From positions 1 to 64,000 of the forward strand of contig JANQGG010000055.1 of assembly GCA_028277445.1 (NCBI GenBank): DNA of 64,000 nucleotides, in the 5' to 3' direction. The stretch is from Chloroherpetonaceae bacterium. GTDB taxonomy: Bacteria > Bacteroidota > Chlorobiia > Chlorobiales > Chloroherpetonaceae. The notes beneath the pieces are model-generated. The model did not search any database. It saw nothing but the letters and a program-made list of their open reading frames with translations, and was not told the DNA's origin. Shown here in pieces: positions 1-64,000 of the stretch. How positions within the stretch are numbered: position 1 is the first letter of the stretch; each line of letters opens with the position of its first letter. The position numbers and the translations under genes were made by a program.

Positions 1-102
1 GGTTTGTTCATGGAAAAAACACTCGTTTTTCAATAAGAGCTTCTTCTCTTTTTACAATTTCTTCCCTGATATCTTACTTTTTCAGCGACGACTAATTAAT
101 AG

Positions 103-122
103 AGGCGGCCACTTGGCCGCCT
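103..122 (-). terminator. Hairpin downstream of icd
   Basis: An 8-bp GC-rich stem (AGGCGGCC paired with GGCCGCCT) with a four-base ACTT loop lies about 35 bases beyond the icd stop. The flank on the icd strand is AT-rich but not a pure U-run, while the plus-strand flank is somewhat T-rich, so it may act in either direction. The 1-156 stretch holds no other feature I can support. Confidence 0.55.
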
Positions 123-156
123 TTGTTGTAAATCAACTATGAATGCTAACGCTTAA

Positions 157-2367
157 TTATACGGCGTCAATAATGGCATTCAATGTGGCGCTTGGGCGCA
201 TCACATCGGTTGTTTTTTCCGGATCAGGACGGTAATAGCCGCCTGTATCAGTTGGATTGCCTTGAACGGCTAGCAGCTCTTCATTGATCTTGGCTTCATT
301 TGCTTCCAACTCTTGAGCCATCTTGGAAAATTTAGCCTGAAGTTCCGCATCTTCTGTTTGCTCCGCTAATGCTTGAGCCCAGTACATGCCTAAGTAGAAA
401 TGTGAACCTCGATTATCAATGGTGCCAAGTTTACGCTGCGGCGACTTATTGTTTTGAAGCAGTTTTTCAACCGCCTTATCCAAACCATCCGCCAAGATTT
501 GCGCTCTTTTGTTGCCGGTAGAATTGGCAATATGCTCTAAAGAAGGAATCAACGCCAGGAACTCGCCAAGTGAATCCCAACGCAGATAGTTCTCTTTTTG
601 GAGCTGCTGAACATGTTTCGGCGCCGAACCACCGGCCCCGGTTTCAAACAACCCGCCGCCGTTCATTAACGGCACAATTGAGAGCATTTTCGCCGAAGTA
701 CCCAGCTCAAGAATCGGGAACAAATCGGTGTTGTAATCCCTAAGTACATTACCGGTAACTGAAATGGTATTTTCACCGGCGCGCATGCGTTCAACCGAAA
801 GCTTGGCAGCTTCTCTGACGCTTAAAATCTCAATATCCAATCCTGAAGTATCGTGATCTTTAAGATACGCATCCACTTTTTTTCTTAACTCAATGTGATG
901 AGCGCGATCCGAATCCAACCAGAACACGGCTTTCCAACCCGTAGCTTTGGCTCGGTTAACCGCAAGTTTCACCCAATCTCTGACAGATTCATCCTTAACT
1001 TTAACCATTCGCCAAATGTCATCTTTTTCAACGTTCTGGCAATGAATCACGTTGCCGTCTCCATCAATCACTTTCATTTGACCATCGGCAGGCGCTTCAA
1101 ATGTTGTTGGATGAGAACCATACTCTTCGGCCTTCTTAGCCATGAGTCCTACATTTGGAACGCTTCCAATTGAAGTTGGATCTAATTTGCCATGTTTAAT
1201 ACAGTTCTTAACGGTTTCATCATACAATGCAGCATAAGTGCTATCGGGAATAGTGAATTTGGCATCCTGCTCGTTGCCGTCTTTGTTCCACATTTTACCG
1301 CCACCGCGAATTGCAGCCGGCATAGATGCATCAATAATGACGTCACTAGGAACATGCAGGTTTGTGATACCACGATCGGAGTCAACCATAGCAAGATCGG
1401 GTCTATTGGCATAGCATGCTTCAAAATCGGCAATCAAGGCAGAATCGTTACCGGCTTTCGCATAAAGATCGCCAAGACCGTTATTAAAGTTCACACCCAA
1501 TTCTTTAAGCTTTGCTTCATTTTTAGCAATGGCATCTTTGAAAAACACTTTCACGCAGTGACCGAAGATAATCGGATCAGAAACTTTCATCATGGTTGCT
1601 TTCATATGCAATGAGAACAAAATGCCTTTTGCTTTGGCGTCCTGAATTTGCGCTTCCAAAAATGCATCCAAAGCTTTAGCGCTCATGAAAGTAGCATCAA
1701 CAATTTCTCCTGCAGATAGTTTTTCATTATCCTTCATGCAAGTTTCGGTACCGTCTTTTGCCACATGAACAATTTTAACAACCGTATCTTTTGTTAGTGT
1801 TGTAGAAACTTCATTGGATCTGAAATCATTTACGCCCATGGTTGCCACATGCGATTTGGAGTCGTTTTTCCACTCGCCCATTCTGTGAGGGAATTGTTTG
1901 GCGTAATTTTTTACGGCCATTGGCGCTCGTCTATCGGAGTTACCTTCCCTTAAAACCGGATTTACAGCTGAACCCAAAGCTTTGGCATAAAGCGCTCTGA
2001 TTTTTTTCTCTTCATCTGTTTTTGGGTCTTCCGGGAATTCAGGTAAATCGTAACCTTTATCCTGAAGCTCTTTAATGGTTGCTTTTAACTGAGGTATTGA
2101 AGCTGAAATATTAGGTAGTTTAATAATATTTGCTTCGGGTTGATGAACAAGCTCGCCTAATTTAGCCAGCTCGTCGTCAATTCGTTGCTCGGGTTTCAGA
2201 TACTCGCTTAGGTAAGCAATAACACGACCCGAAAGTGAAATGTCGCGTTTTTCAACAGGTACGCCTGCTACGCCGGTAAAAGCGTTTACAATAGGAAGAA
2301 GAGAAAATGTTGCCAGCGCTGGCGCTTCATCAACTTCCGTCCAAATTATTTTCGTGTTGTTTGTCAT
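157..2367 (-). CDS. icd: Monomeric NADP-dependent isocitrate dehydrogenase
   Basis: About 736 residues, the size of the single-chain (IDH-II, about 80 kDa) family rather than the 400-residue dimeric enzyme. It interconverts isocitrate and 2-oxoglutarate with NADP; in green sulfur bacteria it runs in the carboxylating direction of the reductive TCA cycle. Family signatures seen include the N-terminal [16 protein letters not shown] stretch, [58 protein letters not shown] (given here only as landmarks of the C-terminal half) and GGYYRPD near the C-terminus. The open frame extends 19 codons upstream, but the family-like start is the ATG at 2367. There is no Shine-Dalgarno sequence in front of it. 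It is transcribed alone, with a hairpin downstream. Confidence 0.95.
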
Positions 2368-2471
2368 AGTCAATTGTTTTTTTAATGATAAAGTTGCTTT
2401 AGCTTCTAAAGTTTTGCAACGCAATTGATTGCTTCAATTGCATTTAATGTTAAATGAACGTTTATAATTTT

Positions 2472-2495
2472 AAACCTGAACCCATGCTCAGGTTT
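2472..2495 (-). terminator. Hairpin between fabI and icd
   Basis: AAACCTGA and TCAGGTTT form an 8-bp stem around an 8-base loop about 95 bases beyond the fabI stop. The minus-strand flank is A/T-rich (AAAATTATAAA) rather than a clear U-tract, so this is a plausible but imperfect factor-independent terminator. Confidence 0.4.
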
Positions 2496-2588
2496 GTTTC
2501 ATCCTTAATTGGCGCAATTACCCAAATAAGTTTATTAATTATTTGAATTAATCTTTTCGTAAGTGGTAGTAGCAAAGAACAACAACTT

Positions 2589-3500
2589 TTAACGGGAATT
2601 TGTACTGGATTTGGGGTTTAAATCCGGTGGTGCAAATTCATCAAAACCTGCATTCTTGACAAGATCATCATCTTTCAATGCCTCATGAACCAAGCGGATC
2701 ATTGGAAGCGTGGTGCCCATAGAACTGTATCCACCATCATGAAATAAGTTCTGCATGGTTAATTTTCTAGTCAAGTCACTAAGCAGAGTTAAAACAAATT
2801 CTGCACATTCCTCAGCTGTTGCATTACCCAAAGGCGCTGTTAGATTACTAAATTCGTACATTTTATCAAAGTCGGTGATACCGCTTCCGGCTTTTGTATG
2901 CGTAGGACTTTGAGAGACTGTATTTACACGAATCCCTTTTTTGGCCAATCTTGGCCCGTAACTTCTAACAATAGACTCCAATAATGCTTTTGCGTCACCC
3001 ATATCGGAATATGTCCAATAATTTCGTTGTGCAGCGATATAAGAAAGCGCAACAATGCTTCCACCTTCATTGATGATGTCTTTCCTCCAAGCCGTGCTAA
3101 TAATTCGATGCAAAGAGACCGCCGACACGTCCATTGTTTTCATGTACCAATCGTAATTAATATCTTCATAGGGACGGTTTTTACGAATATTTGGCGACAT
3201 TCCAATCGAGTGAACGATAAAATCAATGGAACCAAACTTTTCTTTTACTTCATCAAAGCACTTTTCAACATCCTCATTAATACTCGCATCACAGGCAATA
3301 AACGGTGCATCGCCACAAAGTTTACATAGTTCAGCAGGTTTCCCAAAACGCAATGCTGCCGAAATGTTTGAGATTGCAAACTCTGCGCCCTCAAGATATG
3401 CAGCTTCGGCTATTTGCCATCCGATACTACTTTCATCAAACGGTCCGAATATAATGCCTTTTTTGCCTTTCAGAAGATCATAACTTTCTCTTTCAAACAT
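2589..3500 (-). CDS. fabI: Enoyl-[acyl-carrier-protein] reductase (FabI-type SDR)
   Basis: NADH-dependent reduction of enoyl-ACP in the last step of each fatty-acid elongation cycle. The 303-residue protein shows the FabI version of the short-chain dehydrogenase fold. A nucleotide-binding start (KKGIIFGPFDESSIGWQIA) near residues 13-31 is followed by HSIGMSP around 97-103 and the FabI active-site spacing Tyr154 - Tyr164 - Lys171 (SYIAAQ...YSDMGDAK), matching Tyr146/Tyr156/Lys163 of the E. coli enzyme. It is about 40 residues longer than E. coli FabI because of an insertion and a C-terminal tail. The ATG at 3500 is preceded by AAAGGT placed too close to be a normal ribosome binding site. It stands alone between icd and the Fe-S/ArsA pair. 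Confidence 0.85.
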   Translation of the reverse strand: MFERESYDLLKGKKGIIFGPFDESSIGWQIAEAAYLEGAEFAISNISAALRFGKPAELCKLCGDAPFIACDASINEDVEKCFDEVKEKFGSIDFIVHSIGMSPNIRKNRPYEDINYDWYMKTMDVSAVSLHRIISTAWRKDIINEGGSIVALSYIAAQRNYWTYSDMGDAKALLESIVRSYGPRLAKKGIRVNTVSQSPTHTKAGSGITDFDKMYEFSNLTAPLGNATAEECAEFVLTLLSDLTRKLTMQNLFHDGGYSSMGTTLPMIRLVHEALKDDDLVKNAGFDEFAPPDLNPKSSTNSR

Positions 3501-3607
3501 ACCTTTAATTTCAGTCTTTATTCTTATACAATGGTTTTTTACTTTAAGCGCTAAAGATAATAGATGAACTAATCAAAAGAAACCATATTCATAAAAAACT
3601 TTAGAAT

Positions 3608-4219
3608 TTAAATTTTAAAGCCAGGTTTTGGGGTAAGAACTTCGGCTTTTTTGTTTTGAATATTGAGTTTATGACGCCTGGCTGTAGTAACAATCATTCC
3701 GAACGGGCATAAATAATGGCAACCACCCCTTGGGCCAAAAACAGTTACGGTTAAGCCAACAAGCATAAGTATCATAAAATGACCGCCCTGAACCCAAATA
3801 TTTTCTTCCGCATTAAAAGGATTGTTGATTGGATTTCCTTTATCAGACATCACGGTATTATCCACAAGTAACCAAGCAATCGGCACCCAGAGCACGGCAA
3901 TGGCTAAAATAATGGATTGGGTGATCATTGGTGAAAAATGCACCCGCTTTTTTGCCCATCGATACATCAAATCCTGAATTCCGCCCAACCAACAAAACGA
4001 TGCGCAAACCCAGCGCCCGCTTTTCATGGCGGCAATGATCAATCCGCCCCAAAACACCAGCCCTAAAATTGCCCATAAAAGATTCGGGATAGCAACTTTG
4101 ATAAGCAACACATGAACCAATATAACTGAAGTCTGAATCGCCAGTCTTCGATAAACAATTTTTTTTCGCTTCGTGTGATGTGTTCTCAAATCAGCTTTTA
4201 ATCCATCATTCTTAACCAT
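3608..4219 (-). CDS. Membrane protein with CxxxC iron-sulfur motifs (NapH/NosR/RdxA-like)
   Basis: A 203-residue polytopic membrane protein with about four hydrophobic segments (roughly residues 27-47, 48-65, 98-120 and 145-165). Two CxxxC clusters sit at the membrane borders, CASFCWLGG near residue 73 and CHYLCPFG near residue 167. The second is the CxxxCP signature of the Fer4_5 domain found in NapH, NosR and CcoG/RdxA, which relay electrons or assist metal centres. The first has Trp instead of Pro after the second Cys. Eight cysteines would be expected for two full clusters, but only four are in these motifs, so cluster occupancy is uncertain. It starts 10 bases after the ArsA-like gene and is surely co-transcribed with it. 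Function unknown. Confidence 0.65.
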   Translation of the reverse strand: MVKNDGLKADLRTHHTKRKKIVYRRLAIQTSVILVHVLLIKVAIPNLLWAILGLVFWGGLIIAAMKSGRWVCASFCWLGGIQDLMYRWAKKRVHFSPMITQSIILAIAVLWVPIAWLLVDNTVMSDKGNPINNPFNAEENIWVQGGHFMILMLVGLTVTVFGPRGGCHYLCPFGMIVTTARRHKLNIQNKKAEVLTPKPGFKI

Positions 4220-4229
4220 TAAAACTAAC

Positions 4230-5543
4230 TTAGGCTTTTAATTTTCGCGACTCTCTTAACTTATTTAATATCCCTTTATCCACTTTAAGCTCTAAAGAGC
4301 CTGTCTCAACACTGGATTCCGTAAATATTACTTTCAAGGTATCGTTATCACAATGGAATTTTTTCATTTCCAAATTATACAATGCCCTCGGCAAGGTAAT
4401 AATGCGTTGAATTCTATCAATTGTTACCACGATATCTGTTCCCAAACGAACAACTTTCACATTTTCAGCATCTTTTAAAAACGGAACGTTAATGCAAAGC
4501 GTCTCTTCTTTGTTTTGCTTATCTTCGTCTTTTTGACTTTCAATCCAGAAATTCTTACCTGTAAAGAAAAGCTTATCCGGGCTGTCTTCTTTAAATATGA
4601 TCTTACTGATATTAAATAACTCTTCCGGCCCTATTGGCTCGGTTCGTTGAAGCTCGCATCTGAAAATTGGCGTGGGATAAAATGAGTTGTCAATTTCCAT
4701 TAAATATTTTCGATGCAAATCGGACCAAAATTCAAAATAATCCCCGACGGTGTTGCTGGTAGGCAGAATTTTATTAATCACAATGCTATCGATGTTTAAA
4801 CCATATAAATGGATAAACGTAAATGCTCGCTTAGTTTCAAGAATGGATAGCTTTTCAGGATTTAAAACCAGCCTGAAACTGACTTCAGGGCGAAGGATAA
4901 ACTTGTTGATATCCTCCATTTGCTTCAAGAGCATATTGATCTCATTAAAAAATTCCTGATCGGGAATGCTATTGCTGTTGAACGGCTTGGCTATTGCCGA
5001 CATGTTTTTATACAGCTTAAAAAACTGCTTTCCCATGTTTCCACCGATAATAATCTCAGGATAAGCAAGCAAACGCAGGGTATTTCCGGTTGGCGACGTA
5101 TCCAAAACCAACGCATCCCAATTGCCGGAATACGCTTCATCCAATAAGCGGTTCAAGGCAAAAATTTCATCCAATCCGGGCTGCGTTGTCAGTTCTGAAG
5201 CCATGCCCGAATCGACGCCTTGATTTTTATAGGAATCCGCAACGAACTTTTGAAAACCCGACATGTTTTTCTTTAACTCGTAGATCGTATCAACTTCAAG
5301 ACCATAGAGGTTTTCTTCAATTTTTACAGGCTCAGTTCGACTTAACGAGGTTCCGAAGACATCAGAAAGCGAATGCGCCGGATCTGAAGACATAATTAAA
5401 ACCCGCTTTCCTTGACGTGCAAGCGAAACTGCCGTTGAAGAAGATACGGTCGTTTTTCCTGTACCGCCTTTACCGGAGTAAATCAGTATTCTTGGAATTT
5501 CATGCGTATCTTCCAAATTACTATTAAGTGGAGCTGACTTCAT
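4230..5543 (-). CDS. ArsA/Get3-family anion-transporting ATPase homologue
   Basis: 437 residues with a deviant Walker A motif SGKGGTGKTT at about residues 23-32, the switch I-like SSDPAHSLSD at about 52-61, and a hydrophobic LVLDTSPTGNTLRLL switch II region. These place it in the ArsA/Get3 branch of SIMIBI ATPases. Only one ATPase half is present, as in Get3 and the ArsA paralogues of green sulfur bacteria. The C-terminal about 80 residues (NVPFLKDAENVKVVRLGTDI onward) form a small beta-rich HSP20-like domain seen in those paralogues. No arsenic genes are nearby. Its partner is the Fe-S membrane protein 10 bases downstream, so I infer a role in membrane-protein targeting or metal-centre handling rather than arsenite export. 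Confidence 0.75.
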   Translation of the reverse strand: MKSAPLNSNLEDTHEIPRILIYSGKGGTGKTTVSSSTAVSLARQGKRVLIMSSDPAHSLSDVFGTSLSRTEPVKIEENLYGLEVDTIYELKKNMSGFQKFVADSYKNQGVDSGMASELTTQPGLDEIFALNRLLDEAYSGNWDALVLDTSPTGNTLRLLAYPEIIIGGNMGKQFFKLYKNMSAIAKPFNSNSIPDQEFFNEINMLLKQMEDINKFILRPEVSFRLVLNPEKLSILETKRAFTFIHLYGLNIDSIVINKILPTSNTVGDYFEFWSDLHRKYLMEIDNSFYPTPIFRCELQRTEPIGPEELFNISKIIFKEDSPDKLFFTGKNFWIESQKDEDKQNKEETLCINVPFLKDAENVKVVRLGTDIVVTIDRIQRIITLPRALYNLEMKKFHCDNDTLKVIFTESSVETGSLELKVDKGILNKLRESRKLKA

Positions 5544-5621
5544 AAGACAATAGATAAACTCAAAACGATGAGGTTAGTATTTATTAAAAACATTCCCTTT
5601 TCACTACTATTGAAGTTTGGT

Positions 5622-5649
5622 ATAATACGATCTAAGACGCAGACTTCAA
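5622..5649 (-). promoter_or_regulatory. Candidate sigma-70 promoter of the arsA-like operon
   Basis: On the minus strand a TTGAAG -35 element and a TATTAT -10 element are separated by 16 bases, giving a leader of about 70 bases before the ArsA-like ATG. Spacing and position are good, but the evidence is motif only. Confidence 0.45.
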
Positions 5650-5720
5650 ATAATTTTTAACATTAGCGAGCCGGTACCATTAAAATAATTCTGTTTTTTG
5701 GATAGACCCATAAAACATAA

Positions 5721-6329
5721 TCAGATAAAACTTGTGGGCGCCTCGATAGCTTCGTTTAACCTGCTTATGTATTCAGAATGTGGGATTTCAATCGCTCCGA
5801 ATCGTTGTACATTTTCATTCATAAACTGTGAGTCCAAAAGTTTAAACTCTCGCTCTTTCAGATGAGTAACTAAGGCAAACAGCGCCACTTTGGATGCATT
5901 GCTGACTTTATAAAACATGGATTCGCCGAAAAACGCGCCGCCAATGGAAACGCCATAGAGACCGCCAACCAAATTATCGGCCTGGTAGGCTTCTACACTA
6001 TGCGCATATCCCAATTCATGAAGTTTATAGTACGCGAAAATAATATCTTTTGAAATCCATGTTTCACCGCATTTATCCCGAGGGTAAGCGCAGTTCATGA
6101 TAACCGATCTGAAATCGGAATTAAATCGAATGTCGAATGTTTTTTTTGAGATAACCTGTCTTAAGGATCGTGAGATGTGAAAATTATCGAGGGGAATAAT
6201 AGCGCGCATTTTAGGTAAATACCAACGCACTTTGCCATGAGCTGAATCGGCCATAGGAAATATCCCTATGTGATAGCCATGAATAATAAGTTCAGGCGAT
6301 AAGGCATTTTCATAATTACGATGAAACAT
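5721..6329 (-). CDS. aat: Leucyl/phenylalanyl-tRNA--protein transferase
   Basis: About 202 residues from the ATG at 6329 (a TTG three codons upstream is also open). It transfers Leu or Phe from charged tRNA onto proteins with N-terminal Arg or Lys, marking them for ClpAP degradation in the N-end rule pathway. The family hallmarks are all present in order: HIGIFPM near the N-terminus, RWYLPKMRAIIPLD, a CGETWIS stretch, GGLYGVSIGGAFFGESMF in the GNAT-like core, and LLDSQF near the C-terminus. It lies 94 bases downstream of the adenylate cyclase gene and may be read from it. No ribosome binding site is visible. Confidence 0.92.
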   Translation of the reverse strand: MFHRNYENALSPELIIHGYHIGIFPMADSAHGKVRWYLPKMRAIIPLDNFHISRSLRQVISKKTFDIRFNSDFRSVIMNCAYPRDKCGETWISKDIIFAYYKLHELGYAHSVEAYQADNLVGGLYGVSIGGAFFGESMFYKVSNASKVALFALVTHLKEREFKLLDSQFMNENVQRFGAIEIPHSEYISRLNEAIEAPTSFI

Positions 6330-6432
6330 CTGGCTCAAAAATAGTCATCAACTCGTTTCAAAAACTTATAATCTTCCGTCAACAACCGCACGAAAATTGC
6401 TGCAATGTTAAAAAGCCAGAGCTGCACAAAAA

Positions 6433-8775
6433 CTACTTCTTAATTGCAAGAATATCCTTGCCTGCTGTCGGCGCCGGCGGCAACGGTTCATAATAAACTC
6501 CCGGCAGCTTTTTCTCAACCAATTCAAAAATTTTAACCGGTTTTGATTTTCCCTGAACCGTAATCGTCGCTAATTCACGTGTACGACAAAAATCCTGTAT
6601 TTGGTCATTGGTAAACTCAGAAATAATGATGGATGTATCAAAAGACTTGTTCGCAGGCTCTAAACGAGCCGCCAGGTTTACCGAGTCGCCCATAACCGTA
6701 TAATTAAATCGAGATTCCGATCCCATGTTTCCAACAATCACATCGCCTGAATTAATTCCAATTCGAATGTACAGTTCCGGTTTACCTTTACTTTTCCATT
6801 CTTCACGCATTTCAACAAGCTTTTCCTGCATTTCAAGAGCTGCCCAACACGCTCGCTTGGCATGATCTTCCTGAGGCACCGGTGCGCCCCAAAACGCCAT
6901 CACGGCATCGCCAATGTATTTATCTAATGTGCCGCCGTACTTAAAGACAATTTCTGTCATGGCGCCAAGATATTCATTAAGCAAGATAACCAGTTCTTCA
7001 GGCTCTAGCGCCTCAGAAATGTTGGTAAATCCTTTAACATCGCTAAACAAAATAGACAGCTCGCGTTTTTCACCCCCAAGACGGAATTGATCGGGGTTAT
7101 CAATCAACCGATCAACAAGCTGACTGTTGACATAAACATTAAAGAAACCTCGTATTAATTTTTTCTGCCTCGATTCCGTAAAATACTGATACACAATGCT
7201 ACCGGCATACGACATTATGATGGTTGATGCAAACGGCATTACGGGCGCCAAGACCAGATCATTAATAAAAATTGAATTTGTGTATTCATAGACCAGGTAA
7301 AACGTGACCCCAGTGATTAGTATTGCACCGATTTCCGTAATAAATTCAGCCATCGAGCCTGATCGTTTAAAATAATAGCTCAATGCAAACGCCAGGATTA
7401 AAAGGGTAGCTCCCAGCGTAAGCTGTATCCTCAGATTTTGTTCCAGGAAAAATGTAACCGGTCCCGAATCCGTTAAACCCGCAATAGAAAATAATAACCA
7501 AAATACGATACCAAATACAGTAAATGATGCAATGCTCGAAAGGATTATAAGCAAGGTTTGATTTTTGATTTTTAGACGTTTCAAGGAAACTGAAACACCA
7601 AAAATGATGTAACTCAAAAACAGCAGCGTAACCAAACGAAACATCGGATCAATTGTGGTGATGAAATTCTGATCAATAAAATTTTGAATGGCCGTTGCGT
7701 GAATTTCCACCCCGTACATTTGGTTTTCATCCTCACGATCACCTGGGTACATGGGAATGGGGAACAAATCTTTGGATTCAGGGAACATCGGCCCGATAAT
7801 GCATATCTTCCCTTTTACTTTTTCTCTAATCCCCGAAAGTGGATCGTCAAAGACATCCAATGCCCAAGCCGATCGCATTTCTTCATCTGCAGCTAAGGAT
7901 AATGAATCCATCTGCATGTCAGTCATTAACTCACGAAATATCATTCGCTCGTCATTTGTCATAAAATCTCGGGTATCCAGAATTTCACTGGCTGATATCG
8001 TTGGAAATGTTTTGTTTGGCCCATAGTAGTTGAGCAGCACCGACTGACCATCAAAACTCGGAAACGTTTTTCCTGCAAAATTAAACTGATTGTTTGAAAT
8101 GCTGATTGAATCGGGCGACGACAAATGTGTTTTTAATGTGGCATAACCAAACGAGAGTAATTGTTTTTTCATTTCCACGCTATAGGGATGATATCGTCGA
8201 TACACCCCATCGGCATCGTTCCTTACATATACGATACCGGTTATTGAACCTGGAATGCCATCAAAGACGTTTTGCAGGTCAAGCTCATCAACGGATTTGT
8301 AAGTAATATTTTCATCATCGGTTAGCGTGGTTTCTGTACGGCCTGAAAGTACAACACGATTGTAGGTTTGAATAGCATCAGCCAAAACCTGGTCTTCCTG
8401 CGGATTTTCGGAATAATCGGAAAACAACAAGTCAAACGCCACCACGCTTGCGCCTGCTTGCATCAAGTTCCGAACCATTCTTGCGTAAAAGGATCGCGGC
8501 CATGGGTATTCACCTACGGTATTCTGCGATTGATCATCAATGGCAATAATGACAACTTCGGATTCATCTTTCAAGGTTTCCACCGCACCCCGATAGTTAA
8601 ACTTATTATCCAAGAGCTCTAATTCAACATTCGTAAATATTCCGATCGCCGATATACCATACGAGAGTAACACCAATACCGGCGCTACCAAAAGAGCTGT
8701 AAACCAAATTTTGCGGATGATCTTTTCCTTAATGAAGGTTTGAACTGCGGCAAGAGCTTTGTTGGGCTTTGACAT
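6433..8775 (-). CDS. CHASE2-domain class III adenylate cyclase, membrane bound
   Basis: 780 residues that likely make cyclic AMP in response to an extracytoplasmic signal. One N-terminal membrane helix (about 25-45) precedes a long periplasmic CHASE2 sensor (about 46-350, with VVIIAIDDQS, GEYPWPRSFYARMV and VVAFDLLFSD). Three or more membrane helices follow (about 360-520), then a class III cyclase domain from about 560. Catalytic residues are intact: the metal-binding Asp in LFSDVKGF and in YIGDAVMAFW, the adenine-selecting Lys in LDKYIGD, and the transition-state Asn and Arg in GDSVNLAARLE. This is the common CHASE2-AC arrangement. The gene is monocistronic or leads into aat. No CRP-like regulator lies in the window. 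Confidence 0.9.
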   Translation of the reverse strand: MSKPNKALAAVQTFIKEKIIRKIWFTALLVAPVLVLLSYGISAIGIFTNVELELLDNKFNYRGAVETLKDESEVVIIAIDDQSQNTVGEYPWPRSFYARMVRNLMQAGASVVAFDLLFSDYSENPQEDQVLADAIQTYNRVVLSGRTETTLTDDENITYKSVDELDLQNVFDGIPGSITGIVYVRNDADGVYRRYHPYSVEMKKQLLSFGYATLKTHLSSPDSISISNNQFNFAGKTFPSFDGQSVLLNYYGPNKTFPTISASEILDTRDFMTNDERMIFRELMTDMQMDSLSLAADEEMRSAWALDVFDDPLSGIREKVKGKICIIGPMFPESKDLFPIPMYPGDREDENQMYGVEIHATAIQNFIDQNFITTIDPMFRLVTLLFLSYIIFGVSVSLKRLKIKNQTLLIILSSIASFTVFGIVFWLLFSIAGLTDSGPVTFFLEQNLRIQLTLGATLLILAFALSYYFKRSGSMAEFITEIGAILITGVTFYLVYEYTNSIFINDLVLAPVMPFASTIIMSYAGSIVYQYFTESRQKKLIRGFFNVYVNSQLVDRLIDNPDQFRLGGEKRELSILFSDVKGFTNISEALEPEELVILLNEYLGAMTEIVFKYGGTLDKYIGDAVMAFWGAPVPQEDHAKRACWAALEMQEKLVEMREEWKSKGKPELYIRIGINSGDVIVGNMGSESRFNYTVMGDSVNLAARLEPANKSFDTSIIISEFTNDQIQDFCRTRELATITVQGKSKPVKIFELVEKKLPGVYYEPLPPAPTAGKDILAIKK

Positions 8776-8940
8776 GATGGTTGTTTTTTAAATTCAACGA
8801 CCCTTAATTAACCCAAAAGGGCATGCTTTTGTTAGAATTGTTTATCAGCTTAAACTCTGAGCGTTAAGGTTAAACTTTAAAGTTGCCTATGTTAAATTAA
8901 AAAAAAAATTAAGACATCACACAATCAATTTGTAAGGCGC

Positions 8941-11196
8941 TTACAACGGCAAGAGATTTGCAAATTTTAACACCAGTGTTTTTTCACCAACACGCTCAAA
9001 AAATACTTTGGCTTTTCTGGCATCTCCTGATCCTTGCAATGCCAATATTTTTCCTGTTCCAAACAGTTTATGCTGAACTTTCATACCGATTCTCAAACCA
9101 TCATCCATAGCGTCATTGGCATTAACAACCGGCTTTGATTTGGGTTTGGCGGTTTTTGGTTTTGACCGCCACGATTTTGAAAATACGGAAGGTTGCGCTT
9201 CATCCTGGTATGAACTGTAATCATATCGAGACCGCTCGGTTTCTTTTTCACGCTTTTCCCATAACTTGACACCGCTCTCGGTTACCACAACGCTTTCATC
9301 GAGTTCATCCAAAAACCTTGATTTGATGGATACGAGCAATTGCCCGAACCGATAGCGGTTTTTGGCATAGCTCAGGTAAAGCTTTTTTTCAGCACGGGTT
9401 AAAGCCACATAAAAGAGTCGGCGTTCTTCTTCAAGTTCGGAACTGTCCTCGGGATTCAATGGGAAAAGTTTTTCTTCCAAACCGGTTACAAACACTACCG
9501 GAAATTCCAATCCTTTGGCAGAATGCACCGTCATCAGGGTCACTTTACTTTCGTTTTCATCCACATTATCCTGATCGGTTGAAAGAGAAACATTTTGCAA
9601 AAATGCGCTCAGGCTGTTATCCTCCGGGTTATGATCCGAAAAATCACGAGCCAGGGATAAAAACTCCTGCAGGTTATCGTAACGGGTATTGGCCTCGGTT
9701 GTGTTTTCTTCTTTAAGCAGCTCAAGCATTCGGGTTTTTCTGAGCAATTCAGCAACAACTTCATAAGCTGATTCTTTAGAAGACATATCCTGGAGATGCT
9801 CGATTAAAAATCTGAAATCATTCAAGGCTGAAATTAATCGTGGCGATATATCGTGTTGTAGCGGTTGCGAAATAATTTCAAACGCCGACCGATGGCCCTC
9901 TTCTGCTATCGCTTTGATTTTTTTTATGCTCACATCGCCAATCCCGCGGGTAGGCACGTTCAAAATTCGAAACAATGATTCTTCATCAAGCTGATTGACA
10001 ATAAATCGCAGATACGCAACAATATCTTTGATTTCTTTGCGTTTGTAAAACGATACGCTCCCAAACACCTGGTAGGCCAATCCATGATAACGAAGGGCGT
10101 CTTCAAGCGCGCGCGACTGGGCGTTGGTTCGATAAAACACCGCAAACTGATCATTACCCATTCCCCTTGAGAGCTTTAAATCACGAATAGTTAAGGCAAC
10201 TTTTTCAGCTTCACGACGCTCATCCTGCGATTCAAACAATACAACCGGATCACCGACTTCGTTCTCGGTGAAAATGGTTTTTTCAAGCTGATTTTTATTA
10301 TTTCTGATCACCGCATTGGCCACTTGTAAAATGGTCCGGGTACTGCGATAATTCTGCTGCAAACGGCATACCGTTGCGCTTGGGTAGTCTTTCCGGAATC
10401 CCAAAATGTTGGTAATATCTGCCCCGCGCCAGGAATAAATGGACTGTGCATCATCGCCAACCACACAAATATTTTGATGCCTGGCCGCCATTTGTTTTGA
10501 TACCACATATTGCGCACGGTTGGTATCCTGGTATTCATCAATCATCAAAAATTGAAACCGTTCCTGGTAAGCATTCAATACATCCGGGTGGTAGTTAAAC
10601 AACTGAATCGGCTTGATCAGCAAATCATCAAAATCCATCGCGTTGTTTTTCCTCAAAACCTCATCATATTTTAAATAGACTTCCGAGACTTTTTCGGAAA
10701 CAAAGTCCGAAGCGGTTTCGGCGAACCGGGCCGGTAAAACAAATTTATTCTTGGCTTGACTGATCATTGAATGCACCGCATTCGGCGATATTAAATCGGT
10801 TGCAAGGCCTAACTCGGCCATCACTTCCTTGATGATCTTTTTACTATCATCGGCATCGTAAATGGAAAAGTTGGAATCAAAATCGATTTTTGATGCATGA
10901 TTTCTTAATAACCGGGCAAAATTTGAGTGAAACGTCCCGATCCAAAGCCCCCGCGTTGAACCTTCGCCAAGCAACGATTCAATACGCTCGCGCATTTCCT
11001 GGGCGGCTTTATTGGTGAAGGTTAGCGCAAGAATTTGTTCCGGGGAGCAAAGATTCCGGTGTATAAGATATGCAATTCGATATGTGATTACGCGGGTTTT
11101 TCCGGAACCGGCGCCGGCAATGATCATTAACGGGCCATGTGTTGTGGTAACGGCTTTTTTTTGCTCAGGATTTAGCTTATCTAGTAATGTGTTCAA
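8941..11196 (-). CDS. ATP-dependent 3'-5' DNA helicase, UvrD/PcrA family
   Basis: 751-residue superfamily 1A helicase for nucleotide-excision and replication repair. Motifs are in the expected order: Walker A GAGSGKTRVITYRI near residue 28, TFTNKAAQEM, DEYQDTN near 220, VGDDAQSIYSWRGA, NYRST, VTLMTVHSAKGLEFPVVFVTG and VALTRAEKKL. The C-terminus (MKVQHKLFGTGKIL...) is the Tudor-like module that lets PcrA bind RNA polymerase, which favours PcrA over Rep. The start must be TTG at 11196, since no in-frame ATG lies nearby, and AAGGA sits about seven bases upstream. It is divergent from the multi-PAS sensor. Confidence 0.93.
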   Translation of the reverse strand: MNTLLDKLNPEQKKAVTTTHGPLMIIAGAGSGKTRVITYRIAYLIHRNLCSPEQILALTFTNKAAQEMRERIESLLGEGSTRGLWIGTFHSNFARLLRNHASKIDFDSNFSIYDADDSKKIIKEVMAELGLATDLISPNAVHSMISQAKNKFVLPARFAETASDFVSEKVSEVYLKYDEVLRKNNAMDFDDLLIKPIQLFNYHPDVLNAYQERFQFLMIDEYQDTNRAQYVVSKQMAARHQNICVVGDDAQSIYSWRGADITNILGFRKDYPSATVCRLQQNYRSTRTILQVANAVIRNNKNQLEKTIFTENEVGDPVVLFESQDERREAEKVALTIRDLKLSRGMGNDQFAVFYRTNAQSRALEDALRYHGLAYQVFGSVSFYKRKEIKDIVAYLRFIVNQLDEESLFRILNVPTRGIGDVSIKKIKAIAEEGHRSAFEIISQPLQHDISPRLISALNDFRFLIEHLQDMSSKESAYEVVAELLRKTRMLELLKEENTTEANTRYDNLQEFLSLARDFSDHNPEDNSLSAFLQNVSLSTDQDNVDENESKVTLMTVHSAKGLEFPVVFVTGLEEKLFPLNPEDSSELEEERRLFYVALTRAEKKLYLSYAKNRYRFGQLLVSIKSRFLDELDESVVVTESGVKLWEKREKETERSRYDYSSYQDEAQPSVFSKSWRSKPKTAKPKSKPVVNANDAMDDGLRIGMKVQHKLFGTGKILALQGSGDARKAKVFFERVGEKTLVLKFANLLPL

Positions 11197-11350
11197 TGGT
11201 AATTCCTTAAAAAGATTTTTCGGCCTTTCATTTGACTTAAATCATAAAGATTATTATCATTTAAATGTAGTGATGCTTAAATTTATGATTCAAACTTAAG
11301 TGCATTGATATAACGGTTTTTCAAAAATTTTTTTGTCATTTCACCCCAAC

Positions 11351-14300
11351 ATGCCTGAACTTGCTAAAATCATTTATGTAGGCTTTTCTTCGAGTCTCCT
11401 AAGTACAATTTCAGAGGATTTAGCTAAAAAGTCTATTTCCTTGAAAGGCATTACAATTGAATCCTTTAATCAAAGGGCTCAAATCATTCAAACTGAAAAA
11501 CCGAAACTGATCGTAATTGAAGAACAAGCTCAGGGTGTTGATATCAGTTCAGTTATTACGGCATGTAAAGAAGATTTTGAGTCAATACCAATTATTGCTT
11601 TAGTTCAAGAAAGTAACATTGCGCTTGCTGTTTCATGCATGAAAAGCGGTGCTTCAAATGTAATACCTAAATCTAACTCCGCCCAAATAAAACTTGCCAT
11701 ATTTGAAGAACTTTCAAAATCAAAGCCGGTTCATGAACGTTCGAAGCGTAAACCTTTTGAACACATGAATGCACGATGTATTCTGAATTATCATAAAAAC
11801 GGAAATGTGACAACGGAATTTATGAATCAGGATTTTTTGGATCTGGTGTCATATAATCAACCTGAAAAAGATGAAAAAATTGATCTTTCGAATTTAGTTC
11901 ACCCGGATGATCTTCAATCCTATAATACTTTTATAGAAAAAGTAAAAAAACGCACTAAGCCGTTATCTCATGAAATGCGATTGGTTTTGAAACATGCCAA
12001 TCCAATTTGGGTTCGTGAAACCGACACCGTGTTGGAAAAACAAAACGGCTCGCTCAGAATTGAAAAGGTTTTAGAAAACATACCTATCCATAGTATTAAA
12101 CCAGGTCCTGATAAATTCAAACATGCTTCTAAGGAAACTCGGGTTGATGAACTTTCCCTACATAAAGAAAAATTAAGATTACTGTTTGAAGAATCGCCGG
12201 TTAGCGGAATCGTCATAGATTCTTCATTGCAAGTAATAACGGTAAACTCGAAATTTAAAAACTTGTTATCGCTAACTGGTAACGATGTTGAACGCCTTCA
12301 TTGCAATGATTTTTTACCTCCCGACGATTATGAAAAATTCTGCCTTGCTCTAAAGTCATTAAATAAGAAGTCGGAACATCAGAAAATTGAAATTCGCTTA
12401 CTTTCAAAGACCGGCGATAGCATTTGGGTAAAAGCAACGCTTGGATTCATCATAAAGAACCCTAAGAAACCGTTGGTCTACTTTGCGCAATTTTTAAATA
12501 TTTCCGAACAAAAATCGTTAATGCATTCGCTTAAATTGCAAAACTTAAGACTTGAAGCATTAGCAGAGGTATCGCGTGTTTTTATAGATTGTTATGATTT
12601 TTCAGCATCGTTAAACAATGCGTTGAAAATACTTTCAAATGTTATCGGAACTGATCGCGCTTATCTTCTTTCTCGCAAGTCTAACAAGTCGAACCCGAAT
12701 GAACCTCTAACATTGTTGGTCGATTACACTGCGACCGGTGTAAAAAGTTATAAATCGTTTATGCTTTCTAATCCTGAAAGTATTAAAGAGCAAGCCAATC
12801 GATTCATGAAAGCATTTAACGGAATTATGAAACAGCTTAAAAACGGACAACATTTTCAAATGATTGCCCGTCTTTTAAAAGAGGATCAGAGAGCTATTTA
12901 TGAGTATTTTCAGGTTAAGTCTTGTATTGTATTTCCTTTAATGGTTCATGACGAATTTTACGGATTAATCGGATTTGATGATTGCACATCCGAACGGGCA
13001 TGGGAAGAGCATGATATTAATTTGTTGCAAACAGCTTCCAGTACTATCGGAAACGCTTTTGGCAGATATTTAGCGCTTAATGACCTTAAAGAAAGCCGCA
13101 CACAATACGAAACATTGTCGAAAAATTACCCAAACGGCGCCATATGCCTGTTTGATAAATCTCATAGGGTTTTACTCTTGCATGCTAAAGACCTGATTGA
13201 AGATTTCCCGGAGATACTGACGTATGAAGGAAAACTGGTTGAAGAGATTCTACCCGAAGCGCATGCAAAAATTATTAACAATGCCATCGATGAAACGTTT
13301 GAAGGAAAGGAACAACACTTTGAGTACGAGATCGCCGATCGGTGTTGGTTAATTCAAACCGTTCCGAATGTCAGTTTAACTCAAACCATCGAAACCATTA
13401 CCTTTATTGCGCAAAACATCACCCCGCAGAAAAAAGAAGCGCAAGCCATTATTGAATCAAAAAAAGACTATCAAAGCATTTTTGAATATGCTCATGATGC
13501 TATTTTTGTTTATGATACCGCATTCAAAACCATAATTGATGCTAACTTTCAAGCGTGTAATAATTATGGGTATACCAAAGATGAACTTAAATCTCTCCCA
13601 CCATCTTCGATTTGTAAATATCCTGCCCGGGGAAATTTTCACATAAAGGAAACGCTTGAAAAAGGTTTTTTAACCGGTTATGAAAATGTTCATCTGCATA
13701 AAGATGGCAGAGAAATCTTTGTTGAAATTAATTCTTCCATCATCGAATATGGTGGTCAAAAAGCCATTTTAAGCATATGCCATGATGTTACCGGGCGAAA
13801 CGAAATTGAACATGCACTGCGTGAAAGCCAGCGAAAATACCGCCAGATCATTGAAAATACGGGTGAAGGTATCTGGATTTTAGATCATAATGCCAAAACC
13901 GTTTATGTAAACCCTCAATTGGCTTCGATGCTTGGCTTTACTGCCGACAGCATGCGCGATACATCCTTCTTTGATTACATCTATCCCGAAGACATGGATA
14001 TTGGCAAACGCATGTTTATGAAAAACAATCCGGGGCAATTCAAACGCGTTGATCTTAAACTGGTTCGACAGGATGGCTACTTCCTTTGGGCAATACTTTC
14101 TCCCACACTCATCTATGATGAAGACAATCGCTCCTCAGGTATTCATATTTTAGTCACCGATATTACGACACGCAAAGCGTTGGAAGACACCCTTCGCGAA
14201 AGTGAAGAACGCTACAAAACCTTAGCGGAAAACTTCCCTCATGCCGCAGCTTTGATCATCGACCAAAATATGAGATGCGTGCTTGCTGCCGGCGATGCGT

Positions 14301-14938
14301 TTAAAAAGCTGGGTGCCGACCGCCCAAACACCGAAGGTAAAACCCTTTCGAATGTTCACCCTAAGGAATTAGCCCTGTTTTTTGAAGAGCAATACAAAGC
14401 CTCATTCAAAGGCGAACGTCGGTCGTTTCAAACGTTTTATCAAAATCGGCACTGGTTGGTTCATACCATTCCCAACAAATCGTCCGATGGGAAAATCAAC
14501 ACGATTTCCGTTATTTGCCACGATGTCACCGAATTAAAAAAGCAAAACGAATCCTTTTTGGAGCATAAGCTTAAGTTCGATCATCTTTTTAACCATGCAC
14601 TCACCGGCCTGATGATTATTGATAGCAACGGAAAAATTACTAAAGTAAATCCCAAGTTGTGCTCAATGTTAGGGTACGATAATCAGGAGCTGCTTGGAAA
14701 AACAGTTCTCAGTATAAGCGCTAAAGAAGATGCTGAAACTGAAAGTAAGCTAATTCACAACTTATTTGATCAATCAGAGCAAGACTATGAAATGTCTAAA
14801 CGATTTATTCATAAAACAGGTAACTTGATATGGGTTAAAGTTCATGCATCCATCCTGAGCGATGACCATCTAAAACCAGCCCAACCCCAATGTTTTATGA
14901 TGATTGAATCATCAGACGACATCAATCACTCGTATTAA
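11351..14938 (+). CDS. Giant PAS/GAF multi-sensor with pseudo-receiver, no kinase or other output domain
   Basis: About 1195 residues from the ATG at 11351 (the frame opens with a TTG at 11333). Residues about 1-130 resemble a response-regulator receiver but lack the paired acidic residues after strand 1 (IIYVGFSSS) and have Glu where the phospho-accepting Asp should be (LIVIEEQ). About seven PAS modules follow, with a GAF domain near 400-570 (CIVFPLMVHDEFYGLIGFDD). PAS/PAC landmarks include NISEQK, HDVTGRNEIEHALRES, VTDITTRKALED and CHDVTELKKQ. The protein ends after the last PAS with no HisKA, HATPase, GGDEF, EAL or methyl-accepting domain. It presumably signals by protein contact. It is cytoplasmic, with no membrane segments seen. 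Confidence 0.75.
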   Translation: MPELAKIIYVGFSSSLLSTISEDLAKKSISLKGITIESFNQRAQIIQTEKPKLIVIEEQAQGVDISSVITACKEDFESIPIIALVQESNIALAVSCMKSGASNVIPKSNSAQIKLAIFEELSKSKPVHERSKRKPFEHMNARCILNYHKNGNVTTEFMNQDFLDLVSYNQPEKDEKIDLSNLVHPDDLQSYNTFIEKVKKRTKPLSHEMRLVLKHANPIWVRETDTVLEKQNGSLRIEKVLENIPIHSIKPGPDKFKHASKETRVDELSLHKEKLRLLFEESPVSGIVIDSSLQVITVNSKFKNLLSLTGNDVERLHCNDFLPPDDYEKFCLALKSLNKKSEHQKIEIRLLSKTGDSIWVKATLGFIIKNPKKPLVYFAQFLNISEQKSLMHSLKLQNLRLEALAEVSRVFIDCYDFSASLNNALKILSNVIGTDRAYLLSRKSNKSNPNEPLTLLVDYTATGVKSYKSFMLSNPESIKEQANRFMKAFNGIMKQLKNGQHFQMIARLLKEDQRAIYEYFQVKSCIVFPLMVHDEFYGLIGFDDCTSERAWEEHDINLLQTASSTIGNAFGRYLALNDLKESRTQYETLSKNYPNGAICLFDKSHRVLLLHAKDLIEDFPEILTYEGKLVEEILPEAHAKIINNAIDETFEGKEQHFEYEIADRCWLIQTVPNVSLTQTIETITFIAQNITPQKKEAQAIIESKKDYQSIFEYAHDAIFVYDTAFKTIIDANFQACNNYGYTKDELKSLPPSSICKYPARGNFHIKETLEKGFLTGYENVHLHKDGREIFVEINSSIIEYGGQKAILSICHDVTGRNEIEHALRESQRKYRQIIENTGEGIWILDHNAKTVYVNPQLASMLGFTADSMRDTSFFDYIYPEDMDIGKRMFMKNNPGQFKRVDLKLVRQDGYFLWAILSPTLIYDEDNRSSGIHILVTDITTRKALEDTLRESEERYKTLAENFPHAAALIIDQNMRCVLAAGDAFKKLGADRPNTEGKTLSNVHPKELALFFEEQYKASFKGERRSFQTFYQNRHWLVHTIPNKSSDGKINTISVICHDVTELKKQNESFLEHKLKFDHLFNHALTGLMIIDSNGKITKVNPKLCSMLGYDNQELLGKTVLSISAKEDAETESKLIHNLFDQSEQDYEMSKRFIHKTGNLIWVKVHASILSDDHLKPAQPQCFMMIESSDDINHSY

Positions 14939-15046
14939 GATTTCGGATTTAATAAAACCCCAGTTGGACTTTTCAACTTTTTAGAGTGTTTTTACATTAC
15001 TTACAATGCATGCTCCAGGTAGTATCAAATTAAATTAAGTTCGTTC

Positions 15047-16864
15047 ATGCCTCATCCTAATAAGAATACCAATGATTTACCCCCGCAAAAACTAACTCAA
15101 GAGTCTCTGGGTCAAGCAAAAAAATTATTAGGCTATCTAGCGCCCTATAAAGGAAAATTTATTTCTGCGCTCATAGCTATGACCGTCGCCAGTCTTCTCG
15201 GGCTTGTTTTCCCTTATGTAACCGGCCAGTTGGTTGATTCTGCGCTTCAAGGCTCTTCGAGCGGATGGTTTGGTAGTATCGATACCATCGCGCTAACTTT
15301 AATTTTAGCCATTGGTTTGCAATCGGTATTTTCTTTTTTTCAATCCGTTTGGTTTGTTGAAGTTGGCGAACGCACATTATCCGATTTGCGGAAAGATACA
15401 TACGCGCGTCTGATCCAATTGCCCATGTCATTCTTTTCTACCCGGCGTGTCGGAGAATTAAACAGCCGAATTTCTGCCGATCTTGGCCAAATTCAGGATA
15501 CCTTAAACACATCTCTTTCTCAACTTCTTCGACAACTGGCCACAATGATCGGTGGCATTGCACTTATCGCAACCATGTCCTTAAAGCTCACCTTGGTGAT
15601 GATTTCCTCGTTCCCCGTGCTGATTCTACTGGCAATTTTCATTGGGAAAAAAATTCGCCAAATGTCGCGCAAAGCTCAGGATATATTGGCCGATAGCAAT
15701 ACCATTGTTGAAGAAACCCTTCAGGGCATTTTAAATGTTAAGGCCTTTGCCAATGAAGGCTTTGAAATCAATCGCTTTAACGATAAAATCCATCACTATG
15801 TACATTCTGTTGTAAAGGTTGCCAAATACCGAGGCGTCTTTGTTTCATTCATAATTTTTGGCTTGTTTGGGGCTATAGTATTGGTCCTTTGGTACGGCTC
15901 AAAATTGGTTCAACAAAATGAAATCAGCATTGGCGATTTAACCGCATTTTTGCTTTATACCACTTTTATTGGTGCGGCTATGGGCAGCTTTGCCGATTTA
16001 TTCAGCCAGGTTCAAAAAGCGCTGGGGGCAACCGAGCGAATTTTTGAGATTCTAAATCAAAACCCTGAAACGCTCTCACTTAACTTACAACCCATAAAAC
16101 AGCCCAAACGAAATAAACGTCCTCTAAATGGCCAAGTCTCTTTTGAAGAAGTAAATTTTCGCTATCCGGGTCGCAAAAACCTCGTTTTAAAAAACATAAC
16201 ATTTGATGTTAGAAGCGGTGAGCGTATTGCACTGGTTGGGCCGAGCGGTTCAGGGAAATCAACGTTGCTTAATGTGTTGCAACGCTTCTACACGATTCAA
16301 AATGGCAACATATTGATTGACGGAAAAAGTATTGATGATTACCCGTTGAGCGCTTTACGAAAACAAATGGCAATTGTACCCCAAGATATTTTGTTATTCG
16401 GTGGATCCATTGAAGAAAATATTGCATACGGAAATCCAGGCGCTGATTTTGAAGAGATACAATCTGCAGCAATCCAGGCCCATGCGCACGAATTTATCAC
16501 CAAGTTTCCCGAAGAGTACAAAACATTGGTCGGCGAGCGTGGGATTAAACTTTCAGGCGGTCAGCGCCAAAGAATAGCCATCGCCAGAGCGATATTAAGT
16601 GATCCGGCCATCCTGCTTTTGGATGAAGCCACCAGTTCATTGGATTCCGAATCGGAAAGGTTAGTTCAGGACGCTATTGAGCATTTAATGGAGGGACGAA
16701 CATCGTTTATCATTGCCCATCGATTATCAACAATAAAAAATTGCGACAAAATCGTGGTTATCAAGGATGGTGAAGTCTATGAAAGCGGTACGCACCTTGA
16801 ACTGCTGGAAAAAGAAAACGGCCTGTATCGTATGCTTTCCGAATTGCAATTTGATCTGGACTGA
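15047..16864 (+). CDS. ABC exporter half-transporter (MsbA/multidrug type)
   Basis: 605 residues with a six-helix ABC transmembrane domain (about 35-330) fused to an ATPase domain (about 365-600); it works as a homodimer exporting lipids, drugs or peptides. Seen are Walker A GPSGSGKST, the Q-loop, the signature LSGGQRQRIAIARA, Walker B ILLLDEATSSLD and the H-loop IIAHRLSTI. The family is clear but the substrate is not. The stop abuts the stop of the convergent CDF transporter with no bases between, so the two transcripts must overlap at their 3' ends. Confidence 0.88.
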   Translation: MPHPNKNTNDLPPQKLTQESLGQAKKLLGYLAPYKGKFISALIAMTVASLLGLVFPYVTGQLVDSALQGSSSGWFGSIDTIALTLILAIGLQSVFSFFQSVWFVEVGERTLSDLRKDTYARLIQLPMSFFSTRRVGELNSRISADLGQIQDTLNTSLSQLLRQLATMIGGIALIATMSLKLTLVMISSFPVLILLAIFIGKKIRQMSRKAQDILADSNTIVEETLQGILNVKAFANEGFEINRFNDKIHHYVHSVVKVAKYRGVFVSFIIFGLFGAIVLVLWYGSKLVQQNEISIGDLTAFLLYTTFIGAAMGSFADLFSQVQKALGATERIFEILNQNPETLSLNLQPIKQPKRNKRPLNGQVSFEEVNFRYPGRKNLVLKNITFDVRSGERIALVGPSGSGKSTLLNVLQRFYTIQNGNILIDGKSIDDYPLSALRKQMAIVPQDILLFGGSIEENIAYGNPGADFEEIQSAAIQAHAHEFITKFPEEYKTLVGERGIKLSGGQRQRIAIARAILSDPAILLLDEATSSLDSESERLVQDAIEHLMEGRTSFIIAHRLSTIKNCDKIVVIKDGEVYESGTHLELLEKENGLYRMLSELQFDLD

Positions 16865-17788
16865 TCATTTGCAATCAACATATTCACAACTTTCCGACCT
16901 GAACTCAAGTTCCACCGTTTCGTGATCAACCCCATGTTTTTTAATGGTGGCTTTAATCTGTTTTTTAATCGCTTTGAAATCATCGATACTTAATCCTTCA
17001 TCTATCACCACATGAAATGAACCTACATTGTAATTACCATCCATAGACCAAACATGGGTATCATGAACGGAGACCACATGATCCAGATTTTTCATCTCTT
17101 CCAAAAGTAAATTTACATCAACATCTTTTGGCACACCCTGCAGAAATGTACTTAAAAAGCCATAGAGATTCTTATAAACATTCCACAAAATAAATCCAGA
17201 TATTCCTATGGAAAGTAAAGGATCAAGAATGTAAAGCTCCCAGAAATAAATCACAATCGCGCCGAACAAAACAGCCACCCAACCCAGCACATCTTCCAAC
17301 AGATGCAACATAACAACGCGCTCGTTGGCGCTATGACCATGCTGCAATCGCAATACGGCAATGCCATTAACCAAAACGCCGAAGATTGCAATATAAATCA
17401 TACCTTCGGCATGGACTTCTTCCGGGTTGAAAAGGCGCAAAGCGGATTGATAGATGATAATAGACGAACCGGCTAAAAGCACTATCGAATTAATTAAAGC
17501 TGAAATTAATGCAAACCGCTTGTACCCGTAGGAATAAAGCTCATCACGATCTTTTTTGGAGAACCGCTGAAACACATATGAAAGTCCGATAACTAGCGAA
17601 TCCCCTAAATCGTGAATCGCATCCGATAAAATGGCAACCGAATTGGTTAACAGTCCGCCAATAAATTCAATAATCGTAAATGAGAAATTGAGTAAAAAGG
17701 CCACAATCAAATTTTTTTCAGTGCGATCCTCCAAATGATGATGATGGTGGTGATGGTGATGGTGATGTGAATCGTGATTATGCCCCAT
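16865..17788 (-). CDS. Cation diffusion facilitator metal exporter (CzcD/ZitB-like)
   Basis: 307 residues, six membrane helices and a C-terminal cytoplasmic metal-sensing domain. It exports Zn(II) and similar ions by proton antiport. Metal-site residues of the CDF family are visible in SDAIHDLGDS (helix 2) and HLLEDVLGW (helix 5). The N-terminus is a histidine-rich tail, GHNHDS followed by 11 consecutive His, a probable cytoplasmic metal-binding lead. A second Cys/His-containing tail (CEYVDCK) ends the protein. Divergent from the GH13 gene and convergent with the ABC exporter. Confidence 0.9.
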   Translation of the reverse strand: MGHNHDSHHHHHHHHHHHLEDRTEKNLIVAFLLNFSFTIIEFIGGLLTNSVAILSDAIHDLGDSLVIGLSYVFQRFSKKDRDELYSYGYKRFALISALINSIVLLAGSSIIIYQSALRLFNPEEVHAEGMIYIAIFGVLVNGIAVLRLQHGHSANERVVMLHLLEDVLGWVAVLFGAIVIYFWELYILDPLLSIGISGFILWNVYKNLYGFLSTFLQGVPKDVDVNLLLEEMKNLDHVVSVHDTHVWSMDGNYNVGSFHVVIDEGLSIDDFKAIKKQIKATIKKHGVDHETVELEFRSESCEYVDCK

Positions 17789-17961
17789 AACTCTATCAAA
17801 GCAGTTAAAACGTTATAAACATCATATTAAGGTTTTAATTTAATACAAACCCTTTTATATTCATAAGGTTGATAGAACCTTAAATGCAAATGATTTACAT
17901 TTAAAAACCTGATCTGAAAAGCGTTTATTATCAGCAACTTTTACATTAAAAACCACCTTCC

Positions 17962-19422
17962 ATGAGCCACGCTGTTAAATACCCTCTGATTTATGAAATC
18001 AATACCAGAGTTTGGCTCAAAGAATTATCCGATAAATACCAAACCACGATTAACCTTTCCAGCATCCCGATCTCTGAAGTTCAAAAATGGGCCAATTACA
18101 ACTTTAACGCGGTTTGGTTAATGGGAATTTGGTCTGTTGGTTCAAAAGGTCGCCAAATCGCCCAACAGCACGAAGGATTAATCAAAGACTATGCTTCTGC
18201 AAATCCGAATTGGAAACCTGAAGATATTTTATCTTCGCCTTTCGCCATTCAATGCTATGAAATTAACCCTGAAATCGGAACGCTAAACGGGCTTGAAAAA
18301 TTTAAACAACAGCTTCTGGAATATGACATTAAATTAATCCTGGACTTTGTTCCGAATCATACCGCGCTGGATCATGCCTGGGTAACCGAGCGCCCGGATT
18401 ATTACGTGAATATTTCCAAAGAAGTTTATGACCAAGTGCCCGAAAACTATTACCGTGTATCTTCCAATAGTTTTCTGGCTTATGGCCGCGATCCTTACTT
18501 TCCTCCTTGGACCGATACACTTCAATTGAACTATGGCAATCCCGATTTGCAAAGAGCCATTATCGAAGAATTAAAGTCTATCGCAAAATTATGCCATGGG
18601 GTTCGTTGCGATATGGCCATGCTGATGTTAAAGGATATCTATAACCAGGTCTGGGGATGCACAACCGGTGAAATGACGAACGAATTTTGGGATCGCGCGA
18701 TTAAAACCATTAAGCACGACTACCCCGATTTTATCTTTATTGCCGAAGCCTATTGGGATAAAGAATGGGATTTACAACAACTTGGATTTGATTTTACTTA
18801 CGACAAACGTTTTTATGACCGCTTGAAACGCGTGGATATTTCAAGTTTATCCAATCATTTAAAAGCCGACATTGTCTACCAAGAAAAACTCGTTCGGTTT
18901 ATTGAAAATCACGATGAAGAACGTGCGGCCACAAGTATGTTGTCTTTCCAAAAAATAGCCGCAATGGTTTCACTAACCAGCTTAGGTATGCGGCTGATCC
19001 ATGACGGACAAATTGAAGGTCGGAAAATTAAATTACCGGTTCAATTGGTTAATCGCCAATATGAAGAAACCAATGAGGAACTGAAGCTCTTTTATGAAAA
19101 ACTGTTCAGGGTGATGCGGCTTACACCCATCACTCGCGGTAAATTCAGGCTTTTAGAGTTAAATGGCGATGCGGCTGATAGCGTAATTGCATTTGAACGA
19201 ACCAACGGTGTAAAATCGAAACGTTTTATTACGATTGGCAATTTTAGCGCCGAACATCATACGCTTACATTCATGACCGATGCTTTTCAAGACATTCCAA
19301 GTTACGAGCATGTTGATGTCATCAGTACGGAATTAACAAAAAGCCCTCAATTCGATCTCTCTCGAAATAAGCTTACTGTTAGATTAAGGCCTTACGAAGG
19401 TTTGCTATTTGTTACTCACTGA
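17962..19422 (+). CDS. Alpha-amylase family (GH13) glycoside hydrolase
   Basis: 486 residues with a (beta/alpha)8 barrel of the GH13 family. The conserved regions are seen in order: LILDFVPNHTA (region I), GVRCDMAML with the nucleophile Asp (region II), FIAEAYWDKEW with the acid/base Glu (region III) and FIENHDEERA with the transition-state Asp (region IV). There is no signal peptide, so it should be cytoplasmic and act on storage glycogen or maltodextrins or as a transglycosylase. The subfamily cannot be told from the motifs. The C-terminus overlaps the convergent MFS gene by seven bases. An AAGGTT/AACCTT inverted repeat lies about 80 bases upstream (17866-17882). Confidence 0.85.
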   Translation: MSHAVKYPLIYEINTRVWLKELSDKYQTTINLSSIPISEVQKWANYNFNAVWLMGIWSVGSKGRQIAQQHEGLIKDYASANPNWKPEDILSSPFAIQCYEINPEIGTLNGLEKFKQQLLEYDIKLILDFVPNHTALDHAWVTERPDYYVNISKEVYDQVPENYYRVSSNSFLAYGRDPYFPPWTDTLQLNYGNPDLQRAIIEELKSIAKLCHGVRCDMAMLMLKDIYNQVWGCTTGEMTNEFWDRAIKTIKHDYPDFIFIAEAYWDKEWDLQQLGFDFTYDKRFYDRLKRVDISSLSNHLKADIVYQEKLVRFIENHDEERAATSMLSFQKIAAMVSLTSLGMRLIHDGQIEGRKIKLPVQLVNRQYEETNEELKLFYEKLFRVMRLTPITRGKFRLLELNGDAADSVIAFERTNGVKSKRFITIGNFSAEHHTLTFMTDAFQDIPSYEHVDVISTELTKSPQFDLSRNKLTVRLRPYEGLLFVTH

Positions 19423-21023
19423 ACTTCCAGTTCATCCAACGAATTCAGATTTACATTGATATTTTTTTGCTCAGGTTTGTGATGGTAAATCTCGGATAAC
19501 TCTTCGGGATTTTCTTTCGGCATAAACCAAGACCACACAAAAACGATACAAGAAATCAAGAGTGCAATATAAAACACTTCCCGAATGGAAACCGCCAAAA
19601 GACCGGATACGATGTTTAATTCAATCCCCGGTAAATTCAGTCGATTTAAGGGGTCTAAAATAATGTGAGGTTCATGGTATAGTTTTTCAAGAAACACCGA
19701 AGGGTTGTCATTCATAACATCGCCCAAACCCCTCTGAAAACGTCCGATTTGCAATCCACCTAAAACAGACAACCCCATTGTACCGCCAACGCTTCTAAAC
19801 AATTGAACGGTGCTGGTTGCAGATCCTATGGTTGACTGCGCTACCGAACTTTGAACGGCTATTAATGAACTGGTAGCAATAAAACCCATCCCTAAACCAA
19901 CGACAAGATTGTTGATAAACAATTGCCACCAAGGGGTTTGTAAATCAATCTGGCTCATTAATACCAACCCAAGAACCATAGCAAAACCGCCGGAAACCGA
20001 TATGGTTCTAAACCCAACTTTGTTAAGCAATTTTCCGCAAATTGTTGTCCCGGATACCCATCCAAACGAGATACCTGTCACCACCCTTCCGGAAATACCG
20101 GCTGACTCACCTAAAGCGCCTTGAACAAACAATGGGATAAGATTTGATACCGAAAACAAGGTTGCACCGGCTAAAAAGCCTAAAAACACCGATACATAAA
20201 ACACGTTGTTCTGAAACAATGCCAGCGGTATAATCGGTTCAACGGCTTTTTTTTCATGCCAAACCAACCAAACAATTAAGCTGATGCCCATCAAAAGTGA
20301 TACCCATTGTACATATGTGATTCTGGCCTGACTTATTTCAAGCATTGCAAACAACAGCAAAATCCCACCGGAGGAAAACAGCACGGCGCCTTTATAGTCA
20401 ATGCTGTGTTCCTGTTTTTTATCATCGGATAACTCAAGGGTTGATAGAATTAACCAAAGCGAAAACAAGCCAAGCGGTACATTGACATAAAACGCCCAAC
20501 GCCACGAGAGATTCTCTACAAAAAATGCCCCGATGATTGGTCCGGCAACGCTGGCAATACCCCAAACTGCACTCAGGGCGCTTTGCATTTTCGCACGTTT
20601 TTTTGGGGTGAATAGTAAGCCAAACATGATAAAGCTCATGGTGATCAACCCACCGGCGCCCACGCCCTGAATTCCCCTGAAAATAATAAGCTGCACCATG
20701 CTTTGAGCCATACCGCATAGCATAGACCCAATTAAAAACACAACAATAGCAATCACGATAAAGCGCTTATGGCCATATAAATCGGAGAGCTTTCCATAAA
20801 GCGGCGTTGTAATGGTAGAAGCCAGCATAAAAACAGTGCCTACCCAGGGAAACAAGGATAAGCCGCCAACCGATGAAATGACCGAAGGCATAATGGTGCT
20901 GGTAATCATTCCATCCATGGCTGCCAAAAACATGACAAATAGAATAGCCGTGGTTAGAATCTTTTGGCGAGCCTCTAAAGACAAATCACTTTTCAAAACT
21001 AATTTTTTAAAGGAATCAATCAA
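19416..21023 (-). CDS. DHA2-type major facilitator drug exporter (EmrB/QacA-like)
   Basis: 535 residues with about 14 hydrophobic helices, as expected for the 14-TM drug:proton antiporter family. Family landmarks are the LDxT-like start of helix 1 (here MFLAAMDGMITSTIMPSV), a loop 2-3 motif PLYGKLSDLYGHKR, the RGIQGVGAGG helix 4 stretch and WRWAFYVNVPLG. The start appears to be TTG at 21023 because no ATG precedes the first helix. It is probably a multidrug or metabolite exporter; no regulator gene is adjacent. The gene is tail-to-tail with and overlaps the GH13 gene. Confidence 0.85.
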   Translation of the reverse strand: MIDSFKKLVLKSDLSLEARQKILTTAILFVMFLAAMDGMITSTIMPSVISSVGGLSLFPWVGTVFMLASTITTPLYGKLSDLYGHKRFIVIAIVVFLIGSMLCGMAQSMVQLIIFRGIQGVGAGGLITMSFIMFGLLFTPKKRAKMQSALSAVWGIASVAGPIIGAFFVENLSWRWAFYVNVPLGLFSLWLILSTLELSDDKKQEHSIDYKGAVLFSSGGILLLFAMLEISQARITYVQWVSLLMGISLIVWLVWHEKKAVEPIIPLALFQNNVFYVSVFLGFLAGATLFSVSNLIPLFVQGALGESAGISGRVVTGISFGWVSGTTICGKLLNKVGFRTISVSGGFAMVLGLVLMSQIDLQTPWWQLFINNLVVGLGMGFIATSSLIAVQSSVAQSTIGSATSTVQLFRSVGGTMGLSVLGGLQIGRFQRGLGDVMNDNPSVFLEKLYHEPHIILDPLNRLNLPGIELNIVSGLLAVSIREVFYIALLISCIVFVWSWFMPKENPEELSEIYHHKPEQKNINVNLNSLDELEVQ

Positions 21024-21155
21024 TTTGCAGCGCTCCCAATTTTGTATAAGGGACTTATCAAGCTTTTTCTATGCATCATTTTCATTCTTAACTTACAGAT
21101 AGTATTTCCAATCATGGAAAATTACAGTTCCCTGAGCGCTAATTGAGAGGTATGC

Positions 21156-21232
21156 TGAGCGGAGCCGAAGCATTAACGAAACACTGCCGAACAGAACATT
21201 TAAAATCGGCATTTCGGCTCCGCTCAATGACC
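21156..21232 (-). repeat. REP-like long hairpin, GTCA-type
   Basis: TGAGCGGAGCCGAA (21156-21169) and its exact reverse complement TTCGGCTCCGCTCA (21213-21226) form a 14-bp perfect stem around a 43-base spacer. On the minus strand the element opens GGTCATTGAGCGG, the same GTCA start as the other REP-like hairpins in the window. Confidence 0.75.
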
Positions 21233-21251
21233 GATTTTATTATTGTTACTG

Positions 21252-21400
21252 CCTGTTTGTTTTTTTGACTATTCACGCCAAAAATTTGCTCTCGCGATGA
21301 TGCACGAGTACAGCTTTAACAAAGGGTTGCAACCCCTTGTTTTCGAAGCCACCTCCGCTAGCGTTGGATAAAACACGTCATACCTATTTTTATCATTAAC
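21252..21400 (-). repeat. Palindrome-centred dispersed repeat, copy 1 (inverted)
   Basis: Its centre (21318-21341) is a 24-base palindrome with one mismatch relative to the perfect copy at 56580. To the right, GCTTCGAAAACAAGG (minus strand) matches that copy, and to the left a 41-base stretch (21252-21292) matches 56312-56352 in inverse orientation at 36 of 41 positions. Confidence 0.75.
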
Positions 21401-21734
21401 TCGTGATAACGTTCCGTTAGTCGTTTATCATGTCAATTCTCTCAATCATTGCTTTTTCTGACTTTCCGTTTTACAATCCTAAATCGTATGAACGTCTTAA
21501 CCGTTTAAATCGATTGATTTCTTAACCAATTGCTTCGGAAAGAAACTTTGAAAATACAAAATCATGTGCTTAATCCCCTTTACAGTAGATGCTTTTTTCT
21601 TGCAAAATCCTTTTTATTTCATGATAAATGTTGATAGATTAACGGTTACCAAAAAACGGATGTGCTTTAGATTTGGCTAAGCCTTCATAGAAGAATGGCA
21701 TTCCTGTTATTAAAACGCTTAACGAAAGAATACC

Positions 21735-23684
21735 ATGTCATCAAACTCAAATTCTTCTCATAACAAAATCAATTTTGGTAAATACCTCCCCAAAATCAAT
21801 AGTCCTGAAGACCTGCGAAAGTTTGAGCCTTCAGAGCTGCAGGAAATTTCTCAAGAATGTCGGGAGTTTGTCATCGATATGATTTCTCAGAATGGCGGGC
21901 ATTTTGGTTCCACACTGGGTGTTGCCGAATTATCCGTGGCATTACACTATGCCTATAACACGCCTTATGATAAACTCATCTGGGATGTGGGCCATCAGGC
22001 TTACATTCACAAAATTTTGACCGGCCGGCGCGATCTTTTTCACAGCAATCGCAAATACAAAGGAATATCCGGCTTTCCCAAGCGATGCGAAAGCGATTAT
22101 GATGCCTTTGGCGTTGGTCATGCGTCTACCTCAATATCGGCTGCTGCGGGAATGGCTGTAGCCAGAGATCTGAACAACGAAGATTATAAGGTAGTCGCCG
22201 TAATTGGCGACGGTTCTTTGACGGGCGGATTAGCCTTTGAAGGGCTCAATCATTTAGGCCATTTAAAAACTGATGTGACCATTATTTTGAATGACAATTG
22301 CATGTCGATTGATCCGAATGTCGGCGGGCTTAGAAATTACTTAACAGACTTTACAACGAACAGCACTTACAACAAACTTCGCCGCGACATATGGGAAACC
22401 TTATCGCGTTTTGATAACGAAATCGGCTCTACGGCCAGGCGAGTGGTTCGCGGCATTGAAGACGGTTTAAAAGCCGCCCTTACGCCGGGTTCGTTTTTTG
22501 AAGCGCTTGGCTTCCGCTATTTTGGTCCTATAGATGGCCACGATGCCGAGCACTTGGCTAAAATTTTAAGCGAAGTTAAACAATTGCCCCATCCAAAGCT
22601 TCTTCATGTTAGTACCGTAAAAGGTAAAGGCTTCAAACCGGCCGAAGAAAATCAAACCAAATGGCATGCGGCCAGTGGCGCTTTTGATCGCGTAACCGGT
22701 GATGCATCAGCCAAGTCAAAACAATCTTCGCCGCCAAAATACCAGGATGTATTTGGAAAAGCGATGGTGGAGCTGGCTCAGAAAAATAAAGATCTGGTAG
22801 GCATCACAGCCGCGATGCCGTCGGGAACGTCCTTAAGCATGCTTCGTGATTCTCTTCCCGAGCAATTTTATGATGTTGGCATTGCCGAAGGCCATGCCGT
22901 TACATTTGCCGCCGGACTTGCCACCCAGGGATTTCATCCGGTTTGTGCCATTTACTCATCCTTTCTCCAACGTGCGTTTGATCATGTCATCCATGATGTG
23001 GCCTTGCAAAATCTTCCGGTAATTTTCTGTTTGGATCGTGCCGGGTTTGCCGGAGCTGACGGCCCAACGCATCACGGCACGTTTGATCTCTCTTATCTTC
23101 GAATGATTCCGAACATCGCCATCATGGCGCCAATGAACGAACAGGAACTTCGGGACATGCTTTACACTGCTTCGCTCTATAAATCCGGGCCAATTGCCAT
23201 TCGATACCCCAGAGGCAACGCTACGGGAATGGATGTTCGCCAGGATTTTGAAAAAATGGATATTGGAAAAGGCGAGATATTAAAGGATGGCGAAGACATC
23301 GCGATTCTTTCTATCGGCGTGATGAGCAACCACGCATTACAAGCCGCTGACATCCTAAACGCCGAAGGCGCTAATCCTTTGGTTGCCAATATGCGTTTTG
23401 TAAAGCCTCTTGATACCAATCTAATTGATGCCATTTGCGAACGCTTCCCAAGGATTGTAACTATTGAAGAAAATTCCATTGTGGGAGGTTTTGGCAGCGG
23501 CGTGCTTGAATACATTCAATCCAAACAATATCGCAACCAGGTTCTCACACTGGGCATTCCCGATCGCTTTATTAGTCATGGCAGTTCAGGAGAATTGTAC
23601 CAGGAAATTGGATTGGATCCCGCGAGTTTAGCCAAAAAAATCCTGGAGTTTTCACACTCCGAAGACCTTGTTGGTTTGGACTAA
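21735..23684 (+). CDS. dxs: 1-deoxy-D-xylulose-5-phosphate synthase
   Basis: 649 residues. A thiamine-diphosphate enzyme condensing pyruvate and glyceraldehyde 3-phosphate, the first step of the MEP isoprenoid pathway. Diagnostic stretches are DVGHQAYIHKILTGR near 85, the cofactor motif GDGSLTGGLAFEGLNH, NDNCMSIDPNVGGL, HVSTVKGKGFKPAEEN, GIAEGHAVTFAAGLA and DRAGFAGADGPTHHG in the transketolase pyrimidine domain, and EENSIVGGFGSGV near the C-terminus. Length is normal. It stands alone and ends in a clear terminator. Confidence 0.97.
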   Translation: MSSNSNSSHNKINFGKYLPKINSPEDLRKFEPSELQEISQECREFVIDMISQNGGHFGSTLGVAELSVALHYAYNTPYDKLIWDVGHQAYIHKILTGRRDLFHSNRKYKGISGFPKRCESDYDAFGVGHASTSISAAAGMAVARDLNNEDYKVVAVIGDGSLTGGLAFEGLNHLGHLKTDVTIILNDNCMSIDPNVGGLRNYLTDFTTNSTYNKLRRDIWETLSRFDNEIGSTARRVVRGIEDGLKAALTPGSFFEALGFRYFGPIDGHDAEHLAKILSEVKQLPHPKLLHVSTVKGKGFKPAEENQTKWHAASGAFDRVTGDASAKSKQSSPPKYQDVFGKAMVELAQKNKDLVGITAAMPSGTSLSMLRDSLPEQFYDVGIAEGHAVTFAAGLATQGFHPVCAIYSSFLQRAFDHVIHDVALQNLPVIFCLDRAGFAGADGPTHHGTFDLSYLRMIPNIAIMAPMNEQELRDMLYTASLYKSGPIAIRYPRGNATGMDVRQDFEKMDIGKGEILKDGEDIAILSIGVMSNHALQAADILNAEGANPLVANMRFVKPLDTNLIDAICERFPRIVTIEENSIVGGFGSGVLEYIQSKQYRNQVLTLGIPDRFISHGSSGELYQEIGLDPASLAKKILEFSHSEDLVGLD

Positions 23685-23693
23685 TCAAAACAA

Positions 23694-23715
23694 AAAGCCG
23701 GTTTATGCCGGCTTT
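23694..23715 (+). terminator. Terminator after dxs
   Basis: AAAGCCGG and CCGGCTTT form an 8-bp stem with a six-base loop ten bases after the dxs stop, with A-run before and T-rich sequence after, so it can serve both strands. Confidence 0.8.
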
Positions 23716-23804
23716 CTCATTTTAGATATTTCGATTTGATCTTGCCATTCAAACAGCGCTAGCAGTTACATCTGAAAATCTTCATAACTGTTGGCTGTGT
23801 TTGC

Positions 23805-24287
23805 TTAGATCAGTTTAAACCCGAACTGACTGTAATTGCTGGTTACCCAAAAAATTAAATGGCAACACAGATTCGCATAAATGCCCGCCATAACATCGTC
23901 CATCATAACGCCAAATCCTTTGGGTAATTTCTGCAGCTTATTTATCGGTTCGATTTTTAAAATATCAAATACGCGAAAACTGATAAATGCAATGGATATT
24001 GCCGCAAAGGTTTTAGGTAACATAAATAGCGCAATCCACTGTCCCACCACTTCATCAATGGTTACTTCAGAAGGATCGTGGCCGTAAAATTCTTCAAGTG
24101 TTGTGCTCGCCCAAATACCGAGTATTAAAAACAACACAATCATCGACGCTAAAATTAACGGATCGCTAAAATGCGGTACATACCAATAAATGAGGATTGC
24201 CAGCAAGCTACCGAACGATCCTGACGCAAAAGGGATATAGCCGGTACCAAAACTGGTACCAAAGACTTTTGCAAGGAATATTTTCAT
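23805..24287 (-). CDS. pgpA: Phosphatidylglycerophosphatase A
   Basis: 160 residues, small integral membrane protein that removes phosphate from phosphatidylglycerophosphate to give phosphatidylglycerol. Family motifs seen are FGTGYIPFASGSFGSLLA near residues 13-30, DPSEVTIDEVVGQWIAL around 70-87 and the catalytic-acidic KGFGVMMDDVMAGIYANL near the C-terminus. It sits eight bases downstream of pgsA, which makes its substrate, so the two steps of PG synthesis are co-transcribed. Confidence 0.92.
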   Translation of the reverse strand: MKIFLAKVFGTSFGTGYIPFASGSFGSLLAILIYWYVPHFSDPLILASMIVLFLILGIWASTTLEEFYGHDPSEVTIDEVVGQWIALFMLPKTFAAISIAFISFRVFDILKIEPINKLQKLPKGFGVMMDDVMAGIYANLCCHLIFWVTSNYSQFGFKLI

Positions 24288-24295
24288 ACTAAATG

Positions 24296-24919
24296 TTATA
24301 TAATCGCTTTAAGTGATGAATGAAAACTCAGGTAGGCGTCTCGAATGACAGGCCAATTAACAATAACATAAGAAATGCCAGTATAAAATGTAAAAAAGGT
24401 TAAGGCCAACATCATGTAGTCTATCCAAACCGATTCCAACGCATTTTTCATGAGCATGGAAAATGTCGGATCAAAAAAAGCATCTTGTTTTAAAAACATT
24501 AACAGCAAAATGGCATACGCGAATATATTCTGAAAAAAGGTTTTAATCTTTGCAGACTTACTGGTAATAATGGGTTTGTTTTTACGCTCGGCATTGATTC
24601 TTAAGACCGTGACCAAAAAATCACGTGCGGCAATAACCAAAACCATCCAAAGGGCAACATACCCATGAAAAACATAAACCAAAAATGCCGTTGTAATTAA
24701 TATTTTATCGGCTAATGGATCCATAAATGCCCCCCAGCGAGTCACGACGCCATATTTTCTGGCATGATAACCATCATAGAGATCGGTTAATGAGGCGATT
24801 AAAAACACAATAACGCCCCATAATATCATGTATGGATCTTCAGACAAAATCAACCATGCAAACACTGGCGTTAAGAGAATTCGTAATACGGTTAATTGAT
24901 TGGGTAAGGTCATTTGCAT
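24296..24919 (-). CDS. pgsA: CDP-diacylglycerol--glycerol-3-phosphate 3-phosphatidyltransferase
   Basis: 207 residues with about five membrane helices. It makes phosphatidylglycerophosphate from CDP-diacylglycerol. The CDP-alcohol phosphotransferase signature DG(x2)AR(x8)G(x3)D(x3)D is complete in DGYHARKYGVVTRWGAFMD followed by PLAD. The start is ATG at 24919, or a second ATG two codons on. It lies between mutS2 (67-base gap upstream) and pgpA. Confidence 0.93.
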   Translation of the reverse strand: MQMTLPNQLTVLRILLTPVFAWLILSEDPYMILWGVIVFLIASLTDLYDGYHARKYGVVTRWGAFMDPLADKILITTAFLVYVFHGYVALWMVLVIAARDFLVTVLRINAERKNKPIITSKSAKIKTFFQNIFAYAILLLMFLKQDAFFDPTFSMLMKNALESVWIDYMMLALTFFTFYTGISYVIVNWPVIRDAYLSFHSSLKAII

Positions 24920-24986
24920 GTTTGATCAGCAATTTTTTTTAGTAACATAATTCTTTTTAAAACGAAATGAAAATATCAAACCCCGC

Positions 24987-27359
24987 TTAAGCCTTTAAAT
25001 TAACGATAGTTACTCCAACGCCGCCTTCATTTAGATTGCCTAAACGAAACGAACCAACTCTAACATCTCGCTTCAAAGCTTCATTGACTTTTTTGCGCAA
25101 AGCGCCTGTTCCTTTTCCATGAATAATTTCAACCTGATTTAGGTGACAAGATAATGCTTTTTCAAAAAAACGATCAATTTCATACAAGGCTTCATCGCCC
25201 GTCTGACCCCTTAAATCCAACTGATGACTTACCGTTGTGTAATCTACATCTCTCTTAACCGAAACCGATACTGAAGCCGATTGGGATTCCGGCTCAGTTT
25301 TACCGCCAACTTTTCGCAGGTTTCTCAATTGCGTCTTCATTCTGAACTGGCCAAACTCCACGCTGGCCTCTTCCCCATGAATATCTTTAATGACGCCCTT
25401 CGTACTGGAATCGAGCAATGTTACCTGATCGCCTGGCTCAAACTGGGAAATTGACTGAGAAGCCACAAGTTCATCCAAAAGCTTCGATTCTTCTTTGGCC
25501 ATTTCCAATCGCTTTTTCTCAATGATTTTACGGCTCTTTTTGGCCGTATCCTGCTTGGCTTCGGAGGATTTGATTTCCTCTAAGAGGTTTTTTACCAGTT
25601 TATCGGCCTGGGCAAGCACATGTTTGTTTTCCTGAATGCCTTTCTTCTTGATCTCTTTACGTTGTTTTTCAGCTTCAGTAACCTTTTGCTTTAGCTCGTC
25701 TTTGAGTTTCTCATTTTCTTTGATCAATTGCCGAACGTTCAGTCGATCTTTTTCAACCGATTGAAACTCGCGGCTTAAATCGGAAATTAATTGTTCCAAA
25801 TTTTGCCGGTTTTCCCCAATCAATGTTTTTGCGTGTTTTAACAATTGGGGCGGGTACTGCATGCGTCGCGCCATTTCCAGAGCAAAACTGTTTCCGGGAA
25901 GTCCGGCAATAAACTGGTAAGTTGGCCGCAAATCGTAGGCATCGTATTGCATAGAGCCATTCATAATCCCTTCCCGTTCATGAGCAAATGCCTTCAACGA
26001 GCCCTGATGCGTGGTAACACAAACCAGAGCCTTGCGCTTTAAAAAGCTTTCCAGAATCGCTGTTGCCAGCGCACCACCTTCTTCGGGATCAGTACCTGAG
26101 CAGATCTCATCGATCAAAACCAGGCTTTGCGCCGAGGCCTCATCCAGAATATGTTTGATGTTGGTTAAATGCGAGCTAAAGGTTGAAAGGTCATTTTCAA
26201 TGGATTGTTCATCGCCGATTTCAACATATATATTATCAAACAAAGGTATAACGCTATCTTCACGACACGGGATCAAAAAAACCTGTTTTAACAATCCCGC
26301 TAAAAGACCAAGAGTTTTCATTGCCACCGATTTTCCACCGGCATTTGGCCCGGTTATAACAAGCACGCGTTTTTGGCTATCCATTTCCACTGTTAGTGGA
26401 ATGGTTTGCTTGTGATGCTTCGTGTTCGAGATCAAAAGCCATAAATGATAGGCGTCATAAAGTTTCAGGGTGTTTTCCCGCGAAATGTTCGGAAGCACAC
26501 AATCCATAGCCAGGGCTAATTTTGCTTTGGCATAAATGGCATCAAACTGCATTAAAATATCCTGATTTAAACGAAGGTTCGGAAGCTCTTTTTGCAGCGC
26601 GTGCGACATTTCCCTTAACAATCGCTCAATTTCCCGGACTTCCTGGATTTCAAGATCGCGTATTTCATTATTGATCGCCAGGGTTTCCGATGGTTCAATA
26701 AAAACCGTTTGACCGGATTGCGAAATATCGTGGATAAATCCCTGGATTTTATATTTGTATTCAACCCGAAATCCCAAAACCAAACGAGAGTTCCGAATGG
26801 TTACGCCGTCATCCATTAAAAGATTGTCTTCGGCATATTTTCGTTGAAGCGACTCCATTTTACGGCGCAGGGCCTCGCGGCTTCGTTGCAACTTTCCCCG
26901 GATATATGCCAACGCATCGCTGGCCGTTGTTTTGATCTCGCCATTATCTTCAACAAGCTGCCGGATCTCATACTGAAGCGTTTTTTCAAACCAAATGGTT
27001 TCGGTCAGTGAATTCAGAAACGGATATATCTCTTTACGGTTGAACACAAACCGCTTGATTTGGCTGGCCGCTTTTAATCCGGCTGAAACGCTCAATAGTT
27101 CTTTGGGTTGAAGAAAATGCGCTTCAACATTGAGTTTTGAAAGGATGGGTCGGGTATCGGGTAAAATTTCGATGGGTAAATCTTCTTCTGCCGCCAAAAG
27201 CGCTTTGCAATCCTGAACTTTGTTTAATTCTTCCTGGAGCTTATCATAATCATTAATGTTGGGTTGATCTCTTAAGGCGTCTCTGCCCATTTCAGACATA
27301 CAAAATCGCTCGGTATAAGCAACAATCTTATCAATTTCTAATTTTTGGTTTAAATCCAT
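24987..27359 (-). CDS. mutS2: MutS2 family endonuclease/ATPase
   Basis: 790 residues. MutS2 lacks the mismatch-recognition domains of MutS and acts on recombination intermediates or stalled ribosomes. Domains in order are a MutS core/clamp region (about 1-290), the ABC-type ATPase with Walker A TGPNAGGKSVAMKT near 337, LSTFSSHLTNI and Walker B LVLIDEICSGTDPEEGG, a long charged coiled coil (about 520-640), a KOW-like segment (FEPGDQVTLL) and a C-terminal Smr nuclease domain with LDLRGQTGDEAL and HGKGTGALR. Complete and ordinary for the family. Divergent from pdxJ. Confidence 0.96.
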   Translation of the reverse strand: MDLNQKLEIDKIVAYTERFCMSEMGRDALRDQPNINDYDKLQEELNKVQDCKALLAAEEDLPIEILPDTRPILSKLNVEAHFLQPKELLSVSAGLKAASQIKRFVFNRKEIYPFLNSLTETIWFEKTLQYEIRQLVEDNGEIKTTASDALAYIRGKLQRSREALRRKMESLQRKYAEDNLLMDDGVTIRNSRLVLGFRVEYKYKIQGFIHDISQSGQTVFIEPSETLAINNEIRDLEIQEVREIERLLREMSHALQKELPNLRLNQDILMQFDAIYAKAKLALAMDCVLPNISRENTLKLYDAYHLWLLISNTKHHKQTIPLTVEMDSQKRVLVITGPNAGGKSVAMKTLGLLAGLLKQVFLIPCREDSVIPLFDNIYVEIGDEQSIENDLSTFSSHLTNIKHILDEASAQSLVLIDEICSGTDPEEGGALATAILESFLKRKALVCVTTHQGSLKAFAHEREGIMNGSMQYDAYDLRPTYQFIAGLPGNSFALEMARRMQYPPQLLKHAKTLIGENRQNLEQLISDLSREFQSVEKDRLNVRQLIKENEKLKDELKQKVTEAEKQRKEIKKKGIQENKHVLAQADKLVKNLLEEIKSSEAKQDTAKKSRKIIEKKRLEMAKEESKLLDELVASQSISQFEPGDQVTLLDSSTKGVIKDIHGEEASVEFGQFRMKTQLRNLRKVGGKTEPESQSASVSVSVKRDVDYTTVSHQLDLRGQTGDEALYEIDRFFEKALSCHLNQVEIIHGKGTGALRKKVNEALKRDVRVGSFRLGNLNEGGVGVTIVNLKA

Positions 27360-27513
27360 ACGTAAAGCGAATGATTAAAAATCTTATATTATCAATCTTA
27401 TTAAAAACCCATTTGCACGAATAACTCTGGAAAAAGCGTTTATCGAAGCATGATTTTGAAAATTTGCCTGGATAATATATGCTCTTTTAACCAAATTTAA
27501 CTGTTAAGAAGTA

Positions 27514-28224
27514 ATGAAACTTGCTGTAAATATTGACCACATTGCCACTTTAAGAAATGCCAGACTGGCCGAAGAACCCGACCCGGTAACAGCTGCACAT
27601 TTAGCCGAACTTGCCGGCGCTTCAGGAATCGTTTGCCATTTGCGTGAAGATAGGCGGCACATTAAAGATCGCGATTTACAACTTTTGCGCGAAACCATCA
27701 AAACAAAATTGGATCTTGAAATGGCCATGACTCACGAAATGAAGGAGATTGCCATAAAAACAAAACCCGACCTGGTAACTCTTGTTCCTGAAAAACGGGA
27801 GGAATTAACTACTGAAGGCGGTTTGGATGTTATGGGATTTCAGCAAGAACTGCGTGGATTTATCTCGGATTTAAAAGAGGCTGGCATTCCCACAAGTTTG
27901 TTTATTGAACCCACAACCCAGGCCATTACCGTTTCGGCTGAGCTTGGCGCCGATTTTGTTGAGCTGCATACCGGCAAGTATTCCCTTTTAACCAAAGAAA
28001 CTGAAATTGAAGCCGAATTAGAGCGATTGCAAAATGCCGCTCATATCGCAAAAACATTTAATCTAAGGGTTGTTGCCGGTCATGGTTTAAATTACCAAAA
28101 TACACCAGCCATTAAATCCATAAAAGAAATTGAAGAAGTTAGCATTGGCCATGCCTTAATTGCGCGCGCGGCATTGTTTGGCATGGAAAAGGCCGTCAAA
28201 GACATGCTGAAACTCTTAAACTAA
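27514..28224 (+). CDS. pdxJ: Pyridoxine 5'-phosphate synthase
   Basis: 236 residues, the final ring-closing enzyme of the DXP-dependent vitamin B6 pathway; it joins 3-amino-2-oxopropyl phosphate with deoxyxylulose 5-phosphate, the product of dxs 4 kb away. The N-terminus [63 protein letters not shown] and [12 protein letters not shown] are family signatures. It heads a short plus-strand unit with the guanine deaminase remnant (eight bases on) and rdgB. Confidence 0.97.
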
Positions 28225-28232
28225 ATCTCCTG

Positions 28233-28689
28233 ATGCAGAGAGATGATTTCATGCAAAAAGCCATCGATTTAGCCAAAAAGAATGTTTTATCCAATAATGG
28301 CGGTCCGTTTGCCGCCATTATCGTTAAAGACCATACCATTTTGGCAAGCGGATGCAATGTTGTTACAACCGCCAACGATCCAACGGCTCATGCCGAAATC
28401 ACCTGTATCAGAAATGCTTGTCAAGAGTTGCAGACGTTTGATCTTTCGGGTTGTGATCTATACGCCACATGCGAGCCTTGCCCGATGTGTTTGGGTGCGT
28501 CTTAAACAAGTGTTTTACGCCGCAACCAGGCACGATGCTGCCGAAGCCGGGTTTAACGATGCCTTTATTTATGAAGAGCTATCTCGAAAACAGGAAAACA
28601 GAACCATTTTGTTTGAACAATGTTTAAGGCAAAATGCTTTGGAAGTTTTTTCAGCCTGGAAAACACATCCTTATAAAACACATTATTAA
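28233..28689 (+). pseudogene. guaD: Frameshifted guanine deaminase (CDA fold)
   Basis: The first frame encodes 90 residues with the zinc-site motifs THAE (in NDPTAHAEI) and CEPCPMC, then stops at 28503-28505. From 28498 the next frame continues with RLKQVFYAATRHDAAEAGF and FIYEELSRKQENRTI, ending in THY at 28689. The two halves together match guanine deaminases of the Bacillus GuaD type from end to end. About four residues (usually IYWA) and about 14 bases are missing at the joint, so the break is a small deletion, not a single-base slip. Because it removes residues by the active site, I expect an inactive product, unless it is a sequencing error. Flanked closely by pdxJ and rdgB. Confidence 0.8.
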
Positions 28690-29360
28690 TGACAAAAAAC
28701 CGTTCTAAAATTAAATTTGTTCTGGCAACTCATAATGCCGATAAAGTCAAAGAAATCTGTCAGGTTCTTGGCGACTTATCCGATTGTTTAATGATCAGTT
28801 CAGCGATTGATTATCCTGATCTTGTGCCTGCAGAAGAAACCGAACTCACGCTGGAAGGCAATGCTTTAAAAAAAGCTCACGTGATTTTTAAACAGCTATC
28901 TCACCCTGATGAAGATTTATTAGTGATGGCAGACGATACCGGATTGGAGGTTGAGGCTTTGGGTGGCGCCCCGGGAGTTTTTTCAGCGCGCTATGCCTGC
29001 GATATTACTCCGAAACCAACGTATAATGATAATGTTCAAAAGATGCTTCGTGAAATGACAAACCAATCCAACAGGGATGCTCGTTTTAGAACGGCCATTG
29101 CATTAATCGGCAACCTAAACTTTGGAAAACAGTCTAAGGGTTCATATTTTGAACGAACCTTTGAAGGGGAAGTCAATGGTACGATTACCCATGAAAAAAT
29201 TGGCGACACCGGTTTTGGTTATGACCCAATTTTTAAAGTCGCTTCACTGGGCAAAACATTCGCTGAACTTAGTATTGAAGAAAAAAATCGAGTTAGCCAC
29301 AGGGGATTAGCATTAAAGGCATTAGCGGCTTATTTAAGCACAACCCTGAATTGTAATTAG
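28689..29360 (+). CDS. rdgB: dITP/XTP pyrophosphatase (RdgB/HAM1 family)
   Basis: 223 residues. It hydrolyses non-canonical purine nucleoside triphosphates to monophosphates, keeping them out of DNA. Signatures are FVLATHNADKVKEI near residue 10, the acidic ADDTGLEVEALGGAPGVFSARYA stretch around 80-100 and GFGYDPIFKV near 180. The ATG shares a base with the stop of the deaminase frame (TAATG), pointing to translational coupling in the ancestral operon of purine-handling genes. Confidence 0.94.
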   Translation: MTKNRSKIKFVLATHNADKVKEICQVLGDLSDCLMISSAIDYPDLVPAEETELTLEGNALKKAHVIFKQLSHPDEDLLVMADDTGLEVEALGGAPGVFSARYACDITPKPTYNDNVQKMLREMTNQSNRDARFRTAIALIGNLNFGKQSKGSYFERTFEGEVNGTITHEKIGDTGFGYDPIFKVASLGKTFAELSIEEKNRVSHRGLALKALAAYLSTTLNCN

Positions 29361-29411
29361 CCAATTCTTCATTAATGTGTTGCAATGATTTTTAGCTTTA
29401 TTTAAAACATT

Positions 29412-30359
29412 ATGGCCACAACCGCTGAATCAATTAATACTACTGTTAAACACGAATTGCTTCAAGCTATTCGTAATGAAGAAGCGTTTTTTTCTATACT
29501 GACCAGGCTAACGGCGAAGGAATTAAAACAGGTACTGGATTTTTTTTGGGATTTTTTGATTGATCAGTCTCAAGAAGCAACAACAAAGCTTCACCAAACC
29601 GATTTACTTCAAAAACTCGAACCGTTATCCAAATACCAGCAACGGGTAAAATGCCAGGAGCCTTTAGGGTACTGCACAATTTCAATGTGCGTTCGCGTTA
29701 GCCCGGATTGCGCCATTGAACGCATTACCGGGATTTTTAAATCACTAATCCCTTTTTTACAAACATTAGCCAACGAAAAACCGGAGTGCTTATCTACTAA
29801 ATTGGATGAACCGGAAGAAAAAACAACTGGCATTCAGGCTGAAACCTTCACCCCTGAACCTATTTTAAGCGAGCCAAACGGTTCCGATCAAGAAATTTTG
29901 AGACAACCGGAGGAGCATTCCAAGCAAACTGAGGCCATTTCGGAAGACATGCCTTCTTCGACAGAGTCGGAAAACAATGCTTCTCAAATGCCATTATCAG
30001 AGAAATATGCAAAATATAAAGATCAACTCTGGTCTATGGTTGAATTTGAAGGTTTAGATCACGCGTTTTTACAAACTCGGGAAGGCCAGGTGTTACAATT
30101 TGCCTCTTCCAGCCGATCGGATTATGAAAATATTGCCGATAAAATATCAGCGGAAATTGAGTCGGTTATTGAGCAAGGTGAAGCGGCTAATTATCAAAAC
30201 CTGCTTACCGTAACCAAAGAATACAGCCAAGGTGTTATGGCTATTCGAGCGATTGCGGATGATATTTATTTGGTCGGCGTTTCGGAAACCGTACTTCCGG
30301 GAAAAATTCACAGCTTAATCGTTAAGCTCGGAAATATGCTTCAAACCGAAATGAAGTAA
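29412..30359 (+). CDS. Uncharacterised protein, possible roadblock/LC7-type C-terminal domain
   Basis: 315 residues, soluble. The N-terminal about 125 residues are helical and include two Cys-containing stretches (KCQEPLGYCTISMCV, PDCAIERI). A Pro/Glu/Ser-rich linker (about 130-195) follows, and then a C-terminal domain (about 200-315) with the beta-alpha rhythm of roadblock/LC7 proteins (DHAFLQTREGQVLQFAS, GVMAIRAIADDIYLVGVS, IHSLIVKLGNML). Roadblock proteins usually regulate small GTPases; no GTPase gene is near. The domain call rests on pattern only. It is followed by a strong bidirectional terminator. Confidence 0.45.
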   Translation: MATTAESINTTVKHELLQAIRNEEAFFSILTRLTAKELKQVLDFFWDFLIDQSQEATTKLHQTDLLQKLEPLSKYQQRVKCQEPLGYCTISMCVRVSPDCAIERITGIFKSLIPFLQTLANEKPECLSTKLDEPEEKTTGIQAETFTPEPILSEPNGSDQEILRQPEEHSKQTEAISEDMPSSTESENNASQMPLSEKYAKYKDQLWSMVEFEGLDHAFLQTREGQVLQFASSSRSDYENIADKISAEIESVIEQGEAANYQNLLTVTKEYSQGVMAIRAIADDIYLVGVSETVLPGKIHSLIVKLGNMLQTEMK

Positions 30360-30384
30360 ACAGGTATAAAAATTATTTAATAAC

Positions 30385-30412
30385 AAAAGAGGCTGCATGC
30401 GCAGCCTCTTTT
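30385..30412. terminator. Bidirectional terminator
   Basis: AAAAGAGGCTGC and GCAGCCTCTTTT form a perfect 12-bp stem with an ATGC loop, placed between the ends of two convergent genes (stops at 30359 and 30433). A- and T-runs on each side suit termination on both strands. Confidence 0.9.
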
Positions 30413-30432
30413 GATTTTATATGAAATGAAAT

Positions 30433-30990
30433 TTAGAATTTCACGCCGGCTCTAATTCCAATATAGCTTGTATCATCAGTTACAAACTGATAACGACCAG
30501 CTACATCTAATGTTAAATCACCTAAAGGCATTTCAAAACCTACAGAAGGCGCTAAACTTAACCTGACTTCACTATCGTCATTTGAAAATGTTTGTCCAAA
30601 AATTGTTCCTTCAGCAGAAAGCATAAGGTAGTGAAAACCGGCTTCGGCCATACCATAAGCGCGGATACCATCACTTTTTGGCATAAAGAAATATTTTAAA
30701 CCGGCTTGAACAGGAATAGCGCTCACATCGGTAGTAATACCAAAAAATTCTTCACCAGACCACATTAAGTAACCAATAGTTGCTGTAAGGGTCATATTTT
30801 CATCCATCATTTTTTCACCGCTAATCGTAGCGCCAAATCCTGTGCTTGCTAAATCACCGAAGTCACCCGTTGGCAACGCTAACTCACCATTTACACGGAA
30901 TTTAATGTCTTGAGCGTTTGAAACACTTGGGCTAAGAGAAGCCACAGTAAATAGCAACGCCACAGCTAATGCCGATAAAAAGTTTTTCAT
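30433..30990 (-). CDS. Small outer-membrane beta-barrel protein
   Basis: 185 residues. Signal peptide about residues 1-26 with cleavage after VSNA, then alternating amphipathic strands with many Gly and aromatic residues and a C-terminal Phe (GVKF), the usual outer-membrane insertion signal. Probably an eight-stranded OmpX/OmpW-like barrel of unknown function. The leader, with ACAGGACA about seven bases before ATG, is nearly the same as that of the next barrel gene (31864), so the two may be coordinately translated. A candidate promoter with an overlapping inverted repeat lies 50-80 bases upstream. Confidence 0.7.
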   Translation of the reverse strand: MKNFLSALAVALLFTVASLSPSVSNAQDIKFRVNGELALPTGDFGDLASTGFGATISGEKMMDENMTLTATIGYLMWSGEEFFGITTDVSAIPVQAGLKYFFMPKSDGIRAYGMAEAGFHYLMLSAEGTIFGQTFSNDDSEVRLSLAPSVGFEMPLGDLTLDVAGRYQFVTDDTSYIGIRAGVKF

Positions 30991-31036
30991 GTCTTTGTCC
31001 TGTTTTTTTAGTTTTTTGATGTTTAGAACCTACAGC

Positions 31037-31068
31037 GTAACAATGTTTATCAGTGTTACAGGTGGCAA
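31037..31068 (-). promoter_or_regulatory. Candidate promoter with overlapping operator-like inverted repeat
   Basis: A TTGCCA -35 (31063-31068, minus strand) resembles that of the neighbouring barrel gene, but the -10 at 17 bases is poor (CATTGT). Overlapping it, GTAACA and TGTTAC (31037-31042 and 31054-31059) form a perfect 6+6 inverted repeat 23 bases long, the size of a dimeric regulator site. Confidence 0.4.
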
Positions 31069-31235
31069 ATATAAAAAATATTCTCGAATCTCAAATTAAT
31101 TGAGCCTTATTATGTTCATTTAATTATTAACTTATGTCTTGCCACTTATGCCTTGTCGATAATTGTCAGGGAAGGTGGAAATCTATTGAACGGAAAAACG
31201 AAAGGTTAAACAGGAGTGCGTTTAAATATAAATTC

Positions 31236-31263
31236 AAAGAGACTGCCGATTAACAGTCTCTTT
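31236..31263. terminator. Terminator after second barrel gene
   Basis: AAAGAGACTG and CAGTCTCTTT form a perfect 10-bp stem with an eight-base loop, 20 bases beyond the stop at 31283 on the minus strand. Its A and T arms fit intrinsic termination. Confidence 0.85.
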
Positions 31264-31282
31264 GATAATGTTCTTTGGTTCA

Positions 31283-31864
31283 TCAATTAAAGTAGAAAGA
31301 AGCGCCGACAGCCGCTGTAGTAAACCCAAGCACGCTTACATCGCCGGCGTCTTCTCTTCCATCAGAATACTTTCCATAGCCAAAACCTACCTGGCCATAT
31401 ACGCCCAAGTTATTTTCAATCATCACTTGACCGCCTAATAATGCGCTGATCATCAAAAATGTGTCCGTCTCTGAATTTTCACTGTATGAGTCGTCCGCTG
31501 AAGAATAAGAAAATTCAACGCCAACAAATGGCACGGTGCTCAAAAAGTACTTACCGCCAACATTTATGCCAAATGCCGTAGCGCTTTCATCTGGCGGATC
31601 AACTGAGATGGTTTGGAATCCTACTCCTAAATCAAGTTGTAATTGATCGCTCAGAGTATATAAAAACTGAGCTCTTGGAGCAAAGGAAGGCGTAGCTCCG
31701 CCGCGGCCGTCATTTATCGCTTGATCGACTAATGAGCTAGATGCAAACGATGCTCCCACGCCAAATTTACCTTCCGATAAAGGGCCTTTCGCAAAAGATG
31801 GCGTAGAGACTAAAAGCGCAGCGAGAAGTGCGAATACAGTAGATAAAAATGTTAATTTTTTCAT
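31283..31864 (-). CDS. Outer-membrane beta-barrel protein
   Basis: 193 residues with signal peptide (about 1-25, cleavage after SFA), then a barrel-like series of strands (LQLDLGVGFQTI, AFGINVGGKYFL, FVGVEFSYSSAD, MISALLGGQVMI, NLGVYGQVGFGYG) and a C-terminal aromatic-rich strand VGASFYFN. The terminal Asn after Phe is slightly unusual for the insertion signal. No functional call. Shares the ACAGGACA leader with the barrel gene downstream and has a good sigma-70-like promoter. Confidence 0.7.
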   Translation of the reverse strand: MKKLTFLSTVFALLAALLVSTPSFAKGPLSEGKFGVGASFASSSLVDQAINDGRGGATPSFAPRAQFLYTLSDQLQLDLGVGFQTISVDPPDESATAFGINVGGKYFLSTVPFVGVEFSYSSADDSYSENSETDTFLMISALLGGQVMIENNLGVYGQVGFGYGKYSDGREDAGDVSVLGFTTAAVGASFYFN

Positions 31865-31916
31865 GTGTCTGTCCTGTTTAAAGTTAATGATTTGAGGTGT
31901 ACTTCAAACTAAAGTA

Positions 31917-31945
31917 ACTATATAGTAATATTGCTACCATGGCAA
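31917..31945 (-). promoter_or_regulatory. Sigma-70-like promoter of barrel gene
   Basis: TTGCCA and TATAGT separated by 17 bases on the minus strand, leaving a leader of about 45 bases with an AGGA ribosome binding site. Confidence 0.6.
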
Positions 31946-32048
31946 ATATAACAAATAATATGTCGTATCAAATGGCTGGACATTTTTTTTCTACATAAAT
32001 GTTCTAAACCACATTTACCGAGAAATCTCGTATATATCCACCATTGTA

Positions 32049-32077
32049 TTGACTTTCAGGCAAGCTTGTCGTATAAT
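32049..32077 (+). promoter_or_regulatory. Near-consensus sigma-70 promoter
   Basis: TTGACT, a 17-base spacer and a perfect TATAAT on the plus strand, about 32 bases ahead of the ATG at 32110. This is the best promoter in the window and shows that the organism's housekeeping sigma factor reads E. coli-like elements. Confidence 0.8.
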
Positions 32078-32109
32078 CAGAAAAACAATTATTAACCGTA
32101 AGTTCGCTT

Positions 32110-32625
32110 ATGAAGATTATTTACACGTTAGCGCTGATGCTTTCTTTTGTGGCGCTATCGCCTACAATATCACATGCTCAATTAAAACGTGATTTACCCG
32201 GCAAAGGTATTCAGGATGCCTCATCGTCGTTAATTTCCTCACCTTCAACGACTATGCAAAAATCATTTTTTAATGCGTTGTTGGATCCGGAGCATTTTCG
32301 AATGTCTCACAGCTACAGTTTACAGTATAATTCTTTGCTGAATAATACCGTAGGCGAGTATGTAAATACGATGACCTATGCTTTTGATATCCCGTTAATG
32401 ATAAGAGCCGATATTGGGCTGATGCATCAACCATTTGGGGTTTCCAACGAACAAAAACAGTATGGTTTTGGTTCGGATGCCTTTTCAGGAGTGTATCTAA
32501 AGAATTTATCAATGACATACCAACCCTTTAAAAACCTTTGGATGGGCATATCCTTTCAGCGTTATAATGCTTCCGACATTAATCCTTTTTTTTACCATCC
32601 CAACAGATGGTCGCTTATGTACTAA
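32110..32625 (+). CDS. Secreted/outer-membrane protein of unknown function
   Basis: 171 residues with a signal peptide (about 1-23, cleavage after SHA). The rest has beta-rich stretches (FRMSHSYSLQYNSLLNN, VNTMTYAFDIPLMIRADIGLM, LSMTYQPFKNLWMGISFQRY) resembling short outer-membrane proteins with a conserved MSHS motif that I associate with the Chlorobi-Ignavibacteria-Bacteroidetes group. I cannot name it. It has a near-consensus promoter and its own terminator, so it is likely well expressed. Confidence 0.6.
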   Translation: MKIIYTLALMLSFVALSPTISHAQLKRDLPGKGIQDASSSLISSPSTTMQKSFFNALLDPEHFRMSHSYSLQYNSLLNNTVGEYVNTMTYAFDIPLMIRADIGLMHQPFGVSNEQKQYGFGSDAFSGVYLKNLSMTYQPFKNLWMGISFQRYNASDINPFFYHPNRWSLMY

Positions 32626-32662
32626 ATTGATTTAACTTTTTTGTAATGCTCCCATAAAAAAA

Positions 32663-32688
32663 CGCCTTTTGATGTAATTCAAAAGGCG
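32663..32688 (+). terminator. Terminator after secreted protein gene
   Basis: CGCCTTTTGA and TCAAAAGGCG form a perfect 10-bp stem with a six-base loop, followed by CTTTGTTTTTT, a proper U-tract, 37 bases after the stop at 32625. Confidence 0.9.
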
Positions 32689-32701
32689 CTTTGTTTTTTA
32701 C

Positions 32702-32808
32702 CACCAAAAAGACAAACAGGTAATGAGGTGTCATCCGCTGGCGGATTTAGCTCAAAAACAAGCGGTTGCAAACCCTTGTTATAGATGATATTCATGCGTC
32801 ATTGGAAA
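32702..32808 (+). repeat. Palindrome-centred dispersed repeat, copy 2
   Basis: Centre at 32757-32780 (the 24-base palindrome with two changes, symmetric in effect: G to C on one arm, C to A on the other). It shares GACAAACAGGTAATGA at the left end and GATGATATTCATGCGTCATT at the right end with copies near 56 kb. Confidence 0.75.
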
Positions 32809-32818
32809 TCCATATAAG

Positions 32819-32844
32819 GTCATTCCGAACTTGTTTCGGAATCT
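32819..32844 (+). repeat. REP-like hairpin, GTCA type
   Basis: GTC, then an 8-bp stem ATTCCGAA / TTCGGAAT with loop CTTGT, then CT. It lies within a 39-base block (32808-32846) repeated perfectly and inverted at 40040-40078. Confidence 0.85.
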
Positions 32845-32882
32845 ATATATGTACACGGAATCTTTTCTTTTTTTACCTGTTA

Positions 32883-32910
32883 TTTTATTAGAGTTTCCGC
32901 CATTGGAAAA
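32883..32910 (+). repeat. Short repeat shared with 56489-56516
   Basis: TTTTATTAGAGTTTCCG followed by [C/T]CATTGGAAA occurs here and at 56489. It contains TTTCC and GGAAA arms that could form a small hairpin. It borders the 3' end of the WD40-like gene. Confidence 0.6.
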
Positions 32911-32913
32911 AGT

Positions 32914-34353
32914 CTAGTTGAAATTCTTTTTACTCCATAGCAATCGCCATATTTCAATATGAGTTTGATAGCCCCGCCCTCCTTCATAAGGGTAGGTATG
33001 CGTATAGGCTCGAATTAAATTCTTTCCATCGGGTGTAAAACCTGAAAATATTTCGGCATCATAAAATTCCTTTGAGCGTGAAACCAAAATGGCTTTGGTG
33101 GTTTTTAAATCTTCCGGCGGATTTTTGTATTTGGTTCTAAGTTTAATTTCTGCAGCAACATCTTGGCTTACATTATCAACCAAAACTATTTTATCTCGAT
33201 TAATGGATTGAATCTCAAAACGGCTGCTAGAAAGCAAACCTTCTTCGCATAGATTGCATTTCGGAATCGTATCAATCCAATTTTCAAACTCATAATCGGT
33301 TGTGAATCGTTTTCTGATGTCTGTCCACGACTTGGTTTCCCAGGCCTTTTTCTTGTCGTATAGGGATTTTGTAATCATATACTGTTTATCGGCAGAAAAT
33401 TGGGCATGGCTGCCTTCAACCGTAGCCACTTCACTCCAATTTCTAATTTTATAAACCTTTGATATGGGTTTAGATCGCAATCTTGGTTTGGTTCCTCCGG
33501 CCACAAGATATCTCCCACTGGGATCAAAAGTGGCTTTGCTTGCCCAAAAATCCGTTTTTTCGTCGTCGGGATCGCTTTCAACGGTAAAAATATTTCGCCA
33601 TATTCGCGTATCCCATACTTCCAATCGGCTTCCCTTGAAAGCGCTTCCCCCGGCAATAACTAAATACCTGTCGTTATTGCTTTTAATAAAAGAAGGTTTC
33701 CCACCCGGAAAAGTGTGGGTTAAAAATTTATGGTACGCTAAGGGAACTTCCACCTTGTATTTCTTTCCTTTCACAAAAGTCTTACCAGCGACCAAGTAGG
33801 GTCTGCGAGATTCTACAATTCTAAATGTTCCCCACGATTTTGCCTTTTTAAAATTCTTTTTAAACTCATCAGCTTGTTCAACAGGAACAACGATTTTTGC
33901 TTTAAAGTATCTTTTTGCTCCATATACTTTCACAGGAAACGCGCCAATTACATTATCGTAATGGCGAAGATAAATCTTTACTTTTTCAGTGTATTCCCTA
34001 TTTAAAATCCCCATAATCTGTCGTTGTTTTTTGTTCAAACGACGGTCGCTTATCCTTTCATACCGATGTATTATTGCTTCACGTTTTTTAGTGTAACGTT
34101 CAAGGGCATTCTGGTAATTATCGGGATTTTTATATTTCCTCTTTTTTGGCCGCGAAAGTTTTCGAAGCGCTTTCCGCTCATCTTTTTTAATTTTGTATTT
34201 GATTTTTTTGTATTCTTTCTGAAGCTTTCTGAGTTTTTTTTGAGCTTTATAAACTGCTCGGCTGGCTGCATGAACTTCGGTGTTTTGAACAGATGACGCT
34301 GAAAAAAGAATCAACAGAAAAAAAACACTTATTGAATATTTATGTTTAATCAT
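32914..34353 (-). CDS. Secreted protein: lysine-rich coiled coil plus WD40-like propeller
   Basis: About 479 residues from the ATG at 34353 (a GTG two codons earlier is also open). Signal peptide about 1-30, then a strongly basic helical region (about 30-135: YKAQKKLRKLQKEYKKIK, KKDERKALRKLSRPKK) likely to form a coiled coil. After a beta-rich domain (about 140-215), the C-terminal half has degenerate WD40-type blades (DRYLVIAGGSAFKGSRLEVWD, FDPSGRYLVAGGTK, FTPDGKNLIRAYTH ... IEIWRLLW). Cys only in CNLC. I know no family with this combination; a periplasmic or surface protein binding acidic polymer is conceivable. No operon partner. Confidence 0.55.
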   Translation of the reverse strand: MIKHKYSISVFFLLILFSASSVQNTEVHAASRAVYKAQKKLRKLQKEYKKIKYKIKKDERKALRKLSRPKKRKYKNPDNYQNALERYTKKREAIIHRYERISDRRLNKKQRQIMGILNREYTEKVKIYLRHYDNVIGAFPVKVYGAKRYFKAKIVVPVEQADEFKKNFKKAKSWGTFRIVESRRPYLVAGKTFVKGKKYKVEVPLAYHKFLTHTFPGGKPSFIKSNNDRYLVIAGGSAFKGSRLEVWDTRIWRNIFTVESDPDDEKTDFWASKATFDPSGRYLVAGGTKPRLRSKPISKVYKIRNWSEVATVEGSHAQFSADKQYMITKSLYDKKKAWETKSWTDIRKRFTTDYEFENWIDTIPKCNLCEEGLLSSSRFEIQSINRDKIVLVDNVSQDVAAEIKLRTKYKNPPEDLKTTKAILVSRSKEFYDAEIFSGFTPDGKNLIRAYTHTYPYEGGRGYQTHIEIWRLLWSKKNFN

Positions 34354-34560
34354 AACCACAATATGATTTTTTAGTAACTAGCTTAAACCAAAATCCAGTG
34401 ATTCAAAACTTAGGTGGGGCTTCTTTTGGTGAGAAGCTACAACATTTTTATTAATAAATGGATAAATTTTCTGAAATAAGGCCAAAGAAAATAAAGATTT
34501 AACCTTTTTTACCTTAATCATGCAACTGAGTTGTTTCTCCGGTTTAAAAAATATCTCATC

Positions 34561-35949
34561 TTATCTGAAAAATTCAATAATTTGATGGTCAAAAATCAAA
34601 TCGCGTTCTGAAATCTGCCGTTTGAGAACAATCCCAGAAAGTGAAGTCGCCCTGCTTAGCGCCACATAAACCTGTCCATGTTCAAATGCGCCTCGCCCTA
34701 AATCAATAATTACACGCTCAAACGTTTTACCCTGACTTTTGTGAATGGTAATCGCCCAAGCGCATTTTAAAGGGTATTGGGTGAAAATCCCGATGGGCTC
34801 AGCCAAAATTTCTTTTGTTTCATTATCCACATAATATTCCATCATTTCCCAATTGACTTTTTTGACATCCACCGTAGTTCGCCTGCCCTCTTTTTCAAGC
34901 TCAACTTTAATGCCTTTCTCAGAAAGCTCTAGAATCTTACCTAAGGTTCCGTTTACCCATCGTTTATCAGGATCATTTTTAACAAACATCACCTGGGCGC
35001 CTTGTTTTAAGATCAATTCCTGATCGGTCGGCAGTACTCTTTGATTAAACACGCCTTCAATTTCAGCCTCAAACCGGTAACTTTTCGTGTTCAATTGCTT
35101 TAAATACCATGTATTTATTTTCGATGCCAGGTTATTGATGCTGCATAGCGTGATGTAAAACTCATTTTCGGTGGGCTGAAATTGTGGATCATACCTGGAA
35201 TTCAGATGTTCAAATTCCTGATAGGTCATCGTTTGATTGCGAATAGCATTCAAAATATCAAGGAAATGGTCGTCTTGTTGCCTATAGACTGTTTGCAGCT
35301 CTATGGTTCCTAAAACAATCTCCTGAAACACTTTAGCGCTAAAAAAATATGGGCTAGCGTACGTAGATTCCATGTACTCTGCTTCGGGCTGAGTTGAAAT
35401 AACCGGTGGAAGCTGAAACAAATCGCCGATAAATATCATCTGAACGCCGCCAAAAGGCTGAGATTTATCTTTACCATTGATCCTTAAAAAACAATCGATG
35501 GCATCCATCATGTCGGCGCGTACCATCGAAACTTCATCGATGATCAGTGTATCCAAGCTTTTATATAATTTTTTTTGACGCACCGAATGAATGCGATCCT
35601 CGGTTAGCAAACCCGGCGGAAATTTAAAAAAGGAGTGGATGGTTTGCCCGCCAACGTTTAAGGCAGCTACACCCGTTGGCGCAACAATTGCCACATTTTT
35701 TTTGGTTTTGGCTTTAAAGACTTCCAAGAGTGTTGATTTACCCGAACCGGCTTTTCCGGTAATAAACAGGCATTCCATGCTACTTTCCATTCGGTCAAAC
35801 GCCTCCTGAAATTCCCGATTCATGTCTATATGCTCAAATCGTTCAAAGTGATTGCCTGAGGATGCTTTGTTAACTGAACCTTGCTTAAGGGGTAGCGTTT
35901 TAAGGCCGGCTGATTTAGGCCCTAAAACCCGGCGTTTTGATGATGCCAT
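34561..35949 (-). CDS. PIF1-like superfamily 1B DNA helicase
   Basis: 462 residues from the ATG at 35949. A 5'-3' helicase of the PIF1 type, linked to G-quadruplex and replication-fork processing in bacteria that have it. Motifs: Walker A FITGKAGSGKSTLLE near 66, VAPTGVAALNVGGQTIHSFF (motif Ia/Pif1), LIIDEVSMVRADMMDAID (motif II), QMIFIGDLFQLPPV (motif III), and CAWAITIHKSQGKTFERVIIDL with VYVALSRATSLSGI (motifs V and VI) near the C-terminus. An N-terminal basic tail precedes the helicase core. Divergent from uppP with about 120 bases between. The 34360-34560 gap beyond its stop has a weak stem (34419-34437) but no clear terminator. Confidence 0.88.
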   Translation of the reverse strand: MASSKRRVLGPKSAGLKTLPLKQGSVNKASSGNHFERFEHIDMNREFQEAFDRMESSMECLFITGKAGSGKSTLLEVFKAKTKKNVAIVAPTGVAALNVGGQTIHSFFKFPPGLLTEDRIHSVRQKKLYKSLDTLIIDEVSMVRADMMDAIDCFLRINGKDKSQPFGGVQMIFIGDLFQLPPVISTQPEAEYMESTYASPYFFSAKVFQEIVLGTIELQTVYRQQDDHFLDILNAIRNQTMTYQEFEHLNSRYDPQFQPTENEFYITLCSINNLASKINTWYLKQLNTKSYRFEAEIEGVFNQRVLPTDQELILKQGAQVMFVKNDPDKRWVNGTLGKILELSEKGIKVELEKEGRRTTVDVKKVNWEMMEYYVDNETKEILAEPIGIFTQYPLKCAWAITIHKSQGKTFERVIIDLGRGAFEHGQVYVALSRATSLSGIVLKRQISERDLIFDHQIIEFFR

Positions 35950-36070
35950 AATCACACAAATGAAAAAATGGGATAGATAACTTTGGTTAAATAGATACGA
36001 AATATTTAATCAGAAATTAAGCGGGTTTATTATCTTCCGTGAAAATTTTTAAGTGATAAAAAAACCTCGT

Positions 36071-36922
36071 ATGACTCTTTTTCAGGCAATTATTCTTGGG
36101 ATTGTTCAAGGTCTCACCGAATTCCTTCCAATCAGCAGTTCCGCTCATCTGCGAATTGTTCCGGCGTTATTTGGTTGGGATGATCCCGGCGCAGCTTTTA
36201 CAGCAATTATCCAAATTGGAACACTGGCCGCGGTTTTGATTTACTTTTATGAAGATATTTACCGAATCACCATAGCTACCTTAAAAGGATTGTTTTCAGG
36301 CGCTCCCTTTGCAACACAGGATTCCAAAATGGGATGGATGATCTCGCTTGGCACCATACCCATTGTCGTGTTTGGATTATTATTTAAAGATGAAATTGAA
36401 ACCAGCTTGCGGTCGCTTTATGTCATCAGCAGCTCGCTTATCCTATTAGCATTAATCCTAATGCTCGCTGAATACTTAATTAAGCAGGCCGAAGCCAGGG
36501 GTGAGCGTTTAAAACGTTTAAACAACCTGAGTTGGTTGGATGCCATCGTGGTTGGATTTGCTCAAAGCCTTGCTTTAATTCCCGGATCTTCGCGCTCCGG
36601 TACAACCATTACCGGCGGTTTGTTCTTAAAAATGAATCGTGAAACCGCCGCAAGGTTTTCCTTTTTGCTTTCATTGCCCGCCGTATTTGCCGCAGGTATT
36701 TACCAGCTTATTAAAGTTTTCCCAGAGCTTCAATCTTCCGAGGAAGGTCTGCTTAATTTAGTTGCCGCTACAATTGTTTCGGGAATTGTTGGGTATGCTT
36801 CAATTGCGTTCTTGTTGGATTACCTCAAAAAGCATTCTACCTATTTATTCATTATTTATAGAATTGTTTTAGGCTGCTTTTTGCTGGCAATGCTCTCGCT
36901 TGGGTATTTAGACGCGTTATGA
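36071..36922 (+). CDS. uppP: Undecaprenyl-diphosphate phosphatase
   Basis: About 283 residues from the ATG at 36071; a GTG six codons earlier is open. Integral membrane enzyme recycling the C55 lipid carrier for peptidoglycan synthesis (also bacitracin resistance). The BacA signatures are the N-terminal GIVQGLTEFLPISSSAHL, with the catalytic Glu and Ser-rich stretch, and LIPGSSRSGTTITGGLFL, with Arg and Ser of the active site. About eight hydrophobic segments. The 3' end overlaps the convergent recQ-like gene by six bases. Confidence 0.96.
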   Translation: MTLFQAIILGIVQGLTEFLPISSSAHLRIVPALFGWDDPGAAFTAIIQIGTLAAVLIYFYEDIYRITIATLKGLFSGAPFATQDSKMGWMISLGTIPIVVFGLLFKDEIETSLRSLYVISSSLILLALILMLAEYLIKQAEARGERLKRLNNLSWLDAIVVGFAQSLALIPGSSRSGTTITGGLFLKMNRETAARFSFLLSLPAVFAAGIYQLIKVFPELQSSEEGLLNLVAATIVSGIVGYASIAFLLDYLKKHSTYLFIIYRIVLGCFLLAMLSLGYLDAL

Positions 36923-38686
36923 TCGTTTGTGACGACCTGTACAATTATCGCAGATCTTGCATTTCTCATTGTATCGGGATTCCCCAAAGTAATCCAGGAT
37001 ATAATTCCGACGGCATCGGGTGTAAAACGCATATGATTTCATTTGTTTGAATTTTTTTTGGGCCAAACGTTTACGACGATCCAATTTACGCCAATCTATG
37101 GGTAACTTTTTTTTAGGGTGATAGGCGCCATTCAGCAAAACATGAATCTCATCCGAATCTTTTAGATCAATCAAGTGGTTTTGAGACCAATCATTTAACA
37201 ACGATTCCAATGTTTGTCTCTCAATATTATTTTTTTTCCCAAATGCCTCATGGTTGAACGCCACATAACGGTTGAAGCAACCCTCGCCATAGGTTCTTAA
37301 TAAACCTTCAAAAAGCGCTTTTTGATTTTGGTCGCCCGATGAACCGACCCATTCTTTTAACACAAAACGCTCAACAAGCGCTTTCAACACAACTTGTTTT
37401 TTATCAAGCGTTTTTGTAATGCTAAGCAATCCTTCACGTGCCAAAGTATTGAGTATGGCCTGAAGTTTGAACGCGGTAATCGGTTTGGAGGATTTCCTGT
37501 TGTAGGATTCCAATAACGCCTGTTTGCTTAGATTCAATTCCGCAGCATTACCATTTTGATAGCTTTTGATCCGTTCATACCCCAATATAAGTTCATCTTT
37601 GCCCGGATGAAGGCTTTCAATAATGTAGTCTTGGCGTTGCATATCCGAAATGTTATACAACAAAACCGCATAACTGCGCTTGCCATCTCGTCCGGCCCTC
37701 CCAGCTTCCTGGTAATAAGCTTCCAAATTATCAGGAACATCATAATGAATAACGGTTCGTATATCGGTTTTATTAATGCCCATTCCAAATGCGTTTGTCG
37801 CACATATCACCCTGAATCTGTTTTGGAAATAATCGGTTTGAATGCCGGTTCTCACTGAATCGTCTAACCCGGCATGATAAGCCTTAGCCTTAATAAAGTT
37901 GTGGTTTAAATAGCGTTCAAGCTCTTCGGCGCGCGTTCGGCTCGAGGTATAAACAATTGATGAACCCCCAACAGCTTGAAGAATTTCATACAGTTTCCGA
38001 CGTTTATTTTCCACATTAAACGCTGAAAAACTCAGGTTTTTTCTATCAAACCCACCGATATAAATAAACGGGTCGTTGAGTTTTAACGCGGTTTGAATAT
38101 CCCCCACAACTTCAGGTGTAGCCGTGGCCGTTAATGCAAGTTTTATTGGGGTATTGTCTTTAAAAAAAGGGGTTAAATGATCGATGATTTTTCGGTACTG
38201 TGGCCTGAAATCGTGCCCCCACTCCGAAATGCAATGCGCTTCATCAATGGCAACCATTGAAAGCTTGGCTGAATCGAGCATTGCTCGAAACCGTTGATTT
38301 TCAAGCCGTTCGGGTGAAATATACAGCAATTTCAGATGCTTGCTTCGAATTTCTCCTTCAATATCTAATAGCTCATTGGTTGAAGTCTGGTTGTTTAACG
38401 CACGAACCGGATAATTGATCGTCTTTAATGCATCCACCTGATCCTTCATTAGGGCAATTAACGGCGAAATCACAATGCTCAACCCATCAAAAAGCAATGC
38501 CGGGATTTGAAAACACAGCGATTTACCTTTGCCAGTAGGCATAATGGCTAACGTATCCGTACCTTTGAGTACTTTCTCTATAACCTTTTCCTGCCCATCT
38601 CTAAAGTTTCGATACCCAAAAACACGTTCTAAAATTTGCCTGGCTTGGCTTATTGAAAAACAATCATTCGGGTGAGAGATTACCAT
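36917..38686 (-). CDS. recQ: ATP-dependent DNA helicase, RecQ family
   Basis: About 589 residues from the ATG at 38686. A 3'-5' helicase in recombination repair. Motifs: F/YRNFRDGQEKVIEKVL (motif 0), IMPTGKGKSLCFQIP (Walker A; RecQ usually has GGGKS, here GKGKS, still valid), LKLLYISPERL, AIDEAHCISEWGHDFRP (DEAH plus aromatic loop), LALTATAT, and IHYDVPDNLEAYYQEAGRAGRDG (motif VI region). The zinc site appears as CRRN...CKICDNC at the C-terminus. No HRDC domain follows the RQC-like region, so it is of the shorter type (compare RecS). The extra TTG start three codons up is less likely. Confidence 0.9.
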   Translation of the reverse strand: MVISHPNDCFSISQARQILERVFGYRNFRDGQEKVIEKVLKGTDTLAIMPTGKGKSLCFQIPALLFDGLSIVISPLIALMKDQVDALKTINYPVRALNNQTSTNELLDIEGEIRSKHLKLLYISPERLENQRFRAMLDSAKLSMVAIDEAHCISEWGHDFRPQYRKIIDHLTPFFKDNTPIKLALTATATPEVVGDIQTALKLNDPFIYIGGFDRKNLSFSAFNVENKRRKLYEILQAVGGSSIVYTSSRTRAEELERYLNHNFIKAKAYHAGLDDSVRTGIQTDYFQNRFRVICATNAFGMGINKTDIRTVIHYDVPDNLEAYYQEAGRAGRDGKRSYAVLLYNISDMQRQDYIIESLHPGKDELILGYERIKSYQNGNAAELNLSKQALLESYNRKSSKPITAFKLQAILNTLAREGLLSITKTLDKKQVVLKALVERFVLKEWVGSSGDQNQKALFEGLLRTYGEGCFNRYVAFNHEAFGKKNNIERQTLESLLNDWSQNHLIDLKDSDEIHVLLNGAYHPKKKLPIDWRKLDRRKRLAQKKFKQMKSYAFYTRCRRNYILDYFGESRYNEKCKICDNCTGRHKRS

Positions 38687-38886
38687 ATCTTGCAAAAAAC
38701 TATCGATGCAAAAATAATTTTTTCCTAATTACACGTTGATCTTTGAAAAAAAATCATTAAAAAACGAGCCTTACTGCCAAATTTTGCAATATTTTAACCT
38801 AAATCAGGTCATAAGGCATTGAAATTAATTAAAACTTTTATTTACATTAGAAATAAAGTTTTTTTAGGATTTATCATTTTTTTTAC

Positions 38887-38916
38887 TTGTCAATAACGTG
38901 TTCATGATTTTATGAC
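38887..38916 (+). promoter_or_regulatory. Weak candidate promoter of the rodZ-like gene
   Basis: TTGTCA at 38887 and TATGAC 18 bases on, about 30 bases before the ATG at 38941. The -35 is good, the -10 only four of six. Confidence 0.3.
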
Positions 38917-38940
38917 ATTGAGCTAAAGGTTAACCCAAAT

Positions 38941-39837
38941 ATGTTGGATACGCAACAAAAAAACACATCTAACCTCGAAAACATATCCTCCTCTTTATCC
39001 TCTCTTAGAAAAGAAAAGAATATTACTGTTGATTTTATTAGCCGGCAGACCCGGATTAAACCGGAGTATTTGTTAAAGCTTGAGCAAAATGATTTCAAGT
39101 TCCTTCCCGCGCCTTATGTTTATGCGATGTTAAAAGTCTATGGTAAGTATCTTGAAGTGGATCAAAAAATCATTTCCAATTGCAGGGAGGAATTGGAAAT
39201 TCTTACCGATGATGCGCTTCACGACTTTGTTCAATCAAATCAAGCTGAAAACGGCCATTTCAACTTCGATTTAAGTCACATTTCCTTTAAACATTGGAAA
39301 ATTTATGGCGGTGTAGCATTTGGGCTGATCTTTTTAGTAGCGCTTATTCTTTTTGTTTTCAGAGGCTCATCTGATGGACCTTCCATTGTCGTAAAATCCT
39401 CGCCGGGCTCAGCTTCAACAAATGTTGTCATTCAAAGCCCCGCACTACCTGATAAACCAAATCCATCACTTGCCAAATCAAAATCACCAGAACCGCCAAA
39501 ATCCGAAAAAAAAGCAACCCAATCTCAAATCAACGAATCAAAGATTATAGCAGCTTCAGTTGCTTCACCATCCATCCCTGCCAACAGCGAATTATCGCCT
39601 TCAAAACGTTTGACGATCAAAGCCTTATCCGATACCAGTTGGATTAAAGTTATATCGGGTGATGGCACAATCAGCGCTGAAGCATTACTGTTGCCCAACC
39701 AACAACGTAACTATGATGCCAAAGGCGGTTATGATCTTACCATTGGCCGCTCGCAGGCTGTTCGTATTACTTTGGATGGTAAGCCGATATCTAAACCCCG
39801 CCCCAATGGCTGGATCAAATTTTCTGTTGGCAAATAA
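38941..39837 (+). CDS. RodZ-like helix-turn-helix membrane protein
   Basis: 298 residues arranged like RodZ, the adaptor that links MreB to the cell-wall elongation machinery. It has a cytoplasmic HTH (about 17-80: LSSLRKEKNITVDFISRQTRI, LPAPYVYAMLKVYGKYL), a single membrane helix (about 120-140, GVAFGLIFLVALILFVF), a Pro/Ser/Lys-rich periplasmic linker and a C-terminal DUF4115-like beta domain (LTIKALSDTSWIKVI to the end). No cell-shape genes are adjacent. The order of domains is diagnostic, although sequence identity to the E. coli protein is surely low. Confidence 0.75.
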   Translation: MLDTQQKNTSNLENISSSLSSLRKEKNITVDFISRQTRIKPEYLLKLEQNDFKFLPAPYVYAMLKVYGKYLEVDQKIISNCREELEILTDDALHDFVQSNQAENGHFNFDLSHISFKHWKIYGGVAFGLIFLVALILFVFRGSSDGPSIVVKSSPGSASTNVVIQSPALPDKPNPSLAKSKSPEPPKSEKKATQSQINESKIIAASVASPSIPANSELSPSKRLTIKALSDTSWIKVISGDGTISAEALLLPNQQRNYDAKGGYDLTIGRSQAVRITLDGKPISKPRPNGWIKFSVGK

Positions 39838-39962
39838 TCGTTGAAAAAAGCTTCCCTTTGATTGTTTCTTCATAAGTCTTTGTATTTTCGCTCTCAGCCC
39901 ATATTCATTAATTAGTTGCAAATGATGGAAACGCTAATAAAACATAATGGCTTCCTATTACA

Positions 39963-39988
39963 GTCACCCTGAACTGGTTTAAGGGTCT
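39963..39988 (+). repeat. REP-like hairpin, GTCA type
   Basis: GTC, stem ACCCTGAA / TTAAGGGT (one mismatched pair), loop CTGGT, then CT: the same plan as the hairpins at 32819 and 56374. Its 5' flank CTATTACAGTCACC is found inverted at about 56464-56476. Confidence 0.75.
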
Positions 39989-40041
39989 AAAAACAATGTT
40001 CTCAGGCAAGACAACGGGTAAAAAAGATACAGTGATATAAT

Positions 40042-40067
40042 AGATTCCGAAACAAGTTCGGAATGAC
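40042..40067 (-). repeat. REP-like hairpin, GTCA type (inverted copy)
   Basis: Exact reverse complement of the 32819-32844 hairpin, inside a 39-base perfect match (40040-40078 versus 32808-32846). Confidence 0.85.
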
Positions 40068-40220
40068 CTTATATGGATGATTTTATTATGTCATTAACTT
40101 ATTTTATTTGGCCTGTCCAAATAATTAGTTCAGCATGGCTTTCTGTTTAACACGTCATTACCTGTTCGTTTATTTTTAAATATTTAAACTTGCAAATGTC
40201 ACTATAAGTCTTAGTATTTC

Positions 40221-42158
40221 ATGTTAGAAGCCAGAAACTTTTCGCTTTCGGTTGGCACCAAAGATTTATTGATAAACACATCGTTTCGGATTGGCGACAA
40301 AGATCGCATCGGATTGGTTGGATTAAATGGAACCGGAAAATCAACCTTGCTTAAGGTTATCAGCGACCAACAGACAACCCACACTTACAGCATTAGTGGC
40401 GAGATATTAAAATCATCCGGCACCACACTAGGGTATTTGCCTCAGGAGATTTCGTTCGAAGATGATCTTGAAAAAACATCGTTGCATTATACCTTGCAAG
40501 CCAATTCAACATTGTACGAGTTATCGGAGTTGATTGATCAAATGGAAGCAGAACTGGCTTCCCCTGAGCATGACCACGAAAGCGAGGCTTATCATCAGCT
40601 CATTCATGATTTTTCAGAAGCCACTCATAAATTTGAACGCTTGGGCGGATACCGTATGCAATCGGATTCTGAAAAAGTGCTTTCCGGGCTGGGTTTTTCC
40701 GAAGCGGATTTTCACAAGAAAGTCAAAGCATTTTCGGGAGGATGGCAAATGCGTTTGTTGATCGCAAAATTGCTGTTGCAGAATCCAACCCTTTTGCTTT
40801 TAGATGAGCCGACAAACCACCTTGATATAGATTCCTTGCGTTGGCTGGAAAATTATTTGCTGAATTATGAACACAGCGTTGTCATCGTTTCGCATGATCG
40901 GTTTTTTTTGGATAAGCTCACCACAAAAACTTTTGAGATCGGTTTCAAACGAATTCACGAATACAAAGGCAACTATAGCTTTTATGAATCGGCAAAAGTT
41001 GAACGTTACGAACAATCGATGGCGAAGTATAAAAACGATTTGAAAAAAATCCAGCATTTGGAGTCGTTTGTTGAACGCTTTCGCTATAAAGCCACAAAAG
41101 CCAGGCAGGCTCAGAGTCGGCTTCGGGAAATGCAAAAACTTCAAGCCGAGCTCGAAACGCCCGAACAAGACTTATCCCAAATATCATTCCGTTTTCCCAA
41201 AGCCTTGCCATCGGGTAAAGTGGTCTTAAATCTTGAAAGGATTTCAAAATCGTATCCTTTGGCAAATGGATCCCAAAAAACGGTCTTTCAGGATGTTAAT
41301 TTGGAAGTCATGCGAGGCGAACGAATCGCCATTGTCGGCTCAAATGGCGCCGGTAAAACCACACTGTGTAAAATTCTTTCAGGCCAAACCGAATTCGATG
41401 GCCGGTTCACCCTGGGTCATAATGTGGAACTAAGCTATTACTCTCAGCACCAAACCGAAAATTTAGCCGGAGAAAAAACCATCCTTAAAGAAATGATGGA
41501 TGCTGCACCAGATTCGGAACGCCGTCAAAGGGTTCGGGATATTTTGGGATGTTTCCTGTTTAGCGGCGATAGCGTTGAAAAGCGAATTTCGGTATTATCC
41601 GGCGGTGAAAAGTCCAGAGTGGCATTAGCAAAAATCCTGCTTCAATCGTCAAATTTGCTCATCCTAGATGAGCCGACCAACCATTTGGATATGCGCTCAA
41701 AAGACATGCTGATTGAAGCTTTGGAAAATTATAACGGTACATTAATCATTGTCAGTCACGATAGGTACTTCCTTGATAGTTTGGTCGATAAAGTCATTGA
41801 AATCAAAGACGGCTTGCTGAACATTTATCAAACGCCTTACGCCGACTATTTGCACAAAAAGGAAAAGCAGCTTTCTTTAGAAAGCGCCAAACAACAACCC
41901 CAGGCGCAAAAAAAAGTAACCAAGCCCACCAATTCAACCAAAGCCAAAACCGCTATAAAGAACAACGACAAAAAATTGGCGTTGCTTGAAAAACGAATTC
42001 AAGAGCTTGAAGACGAAAAAAAGGAGCTGGAGAATACCATTAGCGCATCTGATTTTTACCAAAGTCACTCCGATCCACAAAAAACACTGCAACGCTATCA
42101 ACACGTATCGGATGAGCTAAACAAGTTGTATGAAAATTGGGAAACAATGGTTTCTTAA
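40221..42158 (+). CDS. ABC-F family ATPase (Uup/YdiF type)
   Basis: 645 residues, two ABC ATPase domains without membrane segments, as in ribosome-acting ABC-F proteins that relieve stalled or damaged translation. NBD1 (about 1-250) has [24 protein letters not shown] and [12 protein letters not shown]. The linker (about 250-330) is basic ([19 protein letters not shown], the P-site tRNA interaction motif region). NBD2 has [24 protein letters not shown] and [14 protein letters not shown]-terminal Lys-rich coiled coil (about 555-645) resembles the Uup/YdiF DNA- or RNA-binding tail. Starts at ATG with no ribosome binding site. Confidence 0.9.
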
Positions 42159-42213
42159 GAATAAAACCCTAAATTGTGGTTGGAATCATTTCTGCCCTAA
42201 TCCAACACAAGTT

Positions 42214-42558
42214 ATGACTGAACGCGATAACACCAGGCTTCAAAAAGAAATCCAGCAAGACAAGCTTGCCCTAAAAATTAATTCATTTAAGAAAGTAGCC
42301 TTTTTGGTATTGTTTGTAACAAGCGTTTTGATCACCATTTTAACCGCTATTTTTTGGGAATTTTTTCTTGAACAACTCCCGGAATACCTCATAGCCGGCC
42401 CTTTACTGCTAATCATTTCAGCCATTTTATCCATTATTGGATACAGGCTGTCGCGTCGAAAATTCAAAGCAATATCCCATCGAATCAAACGAAAAAAACA
42501 CATGTTATCTAAAAATGATGAAACCGATGTGCTTTTTGAAAACGTTTTTAAAAAATAA
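42214..42558 (+). CDS. Small two-helix membrane protein, unknown
   Basis: About 114 residues from the ATG at 42214 (the frame opens further up, inside the ABC-F gene). A charged N-terminal helix (TERDNTRLQKEIQQDKLALK) precedes two membrane helices (about 30-55 and 63-83), then a basic tail (RRKFKAISHRIKRKKHM). Tail basic, so both ends probably face the cytoplasm. It starts 55 bases after the ABC-F stop and may be co-transcribed. No family recognised. Confidence 0.55.
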   Translation: MTERDNTRLQKEIQQDKLALKINSFKKVAFLVLFVTSVLITILTAIFWEFFLEQLPEYLIAGPLLLIISAILSIIGYRLSRRKFKAISHRIKRKKHMLSKNDETDVLFENVFKK

Positions 42559-42736
42559 TCTTTGAGGGTTTGATTTTCAGAATAGTGGCAACTGATTATT
42601 TAGATAAAACTTACCAAATTGAAGCTTTGAATTAGGAATTTTTCTGTGGCATAGATAAGTTAACTTTTAGAATTAATCTCACTAAAATTCATCAAAAATG
42701 ATATTGTCATTTTAGATACAAAACTTGACATTTACC

Positions 42737-43594
42737 ATGCCATATGACGCACTTGGTGCAGGGAATGAAGGTGGTAGGGTTGATTTACATATTCATACGA
42801 CCTGTTCAGATGGCGTGCTTTCACCTAAAGATATTGTTTTAAAGGCTAAATCTGCCGGCTTACAAGCCATTAGTATTACGGATCATGATACGATTAAAGC
42901 TATAGACATTGCTAAAGATGAAGCCGACTCAGTGGGATTGGAGCTTGTTTCCGGCGTAGAAATGAGCGCCACCTATGATGACGTTGATGTTCACATTCTT
43001 GGTTATTTCATAAATACCAAAGATGCACCCTTAAACGAGTATTTGGACAGATGTAAAATTTTCCGTTTAAAACGTGCTGAAAAAATGGTTCATAATCTCT
43101 CTAAAATGGGTGTCAATATTAATGTGGATCAAATTCTTGTGAAAGCGCAAAACGGATCGGTTGGTCGTCCGCATATTGCTGCCGTTCTTCAAGAACGTGG
43201 CTATGTAAAAACCTACAGTGAAGCCTTTGGAAAATATCTGGGCGCACACAGTCCGGCTTATGTAAAAAGTATTGAAACACCGCCTGCTGAAGTTATTGAA
43301 ATGATATCCAATGCCGGTGGCTTATCTTTTTTAGCGCATCCGGGACGTTCTATTCCCGATGATATGCTCCGCTATTTGATTGATCTGGGTTTAGACGGTA
43401 TTGAAATTATTCATCCTTCTCATGATGAGTATCAAGTGCAGTATTACAAAGAAATCGCTAACGAATACTTTTTATTGTTTTCAGGTGGATCAGACTATCA
43501 TGGGGCTCGACAGCAAGATGAAGTTAATTTCGGTCAGGTGACCATTCAATACAGTTGGCTTGAGAAAATTAAAGTTCGGCTTTGTATTGCTTAG
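42737..43594 (+). CDS. PHP-domain phosphoesterase (RNase AM/TrpH-like)
   Basis: About 285 residues from the ATG at 42737; a TTG four codons earlier is open. The PHP metal-site motifs are complete: DLHIHTTCSDG at the N-terminus, ITDHDTIKA, SGVEMSA, the DVHILGYF strand, FLAHPGR and the late SGGSDYHG. This is the YciV/RNase AM layout, in which the enzyme trims 5' ends of RNA or hydrolyses 3',5'-nucleoside bisphosphates. Stands alone upstream of the Mla operon and is followed by a long hairpin. Confidence 0.85.
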   Translation: MPYDALGAGNEGGRVDLHIHTTCSDGVLSPKDIVLKAKSAGLQAISITDHDTIKAIDIAKDEADSVGLELVSGVEMSATYDDVDVHILGYFINTKDAPLNEYLDRCKIFRLKRAEKMVHNLSKMGVNINVDQILVKAQNGSVGRPHIAAVLQERGYVKTYSEAFGKYLGAHSPAYVKSIETPPAEVIEMISNAGGLSFLAHPGRSIPDDMLRYLIDLGLDGIEIIHPSHDEYQVQYYKEIANEYFLLFSGGSDYHGARQQDEVNFGQVTIQYSWLEKIKVRLCIA

Positions 43595-43645
43595 TCTAGC
43601 CATATCATTAATTCCCCGACTTTACCATTTCAGGACGTTTTATTG

Positions 43646-43683
43646 TTTTAGGGAGATTTATGGAACGCATCTCCCTTAAAACA
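43646..43683 (+). repeat. Long imperfect hairpin after the PHP gene
   Basis: AGGGAGAT (43650) and ATCTCCCT (43669) pair perfectly around an 11-base loop, and the outer TTGTTTT / AAAACAA arms extend the stem past one bulged T. There is no U-run on either side, so it could be a processing or stability structure rather than a classic terminator. Confidence 0.5.
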
Positions 43684-43778
43684 AATCATTGTTAATTTAA
43701 TCACATATTTATACCCCCATTAATGATTTGAAGAAAAATTCATTATCTTAGGGGCTTACGATTTAGTATTATAATACC

Positions 43779-44576
43779 ATGTGGAAAATTGCTCAAGCTT
43801 ATTCTGAACATTTAAACTGGAAGTTTAAATCGTTCATCTTCACAATGCAGGAATTTTTGCTATTTTCCCTGCGAAGCATAAGCTCCTTTACCTCAATCAA
43901 GCGTTATTGGCGAGATATACTTAATCAGATGTTTATTTCGGGTACGGAATCCATCCCGATTATACTGGTTAGTTCAATTTCGATTGGGTCATTACTTGTC
44001 ATTGAGGTTGGTAATCAATTGGAAGAATTTGGTGCAAAGACCATGACCGGTCGCACAACAGCGCTTTCTGTAATCCGTGAACTGGGCCCGATGCTCACTG
44101 GGTTAATGCTTTCAGCACGAGTGGGCGCGAGGAATGGCTCAGAACTTGGCGCGATGAAAATTTCAGAACAAATCGATGCCTTGCGCGCATTTGGTACAGA
44201 TCCGATCGCTAAACTTGTGATGCCGCGTTTGGTTGCAGCGCTCATCATGTTTACCCCGCTAACTGCGCTTTCCGATTTTGCGGGATTGATGAGCGGCGCT
44301 TTTGTGGCAGAATATTATCATCATCTCGACCCCGGTATTTACTGGAATGGGGTGCTTGACTTGTTAATTTGGAAAGACTTTGTGGTCGGTTTTCTTAAAC
44401 CACCTGTTTTTGCCGTTCTTATTACACTGATCAGTTGTTTCAATGGATTTTCTGCAACCGGCGGCACTTCAGGCGTCGGAAGCTCTACAATTAAAGGAAT
44501 CGTTGTTTCTTCAGGTATGGTACTTATAGCTAATTTTTATGTATCCAAATTGGTTCTTGAGAATATGAATAGATAG
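43779..44576 (+). CDS. mlaE: ABC lipid transporter permease, MlaE family
   Basis: 265 residues with five to six membrane helices, permease of the Mla phospholipid transport system between inner and outer membrane. Signatures are TESIPIILVSSISIGSLLVIE, LGPMLTGLMLSARVGARNGSELGAM (the EQ/coupling region) and EQIDALRAFGTDPI. First gene of an operon with the ATPase (five bases on) and the MCE protein. No signal peptide or start-site problem; there is no ribosome binding site visible. Confidence 0.92.
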   Translation: MWKIAQAYSEHLNWKFKSFIFTMQEFLLFSLRSISSFTSIKRYWRDILNQMFISGTESIPIILVSSISIGSLLVIEVGNQLEEFGAKTMTGRTTALSVIRELGPMLTGLMLSARVGARNGSELGAMKISEQIDALRAFGTDPIAKLVMPRLVAALIMFTPLTALSDFAGLMSGAFVAEYYHHLDPGIYWNGVLDLLIWKDFVVGFLKPPVFAVLITLISCFNGFSATGGTSGVGSSTIKGIVVSSGMVLIANFYVSKLVLENMNR

Positions 44577-44581
44577 TTTAG

Positions 44582-45316
44582 ATGATAGAATTGCGAGATG
44601 TATACCTCAATTACGGATCACGAGAAATACTTAAAGGCGTTTCGCTAAAAGTCGAGGATAATTGCATCAAAGCAATCCTTGGACCAAGCGGCGTTGGCAA
44701 AAGTACAATTATTAAACTCATGCTGGGTTTAATTCGTCCGACACATGGCGAAGTGTTTATTGATGGGATTGAAATCAGTAAAATGAGTGAAGTGGATTTA
44801 TTTCCAATTCGCCAAAAAATGGGGATCGTTTTCCAGGGAAACGCATTGTTCGACTCGATGACCATAAGTGAAAATCTGAGCTTTTTCCTTCGTGAAAATT
44901 TAAAATTATCCGAGCCTGAAATTCAACAACGCATTCAAGATCAAATTGAATTTGCAGGCTTAGAGGGTTATGAAAATGCGTTGCCTGAAAATCTCAGTGG
45001 CGGTATGAAAAAACGCGTGGCTGTAGGTCGGGCGCTGATCTTTAATCCGAGCATGGTTCTTTTTGATGAGCCTACCGCCGGGCTTGATCCCGTTAGTTCA
45101 AAACGCATATTGGAATTAATTACACGCTTGCAACGCGATAATGGTTTGGGCGCTGTTATTGTTACACATATCATCGATGATGTTTTTGCCGTAGCAAATA
45201 ATGTGGCCGTCCTTTATCAGGGAAAAATTATATTCGACGATAAACCTGGTAACCTCCAACTTTCCAATCATCCGTTTATCTCATCATTTATGTCTAGCGA
45301 CGAAGTAGAATTATAG
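44582..45316 (+). CDS. mlaF: ABC lipid transporter ATP-binding protein, MlaF family
   Basis: 244 residues. ATPase that powers MlaE. Walker A GPSGVGKST near 35, Q-loop VFQGNALFDSMTISEN, signature LSGGMKKRVAVGRAL, Walker B MVLFDEPTAGLDPV and H-loop VIVTHIIDDVF are intact, and the KKR-type signature is the MlaF version. Follows mlaE after five bases and precedes the MCE gene by 39 bases. Confidence 0.93.
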   Translation: MIELRDVYLNYGSREILKGVSLKVEDNCIKAILGPSGVGKSTIIKLMLGLIRPTHGEVFIDGIEISKMSEVDLFPIRQKMGIVFQGNALFDSMTISENLSFFLRENLKLSEPEIQQRIQDQIEFAGLEGYENALPENLSGGMKKRVAVGRALIFNPSMVLFDEPTAGLDPVSSKRILELITRLQRDNGLGAVIVTHIIDDVFAVANNVAVLYQGKIIFDDKPGNLQLSNHPFISSFMSSDEVEL

Positions 45317-45355
45317 GACCAAATAATAGCCAAAGAAAATTTCTTAAACATTAAC

Positions 45356-46294
45356 ATGGATAGTAAATCTCAAATATTTTGGAAGGATCTTAAAACCGGC
45401 TTACTCTTTGTTTTTGGTTTAGCCTTGTTTGCAATCCTGGCAGCAGTTATTGGAAAAAACACCAGTGTTCTAACCGGTGTTAAAGATGTTTATATTTTTG
45501 TTGAAGATGTCCAAAGCCTGGCTGAAAACAACTTTGTTGCAGTTGCCGGAAAAAAGGTCGGTACGGTTTCCACAATGACATTCACAACGCGTAACGATAC
45601 GCCGGGTGTTGTTGTTAGGTTGAACATTAAGCAAGAATTTGCCGACCTGGTCACCAAAGACTCAAAAGCTATCATCAAATCCCTGGGTGTTCTTGGCGAT
45701 AAATATGTTGATATCACACCCGGTCATGGTGAAATTGCCCAAAACGGCGACTTTATTGCCGTAGTCCACAAAGCCTCTATTGATCAGCTGAGTGATGTGG
45801 CAATGTCTACCCTTTCTAATCTAAATGAAACCCTTGAAAAAATTAACAAGGGTGAAGGCACTCTGGGCAAACTTGTCAATAGCGCCGAGCTTATTGATCG
45901 CATAACTCAAACGGCTACAAATCTCGAAATTGCAACCGCACGGCTCTATCAAGGAAATGGGTTGATGGCAAAATTGATCTCCGACGATAAGCTTCCAAAA
46001 AAACTTGAAAGCCTTATCGATAATCTTAACGCCATTTCCGTTGCGCTTAATTCAGGTGAAGGCACATTAGGAAAACTCTTAATGGACGATACGTTTTACA
46101 ACAACTTAAACCATGTTTCCGTAAAAGCCGAGTCCTTGATCTCAAAGCTTGAAAATCCAAATGGTACGGTAGGAAAATTAACCAGCGATCCAGAGTTGTA
46201 TAACAATCTAAACCGTACCGTTTCGCGGTTGGATTCACTGATAACGGACATGAAACAAAACCCAAGCCGGTACGTTAAGCTGAGCATTTTCTAA
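45356..46294 (+). CDS. mlaD: MCE-domain lipid-binding protein, MlaD-like
   Basis: 312 residues, one N-terminal membrane helix (about 12-34) and an MCE domain (about 40-120, with VEDVQSLAENNFVAVAGKKVGTV and LGVLGDKYVDITPG), then an extended tail with three repeats of a GEGTLGKL-type motif (KGEGTLGKLV, SGEGTLGKLL, PNGTVGKLT). The tail is longer than in E. coli MlaD and resembles single-MCE proteins of Bacteroidota and Chlorobiota that build longer tunnels. Third gene of the transport operon. Confidence 0.9.
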   Translation: MDSKSQIFWKDLKTGLLFVFGLALFAILAAVIGKNTSVLTGVKDVYIFVEDVQSLAENNFVAVAGKKVGTVSTMTFTTRNDTPGVVVRLNIKQEFADLVTKDSKAIIKSLGVLGDKYVDITPGHGEIAQNGDFIAVVHKASIDQLSDVAMSTLSNLNETLEKINKGEGTLGKLVNSAELIDRITQTATNLEIATARLYQGNGLMAKLISDDKLPKKLESLIDNLNAISVALNSGEGTLGKLLMDDTFYNNLNHVSVKAESLISKLENPNGTVGKLTSDPELYNNLNRTVSRLDSLITDMKQNPSRYVKLSIF

Positions 46295-46319
46295 GACCTA
46301 TTCAAAAAAGAACGGTGAT

Positions 46320-47480
46320 ATGGTAGCATTCAGGGTAATGATTTGCTGTACGGCAATGTTATGTTTTTTAAACTTAACATCTCTTGCCAAAACTACGCCT
46401 GAAACCTTTAAGCCGGTTGATACCTTAATAGAAAATGCCATTCTTGATCACGCATTCGCCTCGGCAAGCCTTGCCATTGTGAAAGATAGCGGCGTGATTT
46501 ATCACAATGCCTATGGAAAATTCACCTACGATGAAAACGCAACCAAAACCTCACTAAATACGCTTTACGATGTAGCATCCTTGACCAAAGCCCTTGCCAC
46601 CACGCTGAGTTTAATGAAACTTTATGAAAAAGGATTGTTCAAGCTTAGCGATCCTGTGAGCAAATACTTTCCATCTTTTTCCAAACACGAAAAATCCGGC
46701 ATCACCATTCGCCAGTTGATGCTCCATCAATCCGGGTTGGTGCCATTTCGTGCCTATCGAACATTTTGCCAAACCAAAACGGATTTGCTTCAAGCCATTT
46801 TTGCGGATACTTGCATGACTATACCTGGCACAAAAACCATTTACAGCGACTTGAATTTTATTTTGCTGGGGGAATTGGTTGATACACTTTCCGGTAAACC
46901 TTTAGATGTGTTTTTTTCGGATGAAATTGCCAAACCCCTGAACCTTAAAACGATCTTTTTCAACCCCGCTGATTCGGTTCTTAAGCGTATTGCACCTACC
47001 GAACACGATGAAACCTGGCCATTCAAACGCAAAAGGCCTTTGGTGCATGATCCTAACGCAGCGTTAATGGGAGGAGTTGCCGGGCATGCCGGACTGTTTT
47101 CCACATCCAGAGACATTGCAACGCTAATCATAATGCTCTTAAATGATGGGGCAATTGATGACAAGCTGTTCCTAAAGCCGGAAACAATTGCTTTATTTAC
47201 GGCTCGCGATCCGAAACTCAAAAAGAGAGCCCTGGGTTGGGATTTGAAATCGTATGGCGGAAAATCCTCTGCCGGTAAATACTTATCGCTTAAATCGTTT
47301 GGGCATTTAGGATTTACAGGTACAAGCATTTGGATAGATACTCAGCGCCGGCTTGGGATTGTGTTTTTAACCAACCGGGTATATCCGAGTTCAACGAATA
47401 AAAAAATCAGGCGCATTCGCCGCGAGCTTCATTCTGCTATTATTGAATGCTTGGAAACCAACCCTAAGCCGACGCCCTAG
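46320..47480 (+). CDS. Serine hydrolase, class C beta-lactamase/DD-peptidase family
   Basis: 386 residues with a signal peptide (about 1-23). The active-site triad of this family is visible: SLTK (catalytic Ser and Lys, VASLTKAL near 80), YSDLNF (Tyr) and HLGFTGTS (the KTG-like HxG box). Such proteins act on peptidoglycan or esters and are seldom true beta-lactamases. It follows the MCE gene by 25 bases and is probably read with the Mla operon, so a link to envelope maintenance is likely. Ends four bases from the stop of the convergent lipoprotein gene. Confidence 0.82.
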   Translation: MVAFRVMICCTAMLCFLNLTSLAKTTPETFKPVDTLIENAILDHAFASASLAIVKDSGVIYHNAYGKFTYDENATKTSLNTLYDVASLTKALATTLSLMKLYEKGLFKLSDPVSKYFPSFSKHEKSGITIRQLMLHQSGLVPFRAYRTFCQTKTDLLQAIFADTCMTIPGTKTIYSDLNFILLGELVDTLSGKPLDVFFSDEIAKPLNLKTIFFNPADSVLKRIAPTEHDETWPFKRKRPLVHDPNAALMGGVAGHAGLFSTSRDIATLIIMLLNDGAIDDKLFLKPETIALFTARDPKLKKRALGWDLKSYGGKSSAGKYLSLKSFGHLGFTGTSIWIDTQRRLGIVFLTNRVYPSSTNKKIRRIRRELHSAIIECLETNPKPTP

Positions 47481-47484
47481 AAAA

Positions 47485-47919
47485 TCAAGGTTTATTGAGT
47501 TTCAATGTAAACCGGTTGATCTTTTCAGCGCGGATTTCTTCGGCGCTATTCCTCACAAAAACTGTGTAGTAAAGCGTATCAACCAGTTTGGATGTAAATA
47601 TTGATAAGCTCGAAATCTCATTAAACGAAAATCCCACATTGGTATCTTCCAACACTTCTACCCTAAGCACACTGCCATTACCGGTTGAAAAATCTTTATC
47701 CAAATCCAGGATGGCCGTATAAGTCAGCGTTCCCGAAATATCATCCGGCTCTTGCCATACCAGATGCAAGCTATCGTCGGCGCTTTGATTGAGAACAACT
47801 TCCGAACTGTCTTCCGGTGAAAGCAGTTCCAACGAGTCGGAAAATTCACGAGGATCACTACTATCTGTGCCACATGCTGTAATCAAGAAAATCAAAAAAA
47901 CAACGCACAATCGTTTCAT
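47485..47919 (-). CDS. Lipoprotein with Fn3-like fold, unknown function
   Basis: 144 residues. Signal peptide of the lipoprotein type with lipobox LITAC (Cys16), an acidic start (TDSSDPREFSDS) and then a beta-sandwich-like sequence (LELLSPEDSSEVVL ... LVWQEPDDISGTLTYTAIL ... LYYTVFVRNSAEE) like the SusE/F-type Fn3 domains of the Bacteroidota. No partner in an operon other than possibly aroA upstream (19-base gap). Confidence 0.6.
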   Translation of the reverse strand: MKRLCVVFLIFLITACGTDSSDPREFSDSLELLSPEDSSEVVLNQSADDSLHLVWQEPDDISGTLTYTAILDLDKDFSTGNGSVLRVEVLEDTNVGFSFNEISSLSIFTSKLVDTLYYTVFVRNSAEEIRAEKINRFTLKLNKP

Positions 47920-47938
47920 AAGATGTTTGATTAACCGG

Positions 47939-49228
47939 TTAAACTTTTAAAGAATTGATGATATCAAAAAAATTCGGGAACGACACGGCAATGGAATTCG
48001 GATCGTCTAATTTGACCGCAATATCGGTTGCGGCATCAAGAATCGCAAAGCTCATTGCAACCCTGTGATCGGAATACGTGGTAATATCCACCTCTGTTTT
48101 GGGTAAACTGTTTTGTTTCTTGACGGTAAAACCATCTTCATATTCCTCACACTCATACCCACATGCCCGTAAGTTCAACACCATTGCATGAATGCGATCA
48201 CTTTCTTTGGCCCGCAATTCTTTAGCATCATGGAGTTCAAACTGCTCGGTAGCTCCAGCCGAAAGCGCTGCAAGCATTGGCAGTTCATCAATCAATCCCG
48301 CTACTTTTTTTGACCCGAAAATCCGTAAAGGCGCGGCTAATTGTTCTTGATTGATGACAATATCACCGACTTTTTCGCCGCCAATTTCACGCAAATTTTC
48401 TATCGGCAGTTTCAATCCGTATTCTCGCAAAACCTCTAAAAACAATGCACGATTGGGATTCAAACATACATTTTTCAAACAGATCTCGGCATTGTTGCTT
48501 AAAATCCCAAGTGCCGTAATAAAACATGCTGCCGATGGATCCGAAGGAACCGTAAACGGTCTCGCTTCCGGTTGCCATGGCCCGTTGACAATAATTCGAT
48601 TGGAACCATCTTCACGCCTTTCAGGAATCAGCCCCAACATTAACTCGGTGTGGTTTCGGGTTTCAATCGGCTCAATAATTTCAGTTGTGCCTTCGGCATG
48701 CATGCCGGCGAAAATAATCAACGATTTCACCTGCGCCGACGGTGTTTTTTGATAAAACGATATCGGCGTTAATGGCTTCTTGCCATGAATTTCAATGGGC
48801 GGCGTATCCGAATCGGAAAGCTTAAGCTTAGCGCCCATTTGCTCCAAAGGATCGGCAATACGCCGCATTGGCCGTTTCATTAACGATTCATCACCGATCA
48901 ATCGGCTAACAAACGGCTGGGCGGCAAGAACGCCGGAAAGCATACGAATGGTTGATCCCGAGTTGTTGCAATTTAAAGCGTTTATAGGCGCTTTTAAATC
49001 CCACAAACCGTTTGAGCGTATCACAACCTGATTGCCATTGGCGTTTTGGGTTTGACGCACATCAACGCCAAGCTGGTTTAAAACCGCCAATGTGGTTTGG
49101 TTATCCAAACCCTTGGAATAATTTTGAATTTCTGTTGTTCCTTTTGCTAAAGCGCCGATAATTGCTGCTCGGTGAGATATGGATTTATCCGGTGGAAGCG
49201 TCTTTACTGTTCCCTTAAACATTACCAT
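47939..49228 (-). CDS. aroA: 3-phosphoshikimate 1-carboxyvinyltransferase (EPSP synthase)
   Basis: About 429 residues from the ATG at 49228; the frame begins further up at a TTG that overlaps the rpsU terminator and is unlikely to be used. It adds enolpyruvate to shikimate 3-phosphate in aromatic amino-acid synthesis. Signatures are TLPPDKSISHRAAI near residue 9, LNCNNSGSTIRMLSG (substrate loop, here CNNSG where LGNAGTA is common), KTPSAQVKSLIIFAG, DELPMLAALSA, LRAKESDRIHAM and TYSDHRVAMSFAI. No other shikimate genes are in the window. Confidence 0.95.
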   Translation of the reverse strand: MVMFKGTVKTLPPDKSISHRAAIIGALAKGTTEIQNYSKGLDNQTTLAVLNQLGVDVRQTQNANGNQVVIRSNGLWDLKAPINALNCNNSGSTIRMLSGVLAAQPFVSRLIGDESLMKRPMRRIADPLEQMGAKLKLSDSDTPPIEIHGKKPLTPISFYQKTPSAQVKSLIIFAGMHAEGTTEIIEPIETRNHTELMLGLIPERREDGSNRIIVNGPWQPEARPFTVPSDPSAACFITALGILSNNAEICLKNVCLNPNRALFLEVLREYGLKLPIENLREIGGEKVGDIVINQEQLAAPLRIFGSKKVAGLIDELPMLAALSAGATEQFELHDAKELRAKESDRIHAMVLNLRACGYECEEYEDGFTVKKQNSLPKTEVDITTYSDHRVAMSFAILDAATDIAVKLDDPNSIAVSFPNFFDIINSLKV

Positions 49229-49261
49229 TTGCGGAGATACATTAAAAGCTATAAAAAAAAC

Positions 49262-49294
49262 AATAGGCAATCCCCAAAAAAGGAATTGCCTATT
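49262..49294 (-). terminator. Strong intrinsic terminator of rpsU
   Basis: On the minus strand AATAGGCAAT and ATTGCCTATT form a 10-bp stem with a 13-base loop followed by GTTTTTTTTAT. It sits 23 bases after the rpsU stop and just before the aroA start. Confidence 0.9.
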
Positions 49295-49316
49295 ATAGAC
49301 TTAAGCACGCATAGTT

Positions 49317-49514
49317 CTATGCATTTTTTTCTTCATTGGCACGCTGAGCGCGGCGCTTTGAACGCGCGCGTTTCAAACGGTTATCCACGGAAGGTTTCGT
49401 GTAGTAAGTTCGTTTACGAAACTCTTTTAATACACCGGCACGCTCATACTTCTTTTTAAAACGCTTCAATAACTTATCAATCGTTTCGTTGTCTTGAATT
49501 TGTACGCCAACCAA
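49317..49514 (-). CDS. rpsU: 30S ribosomal protein bS21
   Basis: 65 residues, complete ([21 protein letters not shown] at the N-terminus, basic [13 protein letters not shown] tail). The start codon is TTG, since no ATG is available, and it is preceded by a ten-base GAAGGAGGTG that pairs fully with the 16S anti-Shine-Dalgarno, six bases before the TTG. It is the only such strong site I found in the window, where most genes lack one. In Flavobacteriia bS21 helps hide the anti-SD and rpsU with its strong SD is autoregulated, so the same control is expected here (inference). Confidence 0.95.
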
Positions 49515-49520
49515 TTAATT

Positions 49521-49530
49521 CACCTCCTTC
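49521..49530 (-). promoter_or_regulatory. Extended Shine-Dalgarno of rpsU
   Basis: GAAGGAGGTG on the minus strand, six bases ahead of the TTG start, which decides the start of bS21. It is likely the point of translational autoregulation by bS21 occupancy of the 30S platform. Confidence 0.8.
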
Positions 49531-49549
49531 AATAGTGATTTTATTATTA

Positions 49550-50182
49550 TTACGACTTTTTAATCTTTAATTTTACTTTTCCTTTTTTGGTCACCGCACG
49601 GGATGATCCATCGGAATTGACCTGTACATTTTCCAAAAGCTGCTTTTTCCCTGAATTTTGAAACTCAACAATAATCACGTTAGCGCCACTGGCTGTTGAT
49701 TGTTTCGTTCGTACAATCCCCACATCGTTCAATGTGGGATGAAATACCGCATCACCCTCGGCATATAAGCCTTGAGGGAAATATTTTGCACAATCATCAG
49801 GTTTTAACTCTTCTAACTTCGTTTGCCGATCAATTTGAATTTGCCACTCGCTGACAAGTTGAACTTGATTGCAGTTCGGGCATTTTAACCAATATTGATT
49901 TTCCGCATCATCGGGTTCAACCTGTTCTTTCTTTTTCTTGTCTTTCTTCGATACCTTGATATCCAATAAATCATCGTCTTCTTTTACTCTGTCACTGGGC
50001 TTCCATTCTCCCACAAAAATTCTCGGTACAAATTGATTACATCCTTCACAATATGCTGATTTAATTTTTCCGGCCAATATCCAATCTTTTTTGCTCGATA
50101 ATTCATTGGAATTTGCAGAAGAATTACTCGCTTGATTCGTATGCGATATGTCTTCTTCCAGGTTTTTATTTGATTTTCCCAC
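49550..50182 (-). CDS. Zinc-ribbon protein with Tudor-like end, unknown function
   Basis: 210 residues, GTG start with no upstream ATG. Two CxxC knuckles (CEGC near 40 and CPNC near 100) probably form one zinc site, split by an acidic and Lys-rich insert (KVSKKDKKKKEQ). Then comes GDAVFHPTLNDVGIV and a beta-rich stretch (VIIVEFQNSGKKQLLENV) like the small Tudor/KOW modules at the ends of PcrA or in CarD-type proteins, ending in a basic tail (KKGKVKLKIKKS). Suggests nucleic-acid or RNA-polymerase contact. It lies just upstream of rpsU (35-base gap) and may be read with it. Confidence 0.55.
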   Translation of the reverse strand: MGKSNKNLEEDISHTNQASNSSANSNELSSKKDWILAGKIKSAYCEGCNQFVPRIFVGEWKPSDRVKEDDDLLDIKVSKKDKKKKEQVEPDDAENQYWLKCPNCNQVQLVSEWQIQIDRQTKLEELKPDDCAKYFPQGLYAEGDAVFHPTLNDVGIVRTKQSTASGANVIIVEFQNSGKKQLLENVQVNSDGSSRAVTKKGKVKLKIKKS

Positions 50183-50556
50183 TTTGGATCGGCTTTAAAC
50201 TTTATCCATTGAAATAAATAATAACGCCTATATTGCTTACAACCGGTTGAATATAAAAAACATCTTTAAAAATCAAGAAAATTCTTTGGTGAATCATTTT
50301 TTTATTCTTATGAACATAAATGCCGTTATCATTATGGGCGATTAAATTTTGATATCTCATAGAAAGCCTTATAATTCAATGAAAATCAAATCTTTTCAAT
50401 AGATTTGTTCAGATAACCCAATTATACATCGACTTGAATTTTAACGTTATAAATAATTCGGATTCCAAAAACCAAACAAGCCATCTTTCCGACTCGGCAT
50501 TGCAGGATAATCTAAGCCGCGCCGCATTAAACCCAAAGACGGGTTTTGTTGAATCA
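50183..50556. other. Gap between divergent zinc-ribbon gene and alr
   Basis: About 374 bases to the alr start I prefer. The part from 50434 is an open frame continuous with alr (TTG-start extension of 41 codons). The remainder is AT-rich, carries the promoters of both genes, and shows no repeat or RNA gene I can support. Confidence 0.5.
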
Positions 50557-51690
50557 ATGCCTGATCTTAATTTATCGGAAGCCTTGATTTCAAAACGTCA
50601 TTTGATCCATAACCTGAACCAAATCCGTTCAAAAATTGGCCCATCCTGCAAGATCATGGGAATTGTAAAAGCTAATGCTTATGGGCACAATGTTAAGGAA
50701 GTATCCGCTACACTTTTTAGCAATGGCGTGCGTTCATTTGGCGTTGCCAACATCAATGAAGCCATAGAATTAAAACAGCATTTTATTGAGCAACAACTTG
50801 AGAATGAACCCTTTGAAATCCTAGCCTTTGCTTCGCCATTGCCTGAGCAATTACCCTTTTATTTAATGCACGATATCGATCTTACCCTAACCAATTACGA
50901 GACGTATAGCCAAGCCGAAGCGGTTGCCCAAGCTCATAATTCTTGTTTCAATGTGCATTTAAAAGTGGATACCGGCATGGGGCGTTTAGGCGTTTCCATG
51001 AATGATGCTTTGGAACTGGCGCGTTTAATTGAGCGCTCGCCTTATTTAAACTTAAAATCAATATACTCTCATTTTGCCAGCAGCGGCGAAGACATGCCTT
51101 TTTCTCGGCAACAATCACAACATTTTAAATCGCTTACCCGTGAGTTTGAACATTCGGAAGGCCGCAAGGTTTTGAAACATATGGCCAACAGCGGCGCCAT
51201 TGTTTCGGATCACGATACGTATTACGATATGGTTCGTCCCGGCATATTGCTTTATGGTTATACGCCAAGTTCAGCCATAAAAACTTCCCTGAATCTTAAA
51301 CCCGTCATGCAATTCCAATCGCGAGTCACATTTATAAAATGGGTGGAAGCCGGGCAAACGATCAGTTACGGACGAACATGGGAGGCTAAAAAACGTACCC
51401 GAATTGCAACCATATCGGTTGGTTACGCCGATGGGTATCATCGGGCCTTAAGCAACAACTCATTTGTGGAGATTCATGGCAAAGGCTTTCAACAAATTGG
51501 CAACGTGACGATGGATCAAATTATGGTGTCGTTGGGTGAAGACACCTCAGTTAATGTTGGCGATGTAGCCGTCTTATTCGGCTGGAACGGGCCAAAAGCC
51601 AATGAACTTGCTGATCGTATCGGAACGATAGGCTACGAATTATTGTGCTCGGTTTCTCCCAGAGTTAAGCGCGTGATTTTGGAAGACTAA
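50557..51690 (+). CDS. alr: Alanine racemase
   Basis: About 377 residues from the ATG at 50557; the same frame runs 41 codons upstream to a TTG, giving a 418-residue form with a Ser/Asn-rich lead of no known use. It converts L- to D-Ala for peptidoglycan with pyridoxal phosphate. PLP-binding Lys is in KIMGIVKANAYGHN, the dimer/active-site Tyr in TISYGRTW and IATISVGYADGYHRAL, with substrate region VRPGILLYGY. The N-terminal barrel and C-terminal beta domain are complete. Followed by comEA-like after 19 bases. Confidence 0.94.
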   Translation: MPDLNLSEALISKRHLIHNLNQIRSKIGPSCKIMGIVKANAYGHNVKEVSATLFSNGVRSFGVANINEAIELKQHFIEQQLENEPFEILAFASPLPEQLPFYLMHDIDLTLTNYETYSQAEAVAQAHNSCFNVHLKVDTGMGRLGVSMNDALELARLIERSPYLNLKSIYSHFASSGEDMPFSRQQSQHFKSLTREFEHSEGRKVLKHMANSGAIVSDHDTYYDMVRPGILLYGYTPSSAIKTSLNLKPVMQFQSRVTFIKWVEAGQTISYGRTWEAKKRTRIATISVGYADGYHRALSNNSFVEIHGKGFQQIGNVTMDQIMVSLGEDTSVNVGDVAVLFGWNGPKANELADRIGTIGYELLCSVSPRVKRVILED

Positions 51691-51709
51691 ATAAATTGTA
51701 ATCCCCTGC

Positions 51710-52210
51710 ATGAAAAATTGGATCAATGTTATTTCAACAAAGCTTAGCATTACACGAGCTGAAGTTATTATTATTGCATGTTTATTTGGCTTTGCCCTGG
51801 GCGGGTTCTTTTTCAAAACATCTCTTCCGTTTCAGGATGCAAAGCAATTAATAAAACAAAAAGAAAAAGCGTATTTTACTGGTTCTCAGGCCGATAGCAT
51901 TATAGAAGCTGAAGAGAAAGCGTATCAAAAAATTGTTGATCTGAAATTTAATTTGATTAATTCTAAGGATTCCAACAAGAACCCAATAAAACATTCATCA
52001 GAAAAGCTTAACTTAAATCTTGCGACATATCAGGATCTTTTGGAAATTCCCGGTATCGGTCCGGTTATGGCCGATCGATTAATTCGTTTTAGAACCTATA
52101 AAGGTGGAAGGCTGAAATCATTCAATCAACTGCTTGAAGTTAAAGGCATAAATCAAAGTCGGTTAACAACGCTTAAAGAATATCTAACATTGAGTAAATC
52201 CAGCCCATGA
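51710..52210 (+). CDS. ComEA-like helix-hairpin-helix protein
   Basis: 166 residues. An N-terminal membrane helix (about 18-38) anchors a charged linker with a short coiled coil (AKQLIKQKEKAYF), followed by two helix-hairpin-helix motifs (LNLATYQDLLEIPGIGPVMADRLIRFR and FNQLLEVKGINQSRL). The layout is that of ComEA, the DNA receptor in natural transformation; other ComE or type IV pilus structural genes are not in the window. It overlaps the PilM-like gene by four bases (ATGA). Confidence 0.7.
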   Translation: MKNWINVISTKLSITRAEVIIIACLFGFALGGFFFKTSLPFQDAKQLIKQKEKAYFTGSQADSIIEAEEKAYQKIVDLKFNLINSKDSNKNPIKHSSEKLNLNLATYQDLLEIPGIGPVMADRLIRFRTYKGGRLKSFNQLLEVKGINQSRLTTLKEYLTLSKSSP

Positions 52211-53079
52211 ATAAATCACAATTATCTCTAAGCATTGAAGCCAATGCGATATATTTGGTTAATTTGGAAGTAGACGACCAAGGACAGTTTTGCGTTCAAT
52301 CCAAACATGAATTCAAATTTGGCTTCGATCTTTACTCAGATGTTTTGGAAACTGGCCGTTCAAAAGGCATGATCTCGGTTATCAACGATTTGGTGCCGGC
52401 GCTTAGCCAATATCCTTCGGAAAATATCTCGGTAACCATCAACATAAACCGCACGAAATGTTTGGTCTCCTATCTTGAAAAAGACATGGCTTCCGATCAT
52501 TATAAACAAGTTTGCATGGATGAGGCCTCTAAATTTTTAACCGCTCCCGATGACTATACCTGGCAGGCCGTTCCGCTGAATGATGAAATGAACAACCCAT
52601 ACAACACCGTGCTCCTTGTATTTATGCCAAAACGCTATCTCAATCGATTGCAAATGATGATTTTGCCATCAGGAAAAACGATCAACCTGGTCGATAGCTC
52701 TCACATGTCTTTACAAACCTTGCTTTATAAGCATGAGGAGCCTTTGGCATTGTTGGAAATAGAAAAAAATTACTTAGCCATGAGTTTCTTACATCAAAAT
52801 CAAGCTGAGCAAATCTCCTACTGGCCACTGAGTTCTGAAACTGATATTGCTTATTATTCCATCAACCAGTTACAAAAAAACACCAACTTTCAAACCATTT
52901 TATCAACAGGCGGAGCCAGTTCTAAGGATTCCATGGATTTTCTTTCAAATGCTTTGCAAAAAGAAGTTCATGAGCTTACACTCCCTGACGACATCAAACT
53001 GAATTGTACGATGAACGACACGGCCAATTATTTAAAGGCCATCGGCTCAGGGATTAAAGCCATCAAAGAATTCAGCTAG
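52207..53079 (+). CDS. PilM/actin-like ATPase-fold protein, divergent
   Basis: 290 residues starting within the comEA-like stop. The N-terminus LSLSIEANAIYLVNLEV followed by the alternating pattern of strands (SVTININRTKCLVSYLEK), a middle LLVFMPKRYLNRL and a late ILSTGGASSKDSMDFL (glycine-rich phosphate-2-like turn) resemble the type IV pilus assembly protein PilM, which has an actin-like fold. Key ATP-site residues are poorly conserved. The pairing with ComEA supports a competence or pilus role, but the sequence match is weak. Confidence 0.45.
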   Translation: MNKSQLSLSIEANAIYLVNLEVDDQGQFCVQSKHEFKFGFDLYSDVLETGRSKGMISVINDLVPALSQYPSENISVTININRTKCLVSYLEKDMASDHYKQVCMDEASKFLTAPDDYTWQAVPLNDEMNNPYNTVLLVFMPKRYLNRLQMMILPSGKTINLVDSSHMSLQTLLYKHEEPLALLEIEKNYLAMSFLHQNQAEQISYWPLSSETDIAYYSINQLQKNTNFQTILSTGGASSKDSMDFLSNALQKEVHELTLPDDIKLNCTMNDTANYLKAIGSGIKAIKEFS

Positions 53080-53130
53080 ACTTGTAAGCGCTTTGTTTTT
53101 ATTATTTTTTGATTTGAATGTGAGAATGAT

Positions 53131-54642
53131 ATGCCAAATATAGCAATCGTTTCCGGCCTATCGATGCAAATCGTGCAAATGCAGCGTGCTATAAAACTCC
53201 AGGCAAATAAAGTTGAAATTTATGCGCATAGTTCGTTTGCTGCCATTCCACAAAACATAGACCTTATTTATTTTGAAGTTGACAATACCGCTTCACACAT
53301 TGAAAGCCTTGAAGCCATAGCTTCGATTTACCTGCAAACACCCCTGATCAGCATTATTACCCAAGATAAAATTGCGTATGCCATCCACTCTATAAGAGCC
53401 GGGGCTACCGATATGATCTTTTTAACCGGAAATCCGGTCAAAGATAATATTGAAATTGCCAACTCGGTTTATCGTGGCTTAAAGAAACGCCAAAAACTCA
53501 TCGCCACGCATCAGGTCTTTACTGAGAAGGTGTATGAATCCATTGCAAATAATGCTGAAAGCAGCGATACCGGTAATTTTTTAAACCAAATGCAACAAGC
53601 CGTTATCGTTGTCGGGCAGAATGCTAAGATCATTTCGTCCAATCGGGCGGCTGAAAAGCTCTTAAGCAATAAACACCACGAGCTGCAGGGTAAGGACATT
53701 GTGGATTTGCTCAGTTTATCGGATTACGATATAGAAAAGATTTTTTCAAGCGGGGAAACGCATCGCGGCGAGCTTAATATCACCCATCTTAATCATGAAA
53801 TCACCATCGGTTATACCCTTTCGCCACGATTTCTTCATAATGGGCAGCAAGATGGCGCATTGATGCTCTTTAAAGATATTACCCAGGAAAAAAGCCTACG
53901 GCTTCAGGCTGAAAAAACCGAAAAAATGCAAACCCTGGGTGAAATCGTTGCGGCAATTTCGCATGAAGTTAAAAACCCACTTGCCGGTATTAAATCCATG
54001 ATCCAGGCCATGCTTCTGGATATGAATGCCGAGTCGGAAAATTATCACTACCTGCTACGCATTCAGCAAGAAGTTGATCGCATCAACACCTTTATTGAAG
54101 ATACCTTTGCTTTTGCCCGCCATAAAAAACCCTACATCGTCAAGGTTGATATTGCCACCATCATTAACTCGGTGGTTACCCTGCTCACCGAAAATTTGAA
54201 GGAAAACCACATCGACCTGGTCAAAAATTACGCCGACGACCTGCCCCAATTAAAAGTAGACCCCGATCAATTGCATCAGGTGTTTTTAAACATCCTGCTT
54301 AATTCAATAGAAGCCATTTCAGATGTCAAACTCTCAGGCCGATCATCATCATTTATTAAAATATCTACCCGTGAGTTGGAAATTAGCGATGGTTCGGGAC
54401 CAAAAAAATATGTAGAGATCAACTTTCAGGATAATGGCCCTGGTTTTGGGCAATCGGTGTTTGAAAAAGCCTTTGATCCGTTCTTTACAACAAAACCCTC
54501 GGGAACAGGGCTTGGGCTATCGATTTGTTATAAGATCATCAATGAGCATTATGGCCGCATCGATTTAAAAAATGACAAAAGCGGGGGGGCAATCACATCC
54601 ATAAAACTTCCTGTACATCCACCTTCTCGTTACGATAAATAA
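53131..54642 (+). CDS. NtrB-like sensor histidine kinase with pseudo-receiver
   Basis: 503 residues. Residues about 1-125 resemble a receiver domain but lack the acidic pair and have Glu in place of the phospho-Asp (IDLIYFEVD). Then a PAS domain (about 150-255), HisKA with His278 in AISHEVKNPLAG and HATPase_c with N-box NILLNSIEA, G1 QDNGPGFG, F-box FDPFFTTK and G2 GTGLGLSI. All catalytic boxes are intact. No partner response regulator is next door. It is soluble, and 51 bases separate it from the PilM-like gene, so it may be in the same unit. Its stop touches the stop of the MATE gene. Confidence 0.88.
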   Translation: MPNIAIVSGLSMQIVQMQRAIKLQANKVEIYAHSSFAAIPQNIDLIYFEVDNTASHIESLEAIASIYLQTPLISIITQDKIAYAIHSIRAGATDMIFLTGNPVKDNIEIANSVYRGLKKRQKLIATHQVFTEKVYESIANNAESSDTGNFLNQMQQAVIVVGQNAKIISSNRAAEKLLSNKHHELQGKDIVDLLSLSDYDIEKIFSSGETHRGELNITHLNHEITIGYTLSPRFLHNGQQDGALMLFKDITQEKSLRLQAEKTEKMQTLGEIVAAISHEVKNPLAGIKSMIQAMLLDMNAESENYHYLLRIQQEVDRINTFIEDTFAFARHKKPYIVKVDIATIINSVVTLLTENLKENHIDLVKNYADDLPQLKVDPDQLHQVFLNILLNSIEAISDVKLSGRSSSFIKISTRELEISDGSGPKKYVEINFQDNGPGFGQSVFEKAFDPFFTTKPSGTGLGLSICYKIINEHYGRIDLKNDKSGGAITSIKLPVHPPSRYDK

Positions 54643-56043
54643 TTAACTTTCTGCAGGCTCTAATTGAGTATCGCCCTCTAGGGGTTGCTGTGAGAGGTTC
54701 TTGCCGAATTTATCAAACTCGCGCCACATAACAATAGCTACCACAAGAGTTATGATTAGGTCGACCCCGGTCATGCTTAAATAAATACCGTTTAATCCCA
54801 GAAATTTAGGGACAATCAAAATTGCGGGGATAAATAAAACAAACTGCCTGGCTACGGTTAAAATACCCGCCATTTTTGCATTCCCTATAGCCTGATACAT
54901 TGTGACGCCTACCATGATTAAAGGAAAACCCGGAAGCACCAACATAATGATTCTAAAATTGTTAAAATCAGTACCGGTAAAATTTGCTTCGGGTAGCATC
55001 GACCCTAAAAAATATCCCGGAAAGAACTGCATAGGCAACCACAAGAGTATTATCATTATAGTTCCTGCCAACAAAAAGACTTTAGACGCCGATTTGACGC
55101 GCTCAATATTATTAGCGCCAAAATTAATACCGATAACCGGTTGAAGGGCCTGCATTAAACCAAATACCGGAATGATTGTCAGCATGAAAATTCGAGTGGT
55201 TGCGCCCATAAACGCGATATCAAAATCCGAGCCATAGGTTGCGATGGATTTGAAAATCAACATTTGCTGGATGAGGGTCATAACCTGCATAAATAAAGTT
55301 GCCAAACCGATGGCAAAAATCTCAGGGATCACTGATGGCGCAAGCTTCAAGGATTTGGTTTCAACGTTAACCGAGCTTTTGCCACCGATGAAAAACGAAA
55401 AGTTCAACGATGAGTAGACCGTTGTTGAAATTATGGTAGCCAGCGCAGCGCCTTTGACGCCTAATCCCAAGGTGCTTATAAAGACGGGATTCAATATCAT
55501 GTTTAAGATCATGCTTACGCCGGTGTAGATCATAGATTGCTTGATCTTACCTTCGGCGCGGATGATCATGCTTGTAGAAATGGAATAGACACTAAAAAAC
55601 GAACCCAGTACCAACACTTTATAATAGGTCACGCCCAAATCCAGCACCGAGCCGCTTCCTCCCATAAACCCAACCAACTCTTTTGCATAAAAATAACTGG
55701 GGATGGTAATGATCGCCGAAGCCACCAAAGACATCATGGTAAGATTTCCAAAGATCAAGCGTTGTTTTTCGTAATCATTTGAGCCAATAGCACGGCTTAA
55801 TATCGATGCCGATCCAATGCCCAGCATCGAAGCCACACCGGTGGTTATATAGGTTAGAGGGAATGCTAGCGAAATACCGGCCAAGGCATCTTTACCTATT
55901 AATCGGCCAACAAAAAGCGCATCTACAAATGCATTCATGCCAATTAACAGCATGGCAAAAATGCCCGGAAGCGATAGCTTTACCATCACTTTCCATAAAT
56001 TATCTTCTAAAATCTGGCGATTGATATCATCTTGCTCACTCAT
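54643..56043 (-). CDS. MATE family multidrug/sodium antiporter
   Basis: About 466 residues from the ATG at 56043, which opens MSEQDDIN; the frame starts 18 codons earlier but a long N-terminal lead is unlikely. Two homologous six-helix halves of the MATE fold, with LSLPGIFAMLLIGMNAFVDALFVGR in helix 1-2 and the later PVFGLMQALQPVIGINFGANN as a family landmark. Exports drugs or cations by Na+ or H+ antiport. Substrate unknown. Confidence 0.9.
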   Translation of the reverse strand: MSEQDDINRQILEDNLWKVMVKLSLPGIFAMLLIGMNAFVDALFVGRLIGKDALAGISLAFPLTYITTGVASMLGIGSASILSRAIGSNDYEKQRLIFGNLTMMSLVASAIITIPSYFYAKELVGFMGGSGSVLDLGVTYYKVLVLGSFFSVYSISTSMIIRAEGKIKQSMIYTGVSMILNMILNPVFISTLGLGVKGAALATIISTTVYSSLNFSFFIGGKSSVNVETKSLKLAPSVIPEIFAIGLATLFMQVMTLIQQMLIFKSIATYGSDFDIAFMGATTRIFMLTIIPVFGLMQALQPVIGINFGANNIERVKSASKVFLLAGTIMIILLWLPMQFFPGYFLGSMLPEANFTGTDFNNFRIIMLVLPGFPLIMVGVTMYQAIGNAKMAGILTVARQFVLFIPAILIVPKFLGLNGIYLSMTGVDLIITLVVAIVMWREFDKFGKNLSQQPLEGDTQLEPAES

Positions 56044-56218
56044 AAATTCAATATTGCATAAACTTTGATAAGACCTTAAACTTAAGGGATAATCCATGAA
56101 AATCCTTACATAAAAATGGATTACTTAAACCATTCGCGTTTTTAACCTAATTTCAAAGCTCAAATTGGGATTTAGCATTTACTTTTTAATAGGACATTAC
56201 AACTCTGGCATTTTGAAA

Positions 56219-56352
56219 GTCAAAAACACAAATGGTTAATGACGAGTTCTTATCCCAAGCTGGCAGTGATGACTTGTTGCAACCCCTTGTTAATAATAAT
56301 GAGTCATTAACAGAGCAAATTTTTGGCGGTGATGGTCAAAAAAACAAACTGG
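56219..56352 (+). repeat. Palindrome-centred dispersed repeat, copy 3 (decayed)
   Basis: It keeps the right half of the palindrome (GTTGCAACCCCTTGTTA near 56276-56292), but the left arm is shortened. It shares GTCAAAAACACAAATGG and GACGAGTTCTTATCCC at the left and a 41-base tail (56312-56352) with copy 1 at 21252-21292. Confidence 0.7.
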
Positions 56353-56373
56353 AAATGACATGTTATATATCCA

Positions 56374-56399
56374 GTCATGCCGGACTTGATCCGGCATCT
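56374..56399 (+). repeat. REP-like hairpin, GTCA type
   Basis: GTC, 8-bp perfect stem ATGCCGGA / TCCGGCAT, loop CTTGA, then CT. Compared with the hairpin at 32819, two stem pairs have changed on both sides (G-C to T-A and G-C to A-T), i.e. compensatory changes. Confidence 0.85.
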
Positions 56400-56463
56400 C
56401 TAGCTCTCACCAAAGTCTGAAACCCTGAAACAATACTGAAACCAGTTCAGCATATGGTTGAGG

Positions 56464-56516
56464 GTGACTGTAATAGAAAACCATTAAATTTTATTAGAGT
56501 TTCCGTCATTGGAAAT
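56464..56516. repeat. Short repeat blocks shared with 32.9 and 39.96 kb
   Basis: GGTGACTGTAATAG (56464 on) is the inverse of the flank of the 39963 hairpin, and TTTTATTAGAGTTTCCG (56489 on) matches 32883-32910. Confidence 0.6.
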
Positions 56517-56526
56517 TTTCATATTT

Positions 56527-56631
56527 GTCAATAAACAAATAAAGTATTCTTATCCCACCCATGCAGTGATGGCTTCGAAAACAAGGGGTTGCAACCCCTT
56601 GTTATAGATGATACTCATGCGTCATTGGAAA
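56527..56631 (+). repeat. Palindrome-centred dispersed repeat, copy 4 (best)
   Basis: The centre at 56580-56603 is a perfect 24-base palindrome, AACAAGGGGTTG and its reverse complement. The left arm TTCTTATCCCACCC...GGCTTCGAA and the right arm ATAGATGATACTCATGCG are shared with copies 1-3. Confidence 0.85.
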
Positions 56632-56650
56632 CGCCTGGAAGGCGTGTGAC
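56631..56650 (-). repeat. Short GTCA-type hairpin
   Basis: ACGCCT and AGGCGT pair around GGA; on the minus strand it opens with GTCACACGCC. It adjoins copy 4 of the palindrome-centred repeat. Confidence 0.55.
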
Positions 56651-56669
56651 GATCCGGAAAATGCGTCTG

Positions 56670-56701
56670 GATTGCTTCTTCGCTGCGCTCATCGCAATGA
56701 C
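56670..56701 (-). repeat. REP-like element, GTCATTGCGA type
   Basis: On the minus strand GTCATTGCGATGAGCGC, then CGAAGAAGCAATC: the arms ATTGC and GCAAT, GCG and CGC pair imperfectly. This sequence style is a common REP class in other bacteria. Confidence 0.65.
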
Positions 56702-56771
56702 CTTTAAAAAAGAATCCGCTTAATTTTATATTTTAAATTAGCCCTGTTAATGAAGATTCAATAAACAATAA

Positions 56772-57368
56772 ATGCCGGTAAAATTTCGCCGTAAGAAAAA
56801 CCGCCTGCCTATCCCTGAAATTTATCGTTCAAATCATTCATATTTTGTGACGGTCTGTGTAAAAGGGAGAGCTTGTTGCTTGTCTGACATTTACAAAGGG
56901 AGGATAAATCCTTCCCCTACGGGTGAAATTGTTGAACATTCCTGGATTTCAATGGTGGATTTGGTTCGTGGTATTTCTATTGAGGAATTTGTAATAATGC
57001 CAAACCATTTTCACGGCATAATCACATTTTTACACGAACCCGCCTTACGCTCCAATGGCAAAAAGATTAATCTCTCCGAAATCATAAGAATGTTCAAAGC
57101 ACGATCAAAAAGATTGAACGATAAAAACCTGAACTCCACCCCAAAAAAACAACCCAATGTAGAGGAACGATTTATCGTCCATGAAAAACAATTATATACC
57201 CCATTTCAATGGCAAAAATCATTTTACGACCATGTCATTCGCAATGAACAAGATTATGCAAGAATTCAAAGCTATATTATAAATAACCCGGTTCGTTGGG
57301 AAATGGACATGTTTCATCCAAAAAACGAAGAGAAATATCAGAAATGGGCCATTGCGAATAAATCTTAA
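56772..57368 (+). CDS. REP-associated tyrosine transposase (RAYT, Y1/HUH family)
   Basis: 198 residues, a single-domain IS200-like transposase. The HUH metal motif is present as MPNHFHGII (His79, His81). The N-terminal RSNHSYFVTVCVKGR stretch, with the FxT pattern, and the C-terminal FYDHVIRNEQDYARIQSYI, followed by NNPVRW, are typical of RAYT proteins, the last including the candidate nucleophile Tyr (which of Tyr152, 162 or 168 cannot be settled by eye). RAYTs act on REP hairpins without forming an insertion sequence of their own, and indeed no inverted repeats or target duplications flank it. Its 5' side is packed with REP-like hairpins; none lies downstream. The gene appears intact. Confidence 0.88.
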   Translation: MPVKFRRKKNRLPIPEIYRSNHSYFVTVCVKGRACCLSDIYKGRINPSPTGEIVEHSWISMVDLVRGISIEEFVIMPNHFHGIITFLHEPALRSNGKKINLSEIIRMFKARSKRLNDKNLNSTPKKQPNVEERFIVHEKQLYTPFQWQKSFYDHVIRNEQDYARIQSYIINNPVRWEMDMFHPKNEEKYQKWAIANKS

Positions 57369-57429
57369 ATAAAACGATAATTCTCACCTAATTACAACTG
57401 GTATTCATGAGGAATGGTTTGTTTATAAA

Positions 57430-58458
57430 TTAAACCAATGCTTTTGGCGTTAATTTTCCGATAAGGCAGTTGGCAATCTGAACGGCATTGGTTGCGGCGC
57501 CTTTGCGTAAATTATCGGCTACGATCCACATATTAATGGTTTTTGGATGCCAATAATCCCGACGAATCCGACCGACAAAAACATCATCTTTCCCATAACA
57601 CTCAATCGGCATTGGATAGACATTTTCTCCCGGATGATCATTGACAAGAATGCCCGGGCTTTGCGCTAATAACTTACGGACATCGTCAACCTCAAAATCA
57701 TGTTCAAATTCAATATTTACCGATTCGGCATGGCCGCCATAAACCGGCACTCGAACCGTCGTCGGAGATACTTTCAAATCAGGCTGGTTTAAAATTTTCT
57801 GGGTTTCATTCACCATCTTCATTTCTTCCTTGGTATAATCATTACCCAGAAATACATCAATATGCGGGACTACATTGTAGGCAATCGGATGAACATGCTC
57901 AAACTTTTCTTGCGCTTTGCCGGCAATTTCCTCTTCCAATGCTTCCAAACCCTTTTTTCCTTTACCAGTTACCGATTGATAGGTTGAAACAACAACCCGC
58001 TTGATAGTATACTTATCATGAAGGGGCTTTAACACAACAACCATCTGAATGGTTGAACAATTCGGGTTAGCAATAATGGATGCGGGTTTTCCATCGGTAC
58101 TGAAAATGGTTTCAGCATTTACTTCGGGAACAACCAATGGCACATTAGGCTCCATTCTAAATGCCGAAGAGTTATCAATAACAACAGCGCCCTCGCGCGC
58201 TGCAATTGGCGCCCACTCTTTGCTAACCGATCCACCTGCAGAAAACAACGCAATATCTACCTTGCCGAATACTTCGGCGGATGGCACTTGTGTTGCATAC
58301 TCTTTATCCTGAAATGTTATTTTTTGACCGGCTGATCGCTCTGAAGCCAGTGGGATTAATTCTTCTACCGGAAACTGCTGTTCTGCGAGAACTTCAATCA
58401 TTGTGCGGCCTACAAGCCCGGTAGCGCCCAAAACCGCAACTCTATAACGCTGACTCAT
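57430..58458 (-). CDS. asd: Aspartate-semialdehyde dehydrogenase
   Basis: 342 residues. Reduces aspartyl phosphate for lysine, methionine, threonine and diaminopimelate synthesis. NADP-binding GATGLVGRTMIEVL near residue 11, catalytic Cys in NPNCSTIQMVV, the QSVTGKGKKGLEAL segment and a C-terminal His/Arg-containing RIRRDYWHPKTINMWIVADNLRKGAA. Regular bacterial length. Transcribed away from the RAYT gene and close to dus. Confidence 0.95.
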   Translation of the reverse strand: MSQRYRVAVLGATGLVGRTMIEVLAEQQFPVEELIPLASERSAGQKITFQDKEYATQVPSAEVFGKVDIALFSAGGSVSKEWAPIAAREGAVVIDNSSAFRMEPNVPLVVPEVNAETIFSTDGKPASIIANPNCSTIQMVVVLKPLHDKYTIKRVVVSTYQSVTGKGKKGLEALEEEIAGKAQEKFEHVHPIAYNVVPHIDVFLGNDYTKEEMKMVNETQKILNQPDLKVSPTTVRVPVYGGHAESVNIEFEHDFEVDDVRKLLAQSPGILVNDHPGENVYPMPIECYGKDDVFVGRIRRDYWHPKTINMWIVADNLRKGAATNAVQIANCLIGKLTPKALV

Positions 58459-58553
58459 GAATATGTTGGTTTAATGAAAAAATCATTTCACAATATCGAG
58501 TTTTTTTTAACCCTCTGCAAACCTGAAGACGAAGAAAAAAGGAGGTGTTTTAA

Positions 58554-59621
58554 TTAGTTATTTGGTGAGTTTTCACGACAGGGCTCCAGGATCAGACGCT
58601 TGGAATGGTCATTGAAAACTTCGTTATTTGTCTTCAATTTGCCTTGTTTTTCCAGCGTTTCACACAGGATTTCAAACTCATTGAGCTTATCAATAATAAC
58701 CCGCCAATCATTTTCTCGCACCAAATCGTTACGATACCTCGAAACCGATGGTAAGCCTTTTAGATATGTGGAATAATGCCGGCGCATTTCCAAAACGCCA
58801 TATTTTTCACCTTTTCGCTCAACAGACATTTTTAAATGCTCAATGGCCACATGAATACGCTCGTGATAAGTGGGAGACGCCAAACATTCGCCGGTTCGGA
58901 GCAAGTGTTTAATTTCGCGAAATAAGAACGGATTGCCGATCGCGCCTCTGCCAACCATGATGGCATCTACACCTGTTTCCTGAAACATTCGAGGCCCATC
59001 TTCCGCCGACCAAATATCGCCATTGCCGATAATGGGAAGCGAGGCAACATCTTTTGCCCGCTTGATCCATTGCCAGTCTGCACACCCTTTATACATTTGG
59101 GCGCGTGTTCGGCCGTGAATGGCGATCGCCTTAATTCCGCATCCTTCCAGACGTTTCACCACATCAAGAATATTTATGGAATGCTGATCCCAACCAATCC
59201 GGGTTTTTACCGTAACGGGCAATTTTACGGCTTTGACTACTTCAGAAGTTATTGACTCCATTAAATCGGGCCGGCACAGCAGCGCCGATCCGGCGCCTTT
59301 CCCAGCCACCTTTTTTGCCGGGCACCCGTAATTGATATCTATAAAATCAGGAGTGGCCGCTTCAGCAATTTTTGCCGCTTCAGCCATCGTTTCCGGATTA
59401 TTGCCAAAAATCTGAATCGCAACGGGTCGTTCATCATCAAACACGTCTAACTTTCTAAGCGACTTTTTGGCATCCCGTACCAGCGCTTCCGAGCTGACAA
59501 ATTCGGTAAAAACAACATCCGCGCCATATTTCTTGCATAATCGCCTAAATGATGGATCAGTTACGTCTTCCATCGGCGCAAGCATCACAGGCTGTTCTAT
59601 GTTGATCTGTCCAATTTTCAT
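58554..59621 (-). CDS. dusB: tRNA-dihydrouridine synthase (DusB-like)
   Basis: 355 residues, FMN enzyme that reduces uridines in the D-loop. The motif MLAPMEDVTDPSFRRL at the N-terminus, catalytic Cys in DINYGCPAKKVAGKGAGSALL, TVKTRIGWD, IHGRTRAQMYKGCADW and IGNGDIWSAEDG are DusB-type. The C-terminal tail (after about 330) is divergent. In many bacteria dusB precedes fis, but here asd is its neighbour. Confidence 0.93.
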   Translation of the reverse strand: MKIGQINIEQPVMLAPMEDVTDPSFRRLCKKYGADVVFTEFVSSEALVRDAKKSLRKLDVFDDERPVAIQIFGNNPETMAEAAKIAEAATPDFIDINYGCPAKKVAGKGAGSALLCRPDLMESITSEVVKAVKLPVTVKTRIGWDQHSINILDVVKRLEGCGIKAIAIHGRTRAQMYKGCADWQWIKRAKDVASLPIIGNGDIWSAEDGPRMFQETGVDAIMVGRGAIGNPFLFREIKHLLRTGECLASPTYHERIHVAIEHLKMSVERKGEKYGVLEMRRHYSTYLKGLPSVSRYRNDLVRENDWRVIIDKLNEFEILCETLEKQGKLKTNNEVFNDHSKRLILEPCRENSPNN

Positions 59622-59670
59622 ACCCTAATCTAATATTATCCCATCAAGAAATAGAAACATTGGCAATAAA

Positions 59671-59695
59671 AAAGGGCAACTCATCATTGCCCTTT
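59671..59695 (-). terminator. Terminator of recA
   Basis: AAAGGGCAA and TTGCCCTTT form a perfect 9-bp stem with a seven-base loop, followed on the minus strand by a TTTTTTATT U-tract, 24 bases after the recA stop. Confidence 0.9.
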
Positions 59696-59718
59696 CAAAT
59701 CAAAATCCGTAAAGATAC

Positions 59719-60789
59719 TTAGGCTTTAACCTGCGCTTCATTGGGCTTTTCATCGGCGGTTAAACCCATCAACTGCTCTTTAACTTGATTGTAAATCTTA
59801 TCATACAGCTCTTGATTGGTTTTTAAATTTGTTTTTACCGCTTCCCTACCTTGACCCAAACGTTCGGTTTCGTAGCTAAACCATGCCCCGGATTTCTTAA
59901 CAATACCAAACTCAACGGCCAAATCAATCAATTCGCCAATTTTTGATATTCCTTCACCATACACAATATCGAACTCAACCGACTTAAATGGCGGCGCTAC
60001 TTTGTTTTTAACCACTTTCACTTTGGTTCGATTCCCAATGATCTCAGTCCCGTCCTTGATTTGGGCAATTTTTCGAATATCAAGCCGTACGGATGCATAA
60101 AATTTCAACGCTTTACCGCCGGTTGTGGTTTCGGGAGAGCCGTACATAATACCGATTTTATCGCGCAGCTGGTTAATAAACACGGCCACACAACTGGTCT
60201 TGGAAATCGCACCGGTTAATTTTCGCAAGGCCTGGCTCATCAGGCGGGCTTGCAATCCCATTTGGCTATCGCCCATTTCTCCTTCAAGCTCGGCTTGCGG
60301 CACAAGCGCCGCAACCGAGTCGATCACAATAATATCAACTGCGCCGCTTCGAACCAATGTTTCAACAATGGATAACGCTTGCTCTCCCGATTCGGGCTGA
60401 CTGATGAGCAGCGATTTAACATCAATCCCAAGTTTTCGGGCGTACATTTGATCAAACGCATGCTCGGCATCAACAAAGGCTGCGATACCGCCTTGTTTTT
60501 GAGCTTCGGCAATCGCATGTAACGCCAAGGTGGTTTTGCCGGAAGATTCCGGTCCATAGACTTCCACAATTCGTCCTTTGGGCAATCCACCAACGCCTAA
60601 GGCAAAATCCAACGTTAATGAACCTGTGGGCACGATTGGCACTGAAACCACGGCATCGTCGCCAAGCCTCATAATTGTGCCTTTCCCAAATTGCTTTTCC
60701 AAGGTATCTACAGCCAGGTTTAACTGTTTTAATTTTTCCTGATTTATGTGTTGATTGCCATCCTGCGATGAAGCTTTATCTTTAGCCAT
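59719..60789 (-). CDS. recA: Recombinase RecA
   Basis: About 356 residues from the ATG at 60789. The frame has two earlier ATG/alternative starts (60828, 60864), the first of which runs into the promoter palindrome. Strand exchange protein and SOS co-protease. Walker [10 protein letters not shown] near residue 85 of this form, Walker [17 protein letters not shown]1/L2 loops ([41 protein letters not shown]) and the KAPPFK-like NKVAPPFK are all normal, so this is an ordinary, complete RecA. A TTGTA(N6)TACAA palindrome overlaps the upstream region. Confidence 0.96.
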
Positions 60790-60830
60790 TTGTGAAAAAA
60801 GAGAAAAGTTTTCGGTTTCAAAATCCATAG

Positions 60831-60846
60831 TTGTACTAGAATACAA
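60831..60846 (-). promoter_or_regulatory. Candidate SOS operator ahead of recA
   Basis: TTGTA and TACAA, separated by six bases, form a 16-base inverted repeat 42 bases upstream of the favoured recA start. Position and symmetry fit a LexA-type site, but I know no such consensus for this lineage, and no second copy was spotted in front of the uvrD-like gene. Confidence 0.4.
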
Positions 60847-60922
60847 ATTATCTGAATACCTCAAAATTAATTTTAATAAGATCTTAAAAAGGCGTGAAGC
60901 GAGCTAATTGAACTTGGCAAAA

Positions 60923-61525
60923 CTAACGCATTCGTTTAATAATACAACCCTTAGGCTCAACTTCCGAAGGATTTATCTCTTCGCCCTCCAGATAAGCATT
61001 TATGGCATTTTTCAAATACGATTGCTTCACCTTATCACGTCGTTGGTTATCATCAACCGGGCCATGATACCTGATGTTAAAATCATTGTCTATAAAAAAT
61101 ACTTCCGGGGTCACTTTTGCGCCATAGCGATCGGCCACCAGATTTCCTTCATCTTTTAGCACCACAAAATTTAATTGCTTGCGTTTTGCATGCGAGAGAA
61201 TATCGGATATATCTTCTGTGGCATTTGAGTTGATGCCTAAAAATGTCAGTTTATTTTTTTTGGCATACCTGGCTAAATCGATAAGTCGGGAGGTGTATGC
61301 ATTGGAAACCGGACATTGTGTTGATAGAAATACAACAACTGCGCCATTTTGATTCAACTTTTTAAGCGAAAACAACTGGCCTTCATGATTTGGTATCGAA
61401 AAAACCGGAGCAGGCTTTTCCTGATTTAATTCGTTTTGATTTGCAGAACTATTTTCAGATAACAGCAGGCTATTTATGAAGAACAAACCAATTAATCCTA
61501 ATTTATACAACGTGTTTCGTTTCAT
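60923..61525 (-). CDS. Periplasmic peroxiredoxin/thioredoxin-like protein
   Basis: 200 residues with an N-terminal signal or anchor (about 1-28). A thioredoxin-fold redoxin (about 35-180) has STQCPVSNAYTSRL, i.e. a single active-site Cys in a TQCP context instead of CxxC, and the PEVFFIDNDFNIRYHG strand with the cis-Pro. A second Cys lies near the C-terminus (KGCII). This is the AhpC/TSA-related family often called redoxin-domain proteins, acting on peroxides or secreted thiols. Stands alone between recA and the epimerase gene. Confidence 0.75.
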   Translation of the reverse strand: MKRNTLYKLGLIGLFFINSLLLSENSSANQNELNQEKPAPVFSIPNHEGQLFSLKKLNQNGAVVVFLSTQCPVSNAYTSRLIDLARYAKKNKLTFLGINSNATEDISDILSHAKRKQLNFVVLKDEGNLVADRYGAKVTPEVFFIDNDFNIRYHGPVDDNQRRDKVKQSYLKNAINAYLEGEEINPSEVEPKGCIIKRMR

Positions 61526-61560
61526 AATTTTGGGGTTAAAAGATTTGTGATTTAAGCTAT

Positions 61561-62565
61561 TTACACTGCTTTACTATGCAACAGCTTTTCTAAAGATGTT
61601 TTTATTGGTGTGTAGTTAATGTTTAATTCATCAATTGATTTTTGATTAGCATAAAATAAACATTTATTGCTTAGAAATATATTATCGACCGCTATCGGTG
61701 ATGTGCGCTGAAACACAAAACCTACCAGCTCCGCAATCAAGCCTATTGCAATGCCAAAAGCCTTCGGTAATGGCAACACCGTGTTTCTACGACTTCCCTT
61801 TAACGAAGTTATGCAATTAAAGAAATTATGATACGTTAAATTCTCCGAAACAATATTGTAGCACTCGCCTGTTTTGCCTTCTTTCATGGCGTTTATGTGC
61901 GCTTCTACGACATCGGTTATATCAACAAATCCGACGCCGCCATTTGGATAGTACGGGATCTTACCTTTGTAAATGTCCCGAATTAAAGCAGTTGAAGCTT
62001 TGGATAATGCATTCAAACCGGGGTAATGCCCAATGATCACACCCGGATTCAAAATCACCGCATCCAGACCTTCGGCTATGCCTCTAAAAACTTCGAGTTC
62101 CGAAAGATACTTTGAATCCATATACCCGATTCGATGCTGCCAGGGCAAAAATACCGTTGATTCATCAGCGGGTTTTTCCGAACTGTTTACGCCCACCGCT
62201 GCAACCGAACTGGTAAAAATCAGGCGTTTCACCTGGTTTTCCAGGGCTACATTCACAAGATTTCGAGTGCCCTGAACATTGATTTGAAAGAGCTTCCTAC
62301 GATCAAGACGTTGATAGGATATTAATGCAGCGGTATGAAAAATGATATCAACATCCGTAGTTGCCCGTTGAAGGGATTCAACATCCGTGATGTCTCCTTC
62401 AACCCAATCTATTGGCAGCTCTTTCAATAATGATCTATCCGACGTTTTCCGAACAAACGCTTTGAGATGGATATCTTCGGGTTGAAAATTTTCAAAGAGC
62501 GCTTTGATGAGTGCCGAGCCAACATAACCGGTAGCTCCGGTAACTAAAATCGTTGTTTTTTCCAC
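61561..62565 (-). CDS. NAD(P)-dependent epimerase/reductase (extended SDR)
   Basis: 334 residues, GTG start. Rossmann signature LVTGATGYVGSALIKAL at the N-terminus, FHTAALISY, active-site YMDSKYLSE (YxxxK) and the substrate region FVDITDVVEAHINAMKEGKTGECYNI place it with dihydroflavonol-4-reductase-like or nucleoside-diphosphate-sugar epimerases of unknown substrate. In green bacteria such proteins work in hopanoid or carotenoid/sugar metabolism. Two bases after the biotinyl carrier stop, so the two genes are in one operon. Confidence 0.8.
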   Translation of the reverse strand: MEKTTILVTGATGYVGSALIKALFENFQPEDIHLKAFVRKTSDRSLLKELPIDWVEGDITDVESLQRATTDVDIIFHTAALISYQRLDRRKLFQINVQGTRNLVNVALENQVKRLIFTSSVAAVGVNSSEKPADESTVFLPWQHRIGYMDSKYLSELEVFRGIAEGLDAVILNPGVIIGHYPGLNALSKASTALIRDIYKGKIPYYPNGGVGFVDITDVVEAHINAMKEGKTGECYNIVSENLTYHNFFNCITSLKGSRRNTVLPLPKAFGIAIGLIAELVGFVFQRTSPIAVDNIFLSNKCLFYANQKSIDELNINYTPIKTSLEKLLHSKAV

Positions 62566-62567
62566 AC

Positions 62568-63086
62568 CTAAACTATTGTTAAGAGCAGTTGATTTTTTTC
62601 AACCGGCTCATTGACCTTAATGGCAATGTCTTTAACCTCGCCATCCATTGGCGCTTTAATTTCATTTTGCATTTTCATGGCTTCCAGCACTAACAACCCT
62701 TGACCTTGCTTCACCACATCCCCTTTCCGGACATTTAATTCAACAACCAAACCCGGCATTGGGGATTTTATTTGCCCGGAAGACTTATTTTTTGATGATT
62801 TAATACCCATTCGCTCAATGAGCATATTTTTCTCATCCAGCAGTTCTATCTGCATCAGTTCATCTTTGAACCTTACCGTAAAATCGCTGCCCTTTTGGGT
62901 TACTTCCCCAATAAACACTTTACCATTGTATATCAACTGATACAGTTTTTCAGACAGTTTCACCAAATGAATATGCTTTTGCTGACCATCCACTAAAATT
63001 GTATGACCATGAATGGACGAGCCTTCACTGGCATCAAATTCAATATTAATTGGTTTATTGTCATTAACGGTAGCTTTGTATTTCAT
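62568..63086 (-). CDS. Biotinyl carrier protein of a biotin-dependent carboxylase
   Basis: 172 residues. A C-terminal biotinyl domain (about 100-172, PMPGLVVELNVRKGDVV, EAMKMQNEIKAPMDGEV) with biotin-Lys in EAMKM, preceded by a beta-rich N-terminal domain that resembles the carrier subunit of acyl-CoA (propionyl-type) or pyruvate carboxylases rather than AccB, which has a longer Pro/Ala linker. The partner biotin carboxylase and carboxyltransferase genes are not in the window. Sits between hscB and the epimerase in one minus-strand unit. Confidence 0.8.
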   Translation of the reverse strand: MKYKATVNDNKPINIEFDASEGSSIHGHTILVDGQQKHIHLVKLSEKLYQLIYNGKVFIGEVTQKGSDFTVRFKDELMQIELLDEKNMLIERMGIKSSKNKSSGQIKSPMPGLVVELNVRKGDVVKQGQGLLVLEAMKMQNEIKAPMDGEVKDIAIKVNEPVEKNQLLLTIV

Positions 63087-63098
63087 AATAACGGCTGG

Positions 63099-63665
63099 TT
63101 AAAATTCTGAAGGCTCTAATGCCTGTTGGAAGGTTTGTTTTAGAGATTTAACATAATTTTTTGTTAAACTCAAATCGCGGATGTTGGTAATGAGTTGCTT
63201 TTTGTTTTCGATGTTATTTTCCTGATCAAATGTTGGGATCAAGTATTCAATCTTCCGATCATAAGCCTCGATTTTATCATCAAGCTCAAGAATCAATTGC
63301 TCTAATTTCGCTTTGTTTTTTTCTGACGGCTCTTCTTTGTAGTCATACAAAGCTTCCTGCATATCTATCAATTCCACTAATAGCTCTTTAGGCGCATTTT
63401 TTCTATCGGCTTGCTGATCCATTGGGCCTAAGTACTGTTCAACCACATAAATCAAACGCTTATCTTTATTTTTTAACGTTTGGAAGGCCTGGTTAACGAT
63501 TGCCGTATATTCCTGGCTTAGATCCTTATTGATGGATGTTTGATGATAATCCGGGTGTGTTTTACGACTGATTTCATAAAACTTCTTTTGGACAACTTTT
63601 GGATCGATCTGGAGCTTTTCTTCTAATCCTAATACTTCAAAAAAATTTTTACTTTGAATTGTCAT
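63099..63665 (-). CDS. hscB: Fe-S cluster co-chaperone HscB (J-domain)
   Basis: About 188 residues from the ATG at 63665; the frame opens ten codons earlier. J-domain with NFFEVLGLEEKLQIDP and HPD in RKTHPDYHQ, then a helical C-terminal HscB domain (FQTLKNKDKRLIYVVEQYLG, ELLVELIDMQEALYD). It delivers the IscU scaffold to the Hsp70 HscA. No isc genes are near. Followed by the biotinyl carrier gene 12 bases on. Confidence 0.88.
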   Translation of the reverse strand: MTIQSKNFFEVLGLEEKLQIDPKVVQKKFYEISRKTHPDYHQTSINKDLSQEYTAIVNQAFQTLKNKDKRLIYVVEQYLGPMDQQADRKNAPKELLVELIDMQEALYDYKEEPSEKNKAKLEQLILELDDKIEAYDRKIEYLIPTFDQENNIENKKQLITNIRDLSLTKNYVKSLKQTFQQALEPSEF

Positions 63666-63776
63666 TAATTTTTTAGTGATTGCCAGACACTTCAACTGAA
63701 ATGATGTTATTTTATAAGCTTTCTTAATTTACGAAATTTTAGACTTAAGCGTAGAGCCCATTATTGTATAATTCAA

Positions 63777-64000
63777 ATGAGTATTAAACGAAAACAGAGC
63801 GCATTTCATAAAGATCGCTTGTGTGATCAGGCGATTGAGCAGACAATTTTGCCCAATGGTTTAAACATCCTAACCCAGCATGTGCCGGGCGTTCAAAGCA
63901 TATCCCTGGGACTTTGGATCGAAAACGGCTCGCGCGATGAAACTAAATCCCTGAATGGCATTTCTCACTTTATAGAGCACGCTGTGTTTAAAGGAACAAA
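63777..64000 (+). CDS. M16 zinc peptidase (PqqL/MPP type), cut by the window end
   Basis: Begins ATG at 63777 and is open to the last base. The 74 visible residues read like the start of an M16 processing peptidase: TILPNGLNILTQHVPGVQSI, LGLWIENGSRDE, and HFIEHAVFKGT with the inverted zinc motif HxxEH. The rest lies beyond the window. Divergent from hscB. Confidence 0.85.
   Translation, partial: MSIKRKQSAFHKDRLCDQAIEQTILPNGLNILTQHVPGVQSISLGLWIENGSRDETKSLNGISHFIEHAVFKGT

Follow-up and report, generated by a model that had tools for sequence, protein, structure and literature searches.

Short palindromes that are dispersed through bacterial genomes, lie mostly outside genes, and flank the gene of a cognate Y1 enzyme are described for the REP/REPIN–RAYT (TnpA_REP) systems in the excerpts of PMC6006769 and PMC8266576 drawn on here. 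According to these excerpts, the Y1 enzymes TnpA and TnpA_REP recognize a hairpin on single-stranded DNA and cut nearby, and REP-associated tyrosine transposases (RAYTs) of subclass 2.4, with the signature NHFH, WQ, and YIINNP, can carry in-frame REP insertions within the transposase gene (PMC6006769). Three other systems bear comparison: the CGTC-tagged REPs excerpted from PMC3733652, which combine CGTC words in an inverted arrangement and count Bacteroidetes among their hosts; the IS200/IS605 elements, such as IS608 and ISDra2; and the Rickettsia palindromic elements (RPEs), which, in the excerpt of PMC10969869, lie in frame within unrelated genes.

The repeat analyzed here, from a 64,000-nucleotide stretch of a Chloroherpetonaceae genome (the window), shares with REP/RAYT systems a short, dispersed, mostly extragenic palindrome that flanks a Y1 gene in other genomes, and with RAYT subclass 2.4 the presence of in-frame copies within the transposase gene. 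It differs from REP/RAYT systems in that the palindrome is perfect, the hairpin foot bears neither a GTAG nor a CGTC tag, and the Y1 domain is lodged in methyltransferases. The CGTC words and their inverted arrangement are those of CGTC-tagged REPs, but here CGTC faces outward and is separated from the hairpin foot by ~16 bases, a placement at odds with the form excerpted from PMC3733652.

The repeat unit and its genomic family

The original prediction described four copies of a dispersed repeat with a 24-base palindromic center. The palindrome, AACAAGGGGTTGCAACCCCTTGTT, lies exactly where it had been placed, with zero mismatches at 56580, one at 21318, and two at 32757 (three matches, against 0.00 expected from shuffled sequence). 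All four copies were matched by a profile of the common unit at E-values of 1e-12 to 1e-28; reversed sequence searched with this profile gave no match at E<1e-3. The features of the window are as follows.

21244–21292: repeat module adjoining copy 1 (inverted repeats I1 and I3)
21290–21401, minus strand: copy 1, with the palindrome at 21318–21341 (one mismatch; profile match 21288–21401, E 1.9e-26; inverted repeats I1 and I3)
32702–32808, plus strand: copy 2, with the palindrome at 32757–32780 (two mismatches; profile match 32698–32814, E 5.2e-25)
56219–56352, plus strand: copy 3, degenerate (profile match 56216–56315, E 1.1e-12; inverted repeat I3)
56527–56631, plus strand: copy 4, a unit of ~105 bases (profile match 56524–56637, E 2.7e-28)
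56580–56603, no strand: the perfect 24-base palindrome AACAAGGGGTTGCAACCCCTTGTT (10-bp stem, TGCA loop, folding z −5.0)
56604–56626, plus strand: ATAGATGATACTCATGCGTCATT, the conserved right arm, whose last bases are the joint word CGTCATT (88% mean consensus identity among aligned units)
56670–56702, minus strand: CGTC-type REP hairpin GTCATTGCGATGAGCGCAGCGAAGAAGCAATC, a neighboring mosaic module (from sequence, form as in the PMC3733652 excerpt, and module survey)
56772–57368, plus strand: RAYT gene (NF047646, E 2.4e-18, under the curated cut-off)

Copy 3 retains only half of the palindrome (TTGCAACCCCTTGTT, 56277–56291), and its sequence past ~56315 belongs to a neighboring repeat module and not to the unit.

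The family extends well beyond these four copies; that no others should exist, which the prediction had named as grounds for abandoning it, is false. The core has 55 sites at two or fewer mismatches in the 3.42-Mb genome, of which 42 are exact (reversed pattern, 0), and the right-arm sequence TACTCATGCGTCATT has 40 sites at the same tolerance. With 24 bp and 55 core copies, the palindrome has the size and abundance of REPs (palindromes of 20–40 bp, many, dispersed, and mainly extragenic). A 775-kb sample, comprising the window and stretches chosen without regard to the repeat, holds 16–17 units by profile, which extrapolates to ~70 per genome. In about 46 of 51 copies the common unit consists of AATGACG, a variable stretch of ~45 bases, GTGGCTTCGAA, the palindrome, and ATAGCTGATACTCATGCGTCATT; several copies have a different left arm or none. 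Identity to the consensus in aligned units is 70% for the left arm, 88% for the right arm, and 99.3% for the core, the last figure being inflated because copies were partly found through the core. By our reading of the profile matches, stretches chosen without the core hold about 10 perfect cores among 16, and a core-masked model recovered mostly perfect cores together with a few decayed ones (AACAACAGGTTGCAACTCCTTGTT, AACAATAGGCTGCAACCCCTTGTT, AACAAGGAGTAGCAATCCTTTGTT). Degenerate cores of this genome show no compensating changes, which suggests either that the sequence itself, and not mere symmetry, is kept or that, as far as the core is concerned, the copies are recent.

The consensus bases preceding the hairpin are TTCGAA on one strand and AGCTAT on the other. 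In the unit consensus the hairpin foot carries no GT[AG]G tag, nor does a CGTC directly abut an 8–9 bp stem. An Rfam search of the window returned no family match. By eye, no target-site duplications were apparent in the aligned unit flanks.

The units and other small repeats form a BIME-type mosaic. Of 51 units, 45 have one or more of ten further repeat modules in their vicinity, compared with 7 of 200 random places, a count that is descriptive only because the ten modules were picked from unit flanks, and CGTCATT/AATGACG words are enriched 20-fold within 300 bases of units. One such module, GGTCATTCCGAACTTGTTTCGGAATC, recurs beside units and forms a perfect 39-base inverted repeat in the window (32808–32846 and 40040–40078). 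By our count, about a dozen contig ends fall within ~500 bases of a palindrome copy, indicating that the assembly breaks at these repeats. The contigs concerned are C2, C9, C13, C17, C26, C41, C42, C49, C55, C61, C67, and C69; the ends of C9 and C17 overlap in sequence, as do those of C42 and C55.

The palindrome and a Y1 transposase subfamily in other genomes

An exact 18-mer of the core was found in none of 60 related genomes. The exact 22-mer is present in at least 104 contig stretches from genomes of bacterial and archaeal species, where we estimate that ~0.02 would be expected at random; viral contigs contribute another 22 stretches. Its hosts include Ignavibacteria, other Chlorobiota, Bacteroidales, Balneolia, Syntrophaceae, Nitrospirae, Gastranaerophilales, Spirochaetia, Chloroflexota, and others, with phylum assignments that come mostly from MAGs. 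These other genomes carry 1 to 15 copies (reversed control, 0), and among genomes from many phyla the flanks are unrelated. Neither the unit arms nor the CGTCATT ends were seen accompanying the palindrome elsewhere, and the amplifier of the composite may therefore be another enzyme. By simple ORF gene calls, the palindromes of other genomes lie between 42 tandem, 16 convergent, and 3 divergent gene pairs. No text containing the palindrome sequence was found among open-access papers.

Several further observations concern these occurrences. In four Ignavibacteria-type genomes (L092, L093, L123, and L141) the palindrome holds a constant position next to a DnaG-like primase gene. In phage-like contigs (L180–L201) it lies between genes, for example in the order stop codon, palindrome, ribosome site. 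At least one of the MAG-based names (L108), which has a phage-like stretch in common with Smithella, may reflect a binning error. A second palindrome, with the core ACAAGGGAGCATGCTCCCTTGT (NKGACSLV), lies near the first in two genomes (L111, L116, L120, and L155). Two sets of matches were set aside: the general class AACAAGGG-N8-CCCTTGTT in viral contigs, which is mixed and includes many that look like ordinary looped hairpins, and coding matches such as the 22-mer at the same place within a methylmalonyl-CoA mutase gene of two genomes (L083:2547 and L124:6455), which may represent native codons or an old insertion.

Clustering of palindrome-adjacent proteins revealed a methyltransferase group with an inserted HUH/Y1 domain that ends in NKGLQPLV, the translated palindrome. 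The Y1 subfamily is defined by the motifs HVTWVTHNxR, DHVH, WAQKY, and YIxxNRxKH, its HUH and Tyr motifs are invariant or nearly so, and its signature (DHVH, WAQKY, YIxxNRxKH) fits none of the RAYT subclasses in the tabulation excerpted from PMC6006769. All five of the first members match PF01797 (54.4 bits, against a cut-off of 23; Y1_Tnp E 1.7e-14); the first scores 54.9 bits against the RAYT model NF047646, under its curated cut-off of 80. The predicted structure (pLDDT 83.5) matches IS200/IS605 TnpA and TnpA_REP 4ER8.

Strong matches to an alignment of the subfamily (A1) occur in 14 of 47 palindrome genomes, with one gene per genome. When the five seed genomes are left out, the proportion is 9 of 42, and within the window's phylum it is 4 of 394 genomes (p 1.7e-7); this comparison alone is not proof because the two sets come from different phyla. 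No gene of the subfamily was detected in the Chloroherpetonaceae assembly at E≤1e-3, and the viral contigs yielded no confirmed member.

The association also holds at the level of single loci. Sought as CAAGG-N10-CCTTG with at most one mismatched pair, the palindrome, in its original or a co-varying version, lies within 1.5 kb of 16 of the 18 strong Y1 loci, flanking or interrupting the gene, so that in other genomes it flanks its transposase gene in the manner of a REP. By the same test, none of 26 other (canonical) RAYT loci from genomes that bear the palindrome has one, nor does any of 16 weakly related loci; two apparent exceptions to these counts (L341 and L343) are Y1 genes themselves. 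Four Y1 loci that were found without the palindrome (L374–L377) all carry it, and in their genomes it is nearly confined to the Y1 locus. The locus variants differ yet stay paired (GGGGTTGCAACCCC, GGAGTTGCAACTCC, GGGAGCATGCTCCC, GGGGGCATGCCCCC, GGGGATTAATCCCC, and GGGGTTTAAACCCC), with CAAGG/CCTTG constant among them because they were sought that way. Within a set restricted to four or fewer unpaired positions of 13, pair 11–16 occurs in all four Watson–Crick types and is paired in 33 of 33 cases. Within the order to which the window belongs, one relative (G008) carries the methyltransferase form of Y1 together with the palindrome AACAAGGGGTTTAAACCCCTTGTT.

Some members stand alone. The Smithella Y1 gene has a palindrome on each side and an array of half palindromes, and at three stand-alone loci (L345, L350, and L351), from three lineages, the span from palindrome to palindrome is ~640 bases. 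This palindrome–gene–palindrome arrangement and the Y1 fold recall IS200/IS605 elements; in contrast to these, each genome here has a single strong Y1 match, and the palindromes have spread alone too. In Smithella (L118:768–1457 / L345:1950–2120), tandem half palindromes (GATTGCAACCCCTTGTTCTAC) lie upstream of the Y1 gene, by an integrase-like remnant. Since it is found next to as well as within the gene of a small transposase of single-stranded DNA, the palindrome has the appearance of a tiny hitch-hiking element.

Y1 domains and palindromes within coding sequence

The Y1 domain is inserted in frame in Eco57I-type methyltransferases at L344/L170, L346/L090, L347/L150, L348/L148, L355, and L374–L377, and L354 and L356 have the same arrangement. 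In several phyla the insertion point lies between an FPxVF stretch and GGFDVVIGNPPY, just before the NPPY motif, and in Pfam searches the Eco57I match is split into two stretches, accompanied by a Y1_Tnp match. A tree built from the 18 Y1 domains (4 changes) is poorly resolved and compatible with either a single or a multiple methyltransferase origin. The methyltransferase ORF at L356:1–3303 contains some seven additional peptides encoded in frame by palindromes of this kind (TRGFIPLS, NKGLKPLA, NKGACPLA, and others).

All frames of the palindrome are free of stop codons, and in other genomes it is translated as NKGLQPLV, EQGVATPCS, or TRGCNPLF. Its in-frame position within unrelated genes is reminiscent of RPEs; however, RPEs are ~150 bp long and have no transposase named in the PMC10969869 excerpt, whereas the present element is 24 bp long and has a candidate enzyme. 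The view of the repeat as a mobile-type, structured, non-coding element is supported by its many copies, its mosaic setting, a hairpin with z = −5, and its association elsewhere with a transposase subfamily, with the qualification that other genomes use the palindrome as coding sequence. It is possible, rather than probable, that the palindromic element is adapted to coding sequence and that, with Y1 in frame in Eco57I methyltransferases, methyltransferase, transposase, and REP form one unit across phyla, in which the methyltransferase might control cutting.

Origin and mover of the repeat

We consider it likely that the core is an untagged REP of the Y1 subfamily that was captured in a composite element and is now orphaned in the Chloroherpetonaceae genome. 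The palindrome would have originated as a REP-like DNA partner of this HUH/Y1 single-strand transposase subfamily of other bacteria. By analogy with IS200/IS605 TnpA and TnpA_REP, from which the role of the hairpin is taken, the enzyme would recognize the hairpin when the DNA is single-stranded (on the lagging strand), nick alongside it, and paste copies elsewhere. The palindrome would then have become the center of a ~105-base composite with AATGACG/CGTCATT ends, which may have spread together with other small repeats into mosaic, BIME-like intergenic clusters. The copies are called orphans because no such Y1 was found in an assembly that breaks at repeats; the enzyme may have been lost or may be hidden in assembly gaps.

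The original prediction proposed the RAYT beside copies 3 and 4 as the mover. This gene encodes NHFH, WQ, and YIINNP, the subclass 2.4 signature, and has a single relative at E<1e-20 in 60 kin genomes. If the composite were a CGTC-tagged REP/BIME moved by one of the genome's own RAYTs, such as this one, with the palindrome an inert passenger, the CGTCATT/AATGACG words at both unit ends and at module joints, and their enrichment near units, would be explained, as would the CGTC REP and two unit copies directly upstream of the gene. Nothing similar lies downstream, however, and no units occur within ~1.5 kb of the seven other RAYT-like matches in the genome; one RAYT neighbor among several is weak evidence for a mover. 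Because these seven matches and the 26 canonical RAYT loci elsewhere lack the palindrome, the window RAYT is not supported as the mover, and the palindrome probably has a different cognate enzyme. A passenger, moreover, would be expected to degenerate as the arms have, yet conservation of the core is much higher; CGTC REPs are reported without an associated transposase in the excerpt of PMC3733652; and in other genomes the palindrome accompanies a different Y1. We regard movement by a RAYT of this genome as unlikely.

It is less probable still that the palindrome is the site of a dimeric DNA-binding protein, or a transcription or RNA hairpin signal, selected at each place. The perfect dyad and its strict conservation would suit such a role, and so would the scarcity of divergent gene pairs and the position kept by the primase-like gene, but a site of this kind does not account for a palindrome that is embedded in a repeated mosaic, lies in frame within unrelated coding genes, and is tied to Y1 loci where it is nearly single-copy, nor does the window match an Rfam family. 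Short inverted ends and many copies would also fit a MITE that a DDE transposase mobilizes by way of its AATGACG/CGTCATT ends. This we hold to be very improbable: the left ends are variable and several copies lack the usual left arm, the aligned flanks show no target duplication by eye, and incidental inspection turned up no DDE transposase bearing ends of this type.

On the preferred reading, an untagged palindromic repeat is tied to a specific Y1 subfamily by association and compensated variation, which offers a test of how minimal palindromes move. For the long-standing question, posed in Rickettsia, of how palindromic elements enter genes in frame, it provides a candidate mechanism with a nameable enzyme. 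For a transposase, residence in frame within a restriction-modification methyltransferase would be remarkable.
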